The notes beneath the pieces were generated by a model. The model searched no databases and had not been told where the DNA came from. It worked only from the letters and a program-made list of their open reading frames with translations. A DNA stretch of 64,000 nt, taken from contig SBGZ01000085.1 in the NCBI GenBank assembly GCA_006226415.1, positions 29,348 to 93,347 of the forward strand. The letters are read 5' to 3'. Positions 1 to 64,000 of the stretch are shown piece by piece; position 1 is the stretch's first letter; every line of letters starts with the position of its first letter. Origin of the DNA: Alphaproteobacteria bacterium. GTDB taxonomy: Bacteria; Pseudomonadota; Alphaproteobacteria; M2410. The translations under genes and the position numbers were made by a program.

Positions 1-405
1 CCAGGCCGTCTCAAGGAGGCCATCAACTTCACGCTCTGAAAGGATCTTGGGCAAGGGACGCGCGCGCTGCGGGCTGTCAATCACCGAGCAGGGATCGTCC
101 GCGCGGACGCCTTCCGCATAGAGAAACTTGTGATACTGCCGAAGCGCCGACAAACGCCGGGCGGCGGTCGAGGCCGCGAGCCCCGCCACTTCCAGCTTGC
201 GCAGATAGCTGCGCACTGCGTCGGAGTCCGCATTTGCCGCCGTGAGCCCCAGCTCCGCTGCGTAAACAGCAAAGTCCGTCAGGTCACGGGCATAGCTTTC
301 AAGGGTGTTCTGGGCAGCGCCCCGCTCGGCGGAGAGCATCTCAAGAAAGGCCTCCACATGGTGAAAACCGTCCATTTGCTTATGTGCTTGATCGAGTAGG
401 GCCAT
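1..405 (-). CDS. xerD: Site-specific tyrosine recombinase XerD, N-terminal part (runs off left edge)
   Basis: Own translation of minus strand from ATG at 405: MALLDQAHKQMDGFHHVEAFLEMLSAERGAAQNTLESYARDLTDFAVYAAELG...AASTAARRLSALRQYHKFLYAEGVRADDPCSVIDSPQRARPLPKILSEREVDGLLETAW; XerC/D SAM-like N-terminal domain pattern. Missing from the ORF track because it is open at the edge. Confidence 0.9.
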   Translation of the reverse strand, partial: MALLDQAHKQMDGFHHVEAFLEMLSAERGAAQNTLESYARDLTDFAVYAAELGLTAANADSDAVRSYLRKLEVAGLAASTAARRLSALRQYHKFLYAEGVRADDPCSVIDSPQRARPLPKILSEREVDGLLETAW

Positions 406-527
406 GTAAACCTTATCGATCGTTTACCGTTAAAAAAGGGTTAATAGTTAAGGGCTTGTCTTAAGAATTTTCATAAAAAAGGAACGGGAGCCGTCGCTTG
501 ACGGCGTTCATTTTCTAGGGCGAGAGG

Positions 528-2405
528 TTAAGAAGCCCGGGCGATCAGGGACTCAATGGCAATCGCCTGCGCTTCGGTAAAAAGACCGACACGGGCAAGC
601 GCCGCCACCACTTTCTCAACCACCGCGGTTGGCGCGCCCTGCGGACCTTCCGGCCCCAGCGCGACCAAAGAGAACATAACCGTTTCGCCAAGACGCCCGG
701 CCCGCGAGGCCGCCTCAAGCCCTGAAAGCACACCGCTGGGCGGCATCTGTCCTTCAACCTCCAGCGGCCGGGAGATAATCAACTGACGGGCCTCCATGGG
801 CACCATCACCCCCAGAATTTCCATCAGTCGCATTTCATGAACCGCCAGGGCAAAACTGGCGTCTTCCTTGGCACCGAGAAGACGCGCGACCGGATCCCAG
901 TTCATCAGCGTATCCTGGCGCGGCAGATTTCGGATCTGTCGGCAGGTATCAAAAGTTTGCAGACGCTGCGATCTCTCGCCGCCACTTGCAACAACTTGCA
1001 TCTCCTGCGCCAAAGCCAATTCCAACCAGGCCTCTCCCTGCGCATAATGGTTGATGGCATAAAGTGCCGGCACAAAATCCCCCGCATAGGGCGCAAATGC
1101 CGGATCGGCTTCAAGCTCACCGATCATGGGGCCATAAATGTCCATGGCAACTTGATAGGTTCCGGACAAGCGTCCAACATCCAAAGCTTTCTTGATCTGG
1201 CTCGCCCGGGCCTGGAGCGCCTCCTGCGCTTCTACATATTGATAGAGCGCCGCCCGCGCCTCGGGAGAAGGGTTTTCATAGACTTTCTCAACCAGACCCA
1301 TCATTTCCGACTGCAAAAAAGGCACATTGTGGTAAAGGATTGCCAGTTTGCGCGGCTCCAGCGCACCGCCACGCGCCGCAGTTTCGGCCACCGGCAATCG
1401 CGCAGCCATCAGATCGGCCGCCGCCCCGCCCGCCATACCGGTTTTGGCGATTTCCAATTGAACCGGCAAGGATGCGGCGCCCATGGCTGTTGTCGGTAAA
1501 CCGGCCTCCGCCAGACGCAACAGCGCGAGGGTCAACTCATCCGCCTCGCCAAAATCGTCGATCTCCACGGGCAAATGATCGAGCGCCGACAAAAGCAGAC
1601 TGAAAAAGACCGGATCTTCATAGCCATCTTCGCGCAAAAGATTGGCCGACAGACGCGCCGAGGCCTGATCGCCAGCCACTGCATAACAATAGGCCCGGAT
1701 CTTGAGCCACAGATTGTCATCTGAAAGGCCGCGGGCGCGGGCGGCCTGCCCGCAAGCACTCTGCACATCGCCGCCAAGCAGGGAAACTTTTGCGGCAACC
1801 AGCAAAACATCAGGATCGCCGCCAGGGGTCAGATCCTGTTGCGTCAGACTTTCCGCGGCCTCAATAAACCCCGCCTTGTAAAGCCCCTCCAACCGCAGCC
1901 CCAAAAGCGATGCGCCATCGGCTTCACCGGCAGGTGCCAATGACTTGGAAGCATAAAGGCGATAGGCCATGTCACGCATCGTCTTTGACGACAAGCGACC
2001 TGGAATTTGCGGCAAATAGGCGGTAACCGTCTTGCGATTCGACCCGGACCACATATCAGACGGAAATCCGCCGCCCGCTTCGTCGATGAGCCCCAAAACC
2101 ACCGAATCCAGAGAATCGAGCGTGCCGACATCGACAGCGTTTTCAGCCCCCGGGGCCGCGCGCAGCGATTCCAGCCCGCTTTCTCTTTTGTCTTCCTTGG
2201 GCGCCACAAAGCCGCCGCCAATCAGGCCGATAGGCGCGCCGGTGGCCTCATCAGACCCCTCGCCCTCATCATCAGCCGACCCGGCACGCACCACGGGCGG
2301 CGCAGCCCCCTTACTGCTGGCATCCACGCCGCGAGCAGGCCCGCTCAAGGTCAGCACAAGAGCGAGAACCGAAAAATTTGAAAGCTTACTGAGAGAACCT
2401 GTCAT
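528..2405 (-). CDS. Conserved hypothetical secreted/helical-repeat protein
   Basis: 625 aa ORF, N-terminal hydrophobic signal-like segment, alanine-rich helical (TPR-like) body; start overlaps the upstream small ORF. Confidence 0.75.
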   Translation of the reverse strand: MTGSLSKLSNFSVLALVLTLSGPARGVDASSKGAAPPVVRAGSADDEGEGSDEATGAPIGLIGGGFVAPKEDKRESGLESLRAAPGAENAVDVGTLDSLDSVVLGLIDEAGGGFPSDMWSGSNRKTVTAYLPQIPGRLSSKTMRDMAYRLYASKSLAPAGEADGASLLGLRLEGLYKAGFIEAAESLTQQDLTPGGDPDVLLVAAKVSLLGGDVQSACGQAARARGLSDDNLWLKIRAYCYAVAGDQASARLSANLLREDGYEDPVFFSLLLSALDHLPVEIDDFGEADELTLALLRLAEAGLPTTAMGAASLPVQLEIAKTGMAGGAAADLMAARLPVAETAARGGALEPRKLAILYHNVPFLQSEMMGLVEKVYENPSPEARAALYQYVEAQEALQARASQIKKALDVGRLSGTYQVAMDIYGPMIGELEADPAFAPYAGDFVPALYAINHYAQGEAWLELALAQEMQVVASGGERSQRLQTFDTCRQIRNLPRQDTLMNWDPVARLLGAKEDASFALAVHEMRLMEILGVMVPMEARQLIISRPLEVEGQMPPSGVLSGLEAASRAGRLGETVMFSLVALGPEGPQGAPTAVVEKVVAALARVGLFTEAQAIAIESLIARAS

Positions 2406-2517
2406 TGGAAATTACCTGCTCCACCTCAGTTTGCGGCGTTGGCAGGGTATAGGCATAGACAACGAGCCCGGCGAAAACCAAAAAGAGAATTCCGGCAACA
2501 ATCAAAAATAGACGCAT
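2386..2517 (-). CDS. Small single-TM protein (43 aa)
   Basis: Own translation: MRLFLIVAGILFLVFAGLVVYAYTLPTPQTEVEQVISNDRFSQ*; 20-nt overlap with start of the 625 aa ORF; below ORF-track length cutoff. Confidence 0.6.
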   Translation of the reverse strand: MRLFLIVAGILFLVFAGLVVYAYTLPTPQTEVEQVISNDRFSQ

Positions 2518-2817
2518 GTTTTTCTGTTCGACTTAGGTTGTTCAAATCTCTGTAAAGCCGCCCCCGGCTTTCCCCGCCTTGCCCCGTTCACAGTTAAGGG
2601 CATAGCACACTTGCCCTGCCGAGCCCAAGGGTCTGGCACTATTCGGCTCATATTTCCGCCAAATCGTGCCCGAAAAGCCCCGATTGAGCGGTCTTGATGC
2701 TTCTCTTGCCATAGATTTATGGCGAAATCTGGTGTAAATCCAAGACTTGAAGTGGCACAGAGCCCCCATGACAGGACAAATGCTCGGCCCTAGGACAATA
2801 AGGAAAACTCCGGAGCC

Positions 2818-3393
2818 GTGAGTTCAGATCAACACCCAAGCCCCCTCGGCACCGACAAGCGGTCAATCGTGCTTGTCGGCCTCATGGGCTCGGGAAAATC
2901 GACCGTTGGACGCCGATTGGCCAATACCCTCAACCTTCCGTTCTACGATGCCGATACCGAGATTGAGCGCGCGGCGGGGGAATCCATCAACGAAATATTC
3001 GAACTGCGCGGCGAAGAAGTGTTCCGGCGCGGCGAAGCCAAAGTGATCGCCCGCTTGCTGGACGGTCATCAATGTGTGCTGGCAACAGGCGGCGGCGCCT
3101 TTATGAACGATGAAACCCGGCAGATCATTAAGGACCGCGCTATTTCGATTTGGCTGAAAGCCGATCTCGATTTGTTGATGGCCCGTGTCCTGCGCCGCGA
3201 CACCCGGCCCCTTTTGCGAACCGGCGACCCTGAAGAAACCATGCGCCGCCTCATGGAAGTGCGCAACCCGGTCTATGCCAAAGCCGACATTGCGGTAGAA
3301 AGCCAATCGGGGCCACACAACATAACGATCAAAAACATCCTGGACGCCCTGGAAGCCCATTGCCAGATCGCTGAGGACAACCTTTCATCATGA
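2818..3393 (+). CDS. aroK: Shikimate kinase
   Basis: Walker A GLMGSGKSTVGRRLA, DADTEIE, GGGAF motifs; GTG start; 4-nt overlap with aroB. Confidence 0.95.
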   Translation: MSSDQHPSPLGTDKRSIVLVGLMGSGKSTVGRRLANTLNLPFYDADTEIERAAGESINEIFELRGEEVFRRGEAKVIARLLDGHQCVLATGGGAFMNDETRQIIKDRAISIWLKADLDLLMARVLRRDTRPLLRTGDPEETMRRLMEVRNPVYAKADIAVESQSGPHNITIKNILDALEAHCQIAEDNLSS

Positions 3394-4526
3394 CCTCCCC
3401 CGCACCGCAAAATGCTAAACCGCTCCATGCCTGTGTGCCGGTTGATCTGGGTGAGCGATCCTACGACATCCTGATTGGCCCCGGCCTCCTGCAATCGGCC
3501 GGCGAACACATCGCACCCCGATTAAACCAGCCGCGCACCCTTGTCGTCACCGACAGCACAGTGGCAAATATTCATCTGGAGACCCTCCTGAACAGCTTGC
3601 GCGCCTCAGGGATAGAAACGTCATCTTATGTGGTGCCCGCTGGTGAGGCCTCCAAATCTTTCACCGAGCTTGAGAAGCTTTGCGAAGCCATTCTCACCGC
3701 GCGCCTCGAACGCGCTGACAGCATCATCGCCCTTGGGGGCGGTGTTATCGGTGACCTCACCGGGTTTGCCGCCGCAATTGTCCGCCGCGGCATGAAGTTC
3801 ATTCAGATCCCGACCACGCTTTTGTCTCAGGTGGATTCCTCGGTCGGTGGCAAAACCGGCATCAACACCACAATGGGCAAAAATCTGGTCGGCGCCTTCC
3901 ATCAGCCCAGCTTGGTTCTGGCGGATATTGCCTGCCTGGATACCTTACCTGCGCGCGACTTCCTGTCGGGCTATGCGGAAGTGGTCAAATACGGGCTCAT
4001 CAATGATCCGGATTTCTTTTCCTGGCTTGATCTAAACCTGGACCTTTTGAAGGCGGGCGATATCGACGCGCGTGCCGAAGCGGTGCGCCGGTCCTGCCTC
4101 GCCAAGGCGAACATCGTCGCCCAGGATGAAACCGAACAGGGCCTGCGTGCCCTGCTCAACCTCGGCCACACCTTTGGCCACGCTCTGGAAGCCGAAACCG
4201 GTTACTCGGCACGCCTGACCCATGGCGAAGGCGTCGCCATCGGCATGGCGCTGGCCATGGCTTTTTCCGCCGAAGAGGGCCTGTGCCCCTCGCAAGAAAG
4301 CGAGCGCGCCACCGCGCACCTTGCGCGAGCGGGACTCAAGACCCAAATAAAACAGATCGAGGGACCGGCCCTGGACCCGGATCGACTTCTGACGGCCATG
4401 TTCCAGGACAAAAAGGTCCAAAGTGGCCGCCTTACGTTTATTTTATCGCGCGGCATCGGTCAGGCCTACATCGCCCGCGACATCGCCCCGGAAAAGCTCA
4501 AAGCCTTTCTTACAACTCAAGTGTGA
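3390..4526 (+). CDS. aroB: 3-dehydroquinate synthase
   Basis: ALGGGVIGDLTGFAAA, PTTLLSQVDSSVGGKTGIN, LNLGHTFGHALE motifs. Confidence 0.96.
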   Translation: MTSPAPQNAKPLHACVPVDLGERSYDILIGPGLLQSAGEHIAPRLNQPRTLVVTDSTVANIHLETLLNSLRASGIETSSYVVPAGEASKSFTELEKLCEAILTARLERADSIIALGGGVIGDLTGFAAAIVRRGMKFIQIPTTLLSQVDSSVGGKTGINTTMGKNLVGAFHQPSLVLADIACLDTLPARDFLSGYAEVVKYGLINDPDFFSWLDLNLDLLKAGDIDARAEAVRRSCLAKANIVAQDETEQGLRALLNLGHTFGHALEAETGYSARLTHGEGVAIGMALAMAFSAEEGLCPSQESERATAHLARAGLKTQIKQIEGPALDPDRLLTAMFQDKKVQSGRLTFILSRGIGQAYIARDIAPEKLKAFLTTQV

Positions 4527-4531
4527 CCCCC

Positions 4532-5839
4532 ATGGAAACCGACCTTTTGTCTCACAGCGCCCTACTCATGGTCGCCATTGCGATATTGATATTATTGTTG
4601 CTGTCCGGCCTATTTTCCGGCTCAGAAACCGCCCTTACGGCCACCTCAAAAGCCCGCATGCACCGTCTGGAGCAAGACGGCAATGATCGCGCCAAGCAGG
4701 TCAACAAATTGATCTCCAATCGCGAAAGGCTGATTGGCGCCATTCTCCTGGGCAACAATCTGGTCAACATCCTGGCCTCGGCCCTGGCCACCACCTTATT
4801 CCTGACCCTCTTCGGCCAGGCGGGTGTCCTTTACGCCACGCTGATCATGACTGCCCTGGTGGTTATATTTGCCGAAGTGCTGCCCAAAACCTACGCCATT
4901 ACAAATGCGGAACGCTCCGCCATGGCGGTTGCCCCGATCATGCGCCTTTTGGTGACCCTCTTCGCGCCGGTGGTTGCCACCATCAGCTGGGTCGTGCGCA
5001 AAACTTTACGCGCCATTGGTTATAGCATTGACGAAGACACCTCCGTCTTATCAGCCCATGAGGAAATCAGAGGCGCGATCGACCTTCACATGTCCGAGGG
5101 CGGTGTGGACAAAGAACACCGCGATATGCTCGGCGGCATCCTCGACCTCAACGACCTCCAGGTTGAGGAGGTCATGGTTCATCGCAAATCCATGCGTATG
5201 ATCGACATCGATTTGCCGAATGAAGACATTGTCGAGCAAATGCTCTCAAGCCCCTTCACCCGTGTCCCGCTCTGGCAGGGGGAACAGGAAAACATCGTCG
5301 GCGTCTTGCACGCCAAAGACCTCCTGCGCGCCATGCGCGATGTCAGCGGAGAGGTCTCAAAGATCAACATTCTCGACATCGCCAACGAGCCATGGTTTGT
5401 GCCGGAGACCACCGGTTTGCAGGAGCAACTGAATGCCTTCCTGTCTCAACGCAATCACTTTGCTCTTGTCGTCGACGAATACGGCGCGCTGATGGGTCTG
5501 ATCACTCTGGAAGATATTCTGGAAGAGATTGTGGGCGAAATTGTTGACGAGCACGATATCGAACATGCCGGCATTCGCCCGCACCCCAATGGCACCTTCA
5601 ACATTGATGGCGCAATTGCGATCCGCGATCTCAACCGCCTTCTCGATTGGGATTTACCGGACGAAGAGGCGACAACATTGGCCGGTCTTGTCATTCATGA
5701 AGCTCGCACCATTCCAGAGCAAGGGCAGGCCTTCAATTTTTATGGCTTCAAATTCGAGATCCTGCGCAAACACCGCAATCAGATCACAGCCGTCCGGGTA
5801 ACCCCGCCGGTCGATCCGGCCAGCGAGCCGGAGGCCTAA
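4532..5839 (+). CDS. CNNM (DUF21)/CBS domain protein, HlyC/CorC family
   Basis: DUF21 TM region (LLLLSGLFSGSETALTATSKARMHRLE), paired CBS and CorC_HlyC C-terminal domain; start chosen at ATG 4532 rather than the 4283 ORF start inside aroB. Confidence 0.9.
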   Translation: METDLLSHSALLMVAIAILILLLLSGLFSGSETALTATSKARMHRLEQDGNDRAKQVNKLISNRERLIGAILLGNNLVNILASALATTLFLTLFGQAGVLYATLIMTALVVIFAEVLPKTYAITNAERSAMAVAPIMRLLVTLFAPVVATISWVVRKTLRAIGYSIDEDTSVLSAHEEIRGAIDLHMSEGGVDKEHRDMLGGILDLNDLQVEEVMVHRKSMRMIDIDLPNEDIVEQMLSSPFTRVPLWQGEQENIVGVLHAKDLLRAMRDVSGEVSKINILDIANEPWFVPETTGLQEQLNAFLSQRNHFALVVDEYGALMGLITLEDILEEIVGEIVDEHDIEHAGIRPHPNGTFNIDGAIAIRDLNRLLDWDLPDEEATTLAGLVIHEARTIPEQGQAFNFYGFKFEILRKHRNQITAVRVTPPVDPASEPEA

Positions 5840-5843
5840 TGCC

Positions 5844-6176
5844 TCACGGTGTTTCGAGCTTGAGCGCAAGCGCATGGATCGGACCGGCCAGCTCTTCCGC
5901 CAATACATGGTTAACGCGGCGCTGACGCTCAACACGTCCCAGACCGACAAAATCGCTTGAGATCAGCTTAACGCGAAAATGACTTTCACCGCCCTCTCGC
6001 GCCCCAGCGTGTCCCGCATGAAGGTGCGATTCGTCGGTGACGGTCAGTTCCGTGACCTGAAAAGCGTCACAAAGCTTTTTTTCGATCTGTGCCCTTACAC
6101 CCATCACGCCCATATCCTTCCCGTTAAGTGTCACCAGAATGTGTTCAATAACACTAGATGAATTCTTGTTTTTCAC
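5844..6176 (-). CDS. BolA family protein
   Basis: ESHLHAGHAGAREGGESHFRVKLISSDFVGLGRVERQRRVNHVLAEEL matches BolA. Confidence 0.9.
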   Translation of the reverse strand: MKNKNSSSVIEHILVTLNGKDMGVMGVRAQIEKKLCDAFQVTELTVTDESHLHAGHAGAREGGESHFRVKLISSDFVGLGRVERQRRVNHVLAEELAGPIHALALKLETP

Positions 6177-6202
6177 ACGAACTCAATCCATATTAGCCCG
6201 CT

Positions 6203-6835
6203 ATGTCAAAGGATGATGCATACCGGCCCAAATTTGGTTTTGACATTCGGGTCAAACCGCCAGGGCAAAAGAAACGCGCCGAAGATATTGTTCACCGATG
6301 CGCTTGGGAGGGCTGCTCGGAGAAAGCGCCCTATCGCGCGCCGAAATCCAAAGACAACCCGCGCGAGTTTCAGTATTTCTGTCAGAATCATATTCGCGAA
6401 TTTAATGCCCGCTGGAATTTTTTCGAGGGCATGAGCGCCGACGAAGCCAAAACCTATCAGGAGAGCATTTCCACCGGACATCGCCCGACCTGGAAAGTGG
6501 CCGCTGGCGGCACGCCCCGCGCGCGCCGCGCCGCGATGATGGGCCGCGCCGCCGCTGGCGAGGGCGTGGAAGACCCCTACCGCCTGTTTCAGGGATCCGG
6601 GTCTGGCACCGGTATGCCCCGCCAACCCAAACGCAAGCTGCCAAAGCAGCTTGAGGAGGCCTTTTTCGTCATGAAATTGGACCCGCCCTCCAGCCCGGAC
6701 AAGATCAAGGCCCGCTATAAAGAACTGGTCAAAAAGTTCCACCCGGACGCCAATCGAGGGGAAACCGGTTACGAAGAGCGCCTGAAACGGATCATTGAGG
6801 CCTACCAAAGTCTCAAAACCGCCGGATTTTGCTGA
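6203..6835 (+). CDS. J domain-containing protein
   Basis: C-terminal J-domain: IKARYKELVKKFHPDANRGETGYEERLKRIIEAYQSL with HPD; typical alphaproteobacterial DnaJ-like protein upstream of cobS. Confidence 0.88.
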   Translation: MSKDDAYRPKFGFDIRVKPPGQKKRAEDIVHRCAWEGCSEKAPYRAPKSKDNPREFQYFCQNHIREFNARWNFFEGMSADEAKTYQESISTGHRPTWKVAAGGTPRARRAAMMGRAAAGEGVEDPYRLFQGSGSGTGMPRQPKRKLPKQLEEAFFVMKLDPPSSPDKIKARYKELVKKFHPDANRGETGYEERLKRIIEAYQSLKTAGFC

Positions 6836-6985
6836 AAAATTGTCAGCTTTTACTGGCATCAACAATAAATCTGCTTATTCTGTCGCCGAATAATCAAGGA
6901 AACGCCGGTCTGACGGATCGGGGGCGTGGGAAGTCCCCTGGGAAATTCTGTCCATGACCCTGAACAATAAAAAGAAGGCACCAAA

Positions 6986-7969
6986 ATGGAAAACGGTCTC
7001 GACCCGGCTTGCATGCCCGACCAGAAAATCAACGCCAAGGAACTATTCGGGATCGATACCGATATGGTGGTCCCCGCTTTTGCCGAGCGCAACGAATATG
7101 TGCCGGAAATCGACGAGGCTTATCTTTTTGATCGCGAGACCACGCTCGCCATCCTGGCTGGCTTTGCCTACAACCGCCGGGTCATGATCCAGGGCTACCA
7201 CGGCACCGGCAAATCCACGCACGTCGAACAGGTCGCCGCCCGCCTCAACTGGCCGCTCATCCGGGTTAATCTGGACAGCCACATCAGCCGGATCGATCTC
7301 GTCGGCAAAGACGCCATTGTTTTGAAAGACGGTCAGCAGATTACGGAATTCCGTGAGGGGATCCTCCCCTGGGCGCTTCAGCACCCCACCGCTCTTGTTT
7401 TTGACGAATATGACGCCGGCCGGCCGGACGTGATGTTCGTCATTCAGCGCGTGCTGGAAGTTCAGGGCCGCCTGACATTGCTTGACCAGAACCGCGTGAT
7501 CAACCCGCACCCGGCTTTCCGCCTGTTCTCAACCACCAACACCATTGGCTTGGGCGACACCACCGGCCTTTATCACGGCACGCAGCAAATCAACCAGGGT
7601 CAGATGGACCGCTGGAACATTGTCACCACCTTGAATTATCTGCCGCACGATCAGGAAACCGATATCGTCCTGTCCAAAGCCCCGGGCTATCAAACCGAGA
7701 AGGGCAAGGAAACCATCAGCGCTATGGTGCGCGTGGCCGACCTCACCCGGGCCGCCTTCATGAACGGCGACATTTCGACGGTCATGAGCCCGCGTACGGT
7801 GCTCACCTGGGCTGAGAATGCGGATATCTTTAAGGATGTCGGTTTTGCCTTCCGCATCACCTTCCTCAACAAATGCGATGAACTGGAACGCCCCACCGTG
7901 GCGGAATTCTATCAACGCTGCTTTGGCGAGGATCTGCCCGAGAGCGCGGCCAACGTTTTGGCCGGATAG
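6986..7969 (+). CDS. cobS: Cobaltochelatase subunit CobS (AAA+ ATPase)
   Basis: [21 protein letters not shown] Walker [19 protein letters not shown]; neighbouring CobT. Confidence 0.94.
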
Positions 7970-7977
7970 AGGCCGCC

Positions 7978-8943
7978 ATGCACTTGTCAGCTGCCAGATT
8001 CTTGACCATCGCTGCGACACTGTTTTTTGTCGCAACGCCTGCCATGGCGACGACTTGTTACGAAGCGCCGGCAAAAGCGCCAACCTTTCGCCAAAGCGTT
8101 GATCAGGCAAACGACATAGTTCTGGTCAAAATCACATCAGGTCAGACCCCGCTCTTTGCCAAAAAAGACGAAATTGATTTTGACTTTGAGGTACTGGACA
8201 GCCTGAAGGGCAAATATAAAGTTGGCGACACCTTTCGTTTGCGCGCCCTTTGGATCAAGCAGGGCGGGGTGAAAGACCGCAAGGAATTTGGTGGCCACTG
8301 GGACCCGGCCTTTTGGGACCGACAGATCACACGGCTTGATTCCGTCTATGACTGCGGTCAAAAGCTCGCCTTCGACCCCAACAACATCTATCTCCTGTTT
8401 GATCCGCAAAAGAGCGGGGACCGCGCGCCTCTCGCCATCACCGCCGAGGAGATTTTTGAGCCGAGCCAGGATCGTTGGCTCAGCGCCGTACAACAATTGG
8501 TTGACGATCCGGCACTTGAAAAGGCCCGTTCGAAAACCGGCATCGAATATTTGAAAAGCCAAAAGTCCGTTGCCCTCGCCGCCGTTGAAGGCTGCAGTGA
8601 TCGGCTGCGCCCCGACGCGCATTATGTGGCCGAGGTCCAGACCCTCTCCGGCGCCGAGATGACCCGCGATCAGCTCGATCCGGAAACCTTTGCCCAGGCG
8701 CTTGAGGGCTGCGATGGCTTTACCGTGGTCTTGGGTATCTTCTATGGCTCAGATCGAGAGACCGGACTTCCCATTGATGTTGATCGCAAGCCGATGCAAC
8801 AGTTTGTTCCGGTGCGGGACGGCCTTGTCACCCTGACCGATTTCACCAGCGAGATCGGCCTGAACGGCCCTAAAACCCTGCCGCTTGAAGATATTGTCGC
8901 AGGACTTTTGCCCGCCGCTGACTTAGACGCGGTTGAGGACTAA
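7978..8943 (+). CDS. Hypothetical secreted protein (TIMP/NTR-like N-terminal pattern)
   Basis: Signal peptide [31 protein letters not shown]; Cys near mature N-terminus followed by DIVLVKI...[16 protein letters not shown]. Confidence 0.7.
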
Positions 8944-8948
8944 GCGGC

Positions 8949-10928
8949 ATGGCCGACAACAAAAAAGATAACCCGATCGAACCCTTCAAGCAGGCAATGA
9001 CCCTGACGGTGCGCTCGATTGCCGGAGACCCGGAACTGCCGGTGACCTTCGGCACCGAGCCCCCGGGCATTCGCGGCGGCCGCGTGCGCCTGCCCTTGCC
9101 CTCACGCACACTGCCGCCGGACGAAGTGGCTCTGGTGCGCGGCCACGGCGATGCCTATGCCTTGCGCCTGGCTCACCACAACGAAAAAATTCACAATTCC
9201 CATTTGCCTTCGGGCGAAAACGCCCGCCGCATTTACGAGGCCGCCGAGCAAGCGCGTGTAGAAGCCATTGGCGCCCGGCAGATGAAGGGCATGGAAAAGA
9301 ACCTGGCCCAGGTCGCCGAAAAACGCTGCAAGGACAGAGGCCTGGCCAATCTGACGGACATCCACGATGCACCCCTGGCCGATATCGTCGGGCTTTTTGT
9401 GCGAGAACAGCTCACAGGCGCCGAGCCACCGGAAAGCGCCCGCGCCCTTATGGACGCCTGGCGCCCGCTTATGGACCAAAAGGCGGGCAAAGACCTCAAT
9501 CTCCTGCTCGACAACATCGAGGATCAGGATGGATTTGCTGAGATCACCCGCGACATCATCGCCGATCTCGATTTGGGTGATGAATTGGGCGATGAGCGCA
9601 CCGATGAGGACAGCACCTCTGACGAAGCCGCCCCTGAACAAAACGAGCAGGGTGAAGAGGGCGATCAGGATCAACCCGATGGCGCCACCACCGAGCAGGT
9701 CGAATTTGCCGAAGGCGAAGGCGAAGAAGGCGAAGAGCAGATGGTCGAAATTGATACCGACCAGCTGCCCGATGATGTCGAGAGCGATGACTCTGCCGAC
9801 GGCATGCAGCCCTGGCATCCGGACCAGAACAGTGGGCGCCGCCGCAATGATGCCTATCGGGTCTATACCACCACCTATGATGAAACCATCAGCGCGGAAG
9901 ATCTTTGCGATGCGGAAGAACTGACGCGCCTGCGGCAGTACCTTGACCAGCAATTGCAGCAGATGCAGGGCGTGGTGGCACGTCTTGCCAACCGCCTGCA
10001 GCGCCGCCTGCTCGCCAAACAGAACCGCACCTGGGAGTTCGATCTGGAGGAAGGCATTCTTGATGCGGCGCGTCTCAGCCGTGTGGTCATCGACCCGACA
10101 TCGCCGCTCTCCTACAAAATCGAAAAGGATATGAATTTCCGCGATACGGTCGTCACGCTTCTGCTCGACAATTCCGGCTCCATGCGCGGCCGCCCCATCA
10201 CCGTTGCCGCCATGTGCGCCGATATCCTGGCGCGCACCCTGGAGCGCTGCAATGTGAAGGTCGAAATTCTGGGCTTTACCACCCGCGCCTGGAAAGGCGG
10301 ACAGTCGCGCGAGGCCTGGCTCGCCGCAGGCAAGCCCGCTGGCCCTGGCCGCCTCAATGATTTGCGCCACATCGTCTACAAAGGTGCGGACGCCCCCTGG
10401 CGCCGGGCGCGGCGCAATCTCGGACTGATGATGCGCGAAGGGCTTTTAAAGGAAAACATCGACGGTGAAGCCCTCCTCTGGGCCCACAACCGTCTGCTTG
10501 GACGCCAGGAACAGCGCCGCATTCTCATGGTCATATCAGATGGGGCGCCGGTGGACGATTCCACCCTCTCCGTCAACGCCGGGAACTATCTGGAAAAGCA
10601 TCTGCGCGAGGTGATCGACTATGTCGAGACCAAATCACCCGTCGAACTTCTCGCGATCGGCATCGGCCACGATGTAACCCGTTATTACCGCCGCGCGGTG
10701 ACAATTGTCGATGCTGAACAGCTCGGCGGCGCCATGACGGACAAGCTCGCCGAGCTTTTTGACGAAGACACCGGCGCCAACATTCGCGCCGATGCCCGGC
10801 AGCTCCGAGAGGTCGCCGAAGCCACCCGTCCTCCATCTGGCGAGGACATGAAGGCCATGACACGCGCGGCGCTGCAAACCGTCAAGGGCGTCGCGGCGCC
10901 GGACGCCAAGCCTGTTGGGCGCGGTTAA
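8949..10928 (+). CDS. cobT: Cobaltochelatase subunit CobT (VWA domain)
   Basis: Acidic central region, [23 protein letters not shown]-terminal [13 protein letters not shown]. Confidence 0.94.
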
Positions 10929-11710
10929 CCCAGATGCGCCTTTAAGAACTCTGTCGTACGCGTCCAGGCGAGCGCCGCATCTTCCTCGTCGTACCGCGCC
11001 GTGGTCGGATTGGCGAAGGCATGATCGGCATTGTAGCTGTAGATTTCAGCCGCCTTGCCCGCCTCTGCCAGAGCCGCCTGAAAGCCGCTCACCATCTCTT
11101 CATTGATGTAAGTATCTCTCGACCCAAAGTGCCCCAGCACGGGTCCTTTAAGCGCAGAAAGCTCCTCAGCGCTCTTGGCCACATTGCCGTAGTAGATCAC
11201 GGTGGCATCCACTGGGGTCGCCAGACTGGCGCCCAGCGACCACCCGCCGCCAAAACACCAGCCGCACGTGCCGATTTTGCCGGTCGAGCTTTCCTGCGTC
11301 TTCAGCCAATCGGCCCAGCCAACCAAAGTTTCCGTGGCCTCCTCGGGCTTAACCTGCCCCATGGTGTAGCCGGCATCCGCGGATGTCGTGGCCACCACGC
11401 CGTTGTAGAGGTCACAGGCAAGCGTCAGATAGCCCAGCTTCGCAAACGCGGCCGCCATGGTCTTGATCTGATCATTGAGCCCCCACCACTCATGAATGAT
11501 GAGCATCGTCGCCACCGGATGGGCCTGTGGCCGTGCCAGGGCGCCTTTGACCACCCTTCCGGAGCCGAGCTCCAGGCTAACCTCGTCAAGGGTCGCCGCC
11601 ACGTCTTGCGCCAGCGACGGGGAGCCCAAAAGTGTCGCAAGCGGCAAGGATGCCAAACCTTGAGAAACCTGCCGACGCGTGGGCGAAAGAGTTGAAACTA
11701 TCCTGTCCAT
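10925..11710 (-). CDS. Dienelactone hydrolase family protein, probable Tat/Sec-exported
   Basis: [11 protein letters not shown] nucleophile (Cys) motif, [15 protein letters not shown]-terminus [26 protein letters not shown]. Confidence 0.88.
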
Positions 11711-11784
11711 GAGAATTGCGCCTCCAATGATATCTTGCCAATGCCCTCAAACTAACACAGTTTGGCTCTCAAATGCGGGTTTAG

Positions 11785-12843
11785 GTGCAAGAGAGGAGTA
11801 AACTCATGGCGAACAGGAAGCCGTCATTCGCAGCCATTTTTACCGCGCTGACAGCGCTCCTTTTGGCGGGTCCAGCCGGCGCGGCGGAACCACCCTCGCC
11901 ATTTGCTATTTCATCTTCGTCCACACCCGTCCCCATGACCAGCGAAGACCCGGACGAAAACCGCATCGGCGCGCTGATCTATCAGGGCGGCGTGGAGATC
12001 CAATCCCCCAACGACAATTTTGGCGGCCTGTCGGGCCTACTGGTGTCGCCGGATTTGACACGGTTTTTGGCCGTTACCGATAAAGGTGCCTGGGTAAGCG
12101 GTCAGATCGTCATCGAGCGCGGCAAACTGAAAGCGGTGCGGAATTTGGAGCTTGCCAGCATATTGGACAAAGATGGCGAACCCCTGCTCGGCAAAAAGAA
12201 GAAGGGAGACGCCGAATCCCTGACCGGCAATTGGCCGGAAGGAGCGCCCGCCCCCTCCAAGGTCTTTGTCTCCTTTGAACAAAATCACCGGATAGAAGAA
12301 TATAATTTCGGCGAAGCGGGATTTAAGGCCCGACCAAAGCCGCGGCCGCTGCCCAAGAAAGTCAGCAAGGCCAGTCACAACTCCGGCCTGGAATCGGTTG
12401 AATGGGATGGGACAGAGGACGAAAACCTGCTCGCCTTTGTCGAAGAACCGTTTAAAGACAAGGACACGATTGCTGGGTGGTTTATTGGAAAAACCGATGC
12501 CTTCTCTTTAAAACTGATCCCGCATGGATCCTACAAGATGACGGATCTTGGACGTTTGCCAAACGGGGATTACCTGACATTGGAGCGGCGGTTTTCACCG
12601 CTGGGCGGCGTCGGCGCGGAAATACGCCGCTTGCCAGCCTCCTCAATCACAAAAGACGCCCGTTTGGACGGAGAGGTTCTGGCCCAACTCGCCCCGCCCC
12701 TTACTGTGGACAATATGGAAGGCATGTCTGTTCGTCTGGATCAAGAAGGACGTACACTGATCTTCATCGTGTCAGATGACAACTTCAACCCGCTCCAAAG
12801 AACCATCCTTCTGATGTATGAACTAAAGTCCGATACGCCTTAA
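11785..12843 (+). CDS. Esterase-like phytase family protein (secreted)
   Basis: Signal peptide; GGLSGLLVSPDLTRFLAVTDKGAWVSG and LESVEWDG pattern of PF13449-like proteins. Confidence 0.75.
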   Translation: MQERSKLMANRKPSFAAIFTALTALLLAGPAGAAEPPSPFAISSSSTPVPMTSEDPDENRIGALIYQGGVEIQSPNDNFGGLSGLLVSPDLTRFLAVTDKGAWVSGQIVIERGKLKAVRNLELASILDKDGEPLLGKKKKGDAESLTGNWPEGAPAPSKVFVSFEQNHRIEEYNFGEAGFKARPKPRPLPKKVSKASHNSGLESVEWDGTEDENLLAFVEEPFKDKDTIAGWFIGKTDAFSLKLIPHGSYKMTDLGRLPNGDYLTLERRFSPLGGVGAEIRRLPASSITKDARLDGEVLAQLAPPLTVDNMEGMSVRLDQEGRTLIFIVSDDNFNPLQRTILLMYELKSDTP

Positions 12844-13529
12844 GCGCCCCCATAACCGGGCAACGGCTTCACGGAACGGCGCATCAGTTGATAGGGTACC
12901 AACAACAAGATCGCCTCAACTGATTTGATCACAAAATCCATGGCTAAGGTTGGCATCCATTCTCGGCCCAACCCCCAATTGGCCACCACGTGGAAAATGA
13001 CCACATAAAAGACGCTCGCCCAGATCACAGAGATCAAGGGTGCGCCCCACCAGGTGCGCCCGCGTGTTTTGTCAAACACAGATACCAACATAACCTGCGC
13101 AACACCGAAAGCGCCAAGAAAGGCCACAGACGTTTGCATCGGCGGGAACGGATTATCGTTTTGCCAGCTGCCAAACTGCGCCATAAAGAAAAGCGTGAAG
13201 GCCCCGAGCAGCACCCAGGTCGCCGCCACCTGTGTATAGGCATAAAGGGCGCCATATTTGCGATTGGTCATATTGATGACGAAGAAGCTGAGCGGCAGCA
13301 TCAAATGACCCACTGTGAGCCATGCACTGGGGTTCCAGGCCGCCAATTGCGGCGGAAAGATATCCAGAAAAACAACCGCGTCCCGGGTCATCAAAAAAGT
13401 CAAAATCAGTGTCACAAAAAGAACGGACACCGGCAAAATGAGCCGCAACACGCCGCGGACAATCCACCAGATCCGCTTGGCCAGTTCTTCCCTTGGGGCC
13501 TCAAAGGGCTGCGCAATAACCGAATGCAT
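12840..13529 (-). CDS. VUT-like (queuosine-precursor-transporter-like) membrane protein
   Basis: 229 aa from ATG at 13529; multiple TM; TNRKYG, GRTWWGAPLISVIWASVFYVVIFH, DFVIKSVEAILLLVPYQLM resemble the VUT/YhhQ family. Confidence 0.5.
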   Translation of the reverse strand: MHSVIAQPFEAPREELAKRIWWIVRGVLRLILPVSVLFVTLILTFLMTRDAVVFLDIFPPQLAAWNPSAWLTVGHLMLPLSFFVINMTNRKYGALYAYTQVAATWVLLGAFTLFFMAQFGSWQNDNPFPPMQTSVAFLGAFGVAQVMLVSVFDKTRGRTWWGAPLISVIWASVFYVVIFHVVANWGLGREWMPTLAMDFVIKSVEAILLLVPYQLMRRSVKPLPGYGGA

Positions 13530-13730
13530 GTCTTTACTCTCCCAACTCGACGCATGGCTTAAACTCGCGCCACATCCCTGCAGATGTTGTGCCAACCCCT
13601 GATGGACCAAAGTAAGACAAGATCGGGCCTGATTAACCTTAGGACCAGGGTTCTGGAGCAAGGCAGTATAGATCAATCCTGAGACAGGGTTAATGGCCAG
13701 GCGTGCCTTTTGCCATAACCAAAACAACAA

Positions 13731-13760
13731 ACGCGCCTTCCTTTTCAGAAAGACGCGCGT
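13731..13760 (-). terminator. Putative terminator of rpmB
   Basis: ACGCGC...GCGCGT inverted repeat followed on minus strand by T-rich TTGTTGTTTT. Confidence 0.45.
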
Positions 13761-13787
13761 CGCAATTTAAAGCCGAGTGGCGATTGG

Positions 13788-14093
13788 TTAGCTGGCTGCC
13801 TGAGCAGTGGCTGCCTGAGCGGCCTTGGCAATCTGCCGCTTCACACGGCGTGCCTTCAAGGAGAGCTGCTCGTCACGCGCTTTCAGCATGAAGGCATCAA
13901 GGCCCCCTTTGTGATCCACGGAACGAAGTGCCGCCGCGCTCACCTTGAACTTGAACTCGCGACCCAGCGAATCGCTGATCAAAGTCACGTTGCACAGGTT
14001 CGGCCGGAAGGTCCGGCGCGTCCGGTTTTTGGCGTGGCTTACATTGTTGCCAGTTATGACGCCTTTTCCTGTCAGGTCACACCGCCGAGCCAT
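13788..14093 (-). CDS. rpmB: 50S ribosomal protein L28
   Basis: [33 protein letters not shown]; start corrected to 14093 from longer ORF. Confidence 0.97.
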
Positions 14094-14180
14094 CTCTCTA
14101 TCCTCACAAAATCTTTCAATTATCAGGGAACCCGTAAGAAAACGTGTTCCGGGCCTTTTTGGGCCTAAAATGAGCGCGCA

Positions 14181-14209
14181 GCTATAAGGCCGCGCGCCCA
14201 AAAGGTCAA
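14181..14209 (-). promoter_or_regulatory. Putative sigma70-type promoter of rpmB
   Basis: Minus strand TTGACC-N17-TATAGC upstream of rpmB. Confidence 0.6.
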
Positions 14210-14389
14210 GCGTTCCCAGGCAAAATCCGTGAAAATATGCACCAAGCCTGCACCGGGGGGTATCTGCGAGGGAGCCACCTGCCCAATTCCTCAAGGATTT
14301 CGCCATATTTCGATCACACTAGCCCTGGAAGACTAAGCCGTGATATTGGTGACCTCTTGAAACGGGGTTGGTGGAGTAAAGGGCCAAAT

Positions 14390-15373
14390 ATGTACAGATT
14401 ATTGGCAAAATTTGTGGGGATTTCTGCGGCGCTCATGATGTTGATGAGCCTGCCGGCCTCAGCAAAGACCAAAGATGAAAAGCTGGCGGAGGCCGCCAAG
14501 GCAGCCGAATTGGCCGGGGAAATGACAGCGCTCCTCTATGAGCCCGCCTTTCCAAGAGGCGAGGACCCCGACACCACCTTTGACATCGAATATGTGGTCT
14601 ATTGGGGAGGCTTCCACCTCGCAACCCTCGAATTCATAGGCTCTGTGCGCGGGAACGAGTACCAGATTCGCACCCTTATTGAGACCGAAGGGGTAGCCGA
14701 CGCCCTCTTGAAATCCAAAGCCGACATCGGCTCAAAGGGGGATCTGGAAGGAAGCCTGGTGCGCCCAGTCCTCTTCAACTCGGACATCACCGATTCCAAC
14801 CGGCGCCAGCTGGTCTCTTTGACCTACAACGACAATGTGCCCGGCGAAGTCCTGTCTTTCCCGGAATATAATCTGGACCGCTTCCCCGTGGATGCGGAGC
14901 TTAAACCCGATACCGTCGACCCCATTAGCGCCATCATGTTCATCCTGGCTGGATCAGCTGTTACGCCAGACAATCCCTGCGGCGGCAAAATTCCGATTTT
15001 TGATGGCCGCCGCCGCTTTGACATGTCTCTGGAATATATCAAGCGCGATACGGTTTCGACAGGCCGCAAGGGCGCCTACAAGGGCGAGGCGCTCAAGTGC
15101 TGGGTCGGCTACAAGAAGATCGCTGGCTTTAAACCCGCCAAAACAGCCCACCAGGCCCGCAAGGAAGCCGCGGCCAAGAGCAACTGGCCAGATGTCTACA
15201 TGTGGCTTGCCCCCCATGACAGCTCGCTCCTGGTGCCTGTCCGCATCCAGGCGGAGAACAATCTGGGCGCCTTTATCGCTCGGGCCGTTAAAATGGACAT
15301 TACCACCCGCACAGAACTGGCGGGCGGCTCCGGGGCACCCTTTGCCCCCATGCCCGAGGCCGATGTTCGATAA
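14390..15373 (+). CDS. DUF3108 domain-containing secreted protein
   Basis: Signal peptide MYRLLAKFVGISAALMMLMSLPASA; EYVVYWGGFHLATLEFIG...NSDITDSNRRQLVSLTYND...CGGKIPIFDGRRRFDM. Confidence 0.75.
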   Translation: MYRLLAKFVGISAALMMLMSLPASAKTKDEKLAEAAKAAELAGEMTALLYEPAFPRGEDPDTTFDIEYVVYWGGFHLATLEFIGSVRGNEYQIRTLIETEGVADALLKSKADIGSKGDLEGSLVRPVLFNSDITDSNRRQLVSLTYNDNVPGEVLSFPEYNLDRFPVDAELKPDTVDPISAIMFILAGSAVTPDNPCGGKIPIFDGRRRFDMSLEYIKRDTVSTGRKGAYKGEALKCWVGYKKIAGFKPAKTAHQARKEAAAKSNWPDVYMWLAPHDSSLLVPVRIQAENNLGAFIARAVKMDITTRTELAGGSGAPFAPMPEADVR

Positions 15374-15641
15374 TCCGGCCTCAAAGCCCGGTTATGTCAT
15401 CAGCCTATGCGCCTGACACATGGGCACTTGCGGCCCGTGCGGACCAAGCCACCACATTTTGTGCGTGAACAAAGCGGAAAAATGCGCATTTTAGTGATTC
15501 GTTCCCGGTTCAGTCCATTTCTGTTCCGAAGTGTTAACTGGTCGTATACGCTCGAGCTATGATAGGCAGACTAATGCCTCAATTTCCTGTCGGGCCGACG
15601 GCCTGTATTCGACAAAAACCCTCTGAAAACTGCCGCTTTTA

Positions 15642-18440
15642 ATGTCCAATCCCCGCCTCCGCAGCCAGCGTCCGGACAAGGACCAGACCAGCCGTCTGAC
15701 CGCCGTCCTCGGACCCACCAATACCGGCAAGACCCATCTGGCGGTTGAGCGCATGATGGGCCATGCCTCCGGCATGATCGGTCTGCCCCTGAGGCTGCTG
15801 GCCCGTGAGATCTATGATCGGATCAAAAAGGAAAAGGGTGCGCGCGAAGTCGCCCTCATCACCGGCGAAGAAAAGATCCTGCCCGCAAATGCCCGCTATT
15901 TTGTCTGCACCGTGGAGGCCATGCCGCTGGAGCGTCAGGTGAGCTTTCTCGCCATCGACGAAATTCAGCTCTGCGCCGATCCCGAACGCGGCCATGTTTT
16001 CACAGATCGGCTTTTGCATGCCCGCGGTGAATTTGAAACCATGTTTTTGGGATCAGAAACCATGCGTCCGCGCTTAAACGCGCTTTTCGACGACATTGCG
16101 TTTCTCGAACGTCCCCGTTTTTCGCACCTGACCTATGCCGGATCCAAAAAGATTTCGCGGCTGCCCAGACGCTCAGCCGTCGTCGGGTTTTCAACCGACA
16201 ATGTCTATTCCATCGCCGAACTCATTCGCCGCCAGCGCGGCGGGGCAGCGGTCGTCATGGGCGCCCTGTCACCGCGCACCCGCAACGCTCAGGTCGAACT
16301 CTATCAATCCGGCGAAGTTGACTTCATGGTCGCCACCGATGCAATCGGCATGGGGCTCAACATGGACGTGGATCACGTCGCCCTGGCCGGTCTTGAGAAA
16401 TTTGACGGCCGCGTTTTTAGGTCTCTTCGGGCCTCTGAGCTGGCCCAGATTGCTGGCCGCGCAGGGCGCTATCTGCGCGACGGCACCTTTGGCACCACCG
16501 GCGACGCGCCGCTTCTGGATGACGAGATCATCGACAAGATTGAAAATCATATGTTTGAGCCGGTGCGCGCCCTCCAGTGGCGCAACCGGGTGCTTAATTT
16601 CGCGACCATTGAAAGCCTCATCCAGAGCCTCGAGACAGCGCCAACGCTCAAAGGGCTGACCCGCGCCCGCGACGCCGATGACTTGAAGGCCCTGCGCAGT
16701 CTCTCGCTCAATCCCGATATTCGCGGCCAGGCCGGGGGGCCAGCTGCCATCCGCACCCTCTGGGACGTTTGTCAGGTGCCCGATTTTCGCAAGACCATGC
16801 ACGACGAGCACTCCCGCCTGCTCGGCCAGATATTCACCCACCTCATGGGCCACCACGGGGTGATCGATGAAGACTGGATCGCCGCCCAAATTGACCGTCT
16901 GGACAAAACCGAGGGCGACATTGACACCCTCTCAACCCGTATTGCCCATGTGCGTACCTGGACCTTCGTCTCAAATCGGCGCGGATGGCTGGGTGATGCT
17001 ATATATTGGCAGGAGCGCACGCGTGCGATAGAAGACAAGCTCTCAGACGCGCTTCACGAACGTTTGACCCAAAGATTTATTGACCGCCGCACCTCTATTT
17101 TGATGCGGCGCCTAAAAGATGAGGACATTTTGACAACTGAGATTTCAGCAAACGGCGACGTCACCGTGGAAGGGGAATATGTGGGCCGCCTGGCAGGGTT
17201 CCGCTTCCAGATGGACCCCCGTGTCACCTCATCAAGTGCCCTTGAGGGAAAGGCGCTGAGAGCCGCAGCCACCAAGGCACTGGAGCCAGAAATCAACCTG
17301 CGGGCAATGCGCCTGGCAAGCGCCGAAGATGGTGCCATTGAGCTTAAGAACGATGGAACACTCTGGTGGGAAGAAGCCCAGATTGCCCGCCTGACCGCCG
17401 GCAATGACGCCACCCGCCCGACCGTGGAGCTGATCAGCGACGCCCTTATGCCCGCCGCAACCCGCAGCCAACTCACTGATCGTCTGTCGGCCTGGCTAAA
17501 GGTTCACACCGAAACGATCCTCTCCGCGCTCTTTGACCTTGAAACCGCGGTCAATGCACGCCCGGAAGGCGAGGCGCCGCTCTCAGGCCTGGCACGCGGC
17601 ATTGGCTTTCAGCTTTTTGAAGGATTGGGGTTTTTGAACCGCGCCAATGTTCAAGAGGATATTCGCGCCCTGGATCAAACCGCGCGCAGTCAATTGCGCA
17701 AACTCGGTGTCCGGTTTGGTGAGTTTTCAGTTTTCATGCCGGCCCTGCTTAAACCGGCTCCCGCCAAATTGCTGGTGGTCTTGCAGCATGTTTTCGCCGG
17801 CAAACAGGAAGATGGCCATTTTTGCGAGCCCATGCCCGCCGGCCTCACCTCACAGCCCGCAGAAGCTACAAAGCCCCACAGCTATTACAATGCTGCCGGC
17901 TTTCGCCGATGCGGCAAGCGTGCGGTACGCATTGACATGCTGGAACGCCTCGCGCTTTTGATCCGTGAGCAAAAGGATGCGCAAAGCAGCGCCTGGAAAA
18001 AAGCCGAAGGAACCAACAAGCCTTTCTTCACTTTTCCTTACTTCCAGGACAAAGTCCGCCCTTATTGGCCGCGCGGCGCATTTGAGATAACTCCAGATAT
18101 GATGTCCCTGGTGGGATGCTCGGGCGAAGAGTTCGAGGAAATTCTGCGCGCCCTCAAATACCGTCCCATGACCCTAAGGGTCAAAGATGGCGAAGATCTG
18201 AAGCTGTGGCGTCTCCCACCGCCCACGGCGCCGGGCCGCAAAGCCCCCCACGGGGAAAAGCGTACGCCCAAGGGCAAAAGCGGCGCACAGGACCGCAAGG
18301 CTGATAAACCCAAGCGCCAAAGCAAGGGGCCAAAGTCAAATACGCGTCCTCAAAAGCACACAGCGCAGCCGCGCAAAAAACCACCACAAAAAGTGGACCC
18401 GGATTCGCCCTTCGCGGTTCTTCAAAACCTTAAAAAGTAA
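15642..18440 (+). CDS. SUV3/MgpS-like ATP-dependent RNA helicase
   Basis: AVLGPTNTGKTHLAVERM Walker A, FLAIDEIQLCADPERGHVFTDRLLHARG, ATDAIGMGLNM, QIAGRAGR; basic K/P-rich C-terminal tail. Confidence 0.92.
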   Translation: MSNPRLRSQRPDKDQTSRLTAVLGPTNTGKTHLAVERMMGHASGMIGLPLRLLAREIYDRIKKEKGAREVALITGEEKILPANARYFVCTVEAMPLERQVSFLAIDEIQLCADPERGHVFTDRLLHARGEFETMFLGSETMRPRLNALFDDIAFLERPRFSHLTYAGSKKISRLPRRSAVVGFSTDNVYSIAELIRRQRGGAAVVMGALSPRTRNAQVELYQSGEVDFMVATDAIGMGLNMDVDHVALAGLEKFDGRVFRSLRASELAQIAGRAGRYLRDGTFGTTGDAPLLDDEIIDKIENHMFEPVRALQWRNRVLNFATIESLIQSLETAPTLKGLTRARDADDLKALRSLSLNPDIRGQAGGPAAIRTLWDVCQVPDFRKTMHDEHSRLLGQIFTHLMGHHGVIDEDWIAAQIDRLDKTEGDIDTLSTRIAHVRTWTFVSNRRGWLGDAIYWQERTRAIEDKLSDALHERLTQRFIDRRTSILMRRLKDEDILTTEISANGDVTVEGEYVGRLAGFRFQMDPRVTSSSALEGKALRAAATKALEPEINLRAMRLASAEDGAIELKNDGTLWWEEAQIARLTAGNDATRPTVELISDALMPAATRSQLTDRLSAWLKVHTETILSALFDLETAVNARPEGEAPLSGLARGIGFQLFEGLGFLNRANVQEDIRALDQTARSQLRKLGVRFGEFSVFMPALLKPAPAKLLVVLQHVFAGKQEDGHFCEPMPAGLTSQPAEATKPHSYYNAAGFRRCGKRAVRIDMLERLALLIREQKDAQSSAWKKAEGTNKPFFTFPYFQDKVRPYWPRGAFEITPDMMSLVGCSGEEFEEILRALKYRPMTLRVKDGEDLKLWRLPPPTAPGRKAPHGEKRTPKGKSGAQDRKADKPKRQSKGPKSNTRPQKHTAQPRKKPPQKVDPDSPFAVLQNLKK

Positions 18441-18850
18441 TGCCCGTCCAGGATACCCCTCTCGAGCAGCGCATCGACAAATGGCTTTGGTACGTGCGCC
18501 TTTTCAAGAGCCGTTCCCTGGCGGCAAAATTTGTCGAGACCGGAAAGCTGAGGCTATCGCGGGGGCCACGCCGGGATAAACTCTCTAAGCCAAGTCAGAC
18601 AATTATCGTCGGCGACATCCTCACCTTTACCCTGCACGAAAGGGTTCGAGTGATCGAGGTCATCTCGACCGGACAGCGCCGCGGCCCCGCCAGTGAAGCA
18701 CAAACGCTCTACAAAGATCTCTCGCCGCCCCCGCCGCCGAAAGACCCGCAGACAAATTCCAAAACACCATCGCGCGCACCTGGTGAGGGCAGACCTACAA
18801 AGAAAGATCGCCGCGCCCTTGACCGCCTGAAACATTCGGGCGAAGGATAG
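18440..18850 (+). CDS. S4 domain RNA-binding protein (Hsp15-like)
   Basis: RIDKWLWYVRLFKSRSLAAKFVETGKLRL; TAATG stop-start overlap with helicase. Confidence 0.9.
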   Translation: MPVQDTPLEQRIDKWLWYVRLFKSRSLAAKFVETGKLRLSRGPRRDKLSKPSQTIIVGDILTFTLHERVRVIEVISTGQRRGPASEAQTLYKDLSPPPPPKDPQTNSKTPSRAPGEGRPTKKDRRALDRLKHSGEG

Positions 18851-18882
18851 GTTTCAGATTTTACCTCAAGTGAGCTTTTACG

Positions 18883-19347
18883 ATGTTTAACAAGCTTCTC
18901 GCACTCTTCGGCGCCAGCAACGAAACGGCAGCAGAAGGGACAAAGAACCACCCCCATCATTTGGCCGTGGCCTCATTGCTGATTGAAGCCGCCAGCTTGG
19001 ATGGTTCGATAGCGGAAGACGAAATGGCGACGATCTCGCGCCTGCTTTCCGAAAAGTTTGAATTTGACGTCGCCGCGACCGAGGACCTGATGCGCCAGGC
19101 GGCCGACAACCACGCCGATGCTGTTGAGATCTTCAGCTTCACGCGCACCATCAAGGACAAGTTTGATGCAGACGAACGCATCGAAATGATCGAAATGCTG
19201 TGGGAGGTCGTTTATGCCGACGAGGTGCTCCACGACTATGAGGCCAACCTCTTGCGGCGCGTTGGCGGCCTCCTTCATGTGCCCGACCGACAGGTCGGCG
19301 AAGCAAAAAAACGTGTTCGGGCAAGACTTGGTATTGACGCACGGTGA
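18883..19347 (+). CDS. TerB-like family protein
   Basis: LAVASLLIEAASLDGSIAEDEMATISRLLSEKF...EMLWEVVYADEVLHDYEANLLRRVGGLLHV. Confidence 0.88.
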   Translation: MFNKLLALFGASNETAAEGTKNHPHHLAVASLLIEAASLDGSIAEDEMATISRLLSEKFEFDVAATEDLMRQAADNHADAVEIFSFTRTIKDKFDADERIEMIEMLWEVVYADEVLHDYEANLLRRVGGLLHVPDRQVGEAKKRVRARLGIDAR

Positions 19348-19419
19348 TGCCCGAGCATTATACCTCATGAGTCAAACGATAAGGGGCCCCGCAAGGCCCC
19401 AAATAACTGGGAGTACCAG

Positions 19420-19758
19420 ATGACCTATGTTGTTGTAGACGCATGCATTAAATGCAAGTTCATGGACTGTGTAGAGGTTTGTCCGGTGGACTGCTTCTAT
19501 GAAGGCGAAAACATGCTCGTCATCCATCCGGATGAATGCATCGATTGCGGCGTCTGCGAACCGGAATGCCCCGTTGAAGCGATCCGCCCTGATACCGAAG
19601 ATAACCTGGAGAACTGGCTGGAAATCAACCAGAAGTATTCTTTGGAGTGGCCCAATATTACCGTGAAGGGTGAGCCACCCGCAGATAACAAGGATTTCGA
19701 AGAAGAAACCGGCAAATTCGAAAAATACTTCAGCCCCAATCCGGGCGCCGGCAGCTAA
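19420..19758 (+). CDS. fdxA: Ferredoxin FdxA (7Fe-4S type)
   Basis: [55 protein letters not shown]. Confidence 0.96.
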
Positions 19759-19834
19759 TCTTATTGCAGAGCAACATTGGAATTGTTGCAATTTTGTGCT
19801 ATGGTTAGCTCAACCTGTTAGGGCAAATATAAGG

Positions 19835-19872
19835 GACGCCGCGGCAAGCAAATCGCTTGCGGCGTCTTTTTT
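19835..19872 (+). terminator. Rho-independent terminator downstream of fdxA
   Basis: GACGCCGCGGCAAGC-AAATC-GCTTGCGGCGTC followed by TTTTTT. Confidence 0.75.
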
Positions 19873-19892
19873 AGCGGATTATCCGCTAAAAA
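19868..19892. repeat. 25-bp perfect inverted repeat overlapping the terminator T-tract
   Basis: TTTTTAGCGGAT-T-ATCCGCTAAAAA (12-1-12). Confidence 0.85.
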
Positions 19893-20070
19893 CCCCCGAA
19901 ATTTGCCGGTCGCCCATGACCAGAGACCCGAAAAAGAGGGACCTGGGCGCAATGTGGCACCGGAATTGGCAGCCCTGCCCTAACGTTTGACAGAGTAAGA
20001 CGCTTTTAAAACCGGCCCAGGAGGGCGGGCGAAGCGTTTTAGCGCTTGAGAATGAGGAAGATAGCCAAAT

Positions 20071-20625
20071 ATGACTAAAAAAGCCGCCGCCAAGAAAAAG
20101 CTCGATTTCAAAAACAACGACTACGTGGTTTACCCCGCCCACGGTGTTGGCCAGATCGTTGAAGTCGAAGAGCAAGAAGTTGCGGGCATGAAAATCGAAC
20201 TCTTTGTCATCAATTTTGAAAAAGAGAAGATGACCCTGCGGGTTCCCACCGCCAAAGCCAAAAACATCGGCATGCGCGCCCTGTCTTCCAAAGACACGGT
20301 CTCAAGTGCGCTGACGACGCTTAAAGGCAAGGCACGCATCAAGCGCACCATGTGGAGCCGCCGCGCACAGGAATATGAAGCCAAGATCAATTCTGGCGAT
20401 CTGATTTCCATCGCCGAGGTTGTGCGTGACCTTTACCGGGGAACCGGTCAGCCCGAACAGAGCTATTCCGAGCGTCAACTTTATGAAGCTGCGCTGGACC
20501 GCATGGCCCGCGAAGTCGCCGCCGTTGAAAAGGTCGGCGAAGACGCAGCCATCAAAAAGGTCGAAACCGCCCTGTTTAAGCCCTCCGCCAATGATGACGC
20601 GGTGCCCGCAGTGGCAACTGCTTAA
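20071..20625 (+). CDS. carD: CarD family transcriptional regulator
   Basis: FKNNDYVVYPAHGVGQIVEVEEQEVAGMKIELFVINFEKEKMTLRVPTAKA. Confidence 0.94.
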   Translation: MTKKAAAKKKLDFKNNDYVVYPAHGVGQIVEVEEQEVAGMKIELFVINFEKEKMTLRVPTAKAKNIGMRALSSKDTVSSALTTLKGKARIKRTMWSRRAQEYEAKINSGDLISIAEVVRDLYRGTGQPEQSYSERQLYEAALDRMAREVAAVEKVGEDAAIKKVETALFKPSANDDAVPAVATA

Positions 20626-20649
20626 ATATTTGCAGGCAATCAATTCAGC

Positions 20650-20679
20650 AAAAAGGCCTCTCGCACGAGAGGCCTTTTT
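20650..20679. terminator. Bidirectional terminator between carD and the M48 peptidase gene
   Basis: Perfect AAAAAGGCCTCTCG-CA-CGAGAGGCCTTTTT between convergent genes. Confidence 0.9.
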
Positions 20680-20691
20680 CATGTCTGAGGG

Positions 20692-22158
20692 TCAGCCTTC
20701 CACCACCAACTTGACCCGCTGACCGGCTTTAAGGCCATCTGCGGCACCCATGCCGTTGAGCACACGAAAGCGCTCTTCCCGGAAATCATCAAAGGCCATG
20801 CGGCGGGCGAGCGACGACACCGTATCGCCGCGCTGCACTGTCACTACCTTGATTCTCAAAGGCTTCAGACTGGCCGCCTCAGAGGCAGAGAGCCGTCTGA
20901 AACTGCCCTGCAGGCTGTCGAGCGCGCCCGCAACATTGCGTGCTTGAGAGGCCGGAGACAGGATCAGCATCCGGTAAACTTCCGTCGCGGAGACCTGATA
21001 AGCAACCAGCCGTACATCCAAAGCGCCTTGCGATGTTGAAGCGCGCGTGCGGCCCACTGCCATGGGGACCCCTTGCGAGGAGCCGTTCTGAATGTTTTCA
21101 ACGGTCACTTTCAGAGAGGGACCCCAAACCTGAGAAATATAACCACTGAGCGACTGGCCCTGACGGTAGTCCCCCGCGCCGTCGAATTGGAACCGAACCT
21201 CTCCCGGTCCCTGACCCACCACGGCGCTTGGGCCATTCATCAATTGGTAGCCTCGCGGCGCCTCAAAAGCGATCCTCATTTGGCTGTGTAAAAACTTGGT
21301 TCCCCGCACAAAGCCCTGCGCCGGGTCATCGCCGTAAAGCATGCCATCGATGGCATTTAAGAAAGCATCGCGCCGGGACGGCAGCTCGCCCCGGGTGAGG
21401 CCAGTGTTGCCGGCCATCTGATAGACGCGGGCGGAGCGATTGCCAGAGTTCGGGTGCGTTGAAAAGAAATCCACACTGTTGGGGTTGTAATCCTGCCCGG
21501 CAATCTGCGCGCCGAGCGCTTGCTGCGCGCCCATGGACGCCAGAAAATCGCCCATCGCATAAGGGTCATATCCGGCCGCGCGCATATACCGTACGCCAAA
21601 GGCATCTGATTGGCTCTCCTGGTCACGCGAATAGGAAAGCAGGTAGAGCTGACTGCCCTGCTGGACCATTTGCGCCAGATCAGAGTTTCCTGTTGCCGCG
21701 CCCAGCACCATCGCGCCCACGCCTGCCAGAACCTGCTGATTGTAGCGCTTGGCGGTATGGTTGCCTGTCACGTGACCGATTTCATGACCAATCACCCCGG
21801 CCAGCTCAGCTTCAGAGTTGGCGAGCGAAAGGATCCCCCGCGTCACATAGACATAGCCCCCCGGCAGAGCGAAGGCGTTGACGACCGGTGAATCCAGCAA
21901 GGTGAAGGTATATTGCGCCTTAATCTCCTCCGTGGCATTGGCCTGCGCGGCCAAAGTGCCCCCGACCTGCGCCACATACCCGTCGAGCCCTTTTTCTGAA
22001 TAAGTCCCGCCATAGGACTTCAAAATTTTGGGATGCTCCTGCGCGCCCAATTGAGCGGCCTGTTCGGTTGACATGCACCCGCTCAAAACAATGCCGAGCC
22101 ATCCGGCAAGTGCCGTTGCTTTTACCCGTTGTCTCATCTGCTTGCTGAGTATTGTCAT
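20692..22158 (-). CDS. M48 family metalloprotease lipoprotein with LysM domain
   Basis: HEIGHVTGNHTAKR zinc motif; lipobox LSGC; C-terminal LysM VQRGDTVSSLARRMAFDDFREERFRVLNG. Confidence 0.92.
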   Translation of the reverse strand: MTILSKQMRQRVKATALAGWLGIVLSGCMSTEQAAQLGAQEHPKILKSYGGTYSEKGLDGYVAQVGGTLAAQANATEEIKAQYTFTLLDSPVVNAFALPGGYVYVTRGILSLANSEAELAGVIGHEIGHVTGNHTAKRYNQQVLAGVGAMVLGAATGNSDLAQMVQQGSQLYLLSYSRDQESQSDAFGVRYMRAAGYDPYAMGDFLASMGAQQALGAQIAGQDYNPNSVDFFSTHPNSGNRSARVYQMAGNTGLTRGELPSRRDAFLNAIDGMLYGDDPAQGFVRGTKFLHSQMRIAFEAPRGYQLMNGPSAVVGQGPGEVRFQFDGAGDYRQGQSLSGYISQVWGPSLKVTVENIQNGSSQGVPMAVGRTRASTSQGALDVRLVAYQVSATEVYRMLILSPASQARNVAGALDSLQGSFRRLSASEAASLKPLRIKVVTVQRGDTVSSLARRMAFDDFREERFRVLNGMGAADGLKAGQRVKLVVEG

Positions 22159-22206
22159 CTTTAAAGGTCCTCTCTTGCCACTACGCAATATTGAGTACGC
22201 CATCCG

Positions 22207-23052
22207 TCAGTGCACAAACTCAATCTGCTCCGGATGCGTCAGCTCCATCATAGGCCCATTGCGATAATCAAGCCAACCACGCAGCCGGATCTCCTTGTGG
22301 GCCAGGCGCATGGGATCCAGGCCCTCTTTCTCAAATCGCTTGATGTTTCGTTTCGCGATGTGGGCTGAAAAATCCGTCCGCCAGTCCTCCCCAAAATCGA
22401 GATAGATCCCATCAGAGCGCACAGCTGCGCGCTGCACCTCGCCTTCCACCAATTGAAAGCTGTTGATCTCTTTCTTCAGATTAAGACTATCGCGAATGCG
22501 GTAAAAATTATGCCCCCAAATACCTCGCTTGGCGCCACGCGCTTCACCCTCGACCTTTAGCAACTCAGGCACACAGACCCGATTGTCACGAAATGTATAA
22601 ACCCGGGCCATGCCGTCGAGCAGCAAGGCTTCGGCCAGCCACACACCTTCCGTCTTTTGCAATTCATTTTCGAGGATCAAAAGATGCGCGAGAACCCGGC
22701 CATGGCGATCTTCTCGCGATCCGCCCCACAAAAGCCTGACGTGCCGACCGACCGTCAGTTTTTCCAAGTGTCGTTTGGCTTCCTTGCTGAGCGGCCAGGC
22801 CTTAAACCCGGGACGCCCCAAAGGAAGCTTGGGGGCTTGCAGACCGACAAGCCGCACTTCGCGTCCGTCATCCAGGACCAGCGTATCCCCATCAATCACC
22901 CGGCTGACCGTTTCAACCGGCCCCGCTTTTAGCCCGCAGCCGCGCAGCTCCGCCAGAGTTCGTTTCGGGGGATCGAAATCGTCTGAAATGGGCTGGGCTC
23001 CATTTAACAAATCAAACAAGCCCAAGATTATCACAAGCGCGCTCACCATCAT
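22207..23052 (-). CDS. Thermonuclease (SNase-like) family protein
   Basis: VIDGDTLVLDDGREVRLVGLQAPKLPLG...AKRHLEKL...DRHGRVLAHL. Confidence 0.85.
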   Translation of the reverse strand: MMVSALVIILGLFDLLNGAQPISDDFDPPKRTLAELRGCGLKAGPVETVSRVIDGDTLVLDDGREVRLVGLQAPKLPLGRPGFKAWPLSKEAKRHLEKLTVGRHVRLLWGGSREDRHGRVLAHLLILENELQKTEGVWLAEALLLDGMARVYTFRDNRVCVPELLKVEGEARGAKRGIWGHNFYRIRDSLNLKKEINSFQLVEGEVQRAAVRSDGIYLDFGEDWRTDFSAHIAKRNIKRFEKEGLDPMRLAHKEIRLRGWLDYRNGPMMELTHPEQIEFVH

Positions 23053-23093
23053 GGCGATATTTTAGTGCCTTGCGTGCATTTTGCGAAGCCAAC

Positions 23094-23126
23094 AAAAAGG
23101 CCTGCCGAAAACTCAGCAGGCCTTTT
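23094..23126 (-). terminator. Rho-independent terminator of cytochrome c gene
   Basis: GGCCTGC/GCAGGCC hairpin with flanking A/T tracts (minus strand ...GGCCTTTTT). Confidence 0.85.
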
Positions 23127-23154
23127 CGCATTTCTATCTGGAAAGCTGCCTGGC

Positions 23155-23568
23155 TTAGTCAGCAGAGGCCGCAGTCTCTTCTTTCAAATAAGCCATCAAA
23201 TCGGCCATTTGTTTGTCGCTTTTGATGCCGGCAAAGGTCATTTTGGTGCCCGCGACGGTGCCGCGCGGATCTTTCAGGTAGGGCGGCAGGGTGTCATCCC
23301 CCCAAACGACGCCGTAGTCCGTCATCGCCTTGGAAAACTTAAATCCCTCAAGCGTGCCAGAGGTCCGGCCCCACAATCCATGCAAATTCGGCCCAATCTT
23401 ATTGGCGCCGCCTTCTTCGACCGTGTGGCAAGTCTTGCACTTGTTAAAGACTTTTTCGCCTTTCTCCGCATCGCCAACATAAGCTTCTTCGTCGGCAAGC
23501 GCGGCGCCGCCTAGAACGCCTACGGTTAAAGCGGCGGCAGCCAGAATTTTCATAGATTTTACAAACAC
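23155..23568 (-). CDS. Cytochrome c family protein (class I, c2-type)
   Basis: Signal peptide; CKTCH heme motif; [38 protein letters not shown]. Confidence 0.93.
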
Positions 23569-23703
23569 GGATTATTCTCCTGATCAGTTTTCATTTGTGC
23601 CCCAGTCAGGCGGGACTATACCCAATCGCGAGCCACTCGCAAATTGTCCAGAGTCAATTCTTTGGAATTTTCCCCAAATATAGATGCGGCAAAGAGTCGC
23701 CTT

Positions 23704-24753
23704 TTAGGGGCCCTTCACCTCATCTGAGCCTTGGGGCAGCTCGAACAGCATACCATCACGGGCCAAGACCACACCATTTGTGCGGATATTTTTAACGCCG
23801 CGCAGATAAATCCGCTCCATCACAGGGTTCGCGATGGGCGGGACAATATGGCTGAGGACAAGAAGCTTAACCCCCATGCCATTGGCCATCTCAGCGGCCT
23901 CGACCGGCGAAGTGTGATAGTCCAGCGTATCCGCCAACATATCGGACAGCCGTTCATTGCCATTGACGCGAAGTTGGTCTGCAATCTTTTGCACCAGCTC
24001 CCGCGACAAGGCCTCATGCACCAACACATCGGCGCCCGCGCCTATCTGCATCAGGTGGTCGCTTGGCACCGTGTCACCGCTCACCACCACTGAGCGCCCG
24101 GCAAAATCAAACCGATATCCATAGGCAGGTCGGATCGGGTCATGATTGACTTCAATGGGCGTCACCAAAACACTGCCGAGCTCAAAAGAAGCCTCATCAA
24201 TTTCCTGCGCCGCCATTTGCAGCGATCCCGGCGCCATATGATCCGCCCCGTGATGGGCAATCCGGTAACCTTCATCAAGGTGGTAGGCGAGCGCAAAGCC
24301 GGTCGCCACATCCTCAACCCCTTTTGGCCCATAGACCGGAAGAGGCCCCTTGCGCCCCGCCGCCCAGGACTGCATGGCTATTTCGCCAAGATCGCCAATA
24401 TGGTCCGAGTGATAATGGGTAAAAAGCACGCCTTTAAGGCGTGACAGATCAAGACCGGAGGACTGCAAGACCTTCGCCGAACCGGGCCCAATATCGACAA
24501 GGTAAAGATCACCGCCCGCGATGATCGCTGTGCAGGCACTGGCCCTGGCCGGATCAGGCATCGGCGAACCCGCCCCGCAAATAAAGACGTACAAGGACCC
24601 CTCATTGATCGGGACAGCAAGGCTTGCCATCCGCGCCGCGAGCCCTCGCTCAAATAGCTTGTCCTGAAGCCCTGCCGATGTGCGCAGAGCAACAAGACCG
24701 CCGACAGCAATCACCACAACCAATCCAACAAATCCAAGGATGATCTTTCGCAT
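23704..24753 (-). CDS. MBL fold metallo-hydrolase
   Basis: FTHYHSDHIGDLGE metal-binding motif; ILSHIVPP; VSGDTVPSD. Confidence 0.9.
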   Translation of the reverse strand: MRKIILGFVGLVVVIAVGGLVALRTSAGLQDKLFERGLAARMASLAVPINEGSLYVFICGAGSPMPDPARASACTAIIAGGDLYLVDIGPGSAKVLQSSGLDLSRLKGVLFTHYHSDHIGDLGEIAMQSWAAGRKGPLPVYGPKGVEDVATGFALAYHLDEGYRIAHHGADHMAPGSLQMAAQEIDEASFELGSVLVTPIEVNHDPIRPAYGYRFDFAGRSVVVSGDTVPSDHLMQIGAGADVLVHEALSRELVQKIADQLRVNGNERLSDMLADTLDYHTSPVEAAEMANGMGVKLLVLSHIVPPIANPVMERIYLRGVKNIRTNGVVLARDGMLFELPQGSDEVKGP

Positions 24754-24762
24754 GGCCCTCTC

Positions 24763-25899
24763 CTAACTGAAATATTCCGCGCCCTTGTCCCGCACCATCT
24801 TGTGCTTGAGACCCCGCTCAAAAAGGCCGCGGGCGCCGACTTTTTCAAGCAGCGCGGCGACATCTGCTTTCTGCGCGACAGCGAGCTCCTGATAATAGAA
24901 CATGGAGCGCTGCAGCATGTAATAGGAAAAATGGCGAATGGCTTGATGGACCTGCACGCCGCGATAGGGCACCACATGGCGCCCAAGCCCGTTCTTACCC
25001 TCCGGCAGGACAGGCGATCCAGGCCCCATGCCATCTTGCGAGGCCCGGGCGTTAACAGCGTCAACGAGCATTTCCAGTTCCGGGAAATAATCACCAACAA
25101 ACAATTCGATCACTGGCAAGAGGGTATCAGGGATTTCATCATCGGCGACAAGCTCCGGCTCGAGATCCCAAAACTCGGCAAAACCGTCGTCTGACGCATT
25201 CATGCGCTCCACCCAGCGATAAACAAACGGCGCCCGCTTTTTCATCAGAGCAGACGGATAAACATCCCGCGCTAAATGGGCATACATCGGCCCCACCATG
25301 CCGTAATCCGCCAGACAGGGCCGACCGCCAAGAAGATAGGGGTGAAACCGGAAGTGCTCGTTAAGAAGATCAAGCAAGGTTTCATAAGAAGCCTCAATTT
25401 CCGGGATAGTCTCCTCGGTAATGCCCAGCACGGGTAAATAGCCCGCCATTTTGTCCGCCACGGGCCTTGCCATTTCACTGGCCTCATCCATCGGCAGTTG
25501 CGGCAGGAAGATCCGGCCAAACTCGCGGAAGATGAAAGGGAAATTGTCGTCCGGGAAGTTCCACCGATAATGCATCGCCGGCTTCAGCATGCATTCATCC
25601 CCGAAGAGTTCAAAAAGAAGAGCTACCAGGCGCTGCTTGGGTGTTGTCGGATAGGCAGGCTTTTCCGCAAAGCGTGCCTCAAGAAAATCGATGATATCCG
25701 TCGTATCCTGCACCACCGTCCCATCCGGCGCTTCCAGAATAGGGATCTTGCCCTGCCCGGAAATCTTCACCACCTCGCGATATCGCGGATGCCCGGAAGA
25801 ACGCTCCACAAAGGGAATACCTTTTTTGCGCAAATAGGACCGAGCCTTGGCAGTGTAGTAAGACGGCTCCGCGCCGTAGAGAATATAGGGTTCAGTCAC
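24763..25899 (-). CDS. Glutathione S-transferase family protein
   Basis: ILYGAEPSYYTAKARSYLRKKGIPFVERSS...KIPILEAPDGTVVQDTTDIIDFLE; GTG start chosen after the sulfatase stop. Confidence 0.85.
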   Translation of the reverse strand: MTEPYILYGAEPSYYTAKARSYLRKKGIPFVERSSGHPRYREVVKISGQGKIPILEAPDGTVVQDTTDIIDFLEARFAEKPAYPTTPKQRLVALLFELFGDECMLKPAMHYRWNFPDDNFPFIFREFGRIFLPQLPMDEASEMARPVADKMAGYLPVLGITEETIPEIEASYETLLDLLNEHFRFHPYLLGGRPCLADYGMVGPMYAHLARDVYPSALMKKRAPFVYRWVERMNASDDGFAEFWDLEPELVADDEIPDTLLPVIELFVGDYFPELEMLVDAVNARASQDGMGPGSPVLPEGKNGLGRHVVPYRGVQVHQAIRHFSYYMLQRSMFYYQELAVAQKADVAALLEKVGARGLFERGLKHKMVRDKGAEYFS

Positions 25900-25910
25900 G
25901 CCGCTCACTC

Positions 25911-27557
25911 CTAATTGGGCCAATAAATATATTCATCATCTTCCGCCTCCGGCTCCGCCAAAGTCTTGTCAATCGATATGGGCATTTGAACGAAGGACTG
26001 CCACAAGGGTTCAGCTTGATCGGCATTATGTGCCTCAAGTTTCGCCCGCAAGTCGGCCACCACCTCGGGCCGCGCCTCGGCAAGATTGTTTTGCTCGGTC
26101 GGATCGACGCTCAGGTCATAAAGCCAGACTTTGCGCGGATTGTCAGAAACTTGCATCTTCCAATTGTCTGACATGACGGCTTGATAGAACCCTTCACGCC
26201 AGAAAATAGTGCGTGACTGCGGATTGCTTAGTTGCGCCCGAATATCCATGCCGTCAATGACCCGGTCGGCGGGCAATGTGCCCCCACCCGCCGCAACCGC
26301 CGTGGGCATAATGTCGAGATGGCTGACCGGCGCATCCACCACCTGCCCGCCCTCAATGGCAGCCGGCCAGGAGAGGATCATGGGCACATGAGTACCACCT
26401 TCAAACAAGGTAAGTTTCCAGCCGCGATAGGGTCTGTTGATATCCGGCAGGCCGATATACCCCGCACCGCCATTGTCGCTTGTGAAAATGATCAACGTAT
26501 TGTCGGCAATCCCATTTTGCTCTAACGCATCAAGAACCTTGCCCAGGCTCCGATCGAGGGAGCGCACCATGGCCGCATAGACCCGCAGCCGCTCGTCCTG
26601 GATGTCAGAAAGCGCGTCATAATCGGCCTTTGAGGCCTGCAACGGCGTATGCACGCCCCAATGCGCCAGATAAAGAAAGAACGGACGGTTTTGGTTTGCG
26701 TCGATCACTTTTACCGCATTGTCCGTGAAGTAATCGGTCAGATAGCCTTCCGGCTTGAACCGGGCGCTGTTGTTGAAGGTGACGGCATATTGCATGGAGG
26801 CCCAGAGGAAACGGTCAATCGCATCAAAATCCTGTTTGGAATTGACCACATTTGGATCATTCTCCGGCAGGTAAAGCCCACTGGCCATGAGCAGGCTCTC
26901 ATCAAACCCTTGCGCGGTCGGGCGGAAGCTTTCCGACCGGCCCAAATGCCACTTGCCAATATGGGCCGTGTAATAACCCTGAGCTTTGAGAAGTTCGGCC
27001 ACTGTGACTTCGGACCCCACCATGCCCATATCCTCAAAATGAGGCATCTGGTCCATGATCTCATAATCAAAAATGTTCTTGCGCAGTCTTCCATCAACTG
27101 AGTTGAGCAGAGACCCAATTTTTCCCATCCCGCCTGGCGTGGGCGTGAACTCAAAACCAAAGCGCGTCGAATAACGCCCTGTCATGATCATCGCCCGTGA
27201 CGGCGCACAGACCGCATTACCCGCATAGGCATTGTTAAAACGCACGCCCTGCGCCGCCAAACGGTCAAAGTTGGGTGTTGGCACGCGGCCACCTGCGACC
27301 CCACCGCCATAGGTCTGAATGTCATTAAACCCCAAGTCATCGGTCAGAAAGACGATGATGTTGGGAGGCCGTTGATCGGATGGAACCGGAGCTGTTGTCG
27401 GCCCTTGCTGCCAAACCACCTCCTCTGTCGGGCCTATCGGGTTCTTGATTCGGTTCATCAACCCAACCCCTGCCACCATAAGATTGATACGGTAGACATA
27501 ACCCAGTCCAGCGCCGACAAGCGCAACCGCCATCAGCCCGATGAAAATCCTGCGCAT
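25911..27557 (-). CDS. Sulfatase (arylsulfatase-like)
   Basis: PNIIVFLTDDLGFNDIQTYGG; sulfatase signature CAPSRAMIMTGRY (C-x-P-S-R); GKWHLG. Confidence 0.95.
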   Translation of the reverse strand: MRRIFIGLMAVALVGAGLGYVYRINLMVAGVGLMNRIKNPIGPTEEVVWQQGPTTAPVPSDQRPPNIIVFLTDDLGFNDIQTYGGGVAGGRVPTPNFDRLAAQGVRFNNAYAGNAVCAPSRAMIMTGRYSTRFGFEFTPTPGGMGKIGSLLNSVDGRLRKNIFDYEIMDQMPHFEDMGMVGSEVTVAELLKAQGYYTAHIGKWHLGRSESFRPTAQGFDESLLMASGLYLPENDPNVVNSKQDFDAIDRFLWASMQYAVTFNNSARFKPEGYLTDYFTDNAVKVIDANQNRPFFLYLAHWGVHTPLQASKADYDALSDIQDERLRVYAAMVRSLDRSLGKVLDALEQNGIADNTLIIFTSDNGGAGYIGLPDINRPYRGWKLTLFEGGTHVPMILSWPAAIEGGQVVDAPVSHLDIMPTAVAAGGGTLPADRVIDGMDIRAQLSNPQSRTIFWREGFYQAVMSDNWKMQVSDNPRKVWLYDLSVDPTEQNNLAEARPEVVADLRAKLEAHNADQAEPLWQSFVQMPISIDKTLAEPEAEDDEYIYWPN

Positions 27558-27571
27558 ATCAAAGACCCTCC

Positions 27572-28183
27572 TCAGGTCGGCACACGGGGGATCACCCCGG
27601 CAATGGAAAGAAAAAGAAGCGCCAGGATAAGGCGCGGATCACCGAGATTAATTTTCGGCGTAAATGGAAAAGCCAGCGTGCGCTCCAGCGATGCAAGCTT
27701 AAAGTCATGCGGGGCCTTAAACGCAGGATCCGAAGCAATGGCCACGAGATCCCGCCGCGAGCGATAGCGCACAAGCCCCGCCGCTTTCCAATCGTCAGCA
27801 CCCTCAATGCCCACCCGGTCCATGGCAGGGGATACGATGGGGCCGAAAAGCACCGGATGGCAGGCCCGCTTTAAAAGGGCTGGCATCATATGCGCCATAT
27901 AGCGCGCCATCGCTGCTTGTCCGCTGAGTGTCTCCCCGCGAACCGTCACCTCACCATCGGCCACATCCAAAAGGTTGACCATGATGATCTGGCGGCCGTC
28001 ATCTTCTTCCATGAAGCGCTGGATCATCGCAAGACGCGCGGGCGATGCGCCCCCCTCCGCAAACTTTTCCAAAACCGCTCTGATCTCGTCGGGCTTCAGG
28101 GGTCCGGCCAGATTTGTATACCAGAGGAAAAACACCCCATAGATCACAGCCAGGCCAATCCAGACCCAATAGACCATTTGCAT
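27572..28183 (-). CDS. Hypothetical membrane-anchored protein
   Basis: 203 aa; N-terminal TM VYWVWIGLAVIYGVFFLWYTN and C-terminal hydrophobic segment; in run with sulfatase and ACADs. Confidence 0.7.
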   Translation of the reverse strand: MQMVYWVWIGLAVIYGVFFLWYTNLAGPLKPDEIRAVLEKFAEGGASPARLAMIQRFMEEDDGRQIIMVNLLDVADGEVTVRGETLSGQAAMARYMAHMMPALLKRACHPVLFGPIVSPAMDRVGIEGADDWKAAGLVRYRSRRDLVAIASDPAFKAPHDFKLASLERTLAFPFTPKINLGDPRLILALLFLSIAGVIPRVPT

Positions 28184-28204
28184 TTGATCCTCCTAAATCG
28201 GCGC

Positions 28205-29332
28205 TCACGATGCGTCAAACAACATGGCCGCCAATCTTTGCCGGTGATAAGCACTATCGCCAAATTGCGACTGTCCCCAGATCGCGCGGCGGCGATAAAG
28301 CTGTGCGTCACAGTCATAGGTAAACCCGAAGCCGCCATGGAACTGAATGGCCCGGTCACCCGCAAAGGAAAGCGCACCCTGCGCCGCCACTTTTGCCATG
28401 CGCACGGCCATATCGCCCTGGGGTCCATCAAATTCGCCCGCCGCGTAGTAAAGGTGGCTGCGCGCACTCTCGATGGCGCAAAGCACATCGACGGTTGGGT
28501 GCTTAAGGGCCTGATAGGAACCGATCAGCCGGTCGAACTGCTTGCGCGTGTTGAGATATTCAACAATGTAATCAAGCGCCGCCTGAGCCGCGCCGCACAT
28601 ATCAGCGGCCAAAAGAAGACAGCCCACCTTGCCGATATGTTTCAAAGCTTCGTGGGTGCGGGCCGGGTCCAGAAGCTGACTTGCCGGCACCGTAATGCCA
28701 TCAAGGGACAGCCCATAAGTGCGCCGGGTTTCATCAATGGAAACCTCACGGCGAAGCGCGCCATCGGGGATCTGCCCCTTCTCCACCAGAACAAGCGCCG
28801 GGGCGCCTTCAAGAAGAAGGGAGACAATGAGCACCTCTGCCCCCGCCCCATTGACCACGGCGCATTTGCTCCCCGACAAGCGCAGACTGTCACCATCGCG
28901 GGTAGCGACTGCGTCAGGCGCGCCAAGGTTCCATTCTCCGCTTGGCTCATAAAAGGCGCAGGCGCCAAGAGTGCCACTCGCCAGCTTTGGCAGCCATTCT
29001 TGCTTTTGCGCTTCCGTGCCACCGGCCAGCAAGGCTTGTCCCGTCAAGGTGACCGCATAAAAGGGCGTCGCCATCAAATGCCGCCCCATGGGCTCGGCGA
29101 GGGTCACAACTTCCGCAAGCGAAAGACCGATCCCCCCGTATTCTTCTGGCAGGGCCACACCGAGCCAGCCCAGATCCACCATCTCTTGCCAAATATCCCC
29201 ATCGTACCCGAGGTCGTCCTCAATCAAGGCACGCACGGTTTTGATGGGCGATTTATCCCGGGCAAAATTGATCGCGACTTCAAGAAGCTGCTCTTGCTCT
29301 TCGCTAAAAGAGATCGTGACTTTTTCGCTCAT
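28205..29332 (-). CDS. Acyl-CoA dehydrogenase family protein
   Basis: GLSLAEVVTLAEPMGRH, CAFYEPSG, RKQFDRLIGSYQALKHPTVDVL, FHGGFGFTYD. Confidence 0.92.
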   Translation of the reverse strand: MSEKVTISFSEEQEQLLEVAINFARDKSPIKTVRALIEDDLGYDGDIWQEMVDLGWLGVALPEEYGGIGLSLAEVVTLAEPMGRHLMATPFYAVTLTGQALLAGGTEAQKQEWLPKLASGTLGACAFYEPSGEWNLGAPDAVATRDGDSLRLSGSKCAVVNGAGAEVLIVSLLLEGAPALVLVEKGQIPDGALRREVSIDETRRTYGLSLDGITVPASQLLDPARTHEALKHIGKVGCLLLAADMCGAAQAALDYIVEYLNTRKQFDRLIGSYQALKHPTVDVLCAIESARSHLYYAAGEFDGPQGDMAVRMAKVAAQGALSFAGDRAIQFHGGFGFTYDCDAQLYRRRAIWGQSQFGDSAYHRQRLAAMLFDAS

Positions 29333-29344
29333 GTCCCGCCCTCC

Positions 29345-30550
29345 TTAGCTCTTGGGCAGGCCAAGGACCCGCTCGCCAATGATGTTTTGTTGGATCTGAC
29401 TGGTGCCCCCGCCAATGGTTGCCGAGAAGGCATTAAAATAAGCCCGGTGCCAAAGCCCTTTATCAACCGCGCCCGGGTCCCCCACATAAAAGGCGCCATT
29501 GGTGCCTTGAAGCGAGAGGGCATATTCATTCATTTCCCGGGTCAGCTCGGTAATCAAATATTTGCCCGAAATCGAAATCGCATGCGGGCGGTCCTGGGTC
29601 AGCGCCTTATGCGCCGAGCGGGCTGAATTTAGTCGCACGGATCTCTCGCGCATGACAAATTTCACCAGCTGATCGCGCACCAGCGGGTCTTCGATGGCGG
29701 GTTTGCCGCCACGCTTAGAACGCCGTGCCAAGTCAATCAGATGAGAGGATTCACGTTGCATCTGCGCGTGACCGCCGGCCTGACCGCCCGAGGCCCCACG
29801 CTCAAACATCAAAGTCGCCATGGCAACTTTCCAGCCATTGCCTTCGCCGCCAATCAGGGTTGAGGCGGGAATGCGCGCGTCCGTAAAGAAAGTTTGGTTG
29901 AAACCATATTCACCGGTCATTTTTTTGATCGGGACGACATCAATACCCGGCACATCCATGGGCGCCAAAAAGAAAGAGAGGCCTTCATATTTGCTGTTGG
30001 CTTCAGGGTTGGAGCGCGCCAGCAAAATCATATGCTTGGCGTGGCGTCCCAGACTGGTCCAGATCTTTGACCCGTTAAGAACAAACTCATCCCCATCACG
30101 CTCGGCCTTGAGCTGCGCATTGCCAAGGTCCGATCCATGATCCGGCTCAGAAAAGCCCTGACACCAGATTTCTTCCGCCGAGAGGATGTTTGGAATGTAG
30201 CGCTTCTTTTGTTCCTCCGACCCCATCATCAAAATAAGCGGGCCCGCCCAATTAAGGCCAATGGTGTTGACCATGAAGGGCACTTGTTGGCGCACCATCT
30301 CGCGGGTTACCACATTTTGCCAGGCCTGATCCATGCCGCGCCCGCCATAGGCCTCCGGCCAGGCCATGCCGAGATAACCCGCCTCATAGACTTTGTTTTG
30401 CCAATCTCTCAGGAAATAGAACTGCTCATCGGTCCCCACTTCCATAAAACTTTGCGGCAGAAGGAAATCAGGTTCCGGCGGTCGGTTCTCTTCAAACCAG
30501 GCCTTGACCTCACCGCGAAACGCTTCAAGTTCTTTTTCTGTAGGAGCCAT
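29345..30550 (-). CDS. Acyl-CoA dehydrogenase family protein
   Basis: MAWPEAYGGRGMDQAWQNV, CQGFSEPDHGSDLGNAQLKAERDGDEFVLNGSKIWTSLG, GGGTSQIQQNIIGERVLGLPKS. Confidence 0.94.
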   Translation of the reverse strand: MAPTEKELEAFRGEVKAWFEENRPPEPDFLLPQSFMEVGTDEQFYFLRDWQNKVYEAGYLGMAWPEAYGGRGMDQAWQNVVTREMVRQQVPFMVNTIGLNWAGPLILMMGSEEQKKRYIPNILSAEEIWCQGFSEPDHGSDLGNAQLKAERDGDEFVLNGSKIWTSLGRHAKHMILLARSNPEANSKYEGLSFFLAPMDVPGIDVVPIKKMTGEYGFNQTFFTDARIPASTLIGGEGNGWKVAMATLMFERGASGGQAGGHAQMQRESSHLIDLARRSKRGGKPAIEDPLVRDQLVKFVMRERSVRLNSARSAHKALTQDRPHAISISGKYLITELTREMNEYALSLQGTNGAFYVGDPGAVDKGLWHRAYFNAFSATIGGGTSQIQQNIIGERVLGLPKS

Positions 30551-30555
30551 GGAAA

Positions 30556-31170
30556 TTATACCTCCGTTGCCCGGATGAAAGCAGGCCGCGCCGAAACCCG
30601 CTCCCAATAGGCTTTGATGTTAGGTGTGAAGACTTCGTCGATGCCAAGGGATTTGGCGAGCACCAGAGCATAGGCGACCGAAATATCGGCAATCGTAAAA
30701 CGACCGGCCGCCAGATAATCCCTGTCCCCAAGAGCCGTCTCAACAGAGCGCATGCGCGCCAAAAACCATTTGCGATAATCCTCAACCACCTGCGGCAGAC
30801 GCCGCTCTTCCGGTTCCAGCACCGTGTAGCGCAAGACCAAAGTCTGCGGAAAGGTCAGCGTCGCATCAGAGCGATAAAGCCAATTGAGGTAGACCCCATA
30901 GTCCGGTTCGTCCGGGCGCACCGCTAGGTCGGTGGGCCCCTGAGTTTCCACAAGGTAGTGACAGATGCCGGTCGATTCGGTCATCTCCACATCCCCGTGT
31001 TTAAAAAAGGGAACCGTCCCAATCGGGTTCATCTCCTTGTAGCCCTCGTGCAGAAAACGCGGCGGGAACTTCATGGAAATAAGCTCATAGTCGAGCCCCA
31101 GCTCTTCCAGCGTCCAGAGTGGGCGCACCGAGCGGGACCCCTTGCAATGATAAAGGGTCATGGGTTTCAT
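30556..31170 (-). CDS. Glutathione S-transferase family protein
   Basis: MTLYHCKGSRSVRPLWTLEELGLDYELISMKFPPRF...PFFKHGDVEMTESTGICHYL; start corrected to 31170. Confidence 0.9.
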   Translation of the reverse strand: MKPMTLYHCKGSRSVRPLWTLEELGLDYELISMKFPPRFLHEGYKEMNPIGTVPFFKHGDVEMTESTGICHYLVETQGPTDLAVRPDEPDYGVYLNWLYRSDATLTFPQTLVLRYTVLEPEERRLPQVVEDYRKWFLARMRSVETALGDRDYLAAGRFTIADISVAYALVLAKSLGIDEVFTPNIKAYWERVSARPAFIRATEV

Positions 31171-31318
31171 GGGGTCTACGTCCTCCCTTGCCGACCTCAT
31201 TGATCCTTCCCCCGGGCCTTTCTTTTGCGAAGGCTTTTTGTCGCGGGAAAGCATGGGCCCATCTCGCCATGAATCGGGAGCCTTGTCCAGCTTTGGCCCC
31301 CTCTCTGGTCGGATCGCA

Positions 31319-31351
31319 CAAAAAAGCGGCGGACTGTCACCAATCCGCCGC
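31319..31351 (-). terminator. Rho-independent terminator of the prohibitin-family gene
   Basis: Minus strand GCGGCGGA-N10-TCCGCCGC followed by T-tract. Confidence 0.75.
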
Positions 31352-31376
31352 CAGATCATCCTCTCATAAAGCGAGG

Positions 31377-32234
31377 TTACTTCTTTTGATTGAGAGATTT
31401 TGCATCCAGGATCATATCAAACCCTTGCATATTGGCCGGGATGACCACCACAGATCCGCCACTGTCCGCGAAGCTGAGCAGGGCCGTGTTGATCTCGTGC
31501 TGGAGATATTCCGGGGTCAGGCTTTCATTGATGATCCGGTTGGCCTCGGCAACACCCTTTGAGCGTTCAATCTCAATTTGTGCGTCTTGTCGGGCAATAT
31601 CTACTTCGAGCTTTTTCGCTTCGAGTTTCTTTTCGTTCTGCACCGCGAGCTGGATCGACTGCTCAATAGAGGGGTCGGTATTCAGAGCTCGGATAATGAC
31701 ACGGGTAATCGTAAAGATACCAGGGTCTGATCTGTCCAACTTAGCCTGAAGACGTTCTGCAATTGCAATCGCCAACTGGTCGCGGCTTTTGTGAAGCTCA
31801 AGGCTCTCAATCTTTGAAACCGCATCATAAGCCGCGCCGCGCGCTTCCTGATGGACCAGGCCATAGGCCGGATACCAAGCGCCATCTGAGCCGCGGGCCC
31901 TTGTGCCGGCATATTTGATTTCCGTCTCGGCAATCGCCGTTGGCATGACCTTGTAGTAAACCGTGACGTCGAGGTCCTTCAGGGACAGGTTGTCCGCCGC
32001 CTTGGGCTTAAGGTCTTCCAAAGTGAAGTTGATCTCTTTGCCGACATAGATGTCTTTGTGCGTGATAATCGGCAATTTCAAATGAATGCCTTCACCAAGT
32101 TCATTCAGCTTCACTTTGCCAAGCGTGCGCTCAACCGCAATGTGTCCCGTTTCCACAGTGTAGACACTGCTCAGAAAAAACATCGCAACGAAAACGAGGG
32201 CGATCCCTCCAAATATCCGTCCGAGAACTTTCAT
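31377..32234 (-). CDS. SPFH/prohibitin family protein
   Basis: N-terminal TM, TGHIAVERTLGKVKLNELGEGIHLKLPI, ...EIERSKGVAEANRIINESLTPEYLQHEIN. Confidence 0.92.
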   Translation of the reverse strand: MKVLGRIFGGIALVFVAMFFLSSVYTVETGHIAVERTLGKVKLNELGEGIHLKLPIITHKDIYVGKEINFTLEDLKPKAADNLSLKDLDVTVYYKVMPTAIAETEIKYAGTRARGSDGAWYPAYGLVHQEARGAAYDAVSKIESLELHKSRDQLAIAIAERLQAKLDRSDPGIFTITRVIIRALNTDPSIEQSIQLAVQNEKKLEAKKLEVDIARQDAQIEIERSKGVAEANRIINESLTPEYLQHEINTALLSFADSGGSVVVIPANMQGFDMILDAKSLNQKK

Positions 32235-32372
32235 GGTTTGTCCTTTTATCATAATTCCTCCATAGGGCGACTTCTCGAAATTTTTGCACCCATAGGTTAT
32301 GTATGCATCAGCCGCCGATTTTCAAGTGAAAATCGGAAAACCATTTTTATTTCAAGAATTTAGTCGAAAACT

Positions 32373-33911
32373 CTAGGAGTTGTAAATCGCTGTCACCAGC
32401 TCTCGGTGATCGGGCAACCGCCGAACATCCACTTCTGCTTTCCGCGTGTTTTGCGCGGCCCGCAGCTTGGCAAAATCCAAATCTGAAAACCAGGCTTCCT
32501 GCCCTTTGAGGTCCGGCAGATACTCCATGCCAAACAAGATCTGATGATAGCTGGTCGGGCCAAATGTTGGCGCATGGATCGGGATATCCTCAATCACCAT
32601 GGGGCGATGACGCCACGCCTCAAGATAATTTTGAAGCCGGTCCGAAATTGTTTCCGGCTGACGATTTTCGATCCAGAAGTCGCTGTCGTCCCGGCGAGAA
32701 ATGCAATAGTGCAGCTTGATAAAGTCAAATGTTGTCTCAAACCAGGCACTCATGCGCTTGTTAAACTCAGACGCCATAAACGTCATGTCCCCTTGACGGG
32801 AAAACGTGTGGCAAAATCTGGAAAGTGAGAGCTCTACCTGGTGGATGCCTGTCGACTCCAGCGGCTCGATAAATCCCGAAGCAAGCCCAATGGACAAACA
32901 ATTTTTAACCCAGGGTTTCTCGCGATAGCCGATCCGCATCTCCAGCTTCCGGGCATTAAGACCATCGCTCAGCGGCCCGGCATATTCCCGCAAGGTCTTT
33001 TCCGCCTCATCATCGCTGATATGCCGGCTTGAATAGACATGTCCGATCCCGCGCCGCTCAACAAGGCCAATGTCCCAGATCCAGCCATTGCTTTTCGCCG
33101 TCGAAGTCGTGAACGGTCGCACCGGCGCCTCAGGCGTTTCGTAAGGGATCTGTACTGTCACCGCCCGGTCGCAAAACAACATATCCGTGCGATCAAGAAA
33201 GGGAGACCCGAGCTTCTTCTCAATCAGAAAGGCGCCGAACCCGGAGCAATCAATGAAAAGATCTGCGACCAAATCCTCTTGATCCTTCACCTTCAATCGT
33301 TCAATCGCCCCATCTTCGCCAACAACAACCTCGCTAACATGGCCGATGCGATGCTCAACGCCATCCGCCGTCCCAATGGATTTCAGCAGCGATGCAAATC
33401 GCCCCGCATCAAAGTGATAAGCATAATTTAGTCTTTGCGGCCCCGGGGCCTCGCCGAACACGAAGGGCCCACGACCCGCCTCACAAACCATGCCCTGCGA
33501 GGTTATATAATCGACATAGCTCTTATGGTTTTGCTCGCGCGTGAGAAGCCAATACCCAGCAGCTTCTTCGCCCTTAACCTGAAAAGGCCTTTGAAAGGCG
33601 TGGTAGAAGCTGTTGCGCCGTCCGTTCTCAGGTAAATGCAGCCAATCATCAAACCGAATGGCCTGCTTAAAGGTGGCCGAGGTCTCTCTCATGAATCGAG
33701 GCTCGTCCAGTCCAAAAAAATTGATGACTTTTCGAATTGTCGGGATGGTCGCTTCCCCGACACCAATGGTGCCCACGTCACTCGATTCGATCAAGGTAAC
33801 CTGAACCGATCCCGGCTGACTGGATTGAAAATACCTCGCCAGATAGGCCGCACTCAACCATCCGGCTGAACCGCCACCGACAACAGCAATTTTGTTAATT
33901 TGCTTCGTCAT
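32373..33911 (-). CDS. Flavin-dependent tryptophan halogenase family protein
   Basis: GGGSAGWLSAAYLAR FAD motif; GVGEATIPTIRKVINFFGLDEPRFMRETSATFKQAIRFDDW (putative catalytic Lys); FIEPLESTGIHQVEL; WIWDIG. Confidence 0.92.
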   Translation of the reverse strand: MTKQINKIAVVGGGSAGWLSAAYLARYFQSSQPGSVQVTLIESSDVGTIGVGEATIPTIRKVINFFGLDEPRFMRETSATFKQAIRFDDWLHLPENGRRNSFYHAFQRPFQVKGEEAAGYWLLTREQNHKSYVDYITSQGMVCEAGRGPFVFGEAPGPQRLNYAYHFDAGRFASLLKSIGTADGVEHRIGHVSEVVVGEDGAIERLKVKDQEDLVADLFIDCSGFGAFLIEKKLGSPFLDRTDMLFCDRAVTVQIPYETPEAPVRPFTTSTAKSNGWIWDIGLVERRGIGHVYSSRHISDDEAEKTLREYAGPLSDGLNARKLEMRIGYREKPWVKNCLSIGLASGFIEPLESTGIHQVELSLSRFCHTFSRQGDMTFMASEFNKRMSAWFETTFDFIKLHYCISRRDDSDFWIENRQPETISDRLQNYLEAWRHRPMVIEDIPIHAPTFGPTSYHQILFGMEYLPDLKGQEAWFSDLDFAKLRAAQNTRKAEVDVRRLPDHRELVTAIYNS

Positions 33912-33946
33912 TGCCCCCCGCAAATTGAATATTCTGCCCGCCTTGA

Positions 33947-36900
33947 TCACTCACCCGGAAGATGGTGTTCATGCCCCTTATCACCAGGTCGCACCAACCT
34001 CCAGAGCCAGTCCAGGCCCCGCTTGATATCTTCAACGATGAGAACATTTGTCGGCACCATGATCAAGGTAATTACCGTGGCAAACAGAACGCCGAACCCA
34101 AGTGAAACCGCCATCGGGATAAGAAACTGAGACGACTTGGATTGATCAAGCATCAAAGGCAACAGCCCAAAGAAAGTTGTCACAGATGTCAGAAACACGG
34201 GACGGAACCGCGCGACCCCTGCGTTCAACACTGCATGCTCAACCCTTTCGCCCGCCCGTGTCCGTTGATTAATATAATCAACCAGCACAAGGCTATCATT
34301 GACCAAAACGCCTAGAAGCGCCATGAGCCCCAATACGCTAAGGAAGGAAATATATATCCCCAAGATCCAGTGCCCCACCACGGCGCCAATCAAACCAAAG
34401 GGAATAACGGACATAATCACGATGGGCTGCGAATAAGACTTCAAGGGCAGAGCTAACAGACAATAGATGGCAAAGAGCACGCCAAAGAAAGCCATCTGCA
34501 TGCTGCCCATGGCCTCCTGTTGTTGTTTGGCCTCGCCTTCCATGGAATAGGAAATGCCCGGATATTGCATCAGAAGATTGTCGATATAATCCCTGATGTC
34601 ACCCATGAGGACCGTCATATTGGTTTCTTCTTTATCCACATCCGCCGTCACCGTCAGCACCCGGTATCGGTCGACCCGGCGGATCTGACTTGGTCCCTTA
34701 CTCGGGGTCAGGGCTGCCACATGACTGAGCGGCACCTGGGCGCCGCTGGGTGTACGGATCAACATCTCTTCAAGAGTTTCCAGTGTGCTGCGCTCTGATT
34801 GTGGAAATCGCACAATGACGCGAATGTCATCCCGTCCGCGTTGAATGCGCTGCACTTGAATACCCTTAAAGGCCTGCCCGACCTGCCGCGCAACGTCAGA
34901 GCGCGTCAGCCCAAGAACATGGCCTTGTGGTGTGACTTCAATTTTGAGCTCTTCCTTGCCGTCGGACATACTGTCGGCAATTTCAAAGACGGTTGGATAG
35001 GTCGCAAGTCGCTCTTTGATACGGTCCCCCACCTCATTCAGCGTATCAAGAGACGTCCCGCTCAGCTGAACCTCCACCGGATTGCCGGGTCGGAAGTGCG
35101 AAGCTCTGAAATTAAGCGCCTCGGCGCCCGGCACATTCCCAATCATGCCGCGCCACTCTTGTAGAAGTTCACCAGCAGAAATTTTGCTCAGACTGCTCGG
35201 GCGCTGTTCAGCAGACATCACCTGAAACCGAACCCGTCCCCGGTTGGAAGCATTGGAGGAGCGCTGCCATGTCGCGCCCGTAATGGTCAAAATATCTTCA
35301 ATCGGGCTAAGACCGGTTGTGTCATCGCGATATTTTTCCTGAAGCTCCTCCGCCGCTTGATACATGCGTTGAATATAGGCATCCGTCACTTCAAAAGGCG
35401 TGCCCACCGGCATGGTGAGCGAGGCTGTCGCTCTGTCGGCCTCAATCGGCGGAAAGAATATCCACCGGGTCCACCCAAACGAGATCAGCAACAAGATCAG
35501 AACAAAGACTCCCACAAAGCCAGAAAGCGTTGCATAGCGATTTTCCGTCGTCAGGCGTAGGAGCGGCCTGTAATACTTCAGGACCCAAGCCTCAAACCCG
35601 TCGGCGAACCGCTGTTGCCAGCGCTCTACCTTGTTGAGCTTGCTGTCATCCTTGGAAAGATGAACATGCTTAAGGTGTGCGGGCAGGACAAATTTCGATT
35701 CAATAAGAGAAAACAGAAGTACCGGAATCACGACCGCCGCAATGGGTGAAAACCAGCGCCCCATATCACCGCCCACCAGGGCAATCGGCGCAAAGGCGAC
35801 AACCGTGGTCAACACCCCAAAGGTGACCGGAACCGCAACCTCCTTGGTGCCCTTAATGGCGGCCTCAAGGCCTGTTTCTGTCGTGCGCAGATGACTGTAG
35901 ACATTTTCGCCGGTCACAATGGCATCATCGACCACGATACCCAGCACCACAATAAATCCAAAGGCACTCATCATATTCAGGCTGATGTCCATGTAACTCA
36001 TGACAACAACCGCCCCCAGGAAACTCACCGGAATGCCGACAAATACCCACATAGCGATCTTGGGGCGCAGGAACAACGCCAGGAGCAGGAGAACAAGTGC
36101 GCCGCCCTGAAGAGCGCTTGACCCCAAAATGCCCAGACGGTCTTTCAAGACTTCGGAATCGTCGTCCCAATAGGAAAGCGTCATGCCCTCGGGCAGAGAG
36201 GTCTGTTTGGCATCAATATAATCTCTTACCGCCTTGGCAACCTCCAGTGCGCTTTGATTGCCAACGCGGTGGATGTTGATGAACGCAGCCTGCTGGCCAT
36301 TATAGTTGACCTTAAGAGAGCCTTCTTCAAAAGAGTCATTAACAGCCGCCACATCCGACAGGCGGATGATGGTTCCGTCCGGGTTGGTCTTGACGGGAAT
36401 ATTCTCAAAATCTGTCCGCCGATAGGCCTGGCCCTTCGACCGGATCAACACATCGCCGCCCGCCGCCTTCAGGTTACCGGCGGAAATATCCAGAGAGCTG
36501 CTTTGGATAGCGCTGGCGATATCAGACAGGGTCAGCCCCAGGTCCCGCAACCGGTCCTGACTTGCCTCAATCGCAATCTCATACTTGCGCACCCCGCCTA
36601 GCTCAGCCTGGCTGACCGCGTCGAGCCGCAAAAGGTCATCACGCACCTGCTCGGCAAACCGCAGGATTTCCTCCTCATGGTGCGCGCCCGACACGACAAC
36701 GTCGATAACCGGCATTTTCCAGATCGTTGCGCTGATAACGGGCTTTTCAGCCTCTGCCGGAAACGTGTTGATGGCATCGACCCGGCTCTTGACCTGCTCA
36801 AGGATGTCATTGGCGTCATAGTCGGGATCGACCTTCAGGCTGACGGATGTCGACCCTTCAACCGAGGTGCTTTCGATGCGCTCAATCCCCGGCAGATCCT

Positions 36901-37111
36901 GCACAGCTTCTTCGATCCGCGTCGCAATACCCAGTTCCACATCCTCCGGCGTCCCGCCGCGCAGCGACACCGCGACATTGATGTATTCCGGATCCGCCCG
37001 AGGAAAGACCTCCAGGGTCAATTGGGTCTTAATGGAAATGAGGCCCGTCACGATGATGACAAACATCAAAAGATTGGCGGCAACAGAATTTTTGGCAAAC
37101 CACTCAATCAT
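33947..37111 (-). CDS. Efflux RND transporter permease (AcrB/HAE1-like)
   Basis: 1054 aa; MIEWFAKNSVAANLLMFVIIVTGLISI; VVLGIVVDDAIVTGENVYSH; LGVLVNDSLVLVDYIN. Confidence 0.96.
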   Translation of the reverse strand: MIEWFAKNSVAANLLMFVIIVTGLISIKTQLTLEVFPRADPEYINVAVSLRGGTPEDVELGIATRIEEAVQDLPGIERIESTSVEGSTSVSLKVDPDYDANDILEQVKSRVDAINTFPAEAEKPVISATIWKMPVIDVVVSGAHHEEEILRFAEQVRDDLLRLDAVSQAELGGVRKYEIAIEASQDRLRDLGLTLSDIASAIQSSSLDISAGNLKAAGGDVLIRSKGQAYRRTDFENIPVKTNPDGTIIRLSDVAAVNDSFEEGSLKVNYNGQQAAFINIHRVGNQSALEVAKAVRDYIDAKQTSLPEGMTLSYWDDDSEVLKDRLGILGSSALQGGALVLLLLALFLRPKIAMWVFVGIPVSFLGAVVVMSYMDISLNMMSAFGFIVVLGIVVDDAIVTGENVYSHLRTTETGLEAAIKGTKEVAVPVTFGVLTTVVAFAPIALVGGDMGRWFSPIAAVVIPVLLFSLIESKFVLPAHLKHVHLSKDDSKLNKVERWQQRFADGFEAWVLKYYRPLLRLTTENRYATLSGFVGVFVLILLLISFGWTRWIFFPPIEADRATASLTMPVGTPFEVTDAYIQRMYQAAEELQEKYRDDTTGLSPIEDILTITGATWQRSSNASNRGRVRFQVMSAEQRPSSLSKISAGELLQEWRGMIGNVPGAEALNFRASHFRPGNPVEVQLSGTSLDTLNEVGDRIKERLATYPTVFEIADSMSDGKEELKIEVTPQGHVLGLTRSDVARQVGQAFKGIQVQRIQRGRDDIRVIVRFPQSERSTLETLEEMLIRTPSGAQVPLSHVAALTPSKGPSQIRRVDRYRVLTVTADVDKEETNMTVLMGDIRDYIDNLLMQYPGISYSMEGEAKQQQEAMGSMQMAFFGVLFAIYCLLALPLKSYSQPIVIMSVIPFGLIGAVVGHWILGIYISFLSVLGLMALLGVLVNDSLVLVDYINQRTRAGERVEHAVLNAGVARFRPVFLTSVTTFFGLLPLMLDQSKSSQFLIPMAVSLGFGVLFATVITLIMVPTNVLIVEDIKRGLDWLWRLVRPGDKGHEHHLPGE

Positions 37112-38355
37112 GACGGAACCTTCTCCAAAGCCGGTTTGGCGCCTTGTTCCTGTGAAGAGGTCTCAGCGTCTTTTGCGCTTTCGCCAGCCACCTTGACCCG
37201 GGTCCCCGAGGTCACTTGCCCCAATGGTGTGAGAACCAATTGGTCGCCAGGCGCAAGCCCGGACGTGACGAGAGCGACATGCGAATTCTGCCAGGCAATT
37301 TCCAAATCCCTGCGTTGCAGAACACCGTCCACGGCGGTGTAAACATAAGTTCCCTGATAAACCGTCGCGACCGGGACTGTGACCGCTTTGGGGATCAGGC
37401 GGCCTTCGATCGTGGCGGTGACATATTCACCTATCTTAAGAGGGATGGTGCCATCGTCAGCGCCGGCAAACGGGTCATCCACCTGCGCCACCACGTGCAA
37501 TTGCCGCGCGGTTTCGTCAATGGCACTTTCCGTGCGAACAATATGGGCCGTCCAGGTTTGCTTTGCGCCCAGCCGTGATTGTAATTCCACGCGGGGACCC
37601 ACAGGCGTTTCCCCCGATGTTCCTGCGAATTGTTCCGGCAAATCAATGAACCCAAGGTCATTGTTGTTGATCGGCAACCGCACTTCCACATTGTCGGTCG
37701 CATAGACCTCTGCCACTTGGGTATTAGTCGAAACAACCTGTCCGACATCGACAAACTTCTTCAAAAGTCGACCGTCAAAGGGAGCCGTGATCTGTGTACG
37801 CTCCAGCGCGAGTTCGGCCTTTTCCAAAGAAGCTTCCGCTGAGGCCACGGTGGCCTCCGCCGCCATGAGTTGAGGCTTGCGCAAAACCAGATCATTGGGC
37901 GCTTGTGTATAACCGAGCGCATACCACTCTTCTTGCGCACGATCCGCCAGCGCCTTTTGCTCTTCATATTGCCGCATGGCATCCAGAAGTGTCGCCCGGG
38001 CAATTTTCACATTGGCATCATAGTCCCTGTTATCAAGCTTGAGCAGCACCTCGCCCTTCTTGAAGAAACCACCATCACGAAATTGGGGATTGAGCCAAAG
38101 CACCTGTCCGCTCACCTGGGCCACGAGGACACTCTGGGTCTGCGGCCGCACCGTACCATAACTTTGCAACTCAATCTGGAAGGGGCCTTCTGCCACCACC
38201 ATGGTCTCCACGGTGATTCTCGGCCCACTGGGCGGCGGCCGGCGGTGCGGCTCCGGAGCCATTGCGACAATCACCACCCCAACAATACCGACAAGACCAA
38301 TAATGGCCAGCGGGGCGATCACTTTGGGGCTCATCAAAAAATTTGTCATAAACAC
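37108..38355 (-). CDS. Efflux RND transporter periplasmic adaptor subunit
   Basis: SVLVAQVSGQVLWLNPQFRDGGFFKKGEVLLKLDNRDYDANV; ITAPFDGRLLKKFVDVGQVVS; overlaps permease by 4 nt. Confidence 0.93.
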   Translation of the reverse strand: MFMTNFLMSPKVIAPLAIIGLVGIVGVVIVAMAPEPHRRPPPSGPRITVETMVVAEGPFQIELQSYGTVRPQTQSVLVAQVSGQVLWLNPQFRDGGFFKKGEVLLKLDNRDYDANVKIARATLLDAMRQYEEQKALADRAQEEWYALGYTQAPNDLVLRKPQLMAAEATVASAEASLEKAELALERTQITAPFDGRLLKKFVDVGQVVSTNTQVAEVYATDNVEVRLPINNNDLGFIDLPEQFAGTSGETPVGPRVELQSRLGAKQTWTAHIVRTESAIDETARQLHVVAQVDDPFAGADDGTIPLKIGEYVTATIEGRLIPKAVTVPVATVYQGTYVYTAVDGVLQRRDLEIAWQNSHVALVTSGLAPGDQLVLTPLGQVTSGTRVKVAGESAKDAETSSQEQGAKPALEKVPS

Positions 38356-38713
38356 TAGCTACTTCAAGCAAAAGGGCTGAATTTTCCGGCGAGCCCCCCC
38401 CCAAAGTCTGGCCAGACAATCCTATACCCTTATTGAACGATCCAAGGCACAATTTCCAGCTACAGATAGCAGAGATTTCGACATCATTTCTGCTATTTTT
38501 TGCCTGTTTTCCCAAGTTCAGGTCACAAATGCGGCATTTTTTGCCCGCGCCGGAACGGCTTCAAGCTACAATCTGATCCTGACAGGCCACGCCAAAACGG
38601 TTGAATGGCTTGCACTCGCCCCCTAAGGCCAAGTATGACCCAAAGGGAAAGGCCTCGGAAAATGACCCCGAGTGCCAAGAAACAGCGCCTAGCCTGCGAA
38701 GAGGAACCACCAG

Positions 38714-39388
38714 ATGTCACTTGCTGACGCCGTCATTAAACCCATGCACCCGGAAGGGCGCAAATTCGTCGCCGCCTTCGCAGCGGTCACTTTCCTGCTC
38801 TTCCTGGTTTCCAATTTTCTCGGTTGGGTCGGGATTGGTCTCACAGTCTGGTGCTACTATTTCTTCCGGGATCCGGAGCGGGTCACCCCGAGACGCAAGG
38901 ATCTCGTGATCTCCCCCGCAGACGGGGTCGTTTCACTGATCGAAAAAGCAACACCGCCCCCCGAGCTTGAGCTGGAAACCGGACCGCTGACCCGCGTCTC
39001 CATCTTCATGAATGTCTTCAATTGCCACGTGAACCGCGCCCCTGCCGAAGGACGCGTACGCCGCATCGCCTATCACCCCGGTAAGTTTCTCAATGCCTCC
39101 CTCGATAAGGCCAGCGAGGACAATGAACGTAATTCCCTTCATTTCAAATTGCCCGATGAACGCGATCTCATTGTGGTGCAGATTGCCGGTCTCGTTGCCC
39201 GGCGCATCGTCTGCTTTGTCAAGGAAGGCGCCGCCATGGAAACCGGCGAGCGCTTTGGCCTCATCCGCTTCGGCTCGCGTGTGGACGTTTATCTGCCCAA
39301 TGGCGTGTCACCCTTGGTGGAAGTCGGTCAAACCATGATTGCCGGTGAAACAGTTCTGGCGAGCCTCTCATCAGGTCACAAGGAATAA
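38714..39388 (+). CDS. psd: Phosphatidylserine decarboxylase
   Basis: [45 protein letters not shown] (RFGSR processing region: GS cleavage site). Confidence 0.95.
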
Positions 39389-39393
39389 CGCCG

Positions 39394-40158
39394 ATGCACG
39401 GAAACTCGGAACGCCCGCGCACTTCTGAGCTGCCCCTTATTCAGCTCCTGCCGAATTTCTTGACCATCGCGGCCATTTGCGCAGGCCTCACGGCCATCCG
39501 TTTCGGCTTTCAGGGCAATTACGAGCGCGCTGTGCTTCTCATCCTGGCCGCCGCCATCCTTGATGGGCTTGATGGCCGCCTGGCGCGAGCGCTGAAAAGT
39601 GACAGCAAGATGGGAGCGGAACTCGATTCGCTGGCCGATTTCCTGAACTTCGGCATCGCGCCGCCCCTCGTCATCTACTTCTGGGCGCTGCAGGACACCA
39701 AATCCATGGGCTGGATGGCGGTACTGACCTATGCGGTCTGCTGCGTCGTGCGCCTCGCCCGTTTTAACGTCACGGCGAAGGCCGAACAGGAAGAGGGCCA
39801 TAGCCGCAGTGACTATTTTGTCGGCGTGCCTTCGCCCGCTGGCGCCATGCTAGTCATGCTCCCCATGTTCATGTCGTTCTCCATCGCCACAGAGGTTGTC
39901 TTCCATGTCGGCGTCATCATGGGAAACATGGTGCTCATCGGCTTGCTTCTCATCAGCCGCATTCCCACCTGGTCCTTTAAAGCCATCACTATTTCGCGGC
40001 AGAATGTGAAATTCATACTTGTCGGCTTTGCCTTCCTGGCCGCCGCGCTCATGACATACGCCTGGGTGACGCTGGTGGTCTTATGCCTGGCTTATGTTGC
40101 CGGCGTTGTCTGGGCCCTGGCGTCCGGTAAAGTACCGCGCAAGCACATCAAGCTCTAA
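39394..40158 (+). CDS. pssA: CDP-diacylglycerol--serine O-phosphatidyltransferase
   Basis: DGLDGRLARALKSDSKMGAELDSLADFLNFGIAP CDP-alcohol phosphatidyltransferase signature. Confidence 0.95.
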   Translation: MHGNSERPRTSELPLIQLLPNFLTIAAICAGLTAIRFGFQGNYERAVLLILAAAILDGLDGRLARALKSDSKMGAELDSLADFLNFGIAPPLVIYFWALQDTKSMGWMAVLTYAVCCVVRLARFNVTAKAEQEEGHSRSDYFVGVPSPAGAMLVMLPMFMSFSIATEVVFHVGVIMGNMVLIGLLLISRIPTWSFKAITISRQNVKFILVGFAFLAAALMTYAWVTLVVLCLAYVAGVVWALASGKVPRKHIKL

Positions 40159-40170
40159 GGGCGCCTTTTT

Positions 40171-41097
40171 ATGAACCCTGAAACGGAGATCTTCGTTGCA
40201 AACCTGGAAATGCGCAACAAGCTTCCGTTTCTTTTCAAGTTAGCCTCTTGTCTCGCCGGCAGGAAGATACGGGGAGCCTACAGAATCTACCATAGCGCCC
40301 TGCGCCTGAACGATGCGCAGGCCATATATCCCTTTACCTTGCCCGACAAAACGACCCTATGGGCCCCCCTTGATTGGCCGGGCATTATTCACCCCCAAGT
40401 CTTTGCCCGCTACGAGCCCGATGCGATCGAAGCCTTCTCAAATCTTGCCAACCAAACAGGCTGCCCCGTCCACCTGATTGATTGCGGAGCTGACATCGGC
40501 GTCTTCACACGGCTGACAATGTGCCAATTGGATAATCTATCCTCTATCACAGCGATTGAACCCAACCCGCGCTCCTATGCCATCTTGGAGAAAAACCTGT
40601 CGGAAACAGAACTGCCGACACGAGCCATCTGCGGCGCCGTTTCCAACTTCTCCGGATATGGCCGGCTCGTCGCTCCCAAGTCAGACACGCATGCGCACGC
40701 CATGTACATCGAAGAAAGCGCGGGCCCCACACAAACCCCAATATGCCGGATTGACGACCTGGACCTGCCGCCTGGCGACACAATCGCGATGAAAGTGGAT
40801 GTCGAAGGGGCCGAAACCAAGGTCCTTATGGGCGCGCAGCGCACATTGAAGGAGGCGGCGCATTTCGTTCTCCAAATCGAAGCGCACCCGCAGGTATGCC
40901 GCAGAACAGGCAGCGACCCGGTTGAGTTCCTGCAGCTCATCAGCGAAATCCGTCCAGTCACCTGCACCGCCTTTGTCGAGAAGACGCGGGCGCGATACGA
41001 AGTGACGGATTTCCAAACACCCCTTTTCGAACAACTGGACAATAACAACATTTACGATCTCGTTCTGCATTCAGTAGAAAGTTTAAATCCGACATGA
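40171..41097 (+). CDS. FkbM family methyltransferase
   Basis: LIDCGADIGVFTRL, AIEPNPRSYAILEKNL, AMKVDVEGAETKVLMGAQRTL. Confidence 0.9.
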   Translation: MNPETEIFVANLEMRNKLPFLFKLASCLAGRKIRGAYRIYHSALRLNDAQAIYPFTLPDKTTLWAPLDWPGIIHPQVFARYEPDAIEAFSNLANQTGCPVHLIDCGADIGVFTRLTMCQLDNLSSITAIEPNPRSYAILEKNLSETELPTRAICGAVSNFSGYGRLVAPKSDTHAHAMYIEESAGPTQTPICRIDDLDLPPGDTIAMKVDVEGAETKVLMGAQRTLKEAAHFVLQIEAHPQVCRRTGSDPVEFLQLISEIRPVTCTAFVEKTRARYEVTDFQTPLFEQLDNNNIYDLVLHSVESLNPT

Positions 41098-42743
41098 CCC
41101 AAATCACCGTCTTTCCCGCCAAGAAGATCATCACCATGAACCCGGCGCAGCCAGAGGCAACAGCGGTGGCGGTGCGAGACGGGCGCATACTGGAAGTCGG
41201 CACCCTTGAAAGCTTAAGGCCCTGGCTGGAGGCTTTCCCGCACAAAATTGATGACCGGTTTAAAGATAAATTCCTGATGCCGGGCTTTATCGACCCGCAT
41301 CTGCACCCCTCCATGGCCGCGGTGCTTTTGCCCATGCGTTTTGTCACCGCTATGGAATGGCGCCTGCCCTGGGAGATCGTCGCGCCGGTGACAACGCCGG
41401 AGGCTTTCCTTAAACGCGTCCGAGACATCGACGCGGAGATGGAAAGCCCTGAGGCGCCGCTCTTCATTTGGGGCTACCACCAACTCTGGCATGGGAAAAT
41501 GCGCCGCGCGGCCTTGGACGACATCTCAAAGACCCGGCCCATCGTCATCTGGCATCGCTCCTTCCATGAGCTCTACATGAACAGCGCCTGCCTTAAATGG
41601 GCCGGGATTGATGAGGCCAGCGCAGGCGGCCATCACCAGGTAGACATTGAGAACGGTCATTTCTTTGAAAACGGCCTCCGCCTCGCCATGGCCAAGCTCA
41701 ATTCTTACCTCCTAAGCCCGGCTCACTACCACGAGGGCTTGAAGCGCCTCGCCCGGGTTGCACATTTTGGCGGGCATACCACCCTCGGCGACATGGCCGT
41801 GGGCATCTTTAACTTCGAGATGGAATGGCAAACCACCAAGACCTTCCTCGACACCGACGAGACCCCCTTCCGGGTTCAAATGATCCCCGCCAGCAATATT
41901 CTCTTTGGCGAAAAGGGCTCCAACGAAGCCGCCCTGGACTTCATCAAGACCTTGCCGGAGCGCAACACCAATCGCTTGCGCTTTTACGATCACGTCAAGC
42001 TTTTCACCGATGGCGCCTTTTTCTCGCAGCTCATGCAGCTCAAAGCGCCAGGCTATATCGACGGCCACCACGGCGAATGGCTCATGCCGCCGGAGCATTT
42101 CGAAGCCGCCGCGCGCACTTACTGGAACGCCGGTTACAAAATTCATGTTCACTGCACCGGCGATCTTGGCGTCGATCTGGCGCTCGACACTTTGGCCAAG
42201 CTGCAGGAGGAAAAGCCGCGCTTTGGCCACCGCTTCACCATTGAGCACTTCGGCCTGTCAACACCGGAGCAGGTGCGCCGCATGAAGGAGCTGGGGGCGC
42301 TTGCCTCTGTCAACATCTATTACTTCCATGAGCTTTCCGGCACCTATGCCCGCGAGGGGCTTGGATTTGAACGGGCGAGCCAAATGGCGCGTGTTGGCTC
42401 TCTCCTGCGCGAAGGCGTGCCCTTTGCCTTCCATTCCGATTTCACCATGGCCCCGGCCCTGCCCTTAAACAGCGCATCCGTCGCTGCAACCCGCATCAAT
42501 GCGGAGGGCACGCTCATGGGCGAAGACGAGCGCGTGCCGGTTCATGATGCTTTAAAAGCGATCACCTCAGAAGCGGCCTGGATCTTAGGCCTCGAAGATG
42601 AGATCGGCTCCATACGCGCGGGTAAAAAGGCCGACTTTACCGTGCTGGAAGAAGACCCCTATCAGGTCGCGCCGGAATCTTTGAATGACATTCCCATCTG
42701 GGGCACCATCTTTGAAGGCACCCCCCACGAGATCGTCCGATGA
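41094..42743 (+). CDS. Amidohydrolase (YtcJ-like, amidohydrolase family 3)
   Basis: MPGFIDPHLHPSMAAVL; FYDHVKLFTDGAFFSQLMQL; HCTGDLGVDLALDTLA; SIRAGKKADFTVLEEDPY. Confidence 0.9.
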   Translation: MTQITVFPAKKIITMNPAQPEATAVAVRDGRILEVGTLESLRPWLEAFPHKIDDRFKDKFLMPGFIDPHLHPSMAAVLLPMRFVTAMEWRLPWEIVAPVTTPEAFLKRVRDIDAEMESPEAPLFIWGYHQLWHGKMRRAALDDISKTRPIVIWHRSFHELYMNSACLKWAGIDEASAGGHHQVDIENGHFFENGLRLAMAKLNSYLLSPAHYHEGLKRLARVAHFGGHTTLGDMAVGIFNFEMEWQTTKTFLDTDETPFRVQMIPASNILFGEKGSNEAALDFIKTLPERNTNRLRFYDHVKLFTDGAFFSQLMQLKAPGYIDGHHGEWLMPPEHFEAAARTYWNAGYKIHVHCTGDLGVDLALDTLAKLQEEKPRFGHRFTIEHFGLSTPEQVRRMKELGALASVNIYYFHELSGTYAREGLGFERASQMARVGSLLREGVPFAFHSDFTMAPALPLNSASVAATRINAEGTLMGEDERVPVHDALKAITSEAAWILGLEDEIGSIRAGKKADFTVLEEDPYQVAPESLNDIPIWGTIFEGTPHEIVR

Positions 42744-43627
42744 CCACTCCGCCGCCCATCCCCACCGCCATCCCCGTCACTATCATTGGCGGTTATCTCG
42801 GCGCCGGCAAAACCACGCTGATCAATGAGCTGTTAAGCACCCATGACGGGCCGCCGCTCACCGTGCTCGTCAATGATTTTGGCGCCATCAATATCGATAA
42901 GGATTTGATCGCCGCCCACGCCGGCGACACCCTTGAGCTCACCAACGGCTGCGTCTGTTGTTCCATCACCGACAGTCTGACCGACACCCTGCTGCGCCTG
43001 ACCGAGCGCGAGGAAAAACCCCATCACATTGTGATTGAAGCAAGCGGCGCCGCGCATCCGGCCAAGATCGCTCTTACCGCCAGCAATTGGGGCGGCCTCG
43101 GCACGGCGCAAAGCCTTGTGCTGGTGGATGCCCTCACCCTAACGCAAAAAGAACGCGACAAATATGTGGGCGCCCTTATTCAGGACCAGATCCGCGAGGC
43201 GGATGTCCTCCTTCTGACCAAGCAGGATCTGGCACCCGAAGAAACAAAGGCCGCCGCACGCACGCGTCTTAATGCATTGAACGCGGCAGCCCTTCTCTTG
43301 GCGTCCTCCAACGAGGCGCGCATTATTTCAGGCGCGATGCCCACCGCCGCACCGCGCCAGCTCGAAGACAGCAAGGAACCACAGCTCTGGAGTTTTACGC
43401 TTCAAGGGGGCCCGCACGAGCGCAAAGCCTTTGACGCGCGCCTCAAAGACATCGCGCCCCATTGCGAGCGCATCAAAGGCACTGTCGCCTATACGGACGG
43501 CTCGGCCGAAGAACTTCAATGGGCGGGCGAGCGCTGGGCCCGCCAAGCCACACGAGCCTCTACCACGCGGCTGGTCTTCATCGGCGCTGAACGGATCGAT
43601 CTGGAGGCCTGGCGCGGCCGGTTTTGA
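42740..43627 (+). CDS. CobW/YjiA-like G3E GTPase
   Basis: TIIGGYLGAGKTTLINELL; ELTNGCVCCSITDSL (CxCC); LLTKQDLA; 4-nt overlap with amidohydrolase. Confidence 0.93.
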   Translation: MTTPPPIPTAIPVTIIGGYLGAGKTTLINELLSTHDGPPLTVLVNDFGAINIDKDLIAAHAGDTLELTNGCVCCSITDSLTDTLLRLTEREEKPHHIVIEASGAAHPAKIALTASNWGGLGTAQSLVLVDALTLTQKERDKYVGALIQDQIREADVLLLTKQDLAPEETKAAARTRLNALNAAALLLASSNEARIISGAMPTAAPRQLEDSKEPQLWSFTLQGGPHERKAFDARLKDIAPHCERIKGTVAYTDGSAEELQWAGERWARQATRASTTRLVFIGAERIDLEAWRGRF

Positions 43628-43695
43628 AGGACCGACGCCCCTACCCTCGGCGCGCCGGGACTGCTATAAAGGCAAAGACGCAGAGGGAGGACAAG

Positions 43696-44976
43696 ATGGC
43701 CAATCGTGATATTCCGCAAAATTTTGACGAATACAGACCGCGCTCGACACCGGAGGCCGATCCCTGGTCTCTTGACCTTGAAGACATCGACATGGCCTAT
43801 GGACGGCTTTTCAAGGAAGGCGCCCATCATGAATATTTCAAGCGGCTGCGCCAGGAAGACCCCGTTCATTATTACGCCCGCAATCCCTTTGTAGGGCCCT
43901 ACTGGTCGGTCACCCGCTACAAGGATGTGATGGCCGTCGACACCAATCACAAGGTTTTCTCGTCCGAGCCCTCGATCGCTTTGATCGACAATCTTCTTCC
44001 CGGCGAAGTGGTCTCCTCTTTTATTGCCAGCGACCCGCCCAAGCATGACGTGGAGCGCAAAGCCGTCAATGGCGCGGTCTCTCCCTTCCGCCTGACCCAG
44101 CTGGACGATCTCATTCGCACCCGCACGGTAGAGGTCCTCGACGGCCTGCCTGTCGGCGTGCCGATCAACTGGGTGGAACATGTCTCCATTGAGCTCACCA
44201 CCCGCATGTTGGCAACACTTTTTGATTTCCCCTTCGAGCTGCGCCGCAAACTCACCTGGTGGTCAGATGTCTCTACCTCTGCTCCCAGCCAGATGGGCCT
44301 CACCAAGGACGAGCGCGTCCACCATCTCCTCGAATGTCTGGGCACCTTTACTGAGATGTTTAAGGCGCGGCAGTTTGAAGGCAATGAAAGCCAGGATTTT
44401 ATTTCTCTCCTCGCCAACAACCCTCAAACAAAGGACATGGAAGGGCTCGATCTCCTCGGCAATGTGCTCCTGCTCATCGTCGGCGGCAACGACACCACCC
44501 GCAACTCCATGTCCGGCGGGGTCTGGTTCATGCACAAAAATCCGGGTGAGCTTGCCAAGCTCAAAGCCAATCCGGGTCTCATCCCGAGCGCGGTTTCGGA
44601 AATTATCCGCTACCAAACACCGCTCTCTTACATGCGCCGCACCGCCACCGAAGACATTATGTTTGAAGGCAAGCACATCAAGAAGGGCGACAAGGTGGTC
44701 ATGTGGTACGCCTCGGCCAATCGCGACGAATCCGAGATCGACCGCCCGGACGAGTTTCTCATCGACCGCGACAAGCCGCGTCACCACGCCGCCTTTGGCT
44801 ATGGCATCCACCGCTGCCTCGGCAACCGCGTCGCGGAAGCGCAGCTGCGCATTCTCTGGGAGGAAATCCTCAAGCGGTTTGACCGCATCGAAGTGCTCGG
44901 CAAGCCCGACTACCTCGACCACTCCTTCGTCCACGGCATCAAAACCCTGAACGTGCAATTGCATCCGAAGGGGTGA
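43696..44976 (+). CDS. Cytochrome P450, CYP153-like (alkane/fatty acid hydroxylase family)
   Basis: LIVGGNDTTRNSMSGGVWFM I-helix; ExxR SEIIRY; FGYGIHRCLGNRVAEAQLRILWEEILKRFDRIEVLGKP heme region; both characteristic of CYP153. Confidence 0.88.
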   Translation: MANRDIPQNFDEYRPRSTPEADPWSLDLEDIDMAYGRLFKEGAHHEYFKRLRQEDPVHYYARNPFVGPYWSVTRYKDVMAVDTNHKVFSSEPSIALIDNLLPGEVVSSFIASDPPKHDVERKAVNGAVSPFRLTQLDDLIRTRTVEVLDGLPVGVPINWVEHVSIELTTRMLATLFDFPFELRRKLTWWSDVSTSAPSQMGLTKDERVHHLLECLGTFTEMFKARQFEGNESQDFISLLANNPQTKDMEGLDLLGNVLLLIVGGNDTTRNSMSGGVWFMHKNPGELAKLKANPGLIPSAVSEIIRYQTPLSYMRRTATEDIMFEGKHIKKGDKVVMWYASANRDESEIDRPDEFLIDRDKPRHHAAFGYGIHRCLGNRVAEAQLRILWEEILKRFDRIEVLGKPDYLDHSFVHGIKTLNVQLHPKG

Positions 44977-45069
44977 ACTTCTGCAGCAAAACTACAAAAT
45001 TGATTGCTCATCAATTGACAGATCAAACATGGCTGCCTAGGTTTTCGCTCCCACGACCCGAGGCCATCC

Positions 45070-45876
45070 ATGCAGGAACTTATACCGCATAGCAGTCAGT
45101 GGTATGACCGGCTGAGCAAACAGCAAGAAGGGTATTACTATCCCTGGCAATCCACTGTCGCAGAAGGCAATGGAGAGGATGCCTATTTGCAGCTCGTTGG
45201 TAAGCACCTCTCAAGAAACACCAAAGTGTTGGACGTCGGTTGCGGCCATGGCGAGGTCGCCCTCGACCTAGCACCTCACTGCCAAACCATTACGGGATAT
45301 GATCAGGTCAAATCCTACATTGAAATTGCTGAGCGCAAACGCAAGGAAAGGGGTCTTTCAAATTCTCGTTTCATTTGTCATGACTCTCACAAAACGGCAA
45401 ACGGCGGCAAAGTCCTTATCCCCTTGGCCGACAATTCTGTTGACCTGATAATATCAAGACGCGGACCCACCCATTGGATTGAGGACGCACATCGCGTTTG
45501 CAAAGATGACGCTTGCCTGATCCAACTCAACCCATTGGCACGAAAAGAAGAACCTATTTGGAACAAACAACTGCCTGAAGCCCTCAAAATGCCTTCACCG
45601 GTTCGTGCTGAAGCAGAGTCAATTGTCAGTAAAATTGAAGATCGATTGGCCGCTGCAAACCTGCGCATCCACAGCGCCTGGACATTCGATGTAGCAGAAT
45701 GGCTGCATGCCCCCATTGACCTTTACAAACTTCTGACCTTTGGAAGTGACCCGGCGGTTTGCGCTTCCTGGTCGGACGTTGAGGGAGCCCTGATCCGCAT
45801 ATTCGAAAATTATGCCAGTGAAAAAGGACTGGAAGACCGCAACCGGCGGTTTTTGTGGCAAGCAAGGATAACGTGA
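45070..45876 (+). CDS. Class I SAM-dependent methyltransferase
   Basis: TKVLDVGCGHGEVALDLAPHCQTITGYDQ. Confidence 0.88.
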   Translation: MQELIPHSSQWYDRLSKQQEGYYYPWQSTVAEGNGEDAYLQLVGKHLSRNTKVLDVGCGHGEVALDLAPHCQTITGYDQVKSYIEIAERKRKERGLSNSRFICHDSHKTANGGKVLIPLADNSVDLIISRRGPTHWIEDAHRVCKDDACLIQLNPLARKEEPIWNKQLPEALKMPSPVRAEAESIVSKIEDRLAAANLRIHSAWTFDVAEWLHAPIDLYKLLTFGSDPAVCASWSDVEGALIRIFENYASEKGLEDRNRRFLWQARIT

Positions 45877-45880
45877 AACC

Positions 45881-46759
45881 CTAAGACTGACCCACTTTCG
45901 CCGTCAACTCTTTGAAAACCTCATCAAGGTTGTGCTGAACTTCCGCGATAGTGGGGTCAATGTCGAGCGCCGCCTCATAGGCCGTGATCGCGCCCATGAG
46001 ATCTCCTTGCGCATAGGCCACATTGCCTTCACCAAAAGACCACATCCAGCTGTCCGGCCATCTTTGCCGGCCCGCCTGGTAAACCTTGATCGCCGCTTCG
46101 TAATTGCCAAGGCCTTCAAGAGCCGCGGCCCCGCGCAACACCTCGTCGCGATCCGCGCTCGCCGGTAACGCCCCGGGGCCAACCACAACCATCCCCCAGT
46201 GGTCACCACGCGCCCAAGTGCGCTGGAAGGCCGCCATGTCGACCTTTTCCATCTTGTCTTTGCCCGTGTGCAAAAGCACATAGGCATCCACAAGATCAAA
46301 GCCAACCACCACCGAATAGTGCCAGACCGGCACGGCATCGAGGCCGAGGTTTTGGAACACAATCACCGGATTGCCTGCGCCAACCTCGCGAAAGAGATCA
46401 GCGGGCTCACTCAGCGTTACCGCGAGTTGGCCGTGCCGCCGCGCGCTGCCAATAAGGTCCGCGCGATAGGCCCCGTCAGCGCCAGGACTGAAAACCTGAG
46501 CCGCCACCTCCTCCTGGGAGACCCCGGGACCCACCCAGGCAAGGGCCATCGCCAGAGACGCCGGCCCGCAATAATCGTCCTTTTGCTCAATGAGCGGCAC
46601 CCCCGCCAGAAAGACATGCGACGGCGTGCCTTGAGGCGCCGCTGTCCTTACCGAAGGCCCGGGCATGGGCGCGGAGGTGGCACAAGCAGATAGAGCCAGC
46701 GACATCACGAGGACGTACACCCGGCTCCTTGAACTATTTGAAAAACTTAACTGACGCAT
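45881..46759 (-). CDS. PA2778-like C39-type cysteine peptidase lipoprotein with TPR-like C-terminus
   Basis: Lipobox LALSACATS; PLIEQKDDYCGPASLAMALAWVG; VWHYSVVVGFD; C-terminal tetratricopeptide-like repeats. Confidence 0.85.
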   Translation of the reverse strand: MRQLSFSNSSRSRVYVLVMSLALSACATSAPMPGPSVRTAAPQGTPSHVFLAGVPLIEQKDDYCGPASLAMALAWVGPGVSQEEVAAQVFSPGADGAYRADLIGSARRHGQLAVTLSEPADLFREVGAGNPVIVFQNLGLDAVPVWHYSVVVGFDLVDAYVLLHTGKDKMEKVDMAAFQRTWARGDHWGMVVVGPGALPASADRDEVLRGAAALEGLGNYEAAIKVYQAGRQRWPDSWMWSFGEGNVAYAQGDLMGAITAYEAALDIDPTIAEVQHNLDEVFKELTAKVGQS

Positions 46760-47157
46760 CGCGTAAAACTAAACACCTTGGTCATACAAAGCAAATCTGT
46801 TGCCAAAAGAATGAGGAAGACCGTCAAGAGCGCGCCGACAACCGAACTGCCCCCTGCCGCATCCTTTTCATATTGCGCAAGTATGGAAGACAGCTCCTCA
46901 TCTGACAAGGCCGCCAGCCGGGCATCGGCTTCCGCCGGATCAACCCCCAGCGACAAGATCAGATCGCGAACCTCCTGCCGCTCCATCTCACTCATCAGAT
47001 AGGCGCGGTCCAGGGTGCCGGCGTATTTCTGGATGACATCGGATGTGGCGACCATCTCGGCCTGGGCCGCGGTTGCCATGCCGCTCGTCACCATGAGCTG
47101 GCCAGCAAGACAAAGAGCGATTGCTTTTTTGAAATTACGCAAAGCCGCCATTTTCAA
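46747..47157 (-). CDS. PA2779-like small membrane protein
   Basis: 136 aa: YLMSEMERQEVRDLILSLGVDPAEADARLAALSDEELSSILAQ...GALLTVFLILLATDLL; overlaps PA2778-like start by 13 nt. Confidence 0.82.
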   Translation of the reverse strand: MKMAALRNFKKAIALCLAGQLMVTSGMATAAQAEMVATSDVIQKYAGTLDRAYLMSEMERQEVRDLILSLGVDPAEADARLAALSDEELSSILAQYEKDAAGGSSVVGALLTVFLILLATDLLCMTKVFSFTRCVS

Positions 47158-47401
47158 ATGTCCCTTATTTTCAAACAGGTCCCATGTCAGCGCTAAACCT
47201 TGATCGCGCCAACGCCGCCGCCACCATGCCGTGATCAGTTTAAAACTCTGTTGCGCGCACCATCGGAAATTTTAGATAATCTTGAAACGATGGCCCCTAA
47301 GAGCAGAACCGATTTCTGGCTGTCTCGGACTTATTTTCATGATCTAATGGAAATTCAGGCAAACATAATGCGCTCGGAGGCGCCAAGGAAAGAAAGGCTC
47401 T

Positions 47402-48436
47402 ATGCATTACGGCCAAACTGTTATTTTGGGTCTCCTGTTATTGCTGCAGGGATGTCTGCATGTCCCTGGCACCTCTTCCCTTTCTAACACGACCTACACC
47501 GGCCCGGTGATCGACATGCACTTGCACGCCTTGGGCGCCGAGGACCAAGGGCCGCCGCCTCTGGCCCTTTGCGCCGGGATGACCGCCGGAACGGCCCATG
47601 ATCCCCACCAGCCCTGGGGACAAGCCTTCCTGGCACAGATGAAAGCGCCAAATTGCGCCCATCCGATCTGGTCAGCCATGACGGATACGGAGCTGCGGGA
47701 TCTTTCTCTTGCCGAGCTGGAACGCTTCAACGTCACGGCTGTTTTAAGCGGCACGCCCGCGCGCGTCGCGGATTGGAAGGAGCAGGCGCCGGGTCGCATT
47801 ATCCCGGGTCTTGGGCTCAACATCGCCCGCGACCCCTTCACCCCTGAAGACATTGCCCAGGCCTTTAAGGACGGAAACTTGAAGGTGCTGGCCGAAGTCA
47901 CCAACCAATATTCGGGCATTGCCCCCGATGACCCGCGCTTTGATGCCTTTTGGCAAGTGGCGGCAGATCTGGATATCCCTGTTGGCATCCACATCGGTGT
48001 CGGCCCGCCCGGCGCCGCCCAACTCTTTTCAGGCTATAAGGCAGGCCTCCACAGCCCCTTGCCGCTGGAAAATATTTTAAAAAGACATCCGACGCTTCGT
48101 GTCTACATCATGCATGCGGCCTGGCCCATGCGCGGGGAACTCAAGGCCATGCTCTACGCACACCCACATCTTTATGTCGATACCGGCATATTGCAAATGG
48201 CCCTCACCCGCGAAGAATATTACGATTTCCTCGAAGATCTGGTGCGGTCCGGATATGGCGACCGGATCATGTTTGGCTCTGATCAGATGGTCTGGCCGGG
48301 CCTCATTGAAGAAGGCATAAACGCCATCAACCAAGCCCCCTTCCTGACCTTGCAGCAAAGGCAGGACATTCTCTACGGCAACGCCGCCCGGTTTCTGCGG
48401 CTTTCCAATGAAACCAATCATAAGCCGCAAAAGTAG
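47402..48436 (+). CDS. Amidohydrolase family protein (PF04909-like), exported
   Basis: Lipoprotein-like N-terminus; VIDMHLHALG; PVGIHIGVGPPG; MFGSDQMVWPGLIEEGI. Confidence 0.88.
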   Translation: MHYGQTVILGLLLLLQGCLHVPGTSSLSNTTYTGPVIDMHLHALGAEDQGPPPLALCAGMTAGTAHDPHQPWGQAFLAQMKAPNCAHPIWSAMTDTELRDLSLAELERFNVTAVLSGTPARVADWKEQAPGRIIPGLGLNIARDPFTPEDIAQAFKDGNLKVLAEVTNQYSGIAPDDPRFDAFWQVAADLDIPVGIHIGVGPPGAAQLFSGYKAGLHSPLPLENILKRHPTLRVYIMHAAWPMRGELKAMLYAHPHLYVDTGILQMALTREEYYDFLEDLVRSGYGDRIMFGSDQMVWPGLIEEGINAINQAPFLTLQQRQDILYGNAARFLRLSNETNHKPQK

Positions 48437-48475
48437 TGACAGCGAGAGGCCCGGGGCGCTTAAGGGAGAAGTTAT

Positions 48476-50011
48476 ATGACCAGATTCCATGACCGCGCAG
48501 AAATTGGTCAAGCGTTTCAAGCCATGTTGCTCCTCATTTTGGGCGTGGCGACTTTTGTCGCCTTGGCGGCTTGCGACCCAACCCCCAATCCCGCGTCCGA
48601 GGAAACACGACATTTTGATATCGTAATCCAAAATGGGCGCGTGATAGACCCAGAGAGCGGATTGGACGGCTTGCGAAACATTGGCATTGTCGAAGGCAAA
48701 ATCCTGGCGATCACAGACCAGCCTATGGCAGGACAAACAATAATTGACGCCGATGGCATGATCGTCGCCCCGGGTTTTATCGATCTGCACAGCCACACCC
48801 CAACACCGCTCGGACAATACTACCAGGTCCTTGACGGTGTCACGACCGCTTTGGAGCTTGAAGCGGGCGCATATCCGGTGGAGGCGATCAAATCCTTTAC
48901 AGACAATAAAGCTGTGATCAATTACGGCGCCTCCGTAAGCCATCTGGCAATTCGCCTGCTGGTAAAACAAAATATAGTCAAGCCACACCTGCTGAGTAAC
49001 ATCGATTTTGCGGCCGCTCTGCCATCAGCCACCCAGCCAGCGACACCACAAGAAATCGATGAAATGCGTATGCACATTGAACGCGGCCTCAGTGAAGGCG
49101 GCCTGGGTATTGGGCTCTTATTGGACTACATAAGTGAGGCCGTCAGTGAGGATGAGCTGGAAATGATCTTTTCAGCAGCTGCCGCCCACGAAGCCCCCGT
49201 CTTTGTCCACATTCGTCGCGGCCTGCCAGGCGACACCACCGGGCTCCTTGAAATTGTCGAGGCGGCACGCAAATACGGCACCCCTGTCCACATTTGCCAC
49301 CTCAATGCCAGCGCCATGGGCGGGACAAGTCAGTTTCTCTCGATCATAAACAAGGCACGCGCGAGCGGCGTCGACATAACGACCGAAGCCTATCCCTGGA
49401 ACGCGGGCTCAACATCCATTTCCGCGGCGGTATTCGACAAGGACTGGCAAGCCATATTTGACATCGACTATGGTGATATAGAATGGCCCGAAACCGGAGA
49501 GCGTTTTACCGAACAGACCTGGAATGAATACAGGGAAAAGTTTCCAAACGGCACTGTCATCCACCATTATGGCCGCGAGGCGTGGACCGGTCTGGCGATG
49601 ACGGCAAAAGACGTGATCATTGCCAGCGATGCCATGCCATTGGTCAACCCCAACCAACGCGTACATCCTCGGGGCATCGGAACCTTTTCAAAAGCATTGG
49701 GGAAATACTTCACGAGCGACCCGGCTTTGGTCGAAGGATTGCGGAAAATGACGCTTTTACCAGCATTGCGGCTGCAGTCGATTGCACCGCGATTTGAACG
49801 CAAAGGTCGCATACAGATTGGAATGGATGCCGACATAACTATCTTTGACCCGAGTGCGATCGGTGCGGTCGCGACTTATCGCAGCCCGCTACAGGCTTCC
49901 AAAGGGATTACCTATGTACTGGTAGGTGGCAAGCTAGTGGTGAACCAGGGACAGGTGATCGAAGACGTTTACCCTGGGGAAATGATCCTAGGGGCCACGG
50001 GACCGCATTAA
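48476..50011 (+). CDS. Amidohydrolase (D-aminoacylase/dihydroorotase-like) lipoprotein
   Basis: ALAACDPTP lipobox; IVAPGFIDLHSHTPTPLGQY; VFVHIRRG; ASDAMPLVN; GMDADITIFDP. Confidence 0.88.
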   Translation: MTRFHDRAEIGQAFQAMLLLILGVATFVALAACDPTPNPASEETRHFDIVIQNGRVIDPESGLDGLRNIGIVEGKILAITDQPMAGQTIIDADGMIVAPGFIDLHSHTPTPLGQYYQVLDGVTTALELEAGAYPVEAIKSFTDNKAVINYGASVSHLAIRLLVKQNIVKPHLLSNIDFAAALPSATQPATPQEIDEMRMHIERGLSEGGLGIGLLLDYISEAVSEDELEMIFSAAAAHEAPVFVHIRRGLPGDTTGLLEIVEAARKYGTPVHICHLNASAMGGTSQFLSIINKARASGVDITTEAYPWNAGSTSISAAVFDKDWQAIFDIDYGDIEWPETGERFTEQTWNEYREKFPNGTVIHHYGREAWTGLAMTAKDVIIASDAMPLVNPNQRVHPRGIGTFSKALGKYFTSDPALVEGLRKMTLLPALRLQSIAPRFERKGRIQIGMDADITIFDPSAIGAVATYRSPLQASKGITYVLVGGKLVVNQGQVIEDVYPGEMILGATGPH

Positions 50012-50089
50012 GGGTCCGGGTAGCTCAGATTAAAAGCAGGTTTTGCCTGTTGATCTACAAAAGCTTCTCCACTATCCATGAGATCCAGC

Positions 50090-50166
50090 GGCCCCGTAGC
50101 TCAGGTGGATAGAGCACCAGATTCCTAATCTGGGGGCCACAGGTTCGAATCCTGTCGGGGTCGCCA
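50090..50166 (+). tRNA. tRNA-Arg (anticodon CCT)
   Basis: GGCCCCG TA GCTCAGGTGGATAGAGC A CCAGATTCCTAATCTGG GGGCC ACAGGTTCGAATCCTGT CGGGGTC G CCA; full cloverleaf, CCA encoded. Confidence 0.97.
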
Positions 50167-50173
50167 GCTTGTC

Positions 50174-51124
50174 TCAATCTTCAAAACTCACCGGCGGCAA
50201 CACCTTGCGGTTCACATCAAGTTTGAAGAGATCCGGCCGGCCATAGTGCCCTGCCACATCCAGGGACCGCCGGGCGCGCCGCGCCGCCTCGATATCAATA
50301 TCACCATAAAGAATACTTTTGTCGCGGGTGTGCGGCCCGGCAAGAACACCGCCCATCGGCTTGACGATCACGGCATCGCCGTCGTTGATCCATTCATCGT
50401 CGGTAAAGAGCTCATCGCGGCTCGGAAAATCGGCCGGCACGTCTTTGCCTTCCATCGCTGTCGCCGTGCCAATGACCCAGCAACCACCTTCCTTGGCGAT
50501 ATGCCGCATACTGGCAATCCAGCTCTCCCCGGTGTCCCAGGTCGGCGCCACGTAGATATCGATGTCCTGGGCATAAAGCGCAAAGCGCGCCAAAGGCATA
50601 TAATTTTCCCAGCAGATCAGCGCGCCAATGCGCCCGACCGCCGTTTCAACCACATTCAGGCCAGAGCCATCGCCCTGCCCCCACACCATGCGTTCCGGAT
50701 TGGTCGGCATCAATTTGCGATGACGGTTAGCAATCCACCCATCCGCATCAATGATCACCACGCTGTTAAAGAGGGTCGTGCCAGAAAAATCACTGTCGAG
50801 CTCATTGAGCCCCATCACAATCACAACCCCGTGCTTGGCCGCCGCCTCACAAAGAGGTTCAAGATCTCCGGCATCAATATCCACCGCATTGGCCCGCAAC
50901 CGGGCATGAATCTCGCCTGTCAGGCCGCCGTCATTGCCAGGTCTGAGCCGCCAGATCCAGGTCGGATACCCCGGCAGATAGGTCTCCGGAAAAACTAAAA
51001 GCTTTGCCCCCTCACCGGCGGCCTCTTCAACGGAGGCCAGAGCCGCTGCCATGGACGCCTTCAAATCAAGCAGAACCGGCGGGCGCTGGATGACGGCAAC
51101 TTTGACGCTCTGTGAATGTGTCAT
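50174..51124 (-). CDS. Carbon-nitrogen hydrolase / nitrilase
   Basis: VFPETYLPGYPTWIW, HRKLMPTNPERMVWGQGDGSGL, GALICWENYMPLARFALYAQ (nitrilase Cys motif). Confidence 0.94.
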   Translation of the reverse strand: MTHSQSVKVAVIQRPPVLLDLKASMAAALASVEEAAGEGAKLLVFPETYLPGYPTWIWRLRPGNDGGLTGEIHARLRANAVDIDAGDLEPLCEAAAKHGVVIVMGLNELDSDFSGTTLFNSVVIIDADGWIANRHRKLMPTNPERMVWGQGDGSGLNVVETAVGRIGALICWENYMPLARFALYAQDIDIYVAPTWDTGESWIASMRHIAKEGGCWVIGTATAMEGKDVPADFPSRDELFTDDEWINDGDAVIVKPMGGVLAGPHTRDKSILYGDIDIEAARRARRSLDVAGHYGRPDLFKLDVNRKVLPPVSFED

Positions 51125-51230
51125 GGATTGATTCGCTTTCGGGCTTTGTTTCAGAAGTGACGATCTAAGCGGCTAACTTAACAGCCCAGGCACTCGTTGC
51201 GAAGACGGATCTCCAATGTACGCACACTTA

Positions 51231-51258
51231 TTGATCTCCCCTTCCTCCCGGGTATAGT
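51231..51258 (+). promoter_or_regulatory. Putative promoter of the SLOG-like gene
   Basis: TTGATC-N16-TATAGT, ~75 nt upstream of ATG 51334. Confidence 0.5.
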
Positions 51259-51333
51259 GAACGGATCGACTAAACATTGATTCCGGCGCCCCCGCGAAAT
51301 CTTGGGGGGAATATCCAAACAGCAAGGCTCTTG

Positions 51334-53190
51334 ATGACAGGCTTGACGCACCCACCTCGCCCCCAAATGGCCTACCGTATTGGCATTACCGGCCACCGGC
51401 GCAACCGCATAAGAGCCGAACAGATCGAGCGTATCGAAAATGAGCTGGCGAACGTCTTTTCGATTATTGATGAGGCCGTCAAAAAATCCCACGAAGCCTT
51501 TTCAACCTATTATGAGGCTAACCCGCCCGTCGTGCGACTGATCACACCTCTGGCCGACGGCGCTGATTCGCTCGCCGCCAAGGTCGCTCTCAAACATGCC
51601 TTTGATCTGCACGCCCCGATTCCTTTCCACAAAGCCGAATACGCCACCGATTTCGAACCGGACGCCCGGCGCGAACTTGAAGCCTTCATCGCCAACGCCA
51701 CAAGCATTTATGAGCTTGATGGGGGGCGCACGTCGGACCGCGATGAGGCCACGGCCTATCTCGCTGCCGGTTACATGACCCTCAAGCAATCAGATGTCTT
51801 GGTGGCGGTATGGGATGGTGAAGGCGCCAGAGGTGTCGGCGGCACGGGCATGATCGTCGAGGCCGCCGTGCAGCAAGGCATTCCCGTTGTTTGGATCCAT
51901 GCCGATGAACCCATGCCTGCCTGCATATTGTCAGAGGAGCTGACCTGCGACAAACCCTTGTCAGAGCTTACCAATATTGTCAGTCACGAATTGCAGCCGC
52001 CTTTCGTGCGCGACGCAGAGCAAAGCGATCCAGAACTCAGTGAGGAACAGCTCGCACTTGAAGTTTATTTGAGCGAAATCGAAAGACGTACAAATTACGG
52101 AATTTTCTATCGCCTCATGGAAAGCCTTCTAACCCTGTCGCGCCCACGCGGCATATCGATCCGGAAGGCGCCCTACCTTCCGCGCACTGAAGAGATGTAT
52201 CACGACCTGGCGACAAAACTGCCGTCAGCAGGGACCCGGGCTTTCACGCAAATGGAAGAGGTCCTGTTGTCCCGGTTCTGCTGGGCGGACAATCTCGCAC
52301 TGCATTACGCCGATATTTATCGCTCTTCCTACGCAATGAATTACTTCCTCAGCGCCTTTGCTGTCTTGTTGGCACTCATGGAAATCCTGACCGGCGGCTG
52401 GAAATTTGTCTGGATCTCGGTGGAAGTGGTGACCATCCTCGCGGTTCTCCTGATTACCTTGCGCGGTAAACGCAATCGCTGGCACGAAAAATGGATCGAC
52501 TACCGCCAGCTGGCCGAACAATTGCGCCACTTGCGCTATCTTTATTTGTCGGGCGGCCTGTCACGGGACTCGCGCGCCCAGCAACAAAGCGACACCTCCC
52601 TTGGATCAGATTCCTGGGTGCAATGGTATTATCAGGCAACCGTGCGAGAGCTGGGCATGGCTCACATCGAATGCACGGAAACCTTTCGCGAAGAACTCTC
52701 CCGCTCCTATATTGACGACGAGCTCAATCCGCAGATTTCCTATCACGCCGCCAAGAGCCATACGCTGGAGCATATGGAACATGCCCTGCACAAAACCGGC
52801 GAATATCTTTTTGCCGCGACTCTGGTCATCTGCATCAGCTTTCTGGGCCTTTTGATCCTCTCCAAGATAAATGACCACGGCATTGCCTATAAGCTCACCA
52901 AGGCCTTAAAGGGTTTTGTAACAGCCGCCACGGCCTTTTTCCCGGCCCTGGGCGCCGCCACCTTTGGCATCCGGGTGCAAGGCGAATTTGCCTCCACTGC
53001 CAGCCGGTCTCATGCCATGTCCCGCCGTCTGACGGTGACGCGCGACGAACTCGCTCTTTATGCGGAAAATGCGCCCCCCAACTTAAGGGATCTGCGCCGC
53101 AACATCGAAACCGCCACCGAAACCATGATGGTGGAGATCGTTGACTGGAAATTCGTCTTTAGTAGCAAACCCTTATCCCTTCCCGCCTAA
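51334..53190 (+). CDS. SLOG/LOG-like nucleotide-binding domain fused to a predicted 4-TM (SLATT-like) region
   Basis: YRIGITGHRRNRI...RLITPLADGADSLAAKVALKHAFDLHAPIPFHKAEYATDF...SDVLVAVWDGEGARGVGGTGMIVEAAVQQGIPVVWIHAD; TMs at YFLSAFAVLLALMEIL, FVWISVEVVTILAVLLITL, LFAATLVICISFLGLLIL and ALKGFVTAATAFFPALGAATFGI; KWIDYRQLAEQLRHLRYLY after second TM. Confidence 0.7.
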   Translation: MTGLTHPPRPQMAYRIGITGHRRNRIRAEQIERIENELANVFSIIDEAVKKSHEAFSTYYEANPPVVRLITPLADGADSLAAKVALKHAFDLHAPIPFHKAEYATDFEPDARRELEAFIANATSIYELDGGRTSDRDEATAYLAAGYMTLKQSDVLVAVWDGEGARGVGGTGMIVEAAVQQGIPVVWIHADEPMPACILSEELTCDKPLSELTNIVSHELQPPFVRDAEQSDPELSEEQLALEVYLSEIERRTNYGIFYRLMESLLTLSRPRGISIRKAPYLPRTEEMYHDLATKLPSAGTRAFTQMEEVLLSRFCWADNLALHYADIYRSSYAMNYFLSAFAVLLALMEILTGGWKFVWISVEVVTILAVLLITLRGKRNRWHEKWIDYRQLAEQLRHLRYLYLSGGLSRDSRAQQQSDTSLGSDSWVQWYYQATVRELGMAHIECTETFREELSRSYIDDELNPQISYHAAKSHTLEHMEHALHKTGEYLFAATLVICISFLGLLILSKINDHGIAYKLTKALKGFVTAATAFFPALGAATFGIRVQGEFASTASRSHAMSRRLTVTRDELALYAENAPPNLRDLRRNIETATETMMVEIVDWKFVFSSKPLSLPA

Positions 53191-53251
53191 TGACCGGACA
53201 AATTTTCAATATGCGCGAAAAACCGCAGAAACCCTGACCTATTACTTGGCT

Positions 53252-53276
53252 GAGGGTCAAATACCATGTTATGGTA
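53252..53276 (+). promoter_or_regulatory. Operator-like palindrome overlapping a putative -10 upstream of the TIR gene
   Basis: TACCAT-GTT-ATGGTA at 53262-53276, overlapping TATGGT (53270-53275); candidate -35 TTGGCT 18 bp upstream. Confidence 0.4.
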
Positions 53277-53307
53277 ATTGGCAAATCTGCGGGGGGTGCG
53301 GGATTAT

Positions 53308-55440
53308 ATGTCCGACGTTTTTATTTCCTATTCTCGAAACGACAAGGATCGAGTTGAAAAGCTTGTCGAGGCCATGCGCGCGCGTGGAATTGATGTCTGG
53401 TGGGATCCCAAGATCCGCACCGGGACAGAATTCCGCTTCGAAATAGCCCAGGCGCTCGAGAACGCACGGGTCGTCGTTGTCGTCTGGTCGGCCCATTCCG
53501 TTGCCTCACGATTTGTCTGGGACGAAGCCGATGAAGGCGCCCAGCGCGGCGCACTCGTTCCCGCCCTCTTTGACCTGGTCGATATCCCGCTTGGTTTCCG
53601 CCAGATCCAAACAGCGGACCTATCTCGCTGGCACGGTAAGCGCAAGGACCCTGCCTTGATGGAATTCCTCGACGTGGTTCAGGACGCCGTCAAATACGGC
53701 CGCAAAGCCAAGCCGGTGAAGCCAACCAAAAAGCCCAAGCCCGTTGCCCATGAAGAGCCTCAAGAGGTCGAGGAAACAACAGCCCCCGCGCCGGCCCCTG
53801 AACGCCAGCCCAGCCGATCTGAGACCCGAAGGCGGCCGCGGCGCAGTGCCATGGTTACCGGCCAGCGCATGCGCACAAAGCTGTTCATGAAGGCGCTCAT
53901 GTTGACGGTTTTGATCGGCGGTGCCTTTGGCGCCCTGGCCTATCTGTCGGATTTCGTATTTGACGCTTACCGCCCCTATATGGTGGGCGCCATAGCCGGG
54001 TTGGTCTTTATTTCTCGTTTCTCGACCTTTGAGGCAGATCGCGCTCAGGGCGCGGCCTCGCTGAGGCTCTTGCCCCGCTCCTATCTTGCCCTCCTCTTCT
54101 TTGCCGCCATCTCGATCGCGCCAGCTCTTCTGGAGGGCCGCATGTACGCGGCAGCCCTGCAGGCGGTCCGCATGGAAGGTGTTGAAGGCGCAGACATTAA
54201 CGGCGTTGCCTTTAGCAGCGATGGCAATGAGATCATCACCACGTCAGACGACACCACCGCGCGTCTGTGGGATTCCAAAACCGGGGTCGAACTCGGGATC
54301 TATGGCGGTCATGAACATTGGGTCTGGGGCGCCGGTTTCAGCCCCGATGGTAGCGAAGTCGTCACCGCCTCGCGAGACATGACAGCCCAGGTCTGGTCCA
54401 CCAAAAATCGCAAGCCCATTGAAACACTCAAAGGGCACACAGCCAGCGTCTACGACGCCGCCTTTTCGCCCGACGGCAAAACCATTGCAACTGCCTCCGC
54501 CGACAAAACTGTTCGCCTGTGGAACGTGGAATCTGGCGAAAGCATCGCCCTCATGAGCGGCCACACAGACAAGGTAACCGGACTTGATTTCAGCCCAAGC
54601 GGCAATACCCTCGGCACGGTTTCAGAAGATGGGACTCTGCGCCTCTGGCGGGTTCCCAGCGGCAGTGCCCTTGGCCGCATGACAGCAGGCAGCAACCTTT
54701 TGTCGGTTGATTTTAACAATGACGGAACCCAGATCGCCGCCTCCGATGAAAACGGCCAAATATATGTTTGGGATGTCGGGAGCCGCAGTCTCGTCCGCAA
54801 AATCACCGCGCCTACAAAACAATATGGCGTCGCTTTCGCAGGGAACAAAAGTCAGTTTATCGCCGGTGGCGGGTTGGACGACACCTTACGCATCTGGAAA
54901 ATCTCCGACGGTGAAATTTTGCATGAATTGACCGGCCATGAGTCCGACATTCGCGCAGTGAGTGCCGCGCCCGATGGCGCCTATGTAGCCACAGCCTCAC
55001 GTGACAATACCGCACGCATTTGGGATGTAGAGACAGGCAAGCAAGTGCAAATCATGGGGCACATCAAACCAGCCCTGCGTCTGCCGATGGCCCTCGATCT
55101 GCCGCCCTACATTACTGCCTCCAGAGCACCCGTGCCGCTTGACGTGACAAAGGATCGCGATGAGCTGGTTTATTTGCTCGGCAAAGGCTTTGTCCTCGCG
55201 TCAATCTTGCTGCTGGCGGGCCTGTTCTTCAAAGGGTTCTTCAAGCTCATTCGGCTGCAGCGACTTTCAAACATCTCTGTCGTATTGATGCTGGGTCTGC
55301 CAACGCTCTACATAGCCGCTTTGATGGTCTCAGCTTTGCCCATTCAGGCCATGGGGCTTTGGGCTACGATTGCCTTCTTGCCGGCAGCGGTCTATGCGCT
55401 CCTGCGTTGGATCGCCACAAAGGCCATCGTCCGCAGATAA
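53308..55440 (+). CDS. TIR domain protein with WD40 beta-propeller and two predicted TM bundles
   Basis: MSDVFISYSRNDKDRVEKLVEAMRARGIDVWWDPKIRTGTEFRFEIAQALENARVVVVVWSAHSVASRFVWDEADEGAQRG...PLGFRQIQTADLSRW; seven WD-like repeats; TM segments before and after propeller. Confidence 0.9.
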   Translation: MSDVFISYSRNDKDRVEKLVEAMRARGIDVWWDPKIRTGTEFRFEIAQALENARVVVVVWSAHSVASRFVWDEADEGAQRGALVPALFDLVDIPLGFRQIQTADLSRWHGKRKDPALMEFLDVVQDAVKYGRKAKPVKPTKKPKPVAHEEPQEVEETTAPAPAPERQPSRSETRRRPRRSAMVTGQRMRTKLFMKALMLTVLIGGAFGALAYLSDFVFDAYRPYMVGAIAGLVFISRFSTFEADRAQGAASLRLLPRSYLALLFFAAISIAPALLEGRMYAAALQAVRMEGVEGADINGVAFSSDGNEIITTSDDTTARLWDSKTGVELGIYGGHEHWVWGAGFSPDGSEVVTASRDMTAQVWSTKNRKPIETLKGHTASVYDAAFSPDGKTIATASADKTVRLWNVESGESIALMSGHTDKVTGLDFSPSGNTLGTVSEDGTLRLWRVPSGSALGRMTAGSNLLSVDFNNDGTQIAASDENGQIYVWDVGSRSLVRKITAPTKQYGVAFAGNKSQFIAGGGLDDTLRIWKISDGEILHELTGHESDIRAVSAAPDGAYVATASRDNTARIWDVETGKQVQIMGHIKPALRLPMALDLPPYITASRAPVPLDVTKDRDELVYLLGKGFVLASILLLAGLFFKGFFKLIRLQRLSNISVVLMLGLPTLYIAALMVSALPIQAMGLWATIAFLPAAVYALLRWIATKAIVRR

Positions 55441-55442
55441 AG

Positions 55443-55471
55443 AAAACCCTGATCACAAGGATCAGGGTTTT
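55443..55471. terminator. Bidirectional terminator between the TIR-WD40 gene and the convergent sensor-domain gene
   Basis: Perfect AAAACCCTGATC-ACAAG-GATCAGGGTTTT. Confidence 0.88.
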
Positions 55472-55476
55472 AGAAT

Positions 55477-56202
55477 TTATCCTCGATGCACCAGCAAGGC
55501 TTCAGCAATGCGGCGATGAAGACTGCCAACCCCGCGCATGATGTGCAGCGAAACAAACAGTAGCACCAGACCAATGGGCACCAGCGCCAGGGCCGCATAG
55601 GGGCTTTCCACCATACCAGCCAGCCAGGCCATATTCTCCTGCAGATAAGCAAGGCTTTCACTGTCAATCCGCACTGCGGCACTCGAGTCAAACAGACTAA
55701 CGAAGGGAGCAAAAATGAAGGACAAAGAAACGCTCATCGTCGTCACCACAAAAGTGAAGTAAACAATCCCAAGCCCGAGTTGAAGAACCATATAGATCAT
55801 GCTGGTCCAGGTTCGGCCGTCCTTCAGCATGGCCTTGATCTTGCCCCACAGGTTTGGAGTTTCGTCTTCGGCCGCTTCATCGCCCACATCGCCCTCATGA
55901 GCGCGCGCCATATCTGCGCCGAGCAACCCCTGCGCCAAAAACCCTTCAAGATAAGAAAAAAGCCGGACCGTTGCCAAAAAGAGCAGTGCCAGCGGCACAC
56001 CGATGATCAAAATCATTGTGCCGAGTGACACGGAAAGACCGGTCACCACCCAAGTGAAATAAACAATGCCGGTTCCCAACGCCAGAACCATATAAAGCAT
56101 CGCGCCATAGGTTTTGGGGTCCACAATGACGCCAAAAAACCGCGCCATGCCGCCGCGCCGGTCGTCACTACTGTCAAAATTAGCCTGATCTACAAGTGCC
56201 AT
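55477..56202 (-). CDS. Putative sensor-domain (PF13796-like) membrane protein with internal duplication
   Basis: Two homologous halves: DPKTYGAMLYMVLALGTGIVYFTWVVTGLSVSLG and DGRTWTSMIYMVLQLGLGIVYFTFVVTTMSVSLS. Confidence 0.7.
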   Translation of the reverse strand: MALVDQANFDSSDDRRGGMARFFGVIVDPKTYGAMLYMVLALGTGIVYFTWVVTGLSVSLGTMILIIGVPLALLFLATVRLFSYLEGFLAQGLLGADMARAHEGDVGDEAAEDETPNLWGKIKAMLKDGRTWTSMIYMVLQLGLGIVYFTFVVTTMSVSLSFIFAPFVSLFDSSAAVRIDSESLAYLQENMAWLAGMVESPYAALALVPIGLVLLFVSLHIMRGVGSLHRRIAEALLVHRG

Positions 56203-56346
56203 GGGATTTAGCCCTCCTGAAATAACGGGAAAAGACCCTTAAAGGACCCTTCTCCGGTTTGCCTGCACCAATTGGCAGGCTCAGCCCTAAAGATAAGCCG
56301 CCGCGCGTCATTCCCATGACAACAGGTTTACAGAAAGTGTGGCACC

Positions 56347-57282
56347 CTAATCTCGCAAGGTCATCCGGCGATGGCCCTGCCAGGACTGAACCTCGATAAA
56401 GATCCGCTTTGCCGCCGGCACAGCGTGTTTTATCTGGGATTCCAGAATTGTGATCGTCGCCTCCACATCGCCTGCCGACAGGGAATCTTCAAAATCAACG
56501 CTCAGCGTCAAAAGAATGTCGGAGGGCCCCAGATGCATGGTCAAAATCTCGTTGACCCGGTTAATCTGCGGATGCGCCACCAAAAGGCGCTCGATACGTT
56601 TGACAATATCAGGTGAAGCGGATTCGCCGATGAGCAAGCTCTTGGTTTCAACTGCAAGCAAAGTAGCCGTGCCCGCGAGGATAAGACCGATAACAATGGA
56701 AGCCGCGCCATCAAGCACCGGGATATCAAAGGTCTTGCCAAGAAAAATTCCGAGAAAGGCCACAACGAGCCCCAAAAGGGCGGCTGAATCCTCCAGAAGA
56801 ACCGTCATCACCGAAGGGTCCTTGGACTCTCGCATCGCCTGAAGAAAACCGCGCCGCCCCCGGCGCGAATTAAATTCCCGAAACGCAATCATCCAGGCGA
56901 TGGCCTCAAAGATCATGGCCATACCCAAAACGATATAATTCACATAGACATTGGTCAGCGGCTCCGGGTGCAAAACCTTATGCACCCCCTCGTAGAGCGA
57001 AACACCTGCGCCCACGGCAAAAACCAGAATGGCGACCATAAAGGCCCAGAAATAAACCTCTTGCGCATAGCCAAAGGGATGGTCCTTGTCCGGCTTACGT
57101 TCTGCGCGTCCAAGCCCATAGAGCAGCAGCGCCTGGTTGCCGGTGTCCACGGTTGAGTGAATAGCCTCTGAAAACATCGCCGAAGAACCGGTGATGGCGG
57201 CCGCGGCATATTTGGTAAAGGCAATGAGTGTATTGCCTGCCAGAGCCGCAAAGATGACGCGGCGAGAGCCTTGATGAGACAT
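56347..57282 (-). CDS. Cation diffusion facilitator family transporter
   Basis: AAAITGSSAMFSEAIHSTVDTGNQALLLYGL; KDHPFGYAQEVYFWAFMVAI; C-terminal cytoplasmic domain. Confidence 0.93.
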   Translation of the reverse strand: MSHQGSRRVIFAALAGNTLIAFTKYAAAAITGSSAMFSEAIHSTVDTGNQALLLYGLGRAERKPDKDHPFGYAQEVYFWAFMVAILVFAVGAGVSLYEGVHKVLHPEPLTNVYVNYIVLGMAMIFEAIAWMIAFREFNSRRGRRGFLQAMRESKDPSVMTVLLEDSAALLGLVVAFLGIFLGKTFDIPVLDGAASIVIGLILAGTATLLAVETKSLLIGESASPDIVKRIERLLVAHPQINRVNEILTMHLGPSDILLTLSVDFEDSLSAGDVEATITILESQIKHAVPAAKRIFIEVQSWQGHRRMTLRD

Positions 57283-57364
57283 GAAGCAAAAACCGTTAAC
57301 TCAGGGTCCTTTAAAAACGCTCGACGAATCTAGCGCGATTTTCGCCCCCAAGACCAGCCTCTTC

Positions 57365-58012
57365 TCACGTCTCGGCATCCGGCTGGTTCTGCGGCGCCGC
57401 CAATTGAAAGGCCGGTAGTGACAAGGCTGCCTCCTCAATTCTTAAAATCGTCGGGTAACGCGTCATATCAACATCATAGCGCCGCGCATTAACGATTTGT
57501 GGGATGAGACATATATCGGCCAGCGTGGGCATGTCTCCATGAGCAAAGCGGCCGGTTTCTTCTTCACGGGTGAACTGCTTTTCAAGGGAGTCAAATCCAA
57601 GCGTGATCCAATGCCGGGCCCAAGCGGCCATCGTCGCGGCAGGGTCTTCAGCCCCTGCACTCACCCGCTGCAAAACCCGAAGGTTTTGGATCGGATGTAT
57701 GTCCGCGGCCACAGCCAGAGCAATCTGGCGCACCCGCGCCCGCGCAAATGCCTCTGATGGCAAAATCGGCACATCCGGATAGACCTCTTCCAGATACTCC
57801 AGAATGGCCAGCGAATTGGAGATCACGCGGCCATCTGTTTCAAGCGCCGGCACAAGCCCGTGAGGATTGACCTTAAGGTAGCTCTCCGACTTTTGCTCAC
57901 CGCCATTTTTTACGAGATGCACGGGCACGGTCTCAGCATCAAGCCCCTTGAGGTTAAGACCAATGCGCACCCGATAGGCCGCCGAGGAACGCCAGTAGGA
58001 GTAAAGCTTCAT
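57365..58012 (-). CDS. maiA: Maleylacetoacetate isomerase
   Basis: MKLYSYWRSSAAYRVRIGLNLKGLDAETVPVHLVKNGGEQ...DIHPIQNLRVLQRV; adjacent to FAH. Confidence 0.95.
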   Translation of the reverse strand: MKLYSYWRSSAAYRVRIGLNLKGLDAETVPVHLVKNGGEQKSESYLKVNPHGLVPALETDGRVISNSLAILEYLEEVYPDVPILPSEAFARARVRQIALAVAADIHPIQNLRVLQRVSAGAEDPAATMAAWARHWITLGFDSLEKQFTREEETGRFAHGDMPTLADICLIPQIVNARRYDVDMTRYPTILRIEEAALSLPAFQLAAPQNQPDAET

Positions 58013-58016
58013 GGTG

Positions 58017-59000
58017 CTAACCTTTGTATTGGACCACTTGTTGATCAATCGCGCCAAAGATCGACTTGCCTTGCACATCATTCATCTCAATGCGAATGCG
58101 GTCTCCGAAGGACATGAACGGCGTCTCGGGCGCGCCCTTGTCGATAGTCTCCAACATGCGGATTTCCGCCAGGCAGCAATAGCCGTTTGAGCGATCCACA
58201 TTTGAAACCGTACCGGACCCCACAATCGCACCGGACCCGAGCGGGCGGGTCTTGGCGGCATGTGCCACAAGTTCCGGGAAAGAAAACGTCATGTCGACCC
58301 CGGCATTGGGATGCCCCACCCGCACATCATTGAGGAAACACTCAAGCGGCAGGTGCACCTTGCCATCCTGAAAGGCATCTCCCAACTCATCGGGGGTCAC
58401 AGCCACCGGCGAAAAGGCGCTGGACGGCTTGGACTGATAGAAGCCAAACCCCTTGGCGAGTTCCCCCGGAATAAGATTGCGCAGCGACACGTCATTGACC
58501 AGCATCAGAAGCTTGATGTGATCGCCCGCCTTGTCGGCGGATGTCCCCATGGGCACATCGTCGGTAATCACAGCGACCTCGCCTTCAAAGTCAATGCCCC
58601 AGGCTTCGTCCGCCATTTCAATATCGTCGCGCGGACCCAGAAAAGTGTCGCTTCCGCCCTGATACATCAAAGGATCTGTCCAAAAGCTTTGCGGCATCTC
58701 AGCGCCCCGCGCCTTACGTACCAGCTCAACGTGATTGACATAGGCACTTCCGTCCGCCCACTGAAAGGCCCGCGGCAAAGGCGAAGCACAGGCCGCGGCA
58801 TCAAAGGCCTTGGCGCCTTCGGCCTCGCCAGCGTTCAAGGTGTCTGAGAGCACCTGCAGCTTGGGCGCCACAGCGGCCCAGTCATCAAGCGCGGCCTGAA
58901 GGGTCGGCGCGATATCGACTGCAGACACCATCGTCATCAGGTCTTTTGAAACAACAACAAGCGCGCCATCGCGCCCGGATTTGAGCGAAGCAAGTTTCAT
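58017..59000 (-). CDS. Fumarylacetoacetate hydrolase family protein
   Basis: GIDFEGEVAVITDDVPMGTSADKAGDHIKLLMLVNDVSLRNLIPGELAKGFGFYQSKPSSAFSPVAVTPDELG. Confidence 0.93.
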   Translation of the reverse strand: MKLASLKSGRDGALVVVSKDLMTMVSAVDIAPTLQAALDDWAAVAPKLQVLSDTLNAGEAEGAKAFDAAACASPLPRAFQWADGSAYVNHVELVRKARGAEMPQSFWTDPLMYQGGSDTFLGPRDDIEMADEAWGIDFEGEVAVITDDVPMGTSADKAGDHIKLLMLVNDVSLRNLIPGELAKGFGFYQSKPSSAFSPVAVTPDELGDAFQDGKVHLPLECFLNDVRVGHPNAGVDMTFSFPELVAHAAKTRPLGSGAIVGSGTVSNVDRSNGYCCLAEIRMLETIDKGAPETPFMSFGDRIRIEMNDVQGKSIFGAIDQQVVQYKG

Positions 59001-59035
59001 CTGGGGTCAATCTCCAAACTGAGGAATATAGATTT

Positions 59036-59902
59036 CTAAGCTGATTCTTTGAGCCGTGCGGCGGCATAAGCGCCCGTGCCGCGGCTCAACACCGCATCGC
59101 CCTCGACAATATCAAAGGGCTTGTGTTCAGGCAGCCCTTCCAGGCGGTCATAGATCGGACCAAAGTCTTGATAGGTTTCGTCAAACAGTTGCTTAAAACT
59201 GTCGATGACAAAATAGACTTCCTGAAAATCGTCGATCCGGTAATGGGTTTGCAGAAGTCGCTCGAGATTAAACCGAATGCGGTTGGGCGAGGCGTCTTCC
59301 AGGCAAAAGATGCTTTCCGATTTCGAGGAAAGAATGCCTGCCCCGTAAATTCTGAGGCCAGCCTCTGTCTCAATCAGACCAAATTCCACCGTGTACCAGT
59401 AAAGCCGCGCCAATTTGTTGAGCACATTGCGCCCCAGCGCGCGCAAGCCGCCCTTGCCATAGGCTTCCATATAGGCGGAAAACACCGGATCGGCGAGCAA
59501 GGGCACATGGCCAAAGACGTCATGAAAAATATCCGGCTCTTCCAGATAGTCGAGCTGGCTGCGCCGACGGATAAACCGCCCCGCCGGAAAGCGTTTGTTC
59601 GCCAAATGCTCAAAAAACACCTCGTCCGGCACCAGGTCCGGCACCGCCACGACTTGCCAACCAGTCAAGCCCGCGAGCTTGTCATTAAGATCGGCAAAAT
59701 CGGGGATTTGCGCCGAGCTCATGCCCAACACATCCACCCCGTGCAGAAATTCGTCCACCGCGCGCCCTGGCAAAAGCTTCATTTGCCGCTCATAGAGCAG
59801 GCGCCAGATATCGTGCTCTTCGGCCGTATAGGTCTCCCAGGCCTGGTCGATTGTGTAGTCCGCCCGGGTCGATTTCGGTGTCGGTGAGTGTTCTGGGGTC
59901 AT
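59036..59902 (-). CDS. phhA: Phenylalanine 4-monooxygenase
   Basis: RRRSQLDYLEEPDIFHDVFGHVPLLADPVFSAYMEAYGKGG; YWYTVEFGLIE. Confidence 0.96.
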   Translation of the reverse strand: MTPEHSPTPKSTRADYTIDQAWETYTAEEHDIWRLLYERQMKLLPGRAVDEFLHGVDVLGMSSAQIPDFADLNDKLAGLTGWQVVAVPDLVPDEVFFEHLANKRFPAGRFIRRRSQLDYLEEPDIFHDVFGHVPLLADPVFSAYMEAYGKGGLRALGRNVLNKLARLYWYTVEFGLIETEAGLRIYGAGILSSKSESIFCLEDASPNRIRFNLERLLQTHYRIDDFQEVYFVIDSFKQLFDETYQDFGPIYDRLEGLPEHKPFDIVEGDAVLSRGTGAYAAARLKESA

Positions 59903-59919
59903 CTTGCACCATCCCTGAA

Positions 59920-59960
59920 TGAAATTTCAGGACATAATAGCCTCAAATTCGCGAAATTTC
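59920..59960. promoter_or_regulatory. Two phased GAAATTTC palindromes (candidate Lrp/AsnC-type operator)
   Basis: TGAAATTTCA at 59920-59929 and GAAATTTC at 59953-59960, 32 bp apart, in phhA/Lrp divergent intergenic region. Confidence 0.45.
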
Positions 59961-60030
59961 TTTTCTCAACTCCGTAAATTATCTATGTTTAGGGTATATT
60001 TTTTCTAAAATTCACCAATAACCGAAAATT

Positions 60031-60513
60031 ATGATCTCTCTTGATTCCCAGGATATGAGGATATTGGAAATCCTTCAGGAAGATGGCGCCAAGCCCACTG
60101 CTGAAATCGCGGAGATGGTTGGCTTGTCCCTCTCCCCCTGTTGGCGCCGCATCCGCCGTCTGCGCGACGCGGGCGTGATCGCCAAGGATGTAGCGCTTCT
60201 CGATCGCCACGCCATCGGGCTCGAAATTGATGCGGTGACCCGCGTTACCCTATCTGCCCAACAGGCCAGCGAACGCGACAGCTTCGAAAGTTGGGCCGTC
60301 AAATGCTCGGAAATCGTCGAATGCCTCTCCCTCTCCGGCGACACGGATTATATCCTGCGCATCCTGGTACCCGACTTGGCGGCTTATGAGCATTTTTTGA
60401 CCTCGGAGCTCCTCAATCAGGGATGTGTCAGTTCGGTAAGCTCTTCCTTTGTGCTGCGCGAAGTCAAAAAGACAACGGCTCTACCCCTGCCTGCGACTGC
60501 GGGACCTTCATAA
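60031..60513 (+). CDS. Lrp/AsnC family transcriptional regulator
   Basis: LDSQDMRILEILQEDGAKPTAEIAEMVGLSLSPCWRRIRRLRDAGVI; AsnC ligand-binding domain. Confidence 0.95.
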   Translation: MISLDSQDMRILEILQEDGAKPTAEIAEMVGLSLSPCWRRIRRLRDAGVIAKDVALLDRHAIGLEIDAVTRVTLSAQQASERDSFESWAVKCSEIVECLSLSGDTDYILRILVPDLAAYEHFLTSELLNQGCVSSVSSSFVLREVKKTTALPLPATAGPS

Positions 60514-60635
60514 ACGGCGTAAAATCGTCACAGGATTTAAAAAGGGACTCATATTTTGCCTGTGAAATGTATAAGGTGACGCCTCGTTTTTGATAAGAAA
60601 TGCCGCCATCCGAATGGCGGTCGGAGGAAAACCCC

Positions 60636-62483
60636 ATGCCGATCTATAAAGCCCCCGTCGACGACTACATGTTCCTGCTTTACGAGCTGTTCAATGTGCA
60701 GTCCGAGGACGAAATCCCCGGTTACGCCGATCTATCCCCTGATCTGGTGAGCGCCGTTCTTGAAGGAGGCGCCAAAATCGCTGAGGAGGTTCTCTTCCCG
60801 CTCAATCAGATCGGCGACGAAGAAGGCTGCCACCTGGAAAATGGCGTTGTCCGGACACCAAAGGGTTTCAAAGAAGCCTTCAAGGAATTTAATGACGGCG
60901 GCTGGAATCGCCTCGGTGCCTCTGAGGAAATGGGCGGCGCGGGCCTTCCTGGCGTCGTCTCCTTTGCGGTCACCGAGATGATGACCTCCGCCAACCAGGC
61001 CTTCACCATGTATCCGGGCCTCACCATGGCCGCCTATTCCGCCCTTCAGGCCACAGGCGAACCTTGGATGAAGGAACATGTCGTCAGCCGAATGGTTGAA
61101 GGCGATTGGACCGGCACCATGTGTCTGACCGAGCCCCACTGCGGCACCGACCTGAAACTGATGAAAACCAAAGCGGTCGAACAGGAAGACGGCACCTACC
61201 GCCTCACCGGAACCAAGATCTTCATCTCGGGCGGCGACCACGACATGACGGACAACATCATTCACATGGTCATTGCCAAGATCCCGGATGAAGATGGCAA
61301 GCTGCAGGATGATCTCTCCACCGTGAATTTTTTCATGGTGCCAAAGGTCTTGGTCAATCCCGAAGACGGCTCGCTCATGGAACGCAACAATGTCTCTGTC
61401 GGGTCCGTTGAAAAGAAGATGGGCATCAAGGGCAACGCCACCTGCGTCATGAATTTCGATGATGCCGTGGCTTACCGCCTCGGCCCGAAGCCGCAAAAGA
61501 AATCAGAAGGCGGCGAAAAGAAAAGATCCGCTTCTGCGGGTATGAGAGGCATGTTCGGCATGATGAATGGCGCGCGCATGGGCGTCGGCCTGCAAGGCAT
61601 CGCCATTGGCGAAATCGCCTATCAGAACGCCGCCGCCTATGCCAAGGATCGCCTGGCGGGCCGCGCCCTCACCGGGGCTGAAAATCCGGAAGGACCCGCA
61701 GACCCCATCCTGGTGCACCCGGACGTGCGCCGCATGCTGTTGAAATCCCGTGCCTTTGTCGAAGGCGCCCGCGCCCTCTTCGGCTGGACCTCAATCCTGT
61801 CCTCCAAGGCCTTTTTTGCCAAAGACGAGGAAGAGCGGCAGGACGCCGCCGCACTCTCCAATCTGATGACACCCATCATCAAGGCCTATTTCACCGATCT
61901 CGGGTTTGAAGCTGCTAACAACTCACTGCAATGCTTCGGCGGACACGGTTACATCCGCGAGCATGGGATGGAGCAATATGTCCGCGACGCCCGCATCAAT
62001 CAGGTCTACGAAGGCGCCAATGGCGTCCAGGCCCTTGACCTGGTGGGCCGCAAGCTCAATGCCGCAGGCGGTCGTGGCCCTATGGCCTTCTTCAAGGCGG
62101 TGGATGATTTTGTCGCTGAGAACGAAGGCAATGCCGACATGAAAGAATTCACCGATCCGCTCAAACGCGCATCGGAAGATCTCAAACAGGCAACTTTCTG
62201 GCTGGCAGAAAACGGCCTTAAAGACCCCAATAATGCGGCCGCCGCCTCCACCGACTATCTGCATATGTTCGGGACCGTGGCGCTCGGCCTCATGTGGGGC
62301 CGCATGGCCAAAGTCTCTCTGGCCAAGCTTACCGCAGGCGAAGGCAACCCGGATTTCTACAAGGGTAAAATCGTTCGCGCCCGCTTCTGGGCCGAACGCG
62401 CTCTGCCGGACACGGCTTCCCAGTTGATGCGGGCCACAGCCGGGGCCGATAATCTGATGGAGCTCGCCGAAGACGCCTTTTAA
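60636..62483 (+). CDS. Acyl-CoA dehydrogenase (long, C-terminal domain type)
   Basis: MPIYKAPVDDYMFLLYELFNVQ; MCLTEPHCGTDLKLMKTKA; QCFGGHGYIREHGMEQYVRDARINQVYEGANGVQALDLVGRKL. Confidence 0.95.
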   Translation: MPIYKAPVDDYMFLLYELFNVQSEDEIPGYADLSPDLVSAVLEGGAKIAEEVLFPLNQIGDEEGCHLENGVVRTPKGFKEAFKEFNDGGWNRLGASEEMGGAGLPGVVSFAVTEMMTSANQAFTMYPGLTMAAYSALQATGEPWMKEHVVSRMVEGDWTGTMCLTEPHCGTDLKLMKTKAVEQEDGTYRLTGTKIFISGGDHDMTDNIIHMVIAKIPDEDGKLQDDLSTVNFFMVPKVLVNPEDGSLMERNNVSVGSVEKKMGIKGNATCVMNFDDAVAYRLGPKPQKKSEGGEKKRSASAGMRGMFGMMNGARMGVGLQGIAIGEIAYQNAAAYAKDRLAGRALTGAENPEGPADPILVHPDVRRMLLKSRAFVEGARALFGWTSILSSKAFFAKDEEERQDAAALSNLMTPIIKAYFTDLGFEAANNSLQCFGGHGYIREHGMEQYVRDARINQVYEGANGVQALDLVGRKLNAAGGRGPMAFFKAVDDFVAENEGNADMKEFTDPLKRASEDLKQATFWLAENGLKDPNNAAAASTDYLHMFGTVALGLMWGRMAKVSLAKLTAGEGNPDFYKGKIVRARFWAERALPDTASQLMRATAGADNLMELAEDAF

Positions 62484-62489
62484 GGCGTT

Positions 62490-62572
62490 CATTGGCGGCT
62501 TCGGTGGATGAGGGGTCGCTCCCCTCACCCAAAACACTCGTCGTGTTTTGACCTCTCCCTGAGGGAGAGGTG
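62490..62572. repeat. Cluster of consecutive short hairpins between convergent genes
   Basis: GAGGGG-TCGCT-CCCCTC (62510-62526), AAAACAC-TCGTC-GTGTTTT (62531-62549), CCTCTCCCT/AGGGAGAGG (62552-62570). Confidence 0.65.
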
Positions 62573-62574
62573 AT

Positions 62575-63471
62575 CTATACCGCTTCCTTCGCAAGCACGT
62601 GATCTGTAATCAGCTCGCTAATCCGCGCGCTCAATTTGAGCGGCAGGTCGTGCCCCATGTCCTCAATGACCTCAAGGCGCGCACCCGGGATCTTATTGGC
62701 CGTATCTTCTCCGTGCGCCAAAGGCACCAGCGGGTCAATTCGCCCATGAATCACCAGCGTCGGCGCGGTGATGGTTCTTAAGATCTCTGAGCGATCCCCC
62801 GTGGCGACAATCGCCGCATACTGCCGCAAATATCCTTTGGGATAATAACAGCGGTCATAGGCAGCGGCGGCTCTGGCATAGAGCACCTCGTCCTCATCAA
62901 TAACACCCGCGGCAGAGCCGTTGACCTTGTTCGATTTGACCGCGTTCTCAATGATATCTTCGCGCGCACCACTCTTGGGGCGCTCATTGAGCGTACGCAT
63001 CGCCGCCTCTGTTGCCGGTGGCAGAGAGCGGTCTCCGGTTGAGGACATGATGCTCGTCAGCGAGAGCGCCCGCTCCGGATAAGAGCCGACAACGAGTTGC
63101 GCAATCATGCCGCCCATGGACATGCCCATGATATGCGCCTTGTCAATCTCTAGGCCATCCATGACGCCGATGACATCTGCCGCCATGTCGTGCAGCGTAT
63201 AGGGAACCTGCGGTTCGCCGCCCGCCATCACATCCGCAATGATCTCGCCGATGTCCGGAACTCTGTCATCCCCCATTTTTTCACTGAGACCCACGTCCCG
63301 ATTATCGAAAGTGACAACATGAAGTCCCTTGCCCACCAGCCCTTGCAAAAATTCCGGCGTCCAGCCAATCATCTGCGTGCCAAGGCCGCGAATAACCACC
63401 AGGGTCGGGTCCTCTGGATCTCCATGTGTTTCATATTCAAGTTGAAGACCGTTGGCCTTGATCTGCGCCAT
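62575..63471 (-). CDS. Alpha/beta hydrolase
   Basis: MAQIKANGLQLEYETHGDPEDPTLVVIRGLGTQMIGW; GMSMGGMIAQ; start corrected to 63471. Confidence 0.93.
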   Translation of the reverse strand: MAQIKANGLQLEYETHGDPEDPTLVVIRGLGTQMIGWTPEFLQGLVGKGLHVVTFDNRDVGLSEKMGDDRVPDIGEIIADVMAGGEPQVPYTLHDMAADVIGVMDGLEIDKAHIMGMSMGGMIAQLVVGSYPERALSLTSIMSSTGDRSLPPATEAAMRTLNERPKSGAREDIIENAVKSNKVNGSAAGVIDEDEVLYARAAAAYDRCYYPKGYLRQYAAIVATGDRSEILRTITAPTLVIHGRIDPLVPLAHGEDTANKIPGARLEVIEDMGHDLPLKLSARISELITDHVLAKEAV

Positions 63472-63490
63472 GATTATTCCTCCGATTTTT

Positions 63491-64000
63491 TTATTCTTTG
63501 ATCGCCCCGGTAAAGGCAACAACGTGAGACACGACAATGGAACCGAGATCGGGCGTGATCTCATGACCCATGCCATCAATGATGACCAACTGAGCGCCAG
63601 GCACCAGCGATGCAACGCTTTCACCCGCCGCCAGCGGAATGAGCGGATCGTCCCGCCCGTGAATAACAAGTGTCGGCACGTCAATCTCTTGAAGCCGCTC
63701 GACATTGGGACCAGATACCATGGCCGCCGCCATCTGCCGCGCCGCACCGATGGGGTAGTGACATCGGGCAATGCCCGTCTCTGCCCGCTGGCGCAGATAA
63801 TCCGGACTCGCCTTGTATCTTGAGCCCTCCAGGATCTGCCAAAGCTTAACCACATGAGCGACTAAGGCCTCATGCTCTTCCGGCAAGGGCGCCATCAAGG
63901 CCTCTCGCGCTTTTGGGTTCCCGGGCGGCAGAGACGGATCGCCGGAAGTCGACATGGCGCTGATCAGGCTCGTCACCCGTTCCGGAGAACGGAAGGCCAC
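63491..64000 (-). CDS. Alpha/beta hydrolase, C-terminal part (runs off right edge)
   Basis: C-terminal portion homologous to neighbouring hydrolase: SAMSTSGDPSLPPGNPKAREAL; PTLVIHGRDDPLIPLAAGESVASLVPGAQLVIIDGMGHE. Confidence 0.9.
   Translation of the reverse strand: MAFRSPERVTSLISAMSTSGDPSLPPGNPKAREALMAPLPEEHEALVAHVVKLWQILEGSRYKASPDYLRQRAETGIARCHYPIGAARQMAAAMVSGPNVERLQEIDVPTLVIHGRDDPLIPLAAGESVASLVPGAQLVIIDGMGHEITPDLGSIVVSHVVAFTGAIKE

Follow-up and report, generated by a model that had tools for sequence, protein, structure and literature searches.

The closest described counterparts of the locus analysed here are the TIR and SLATT pairs of firmicute phages and conflict loci described by Burroughs, Iyer and Aravind, adjoining genes in which the TIR protein is predicted to make an ADPr-type signal and the two-transmembrane (2TM) SLATT protein is the predicted membrane effector (PMC9503650, PMC7159879). 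SLATT was previously predicted to be a family of nucleotide-responsive pores, effectors that occur beside TIR in phages and are regulated by ADPr derivatives, and the YpsA-like SLOG clade is said to include cADPR sensors (PMC7159879, PMC9503650). A literature search returned no paper demonstrating a SLATT ligand or pore. TIR and TIR-like NADases can also act as direct effectors, as SpbK and Swarozyc do (PMC12847820, PMC13174449). In type I Thoeris the TIR protein ThsB is accompanied by ThsA, a SIR2-SLOG protein whose SLOG domain is activated by cADPR isomers (PMC11204291). In type II Thoeris, with a TM-macro ThsA, the TIR signal is thought to trigger a membrane effector. Outside these systems, a SLOG-type nucleotide-binding module is joined to a membrane channel region in TRPM2, a six-TM channel not known to be paired with TIR, and in Toll-like receptors a cytosolic TIR is joined across the membrane to a repeat-built sensor.

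The cassette studied here lies in an alphaproteobacterial window (the whole stretch of DNA analysed, 64,000 nucleotides) and consists of two membrane-protein genes, intact open reading frames on the same strand, back to back as originally predicted and 117 bp apart. Its features, in window coordinates, are as follows:

51231–51258, + strand: candidate sigma-70 type promoter of gene 1, TTGATC-N16-TATAGT
51334 (ATG) to 53190 (stop), + strand: gene 1, SLOG-SLATT-SLATT membrane protein, 618 aa
51367–51963, + strand: SLOG (YpsA-like) domain of gene 1, with conserved GxTGHR, LAxGAD, AxWDG and GGT motifs
52282–52572, + strand: first SLATT/DUF4231 2TM hairpin of gene 1
52681–53151, + strand: second SLATT-like 2TM hairpin of gene 1, a predicted helical hairpin (TM 491–509 and 527–545)
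53210–53285, + strand: intergenic stretch with a candidate promoter-like site of gene 2, TTGGCT-N18-TATGGT
53308 (ATG) to 55440 (stop), + strand: gene 2, TIR-3TM-WD40-3TM protein, 710 aa
53308–53640, + strand: TIR domain (TIR_2) of gene 2, with the BB loop WWDPKIRTG kept
53524–53526, + strand: codon of Glu73 of gene 2, by alignment the counterpart of the catalytic Glu in NADase TIRs
53881–54138, + strand: TM1–TM3 of gene 2, preceded by an Arg/Lys-rich (cytosolic) linker
54184–55077, + strand: seven-blade WD40 propeller of gene 2, predicted on the membrane side opposite the TIR
55174–55419, + strand: TM4–TM6 of gene 2, with a basic loop after TM4 and a basic C-terminus
55443–55471, unstranded: bidirectional intrinsic terminator separating gene 2 from a convergent membrane-protein gene, with a 12 bp stem and a T-run both ways

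The terminator is as originally described. The promoter proposed for gene 1 is probably real, since the block is nearly identical in a congener (L053) despite diverged flanking sequence, although matches of this type number three against a shuffle mean of 2.0, a count not above chance. A block upstream of gene 2 (consensus TTGGCx-N18-TATGGT) is conserved similarly in the congener. Given this putative promoter of its own, the pair may not form one strict operon, and a strict operon is not claimed. In the window and the congener the cassette occupies a common site.

In gene 2 the domain architecture foreseen in the original prediction was confirmed, TIR_2 (E = 1.1e-22) and WD40 (E = 5e-62) both scoring well over the Pfam cut-offs and seven WD-type blade ends being visible in the propeller. 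Glu73 and the BB loop are retained in the window, the congener, the G002 genome and Parvularcula lutaonensis, so that by alignment the active site of the window protein appears NADase-competent. Orthologues share TM1–TM6, the basic N-terminal linker and the basic loop that follows TM4, and by the positive-inside rule the TIR is probably cytosolic and the propeller extracytoplasmic. Such a topology would resemble that of Toll-like receptors, with the differences that a catalytic Glu and three TM helices are present here and that WD40 or, elsewhere, FGE takes the place of LRR; the likeness is one of analogy only. What sets gene 2 apart from the TIR and SLATT pairs is the attachment of its TIR to TM segments and a WD40 propeller. 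The Pfam search of both genes revealed neither a CD-NTase or nucleotide cyclase, the core of CBASS and Pycsar, nor a STAND NTPase or vWA-MoxR core as in nSTAND and VMAP ternary systems.

The SLOG and membrane parts predicted for gene 1 also stood, the former through its fold and the latter as SLATT. The SLOG domain of the window protein has no Pfam or HMM match, a sequence search for relatives of solved structure gave no useful match, and a whole-chain Foldseek search gave none with E < 0.001; the domain was therefore modelled alone. In the resulting AlphaFold2 model (pLDDT 93.7) the fold is Rossmannoid, and the best solved match is Bacillus subtilis YpsA (Foldseek E = 6.5e-8, probability 1.00, TM 0.55/0.69), with DprA and ShosA as the next PDB matches. 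DrHyd, DprA, YpsA and YAcAr families are among the sub-threshold Pfam matches of gene 1 homologues. The model also has weak fold similarity to TRPM2 (E about 0.02–0.05), a likeness of layout in which no sequence relation is apparent. The first hairpin exceeds the Pfam cut-off for DUF4231/SLATT (PF14015, E = 1.1e-7, 32.6 versus 24.7 bits). Its NCBIfam SLATT_1 match (E = 2.8e-9) falls slightly below the cut-off, which two homologues (L055 and L070) reach or exceed, and the second hairpin corresponds to sub-threshold SLATT_4 matches in homologues. The membrane part is SLATT. SLATT being a predicted nucleotide-responsive pore family, the SLOG-SLATT protein is likely the effector and the TIR-WD40 protein the sensor and signal maker. 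In contrast to the TIR and SLATT pairs, the SLATT module is doubled here and carries a putative sensor in the same chain, the YpsA-like SLOG.

With a TIR enzyme and a SLOG-bearing effector at one locus, as in type I, and with SLOG known to respond to cADPR isomers in ThsA (PMC11204291), the cassette might be regarded as a true Thoeris system whose effector has SLOG joined to SLATT in place of SIR2. This is very unlikely. HMM searches of gene 1 found no SIR2, macro or caspase domain, and the protein does not correspond to the SIR2-SLOG, TM-macro and caspase-like effectors of types I, II and IV, the types to which the comparison was limited. No PADLOC model matches gene 1, in agreement with the original view of the pairing as unnamed, and gene 2 matches ThsB models weakly (best 1.2e-5), within general TIR similarity. 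By fold the SLOG is nearest to YpsA, and no ThsA chain is present among the 50 listed Foldseek matches. Unlike type I, the output would come from SLATT hairpins and not a SIR2 NADase, the SLOG is N-terminal and the TIR is membrane-anchored; unlike type II, where the macro domain is the sensor, the predicted sensor is SLOG and the TM part comes from another family. A TIR/SLATT conflict cassette that is Thoeris-like yet not Thoeris is the best reading.

The coupling of SLATT to a nucleotide-signal generator and sensor is seen here in the SLOG in cis and the adjoining TIR, and it recurs elsewhere. At least five arrangements place a relative of gene 1 next to a TIR gene: TIR-WD40 in P. lutaonensis; TIR-TPR; SLOG-SLATT, TIR and nSTAND1-WD40 in succession on a Caballeronia plasmid; SLOG-SLATT, TIR-DUF4062 and nSTAND1 in Chlorobiaceae; and a pseudo-TIR-FGE in the Marinicaulis group. 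The pairing is real and far commoner than chance, with eight observed against 0.17 expected. P. lutaonensis has one TIR in 3.0 Mb, and it adjoins the gene 1 homologue, as does the sole TIR of another genome (G147). Co-occurrence is not rare, as the original prediction needed, though it is not universal: no TIR neighbours the gene 1 homologues of G007, G164/G261, G073, G197 and G356, and other relatives adjoin RyR, patatin, CHAT or trypsin genes. The family is patchy: a protein search finds it in 13 of 385 Alphaproteobacteria. From the gene 1 tree, in which branches are long and many of the forks open, the starred pairs alone were used. A phage-borne origin was considered and set aside, as no copies were found in viral contigs (gene 1 profile and gene 2) or in phages (gene 1 tblastn).

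In a genome of the same family the downstream gene block is present but lacks the cassette, and gene 2 is kept at another place. In G002 the two flanks of the window locus lie on separate contigs, and the empty-site comparison covers the downstream side only. There gene 2 occurs without gene 1, accompanied by an FGE gene and a 2TM-TrkA-RyR gene. This separation, the putative promoter conserved before each gene, and the precedent of SpbK and Swarozyc would suit an arrangement in which TIR-WD40 itself kills, by depleting NAD+, while SLOG-SLATT is a regulator in its own right that responds to nucleotides, linked to TIR-WD40 but receiving no messenger from the TIR. We consider this distinctly improbable, because SLATT adjoins TIRs in unrelated settings, where it is the predicted effector (PMC9503650, PMC7159879), and in G002 the place of gene 1 is taken by another membrane protein, whose RyR domain is nucleotide-linked, which fits an exchanged effector.

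That the cassette belongs to a TIR/SLATT nucleotide-signalling conflict type, anti-phage or triggering cell death under stress, with gene 2 as receptor and gene 1 as effector, has in our estimate an even chance of being correct. Gene 2 would be a membrane receptor whose outer propeller detects a trigger, either damage to the envelope or the presence of phage there; its TIR domains would then assemble and cleave NAD+ to an ADP-ribose-type messenger, which would bind the cytosolic YpsA-like SLOG of gene 1, and the tandem SLATT hairpins would open or cluster and permeabilise the membrane, so that the cell is killed or arrested. The complete chain, from an extracytoplasmic WD40 (elsewhere FGE) sensor through a cytosolic TIR to a messenger derived from NAD and on to a tandem-SLATT channel gated by SLOG, is a more tentative proposal. 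The signalling or defence role originally suggested is plausible from the domains and the recurrent SLOG and TIR pairing, but within the window the genes next to the cassette include none recognised as defence genes. The observation underlying the original prediction is confirmed and its interpretation partly supported.

The Marinicaulis group departs from this scheme. Its pair stands in fixed synteny beside an HSP70 gene in up to 14 genomes, Gln replaces the catalytic Glu and the BB loop is lost in 16 of 16 partner TIR proteins, and the SLOG motifs of its gene 1 relatives remain conserved. Judging from these substitutions at a conserved site, the adjacent TIR cannot be the maker of the messenger in every case, and the simple messenger model leaves the Glu-to-Gln pair unexplained. 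Vertical inheritance of a housekeeping kind, which would count against a conflict role, is seen in this group and not elsewhere. The same features, together with the common site and both promoter-like blocks shared by the window and its congener, could point to a domesticated envelope-stress or housekeeping module, in which a SLOG-SLATT channel and a TIR-TM-sensor form a stable membrane complex that serves everyday stress physiology, with the TIR as scaffold and no need of NAD+ chemistry. This is unlikely: outside Marinicaulis the family is patchy, occurs on plasmids and switches partners, its members accompany nSTAND1, RyR, CHAT, trypsin and patatin modules, and the TIRs of the window, G002 and P. 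lutaonensis retain their active-site residues.

Marinicaulis is a natural experiment, the pair being retained and the TIR active site gone. A literature search gave no relevant paper on TIR-WD40 or SLOG-SLATT, and the type may already figure in a catalogue of TIR systems (Yirmiya 2025 preprint). A YpsA-like SLOG fused to SLATT beside an intact TIR would make a compact two-gene system of signal, sensor and pore. If the receptor reading is true, the layout is that of Toll-like receptors with an enzymatic TIR, a distinct type of TIR signalling beside the known Thoeris types, and the likely outward propeller would let a bacterial TIR sense events at the envelope.

The cassette consists of two genes, 117 bp apart, on the same strand:
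51334 to 53190, + strand: gene 1, ORF with its ATG at 51334 (618 aa)
53308 to 55440, + strand: gene 2, ORF with its ATG at 53308 (710 aa)

It is flanked by a nitrilase-like gene on one side and a membrane-protein gene on the other, both on the minus strand and named by eye; no recognised defence genes flank it in this window. The bidirectional terminator proposed in the original prediction is present, since a hairpin at 55443-55471 with a 12-bp stem and T-runs both ways closes gene 2. By count, the promoter-like TTGATC-N16-TATAGT at 51231 does not exceed chance, but it has hardly changed in the congener (L053), where its surroundings have diverged; in the same comparison a second candidate promoter upstream of gene 2, TTGGCx-N18-TATGGT, is likewise conserved. 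A tRNA-Arg (cct) gene at 50090-50166, ca. 1 kb upstream of the cassette and past the nitrilase-like gene, is a possible integration site.

Gene 1 encodes a SLOG-SLATT-SLATT protein, as follows from its SLATT/DUF4231 matches and two hairpins, the YpsA-like fold of its N-terminal domain, and its SLOG motifs. DUF4231 is matched at residues 325-406 (Pfam, E 1.1e-7), SLATT_3 below the Pfam cut-off and SLATT_1 just under that of NCBIfam (2.8e-9), while the C-terminal part of the homologues gives a second, sub-threshold SLATT match. The AlphaFold2 model, built from 20 sequences (mean pLDDT 84.9), shows two long helical hairpins in this region. No HMM matches the N-terminal domain. Modelled in isolation (pLDDT 93.7), it finds its best solved relative in Bacillus subtilis YpsA (E 6.5e-8, probability 1.00); DprA and ShosA come next, and TRPM2 chains match weakly. 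The motifs GxTGHR, LAxGAD, AxWDG, and GGT are nearly invariant among 20 sequences, and sub-threshold Pfam matches of the homologues include DrHyd, DprA, YpsA, and YAcAr, families of the TIR-DrHyd-SLOG group.

In gene 2, TIR_2 covers residues 4-111 (Pfam, E 1.1e-22), retaining the BB loop and a Glu at the position that aligns with the catalytic residue of NADase TIRs. The WD40 match across the middle (Pfam, E 5e-62) has seven visible blade ends, in agreement with the predicted seven-blade propeller. TM1-3 and TM4-6 align among the window, the same-family genome G002, and Parvularcula lutaonensis; the congener sequence is incomplete, its contig ending within the propeller. Because the linker preceding TM1 and the loop following TM4 are Arg/Lys-rich, with three TM helices between, the TIR is probably cytosolic and the propeller outside. 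All three N-terminal helices of the P. lutaonensis protein pass an approximate insertion-energy threshold; the middle one in the window misses it, and the topology therefore stays a prediction.

The search for gene 1 homologues gave 13 of the 385 Alphaproteobacteria covered, and a named-genome scan gave 20 loci. A profile that also catches SLOG-only matches gave 23 of the 385, eight of them with a TIR within ca. 5 kb (five being SLOG-only), where TIR density predicts 0.17 (Poisson-binomial P ~7e-13). For full SLOG-SLATT proteins, one per genus, the figure is two of seven against 0.05 (P ~8e-4). The recurring SLOG-SLATT/TIR cassette is real. In P. lutaonensis and G147 the genome's only TIR adjoins the gene 1 homologue; the TIR-WD40 orthologue of the former is a convergent gene, 49.6% identical over the whole protein.

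In the one SLOG-only match examined (G019, L042:5991-7811, near a TIR gene), SLOG sits between TPR-S and guanylate cyclase. G014, G124, G245, and G336 carry SLOG-profile matches in frames of 490-840 aa, at most 5 kb from a TIR gene, and these five loci possibly represent a second SLOG/TIR system. The window's own genome has six TIR genes (C86, C46, C51), three of them within 14 kb of a single contig (C86:18781-32845); the two examined by Pfam are TIR-TPR fusions.

Relatives of gene 1 have varied partners. One Caballeronia plasmid carries SLOG-SLATT, TIR, and nSTAND1-WD40 in order, another TIR, trypsin, SLOG-SLATT, and PGDYG, and a Novosphingobium plasmid SLOG-SLATT and CHAT; patatin and RyR proteins occur as well. 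Supported sister pairs in the tree differ in partner, TIR/nSTAND1 versus RyR-AAA in Chlorobiaceae and TIR-TPR versus CHAT in another pair. Such partner swapping is typical of conflict systems. Three mutually related RyR-domain proteins (L038:5056-7212, L048:5384-7489, L046:6340-8742), next to TIR-WD40 in L038 and SLOG-SLATT in L046 and L048, have one or two N-terminal hydrophobic helices; those of L038 and L048 also match a TrkA-N/RCK domain. All three resemble channels that carry a cADPR-type sensor, but inspection by eye showed no canonical K+ selectivity filter.

Two cases, besides the lack of recognised defence genes next to the cassette here, do not fit the reading of function given below. 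In the Marinicaulis group all 15 loci (L055-L069) have a TIR-like gene adjoining the SLOG-SLATT gene; the two partners examined by Pfam carry an FGE-sulfatase domain at their end, the rest clustering with them, and in 16 of 16 partner proteins (pseudo-TIR-TM-FGE) Gln replaces the catalytic Glu and the BB loop has been lost. The gene 1 homologues there retain the SLOG motifs. These genomes have 2-19 TIR matches each, and in up to 14 genomes the pair is syntenic, next to an HSP70 gene; other TIR genes could supply the signal, or the pair could be a scaffolded stress module. The second case is G002, where gene 2 is present at a different site and gene 1 is absent. There (L038:7237-10375) an FGE-sulfatase gene lies 43 bp from gene 2 in place of the SLOG-SLATT gene, echoing the Marinicaulis TIR-FGE fusion.

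No established name was found for the SLOG-SLATT/TIR cassette, which, judged by its effector, is not Thoeris. SLATT is a predicted membrane effector regulated by ADPr derivatives, with TIR-SLATT neighbours in phages (PMC9503650, PMC7159879); the YpsA-like SLOG clade is reported to include cADPR sensors (PMC9503650), and DUF4062 is itself a family of TIR-like NADases (PMC13174449). Phage RyR-domain proteins were shown to bind or cleave 2'/3'cADPR (PMC13232231), and RyR-domain proteins lie near several gene 1 relatives and adjoin the G002 gene 2 orthologue. The simplest reading of function, as we infer it, is that the sensor-TIR of gene 2 would make an NAD-derived messenger, to which the SLOG-gated pore of gene 1 would respond.
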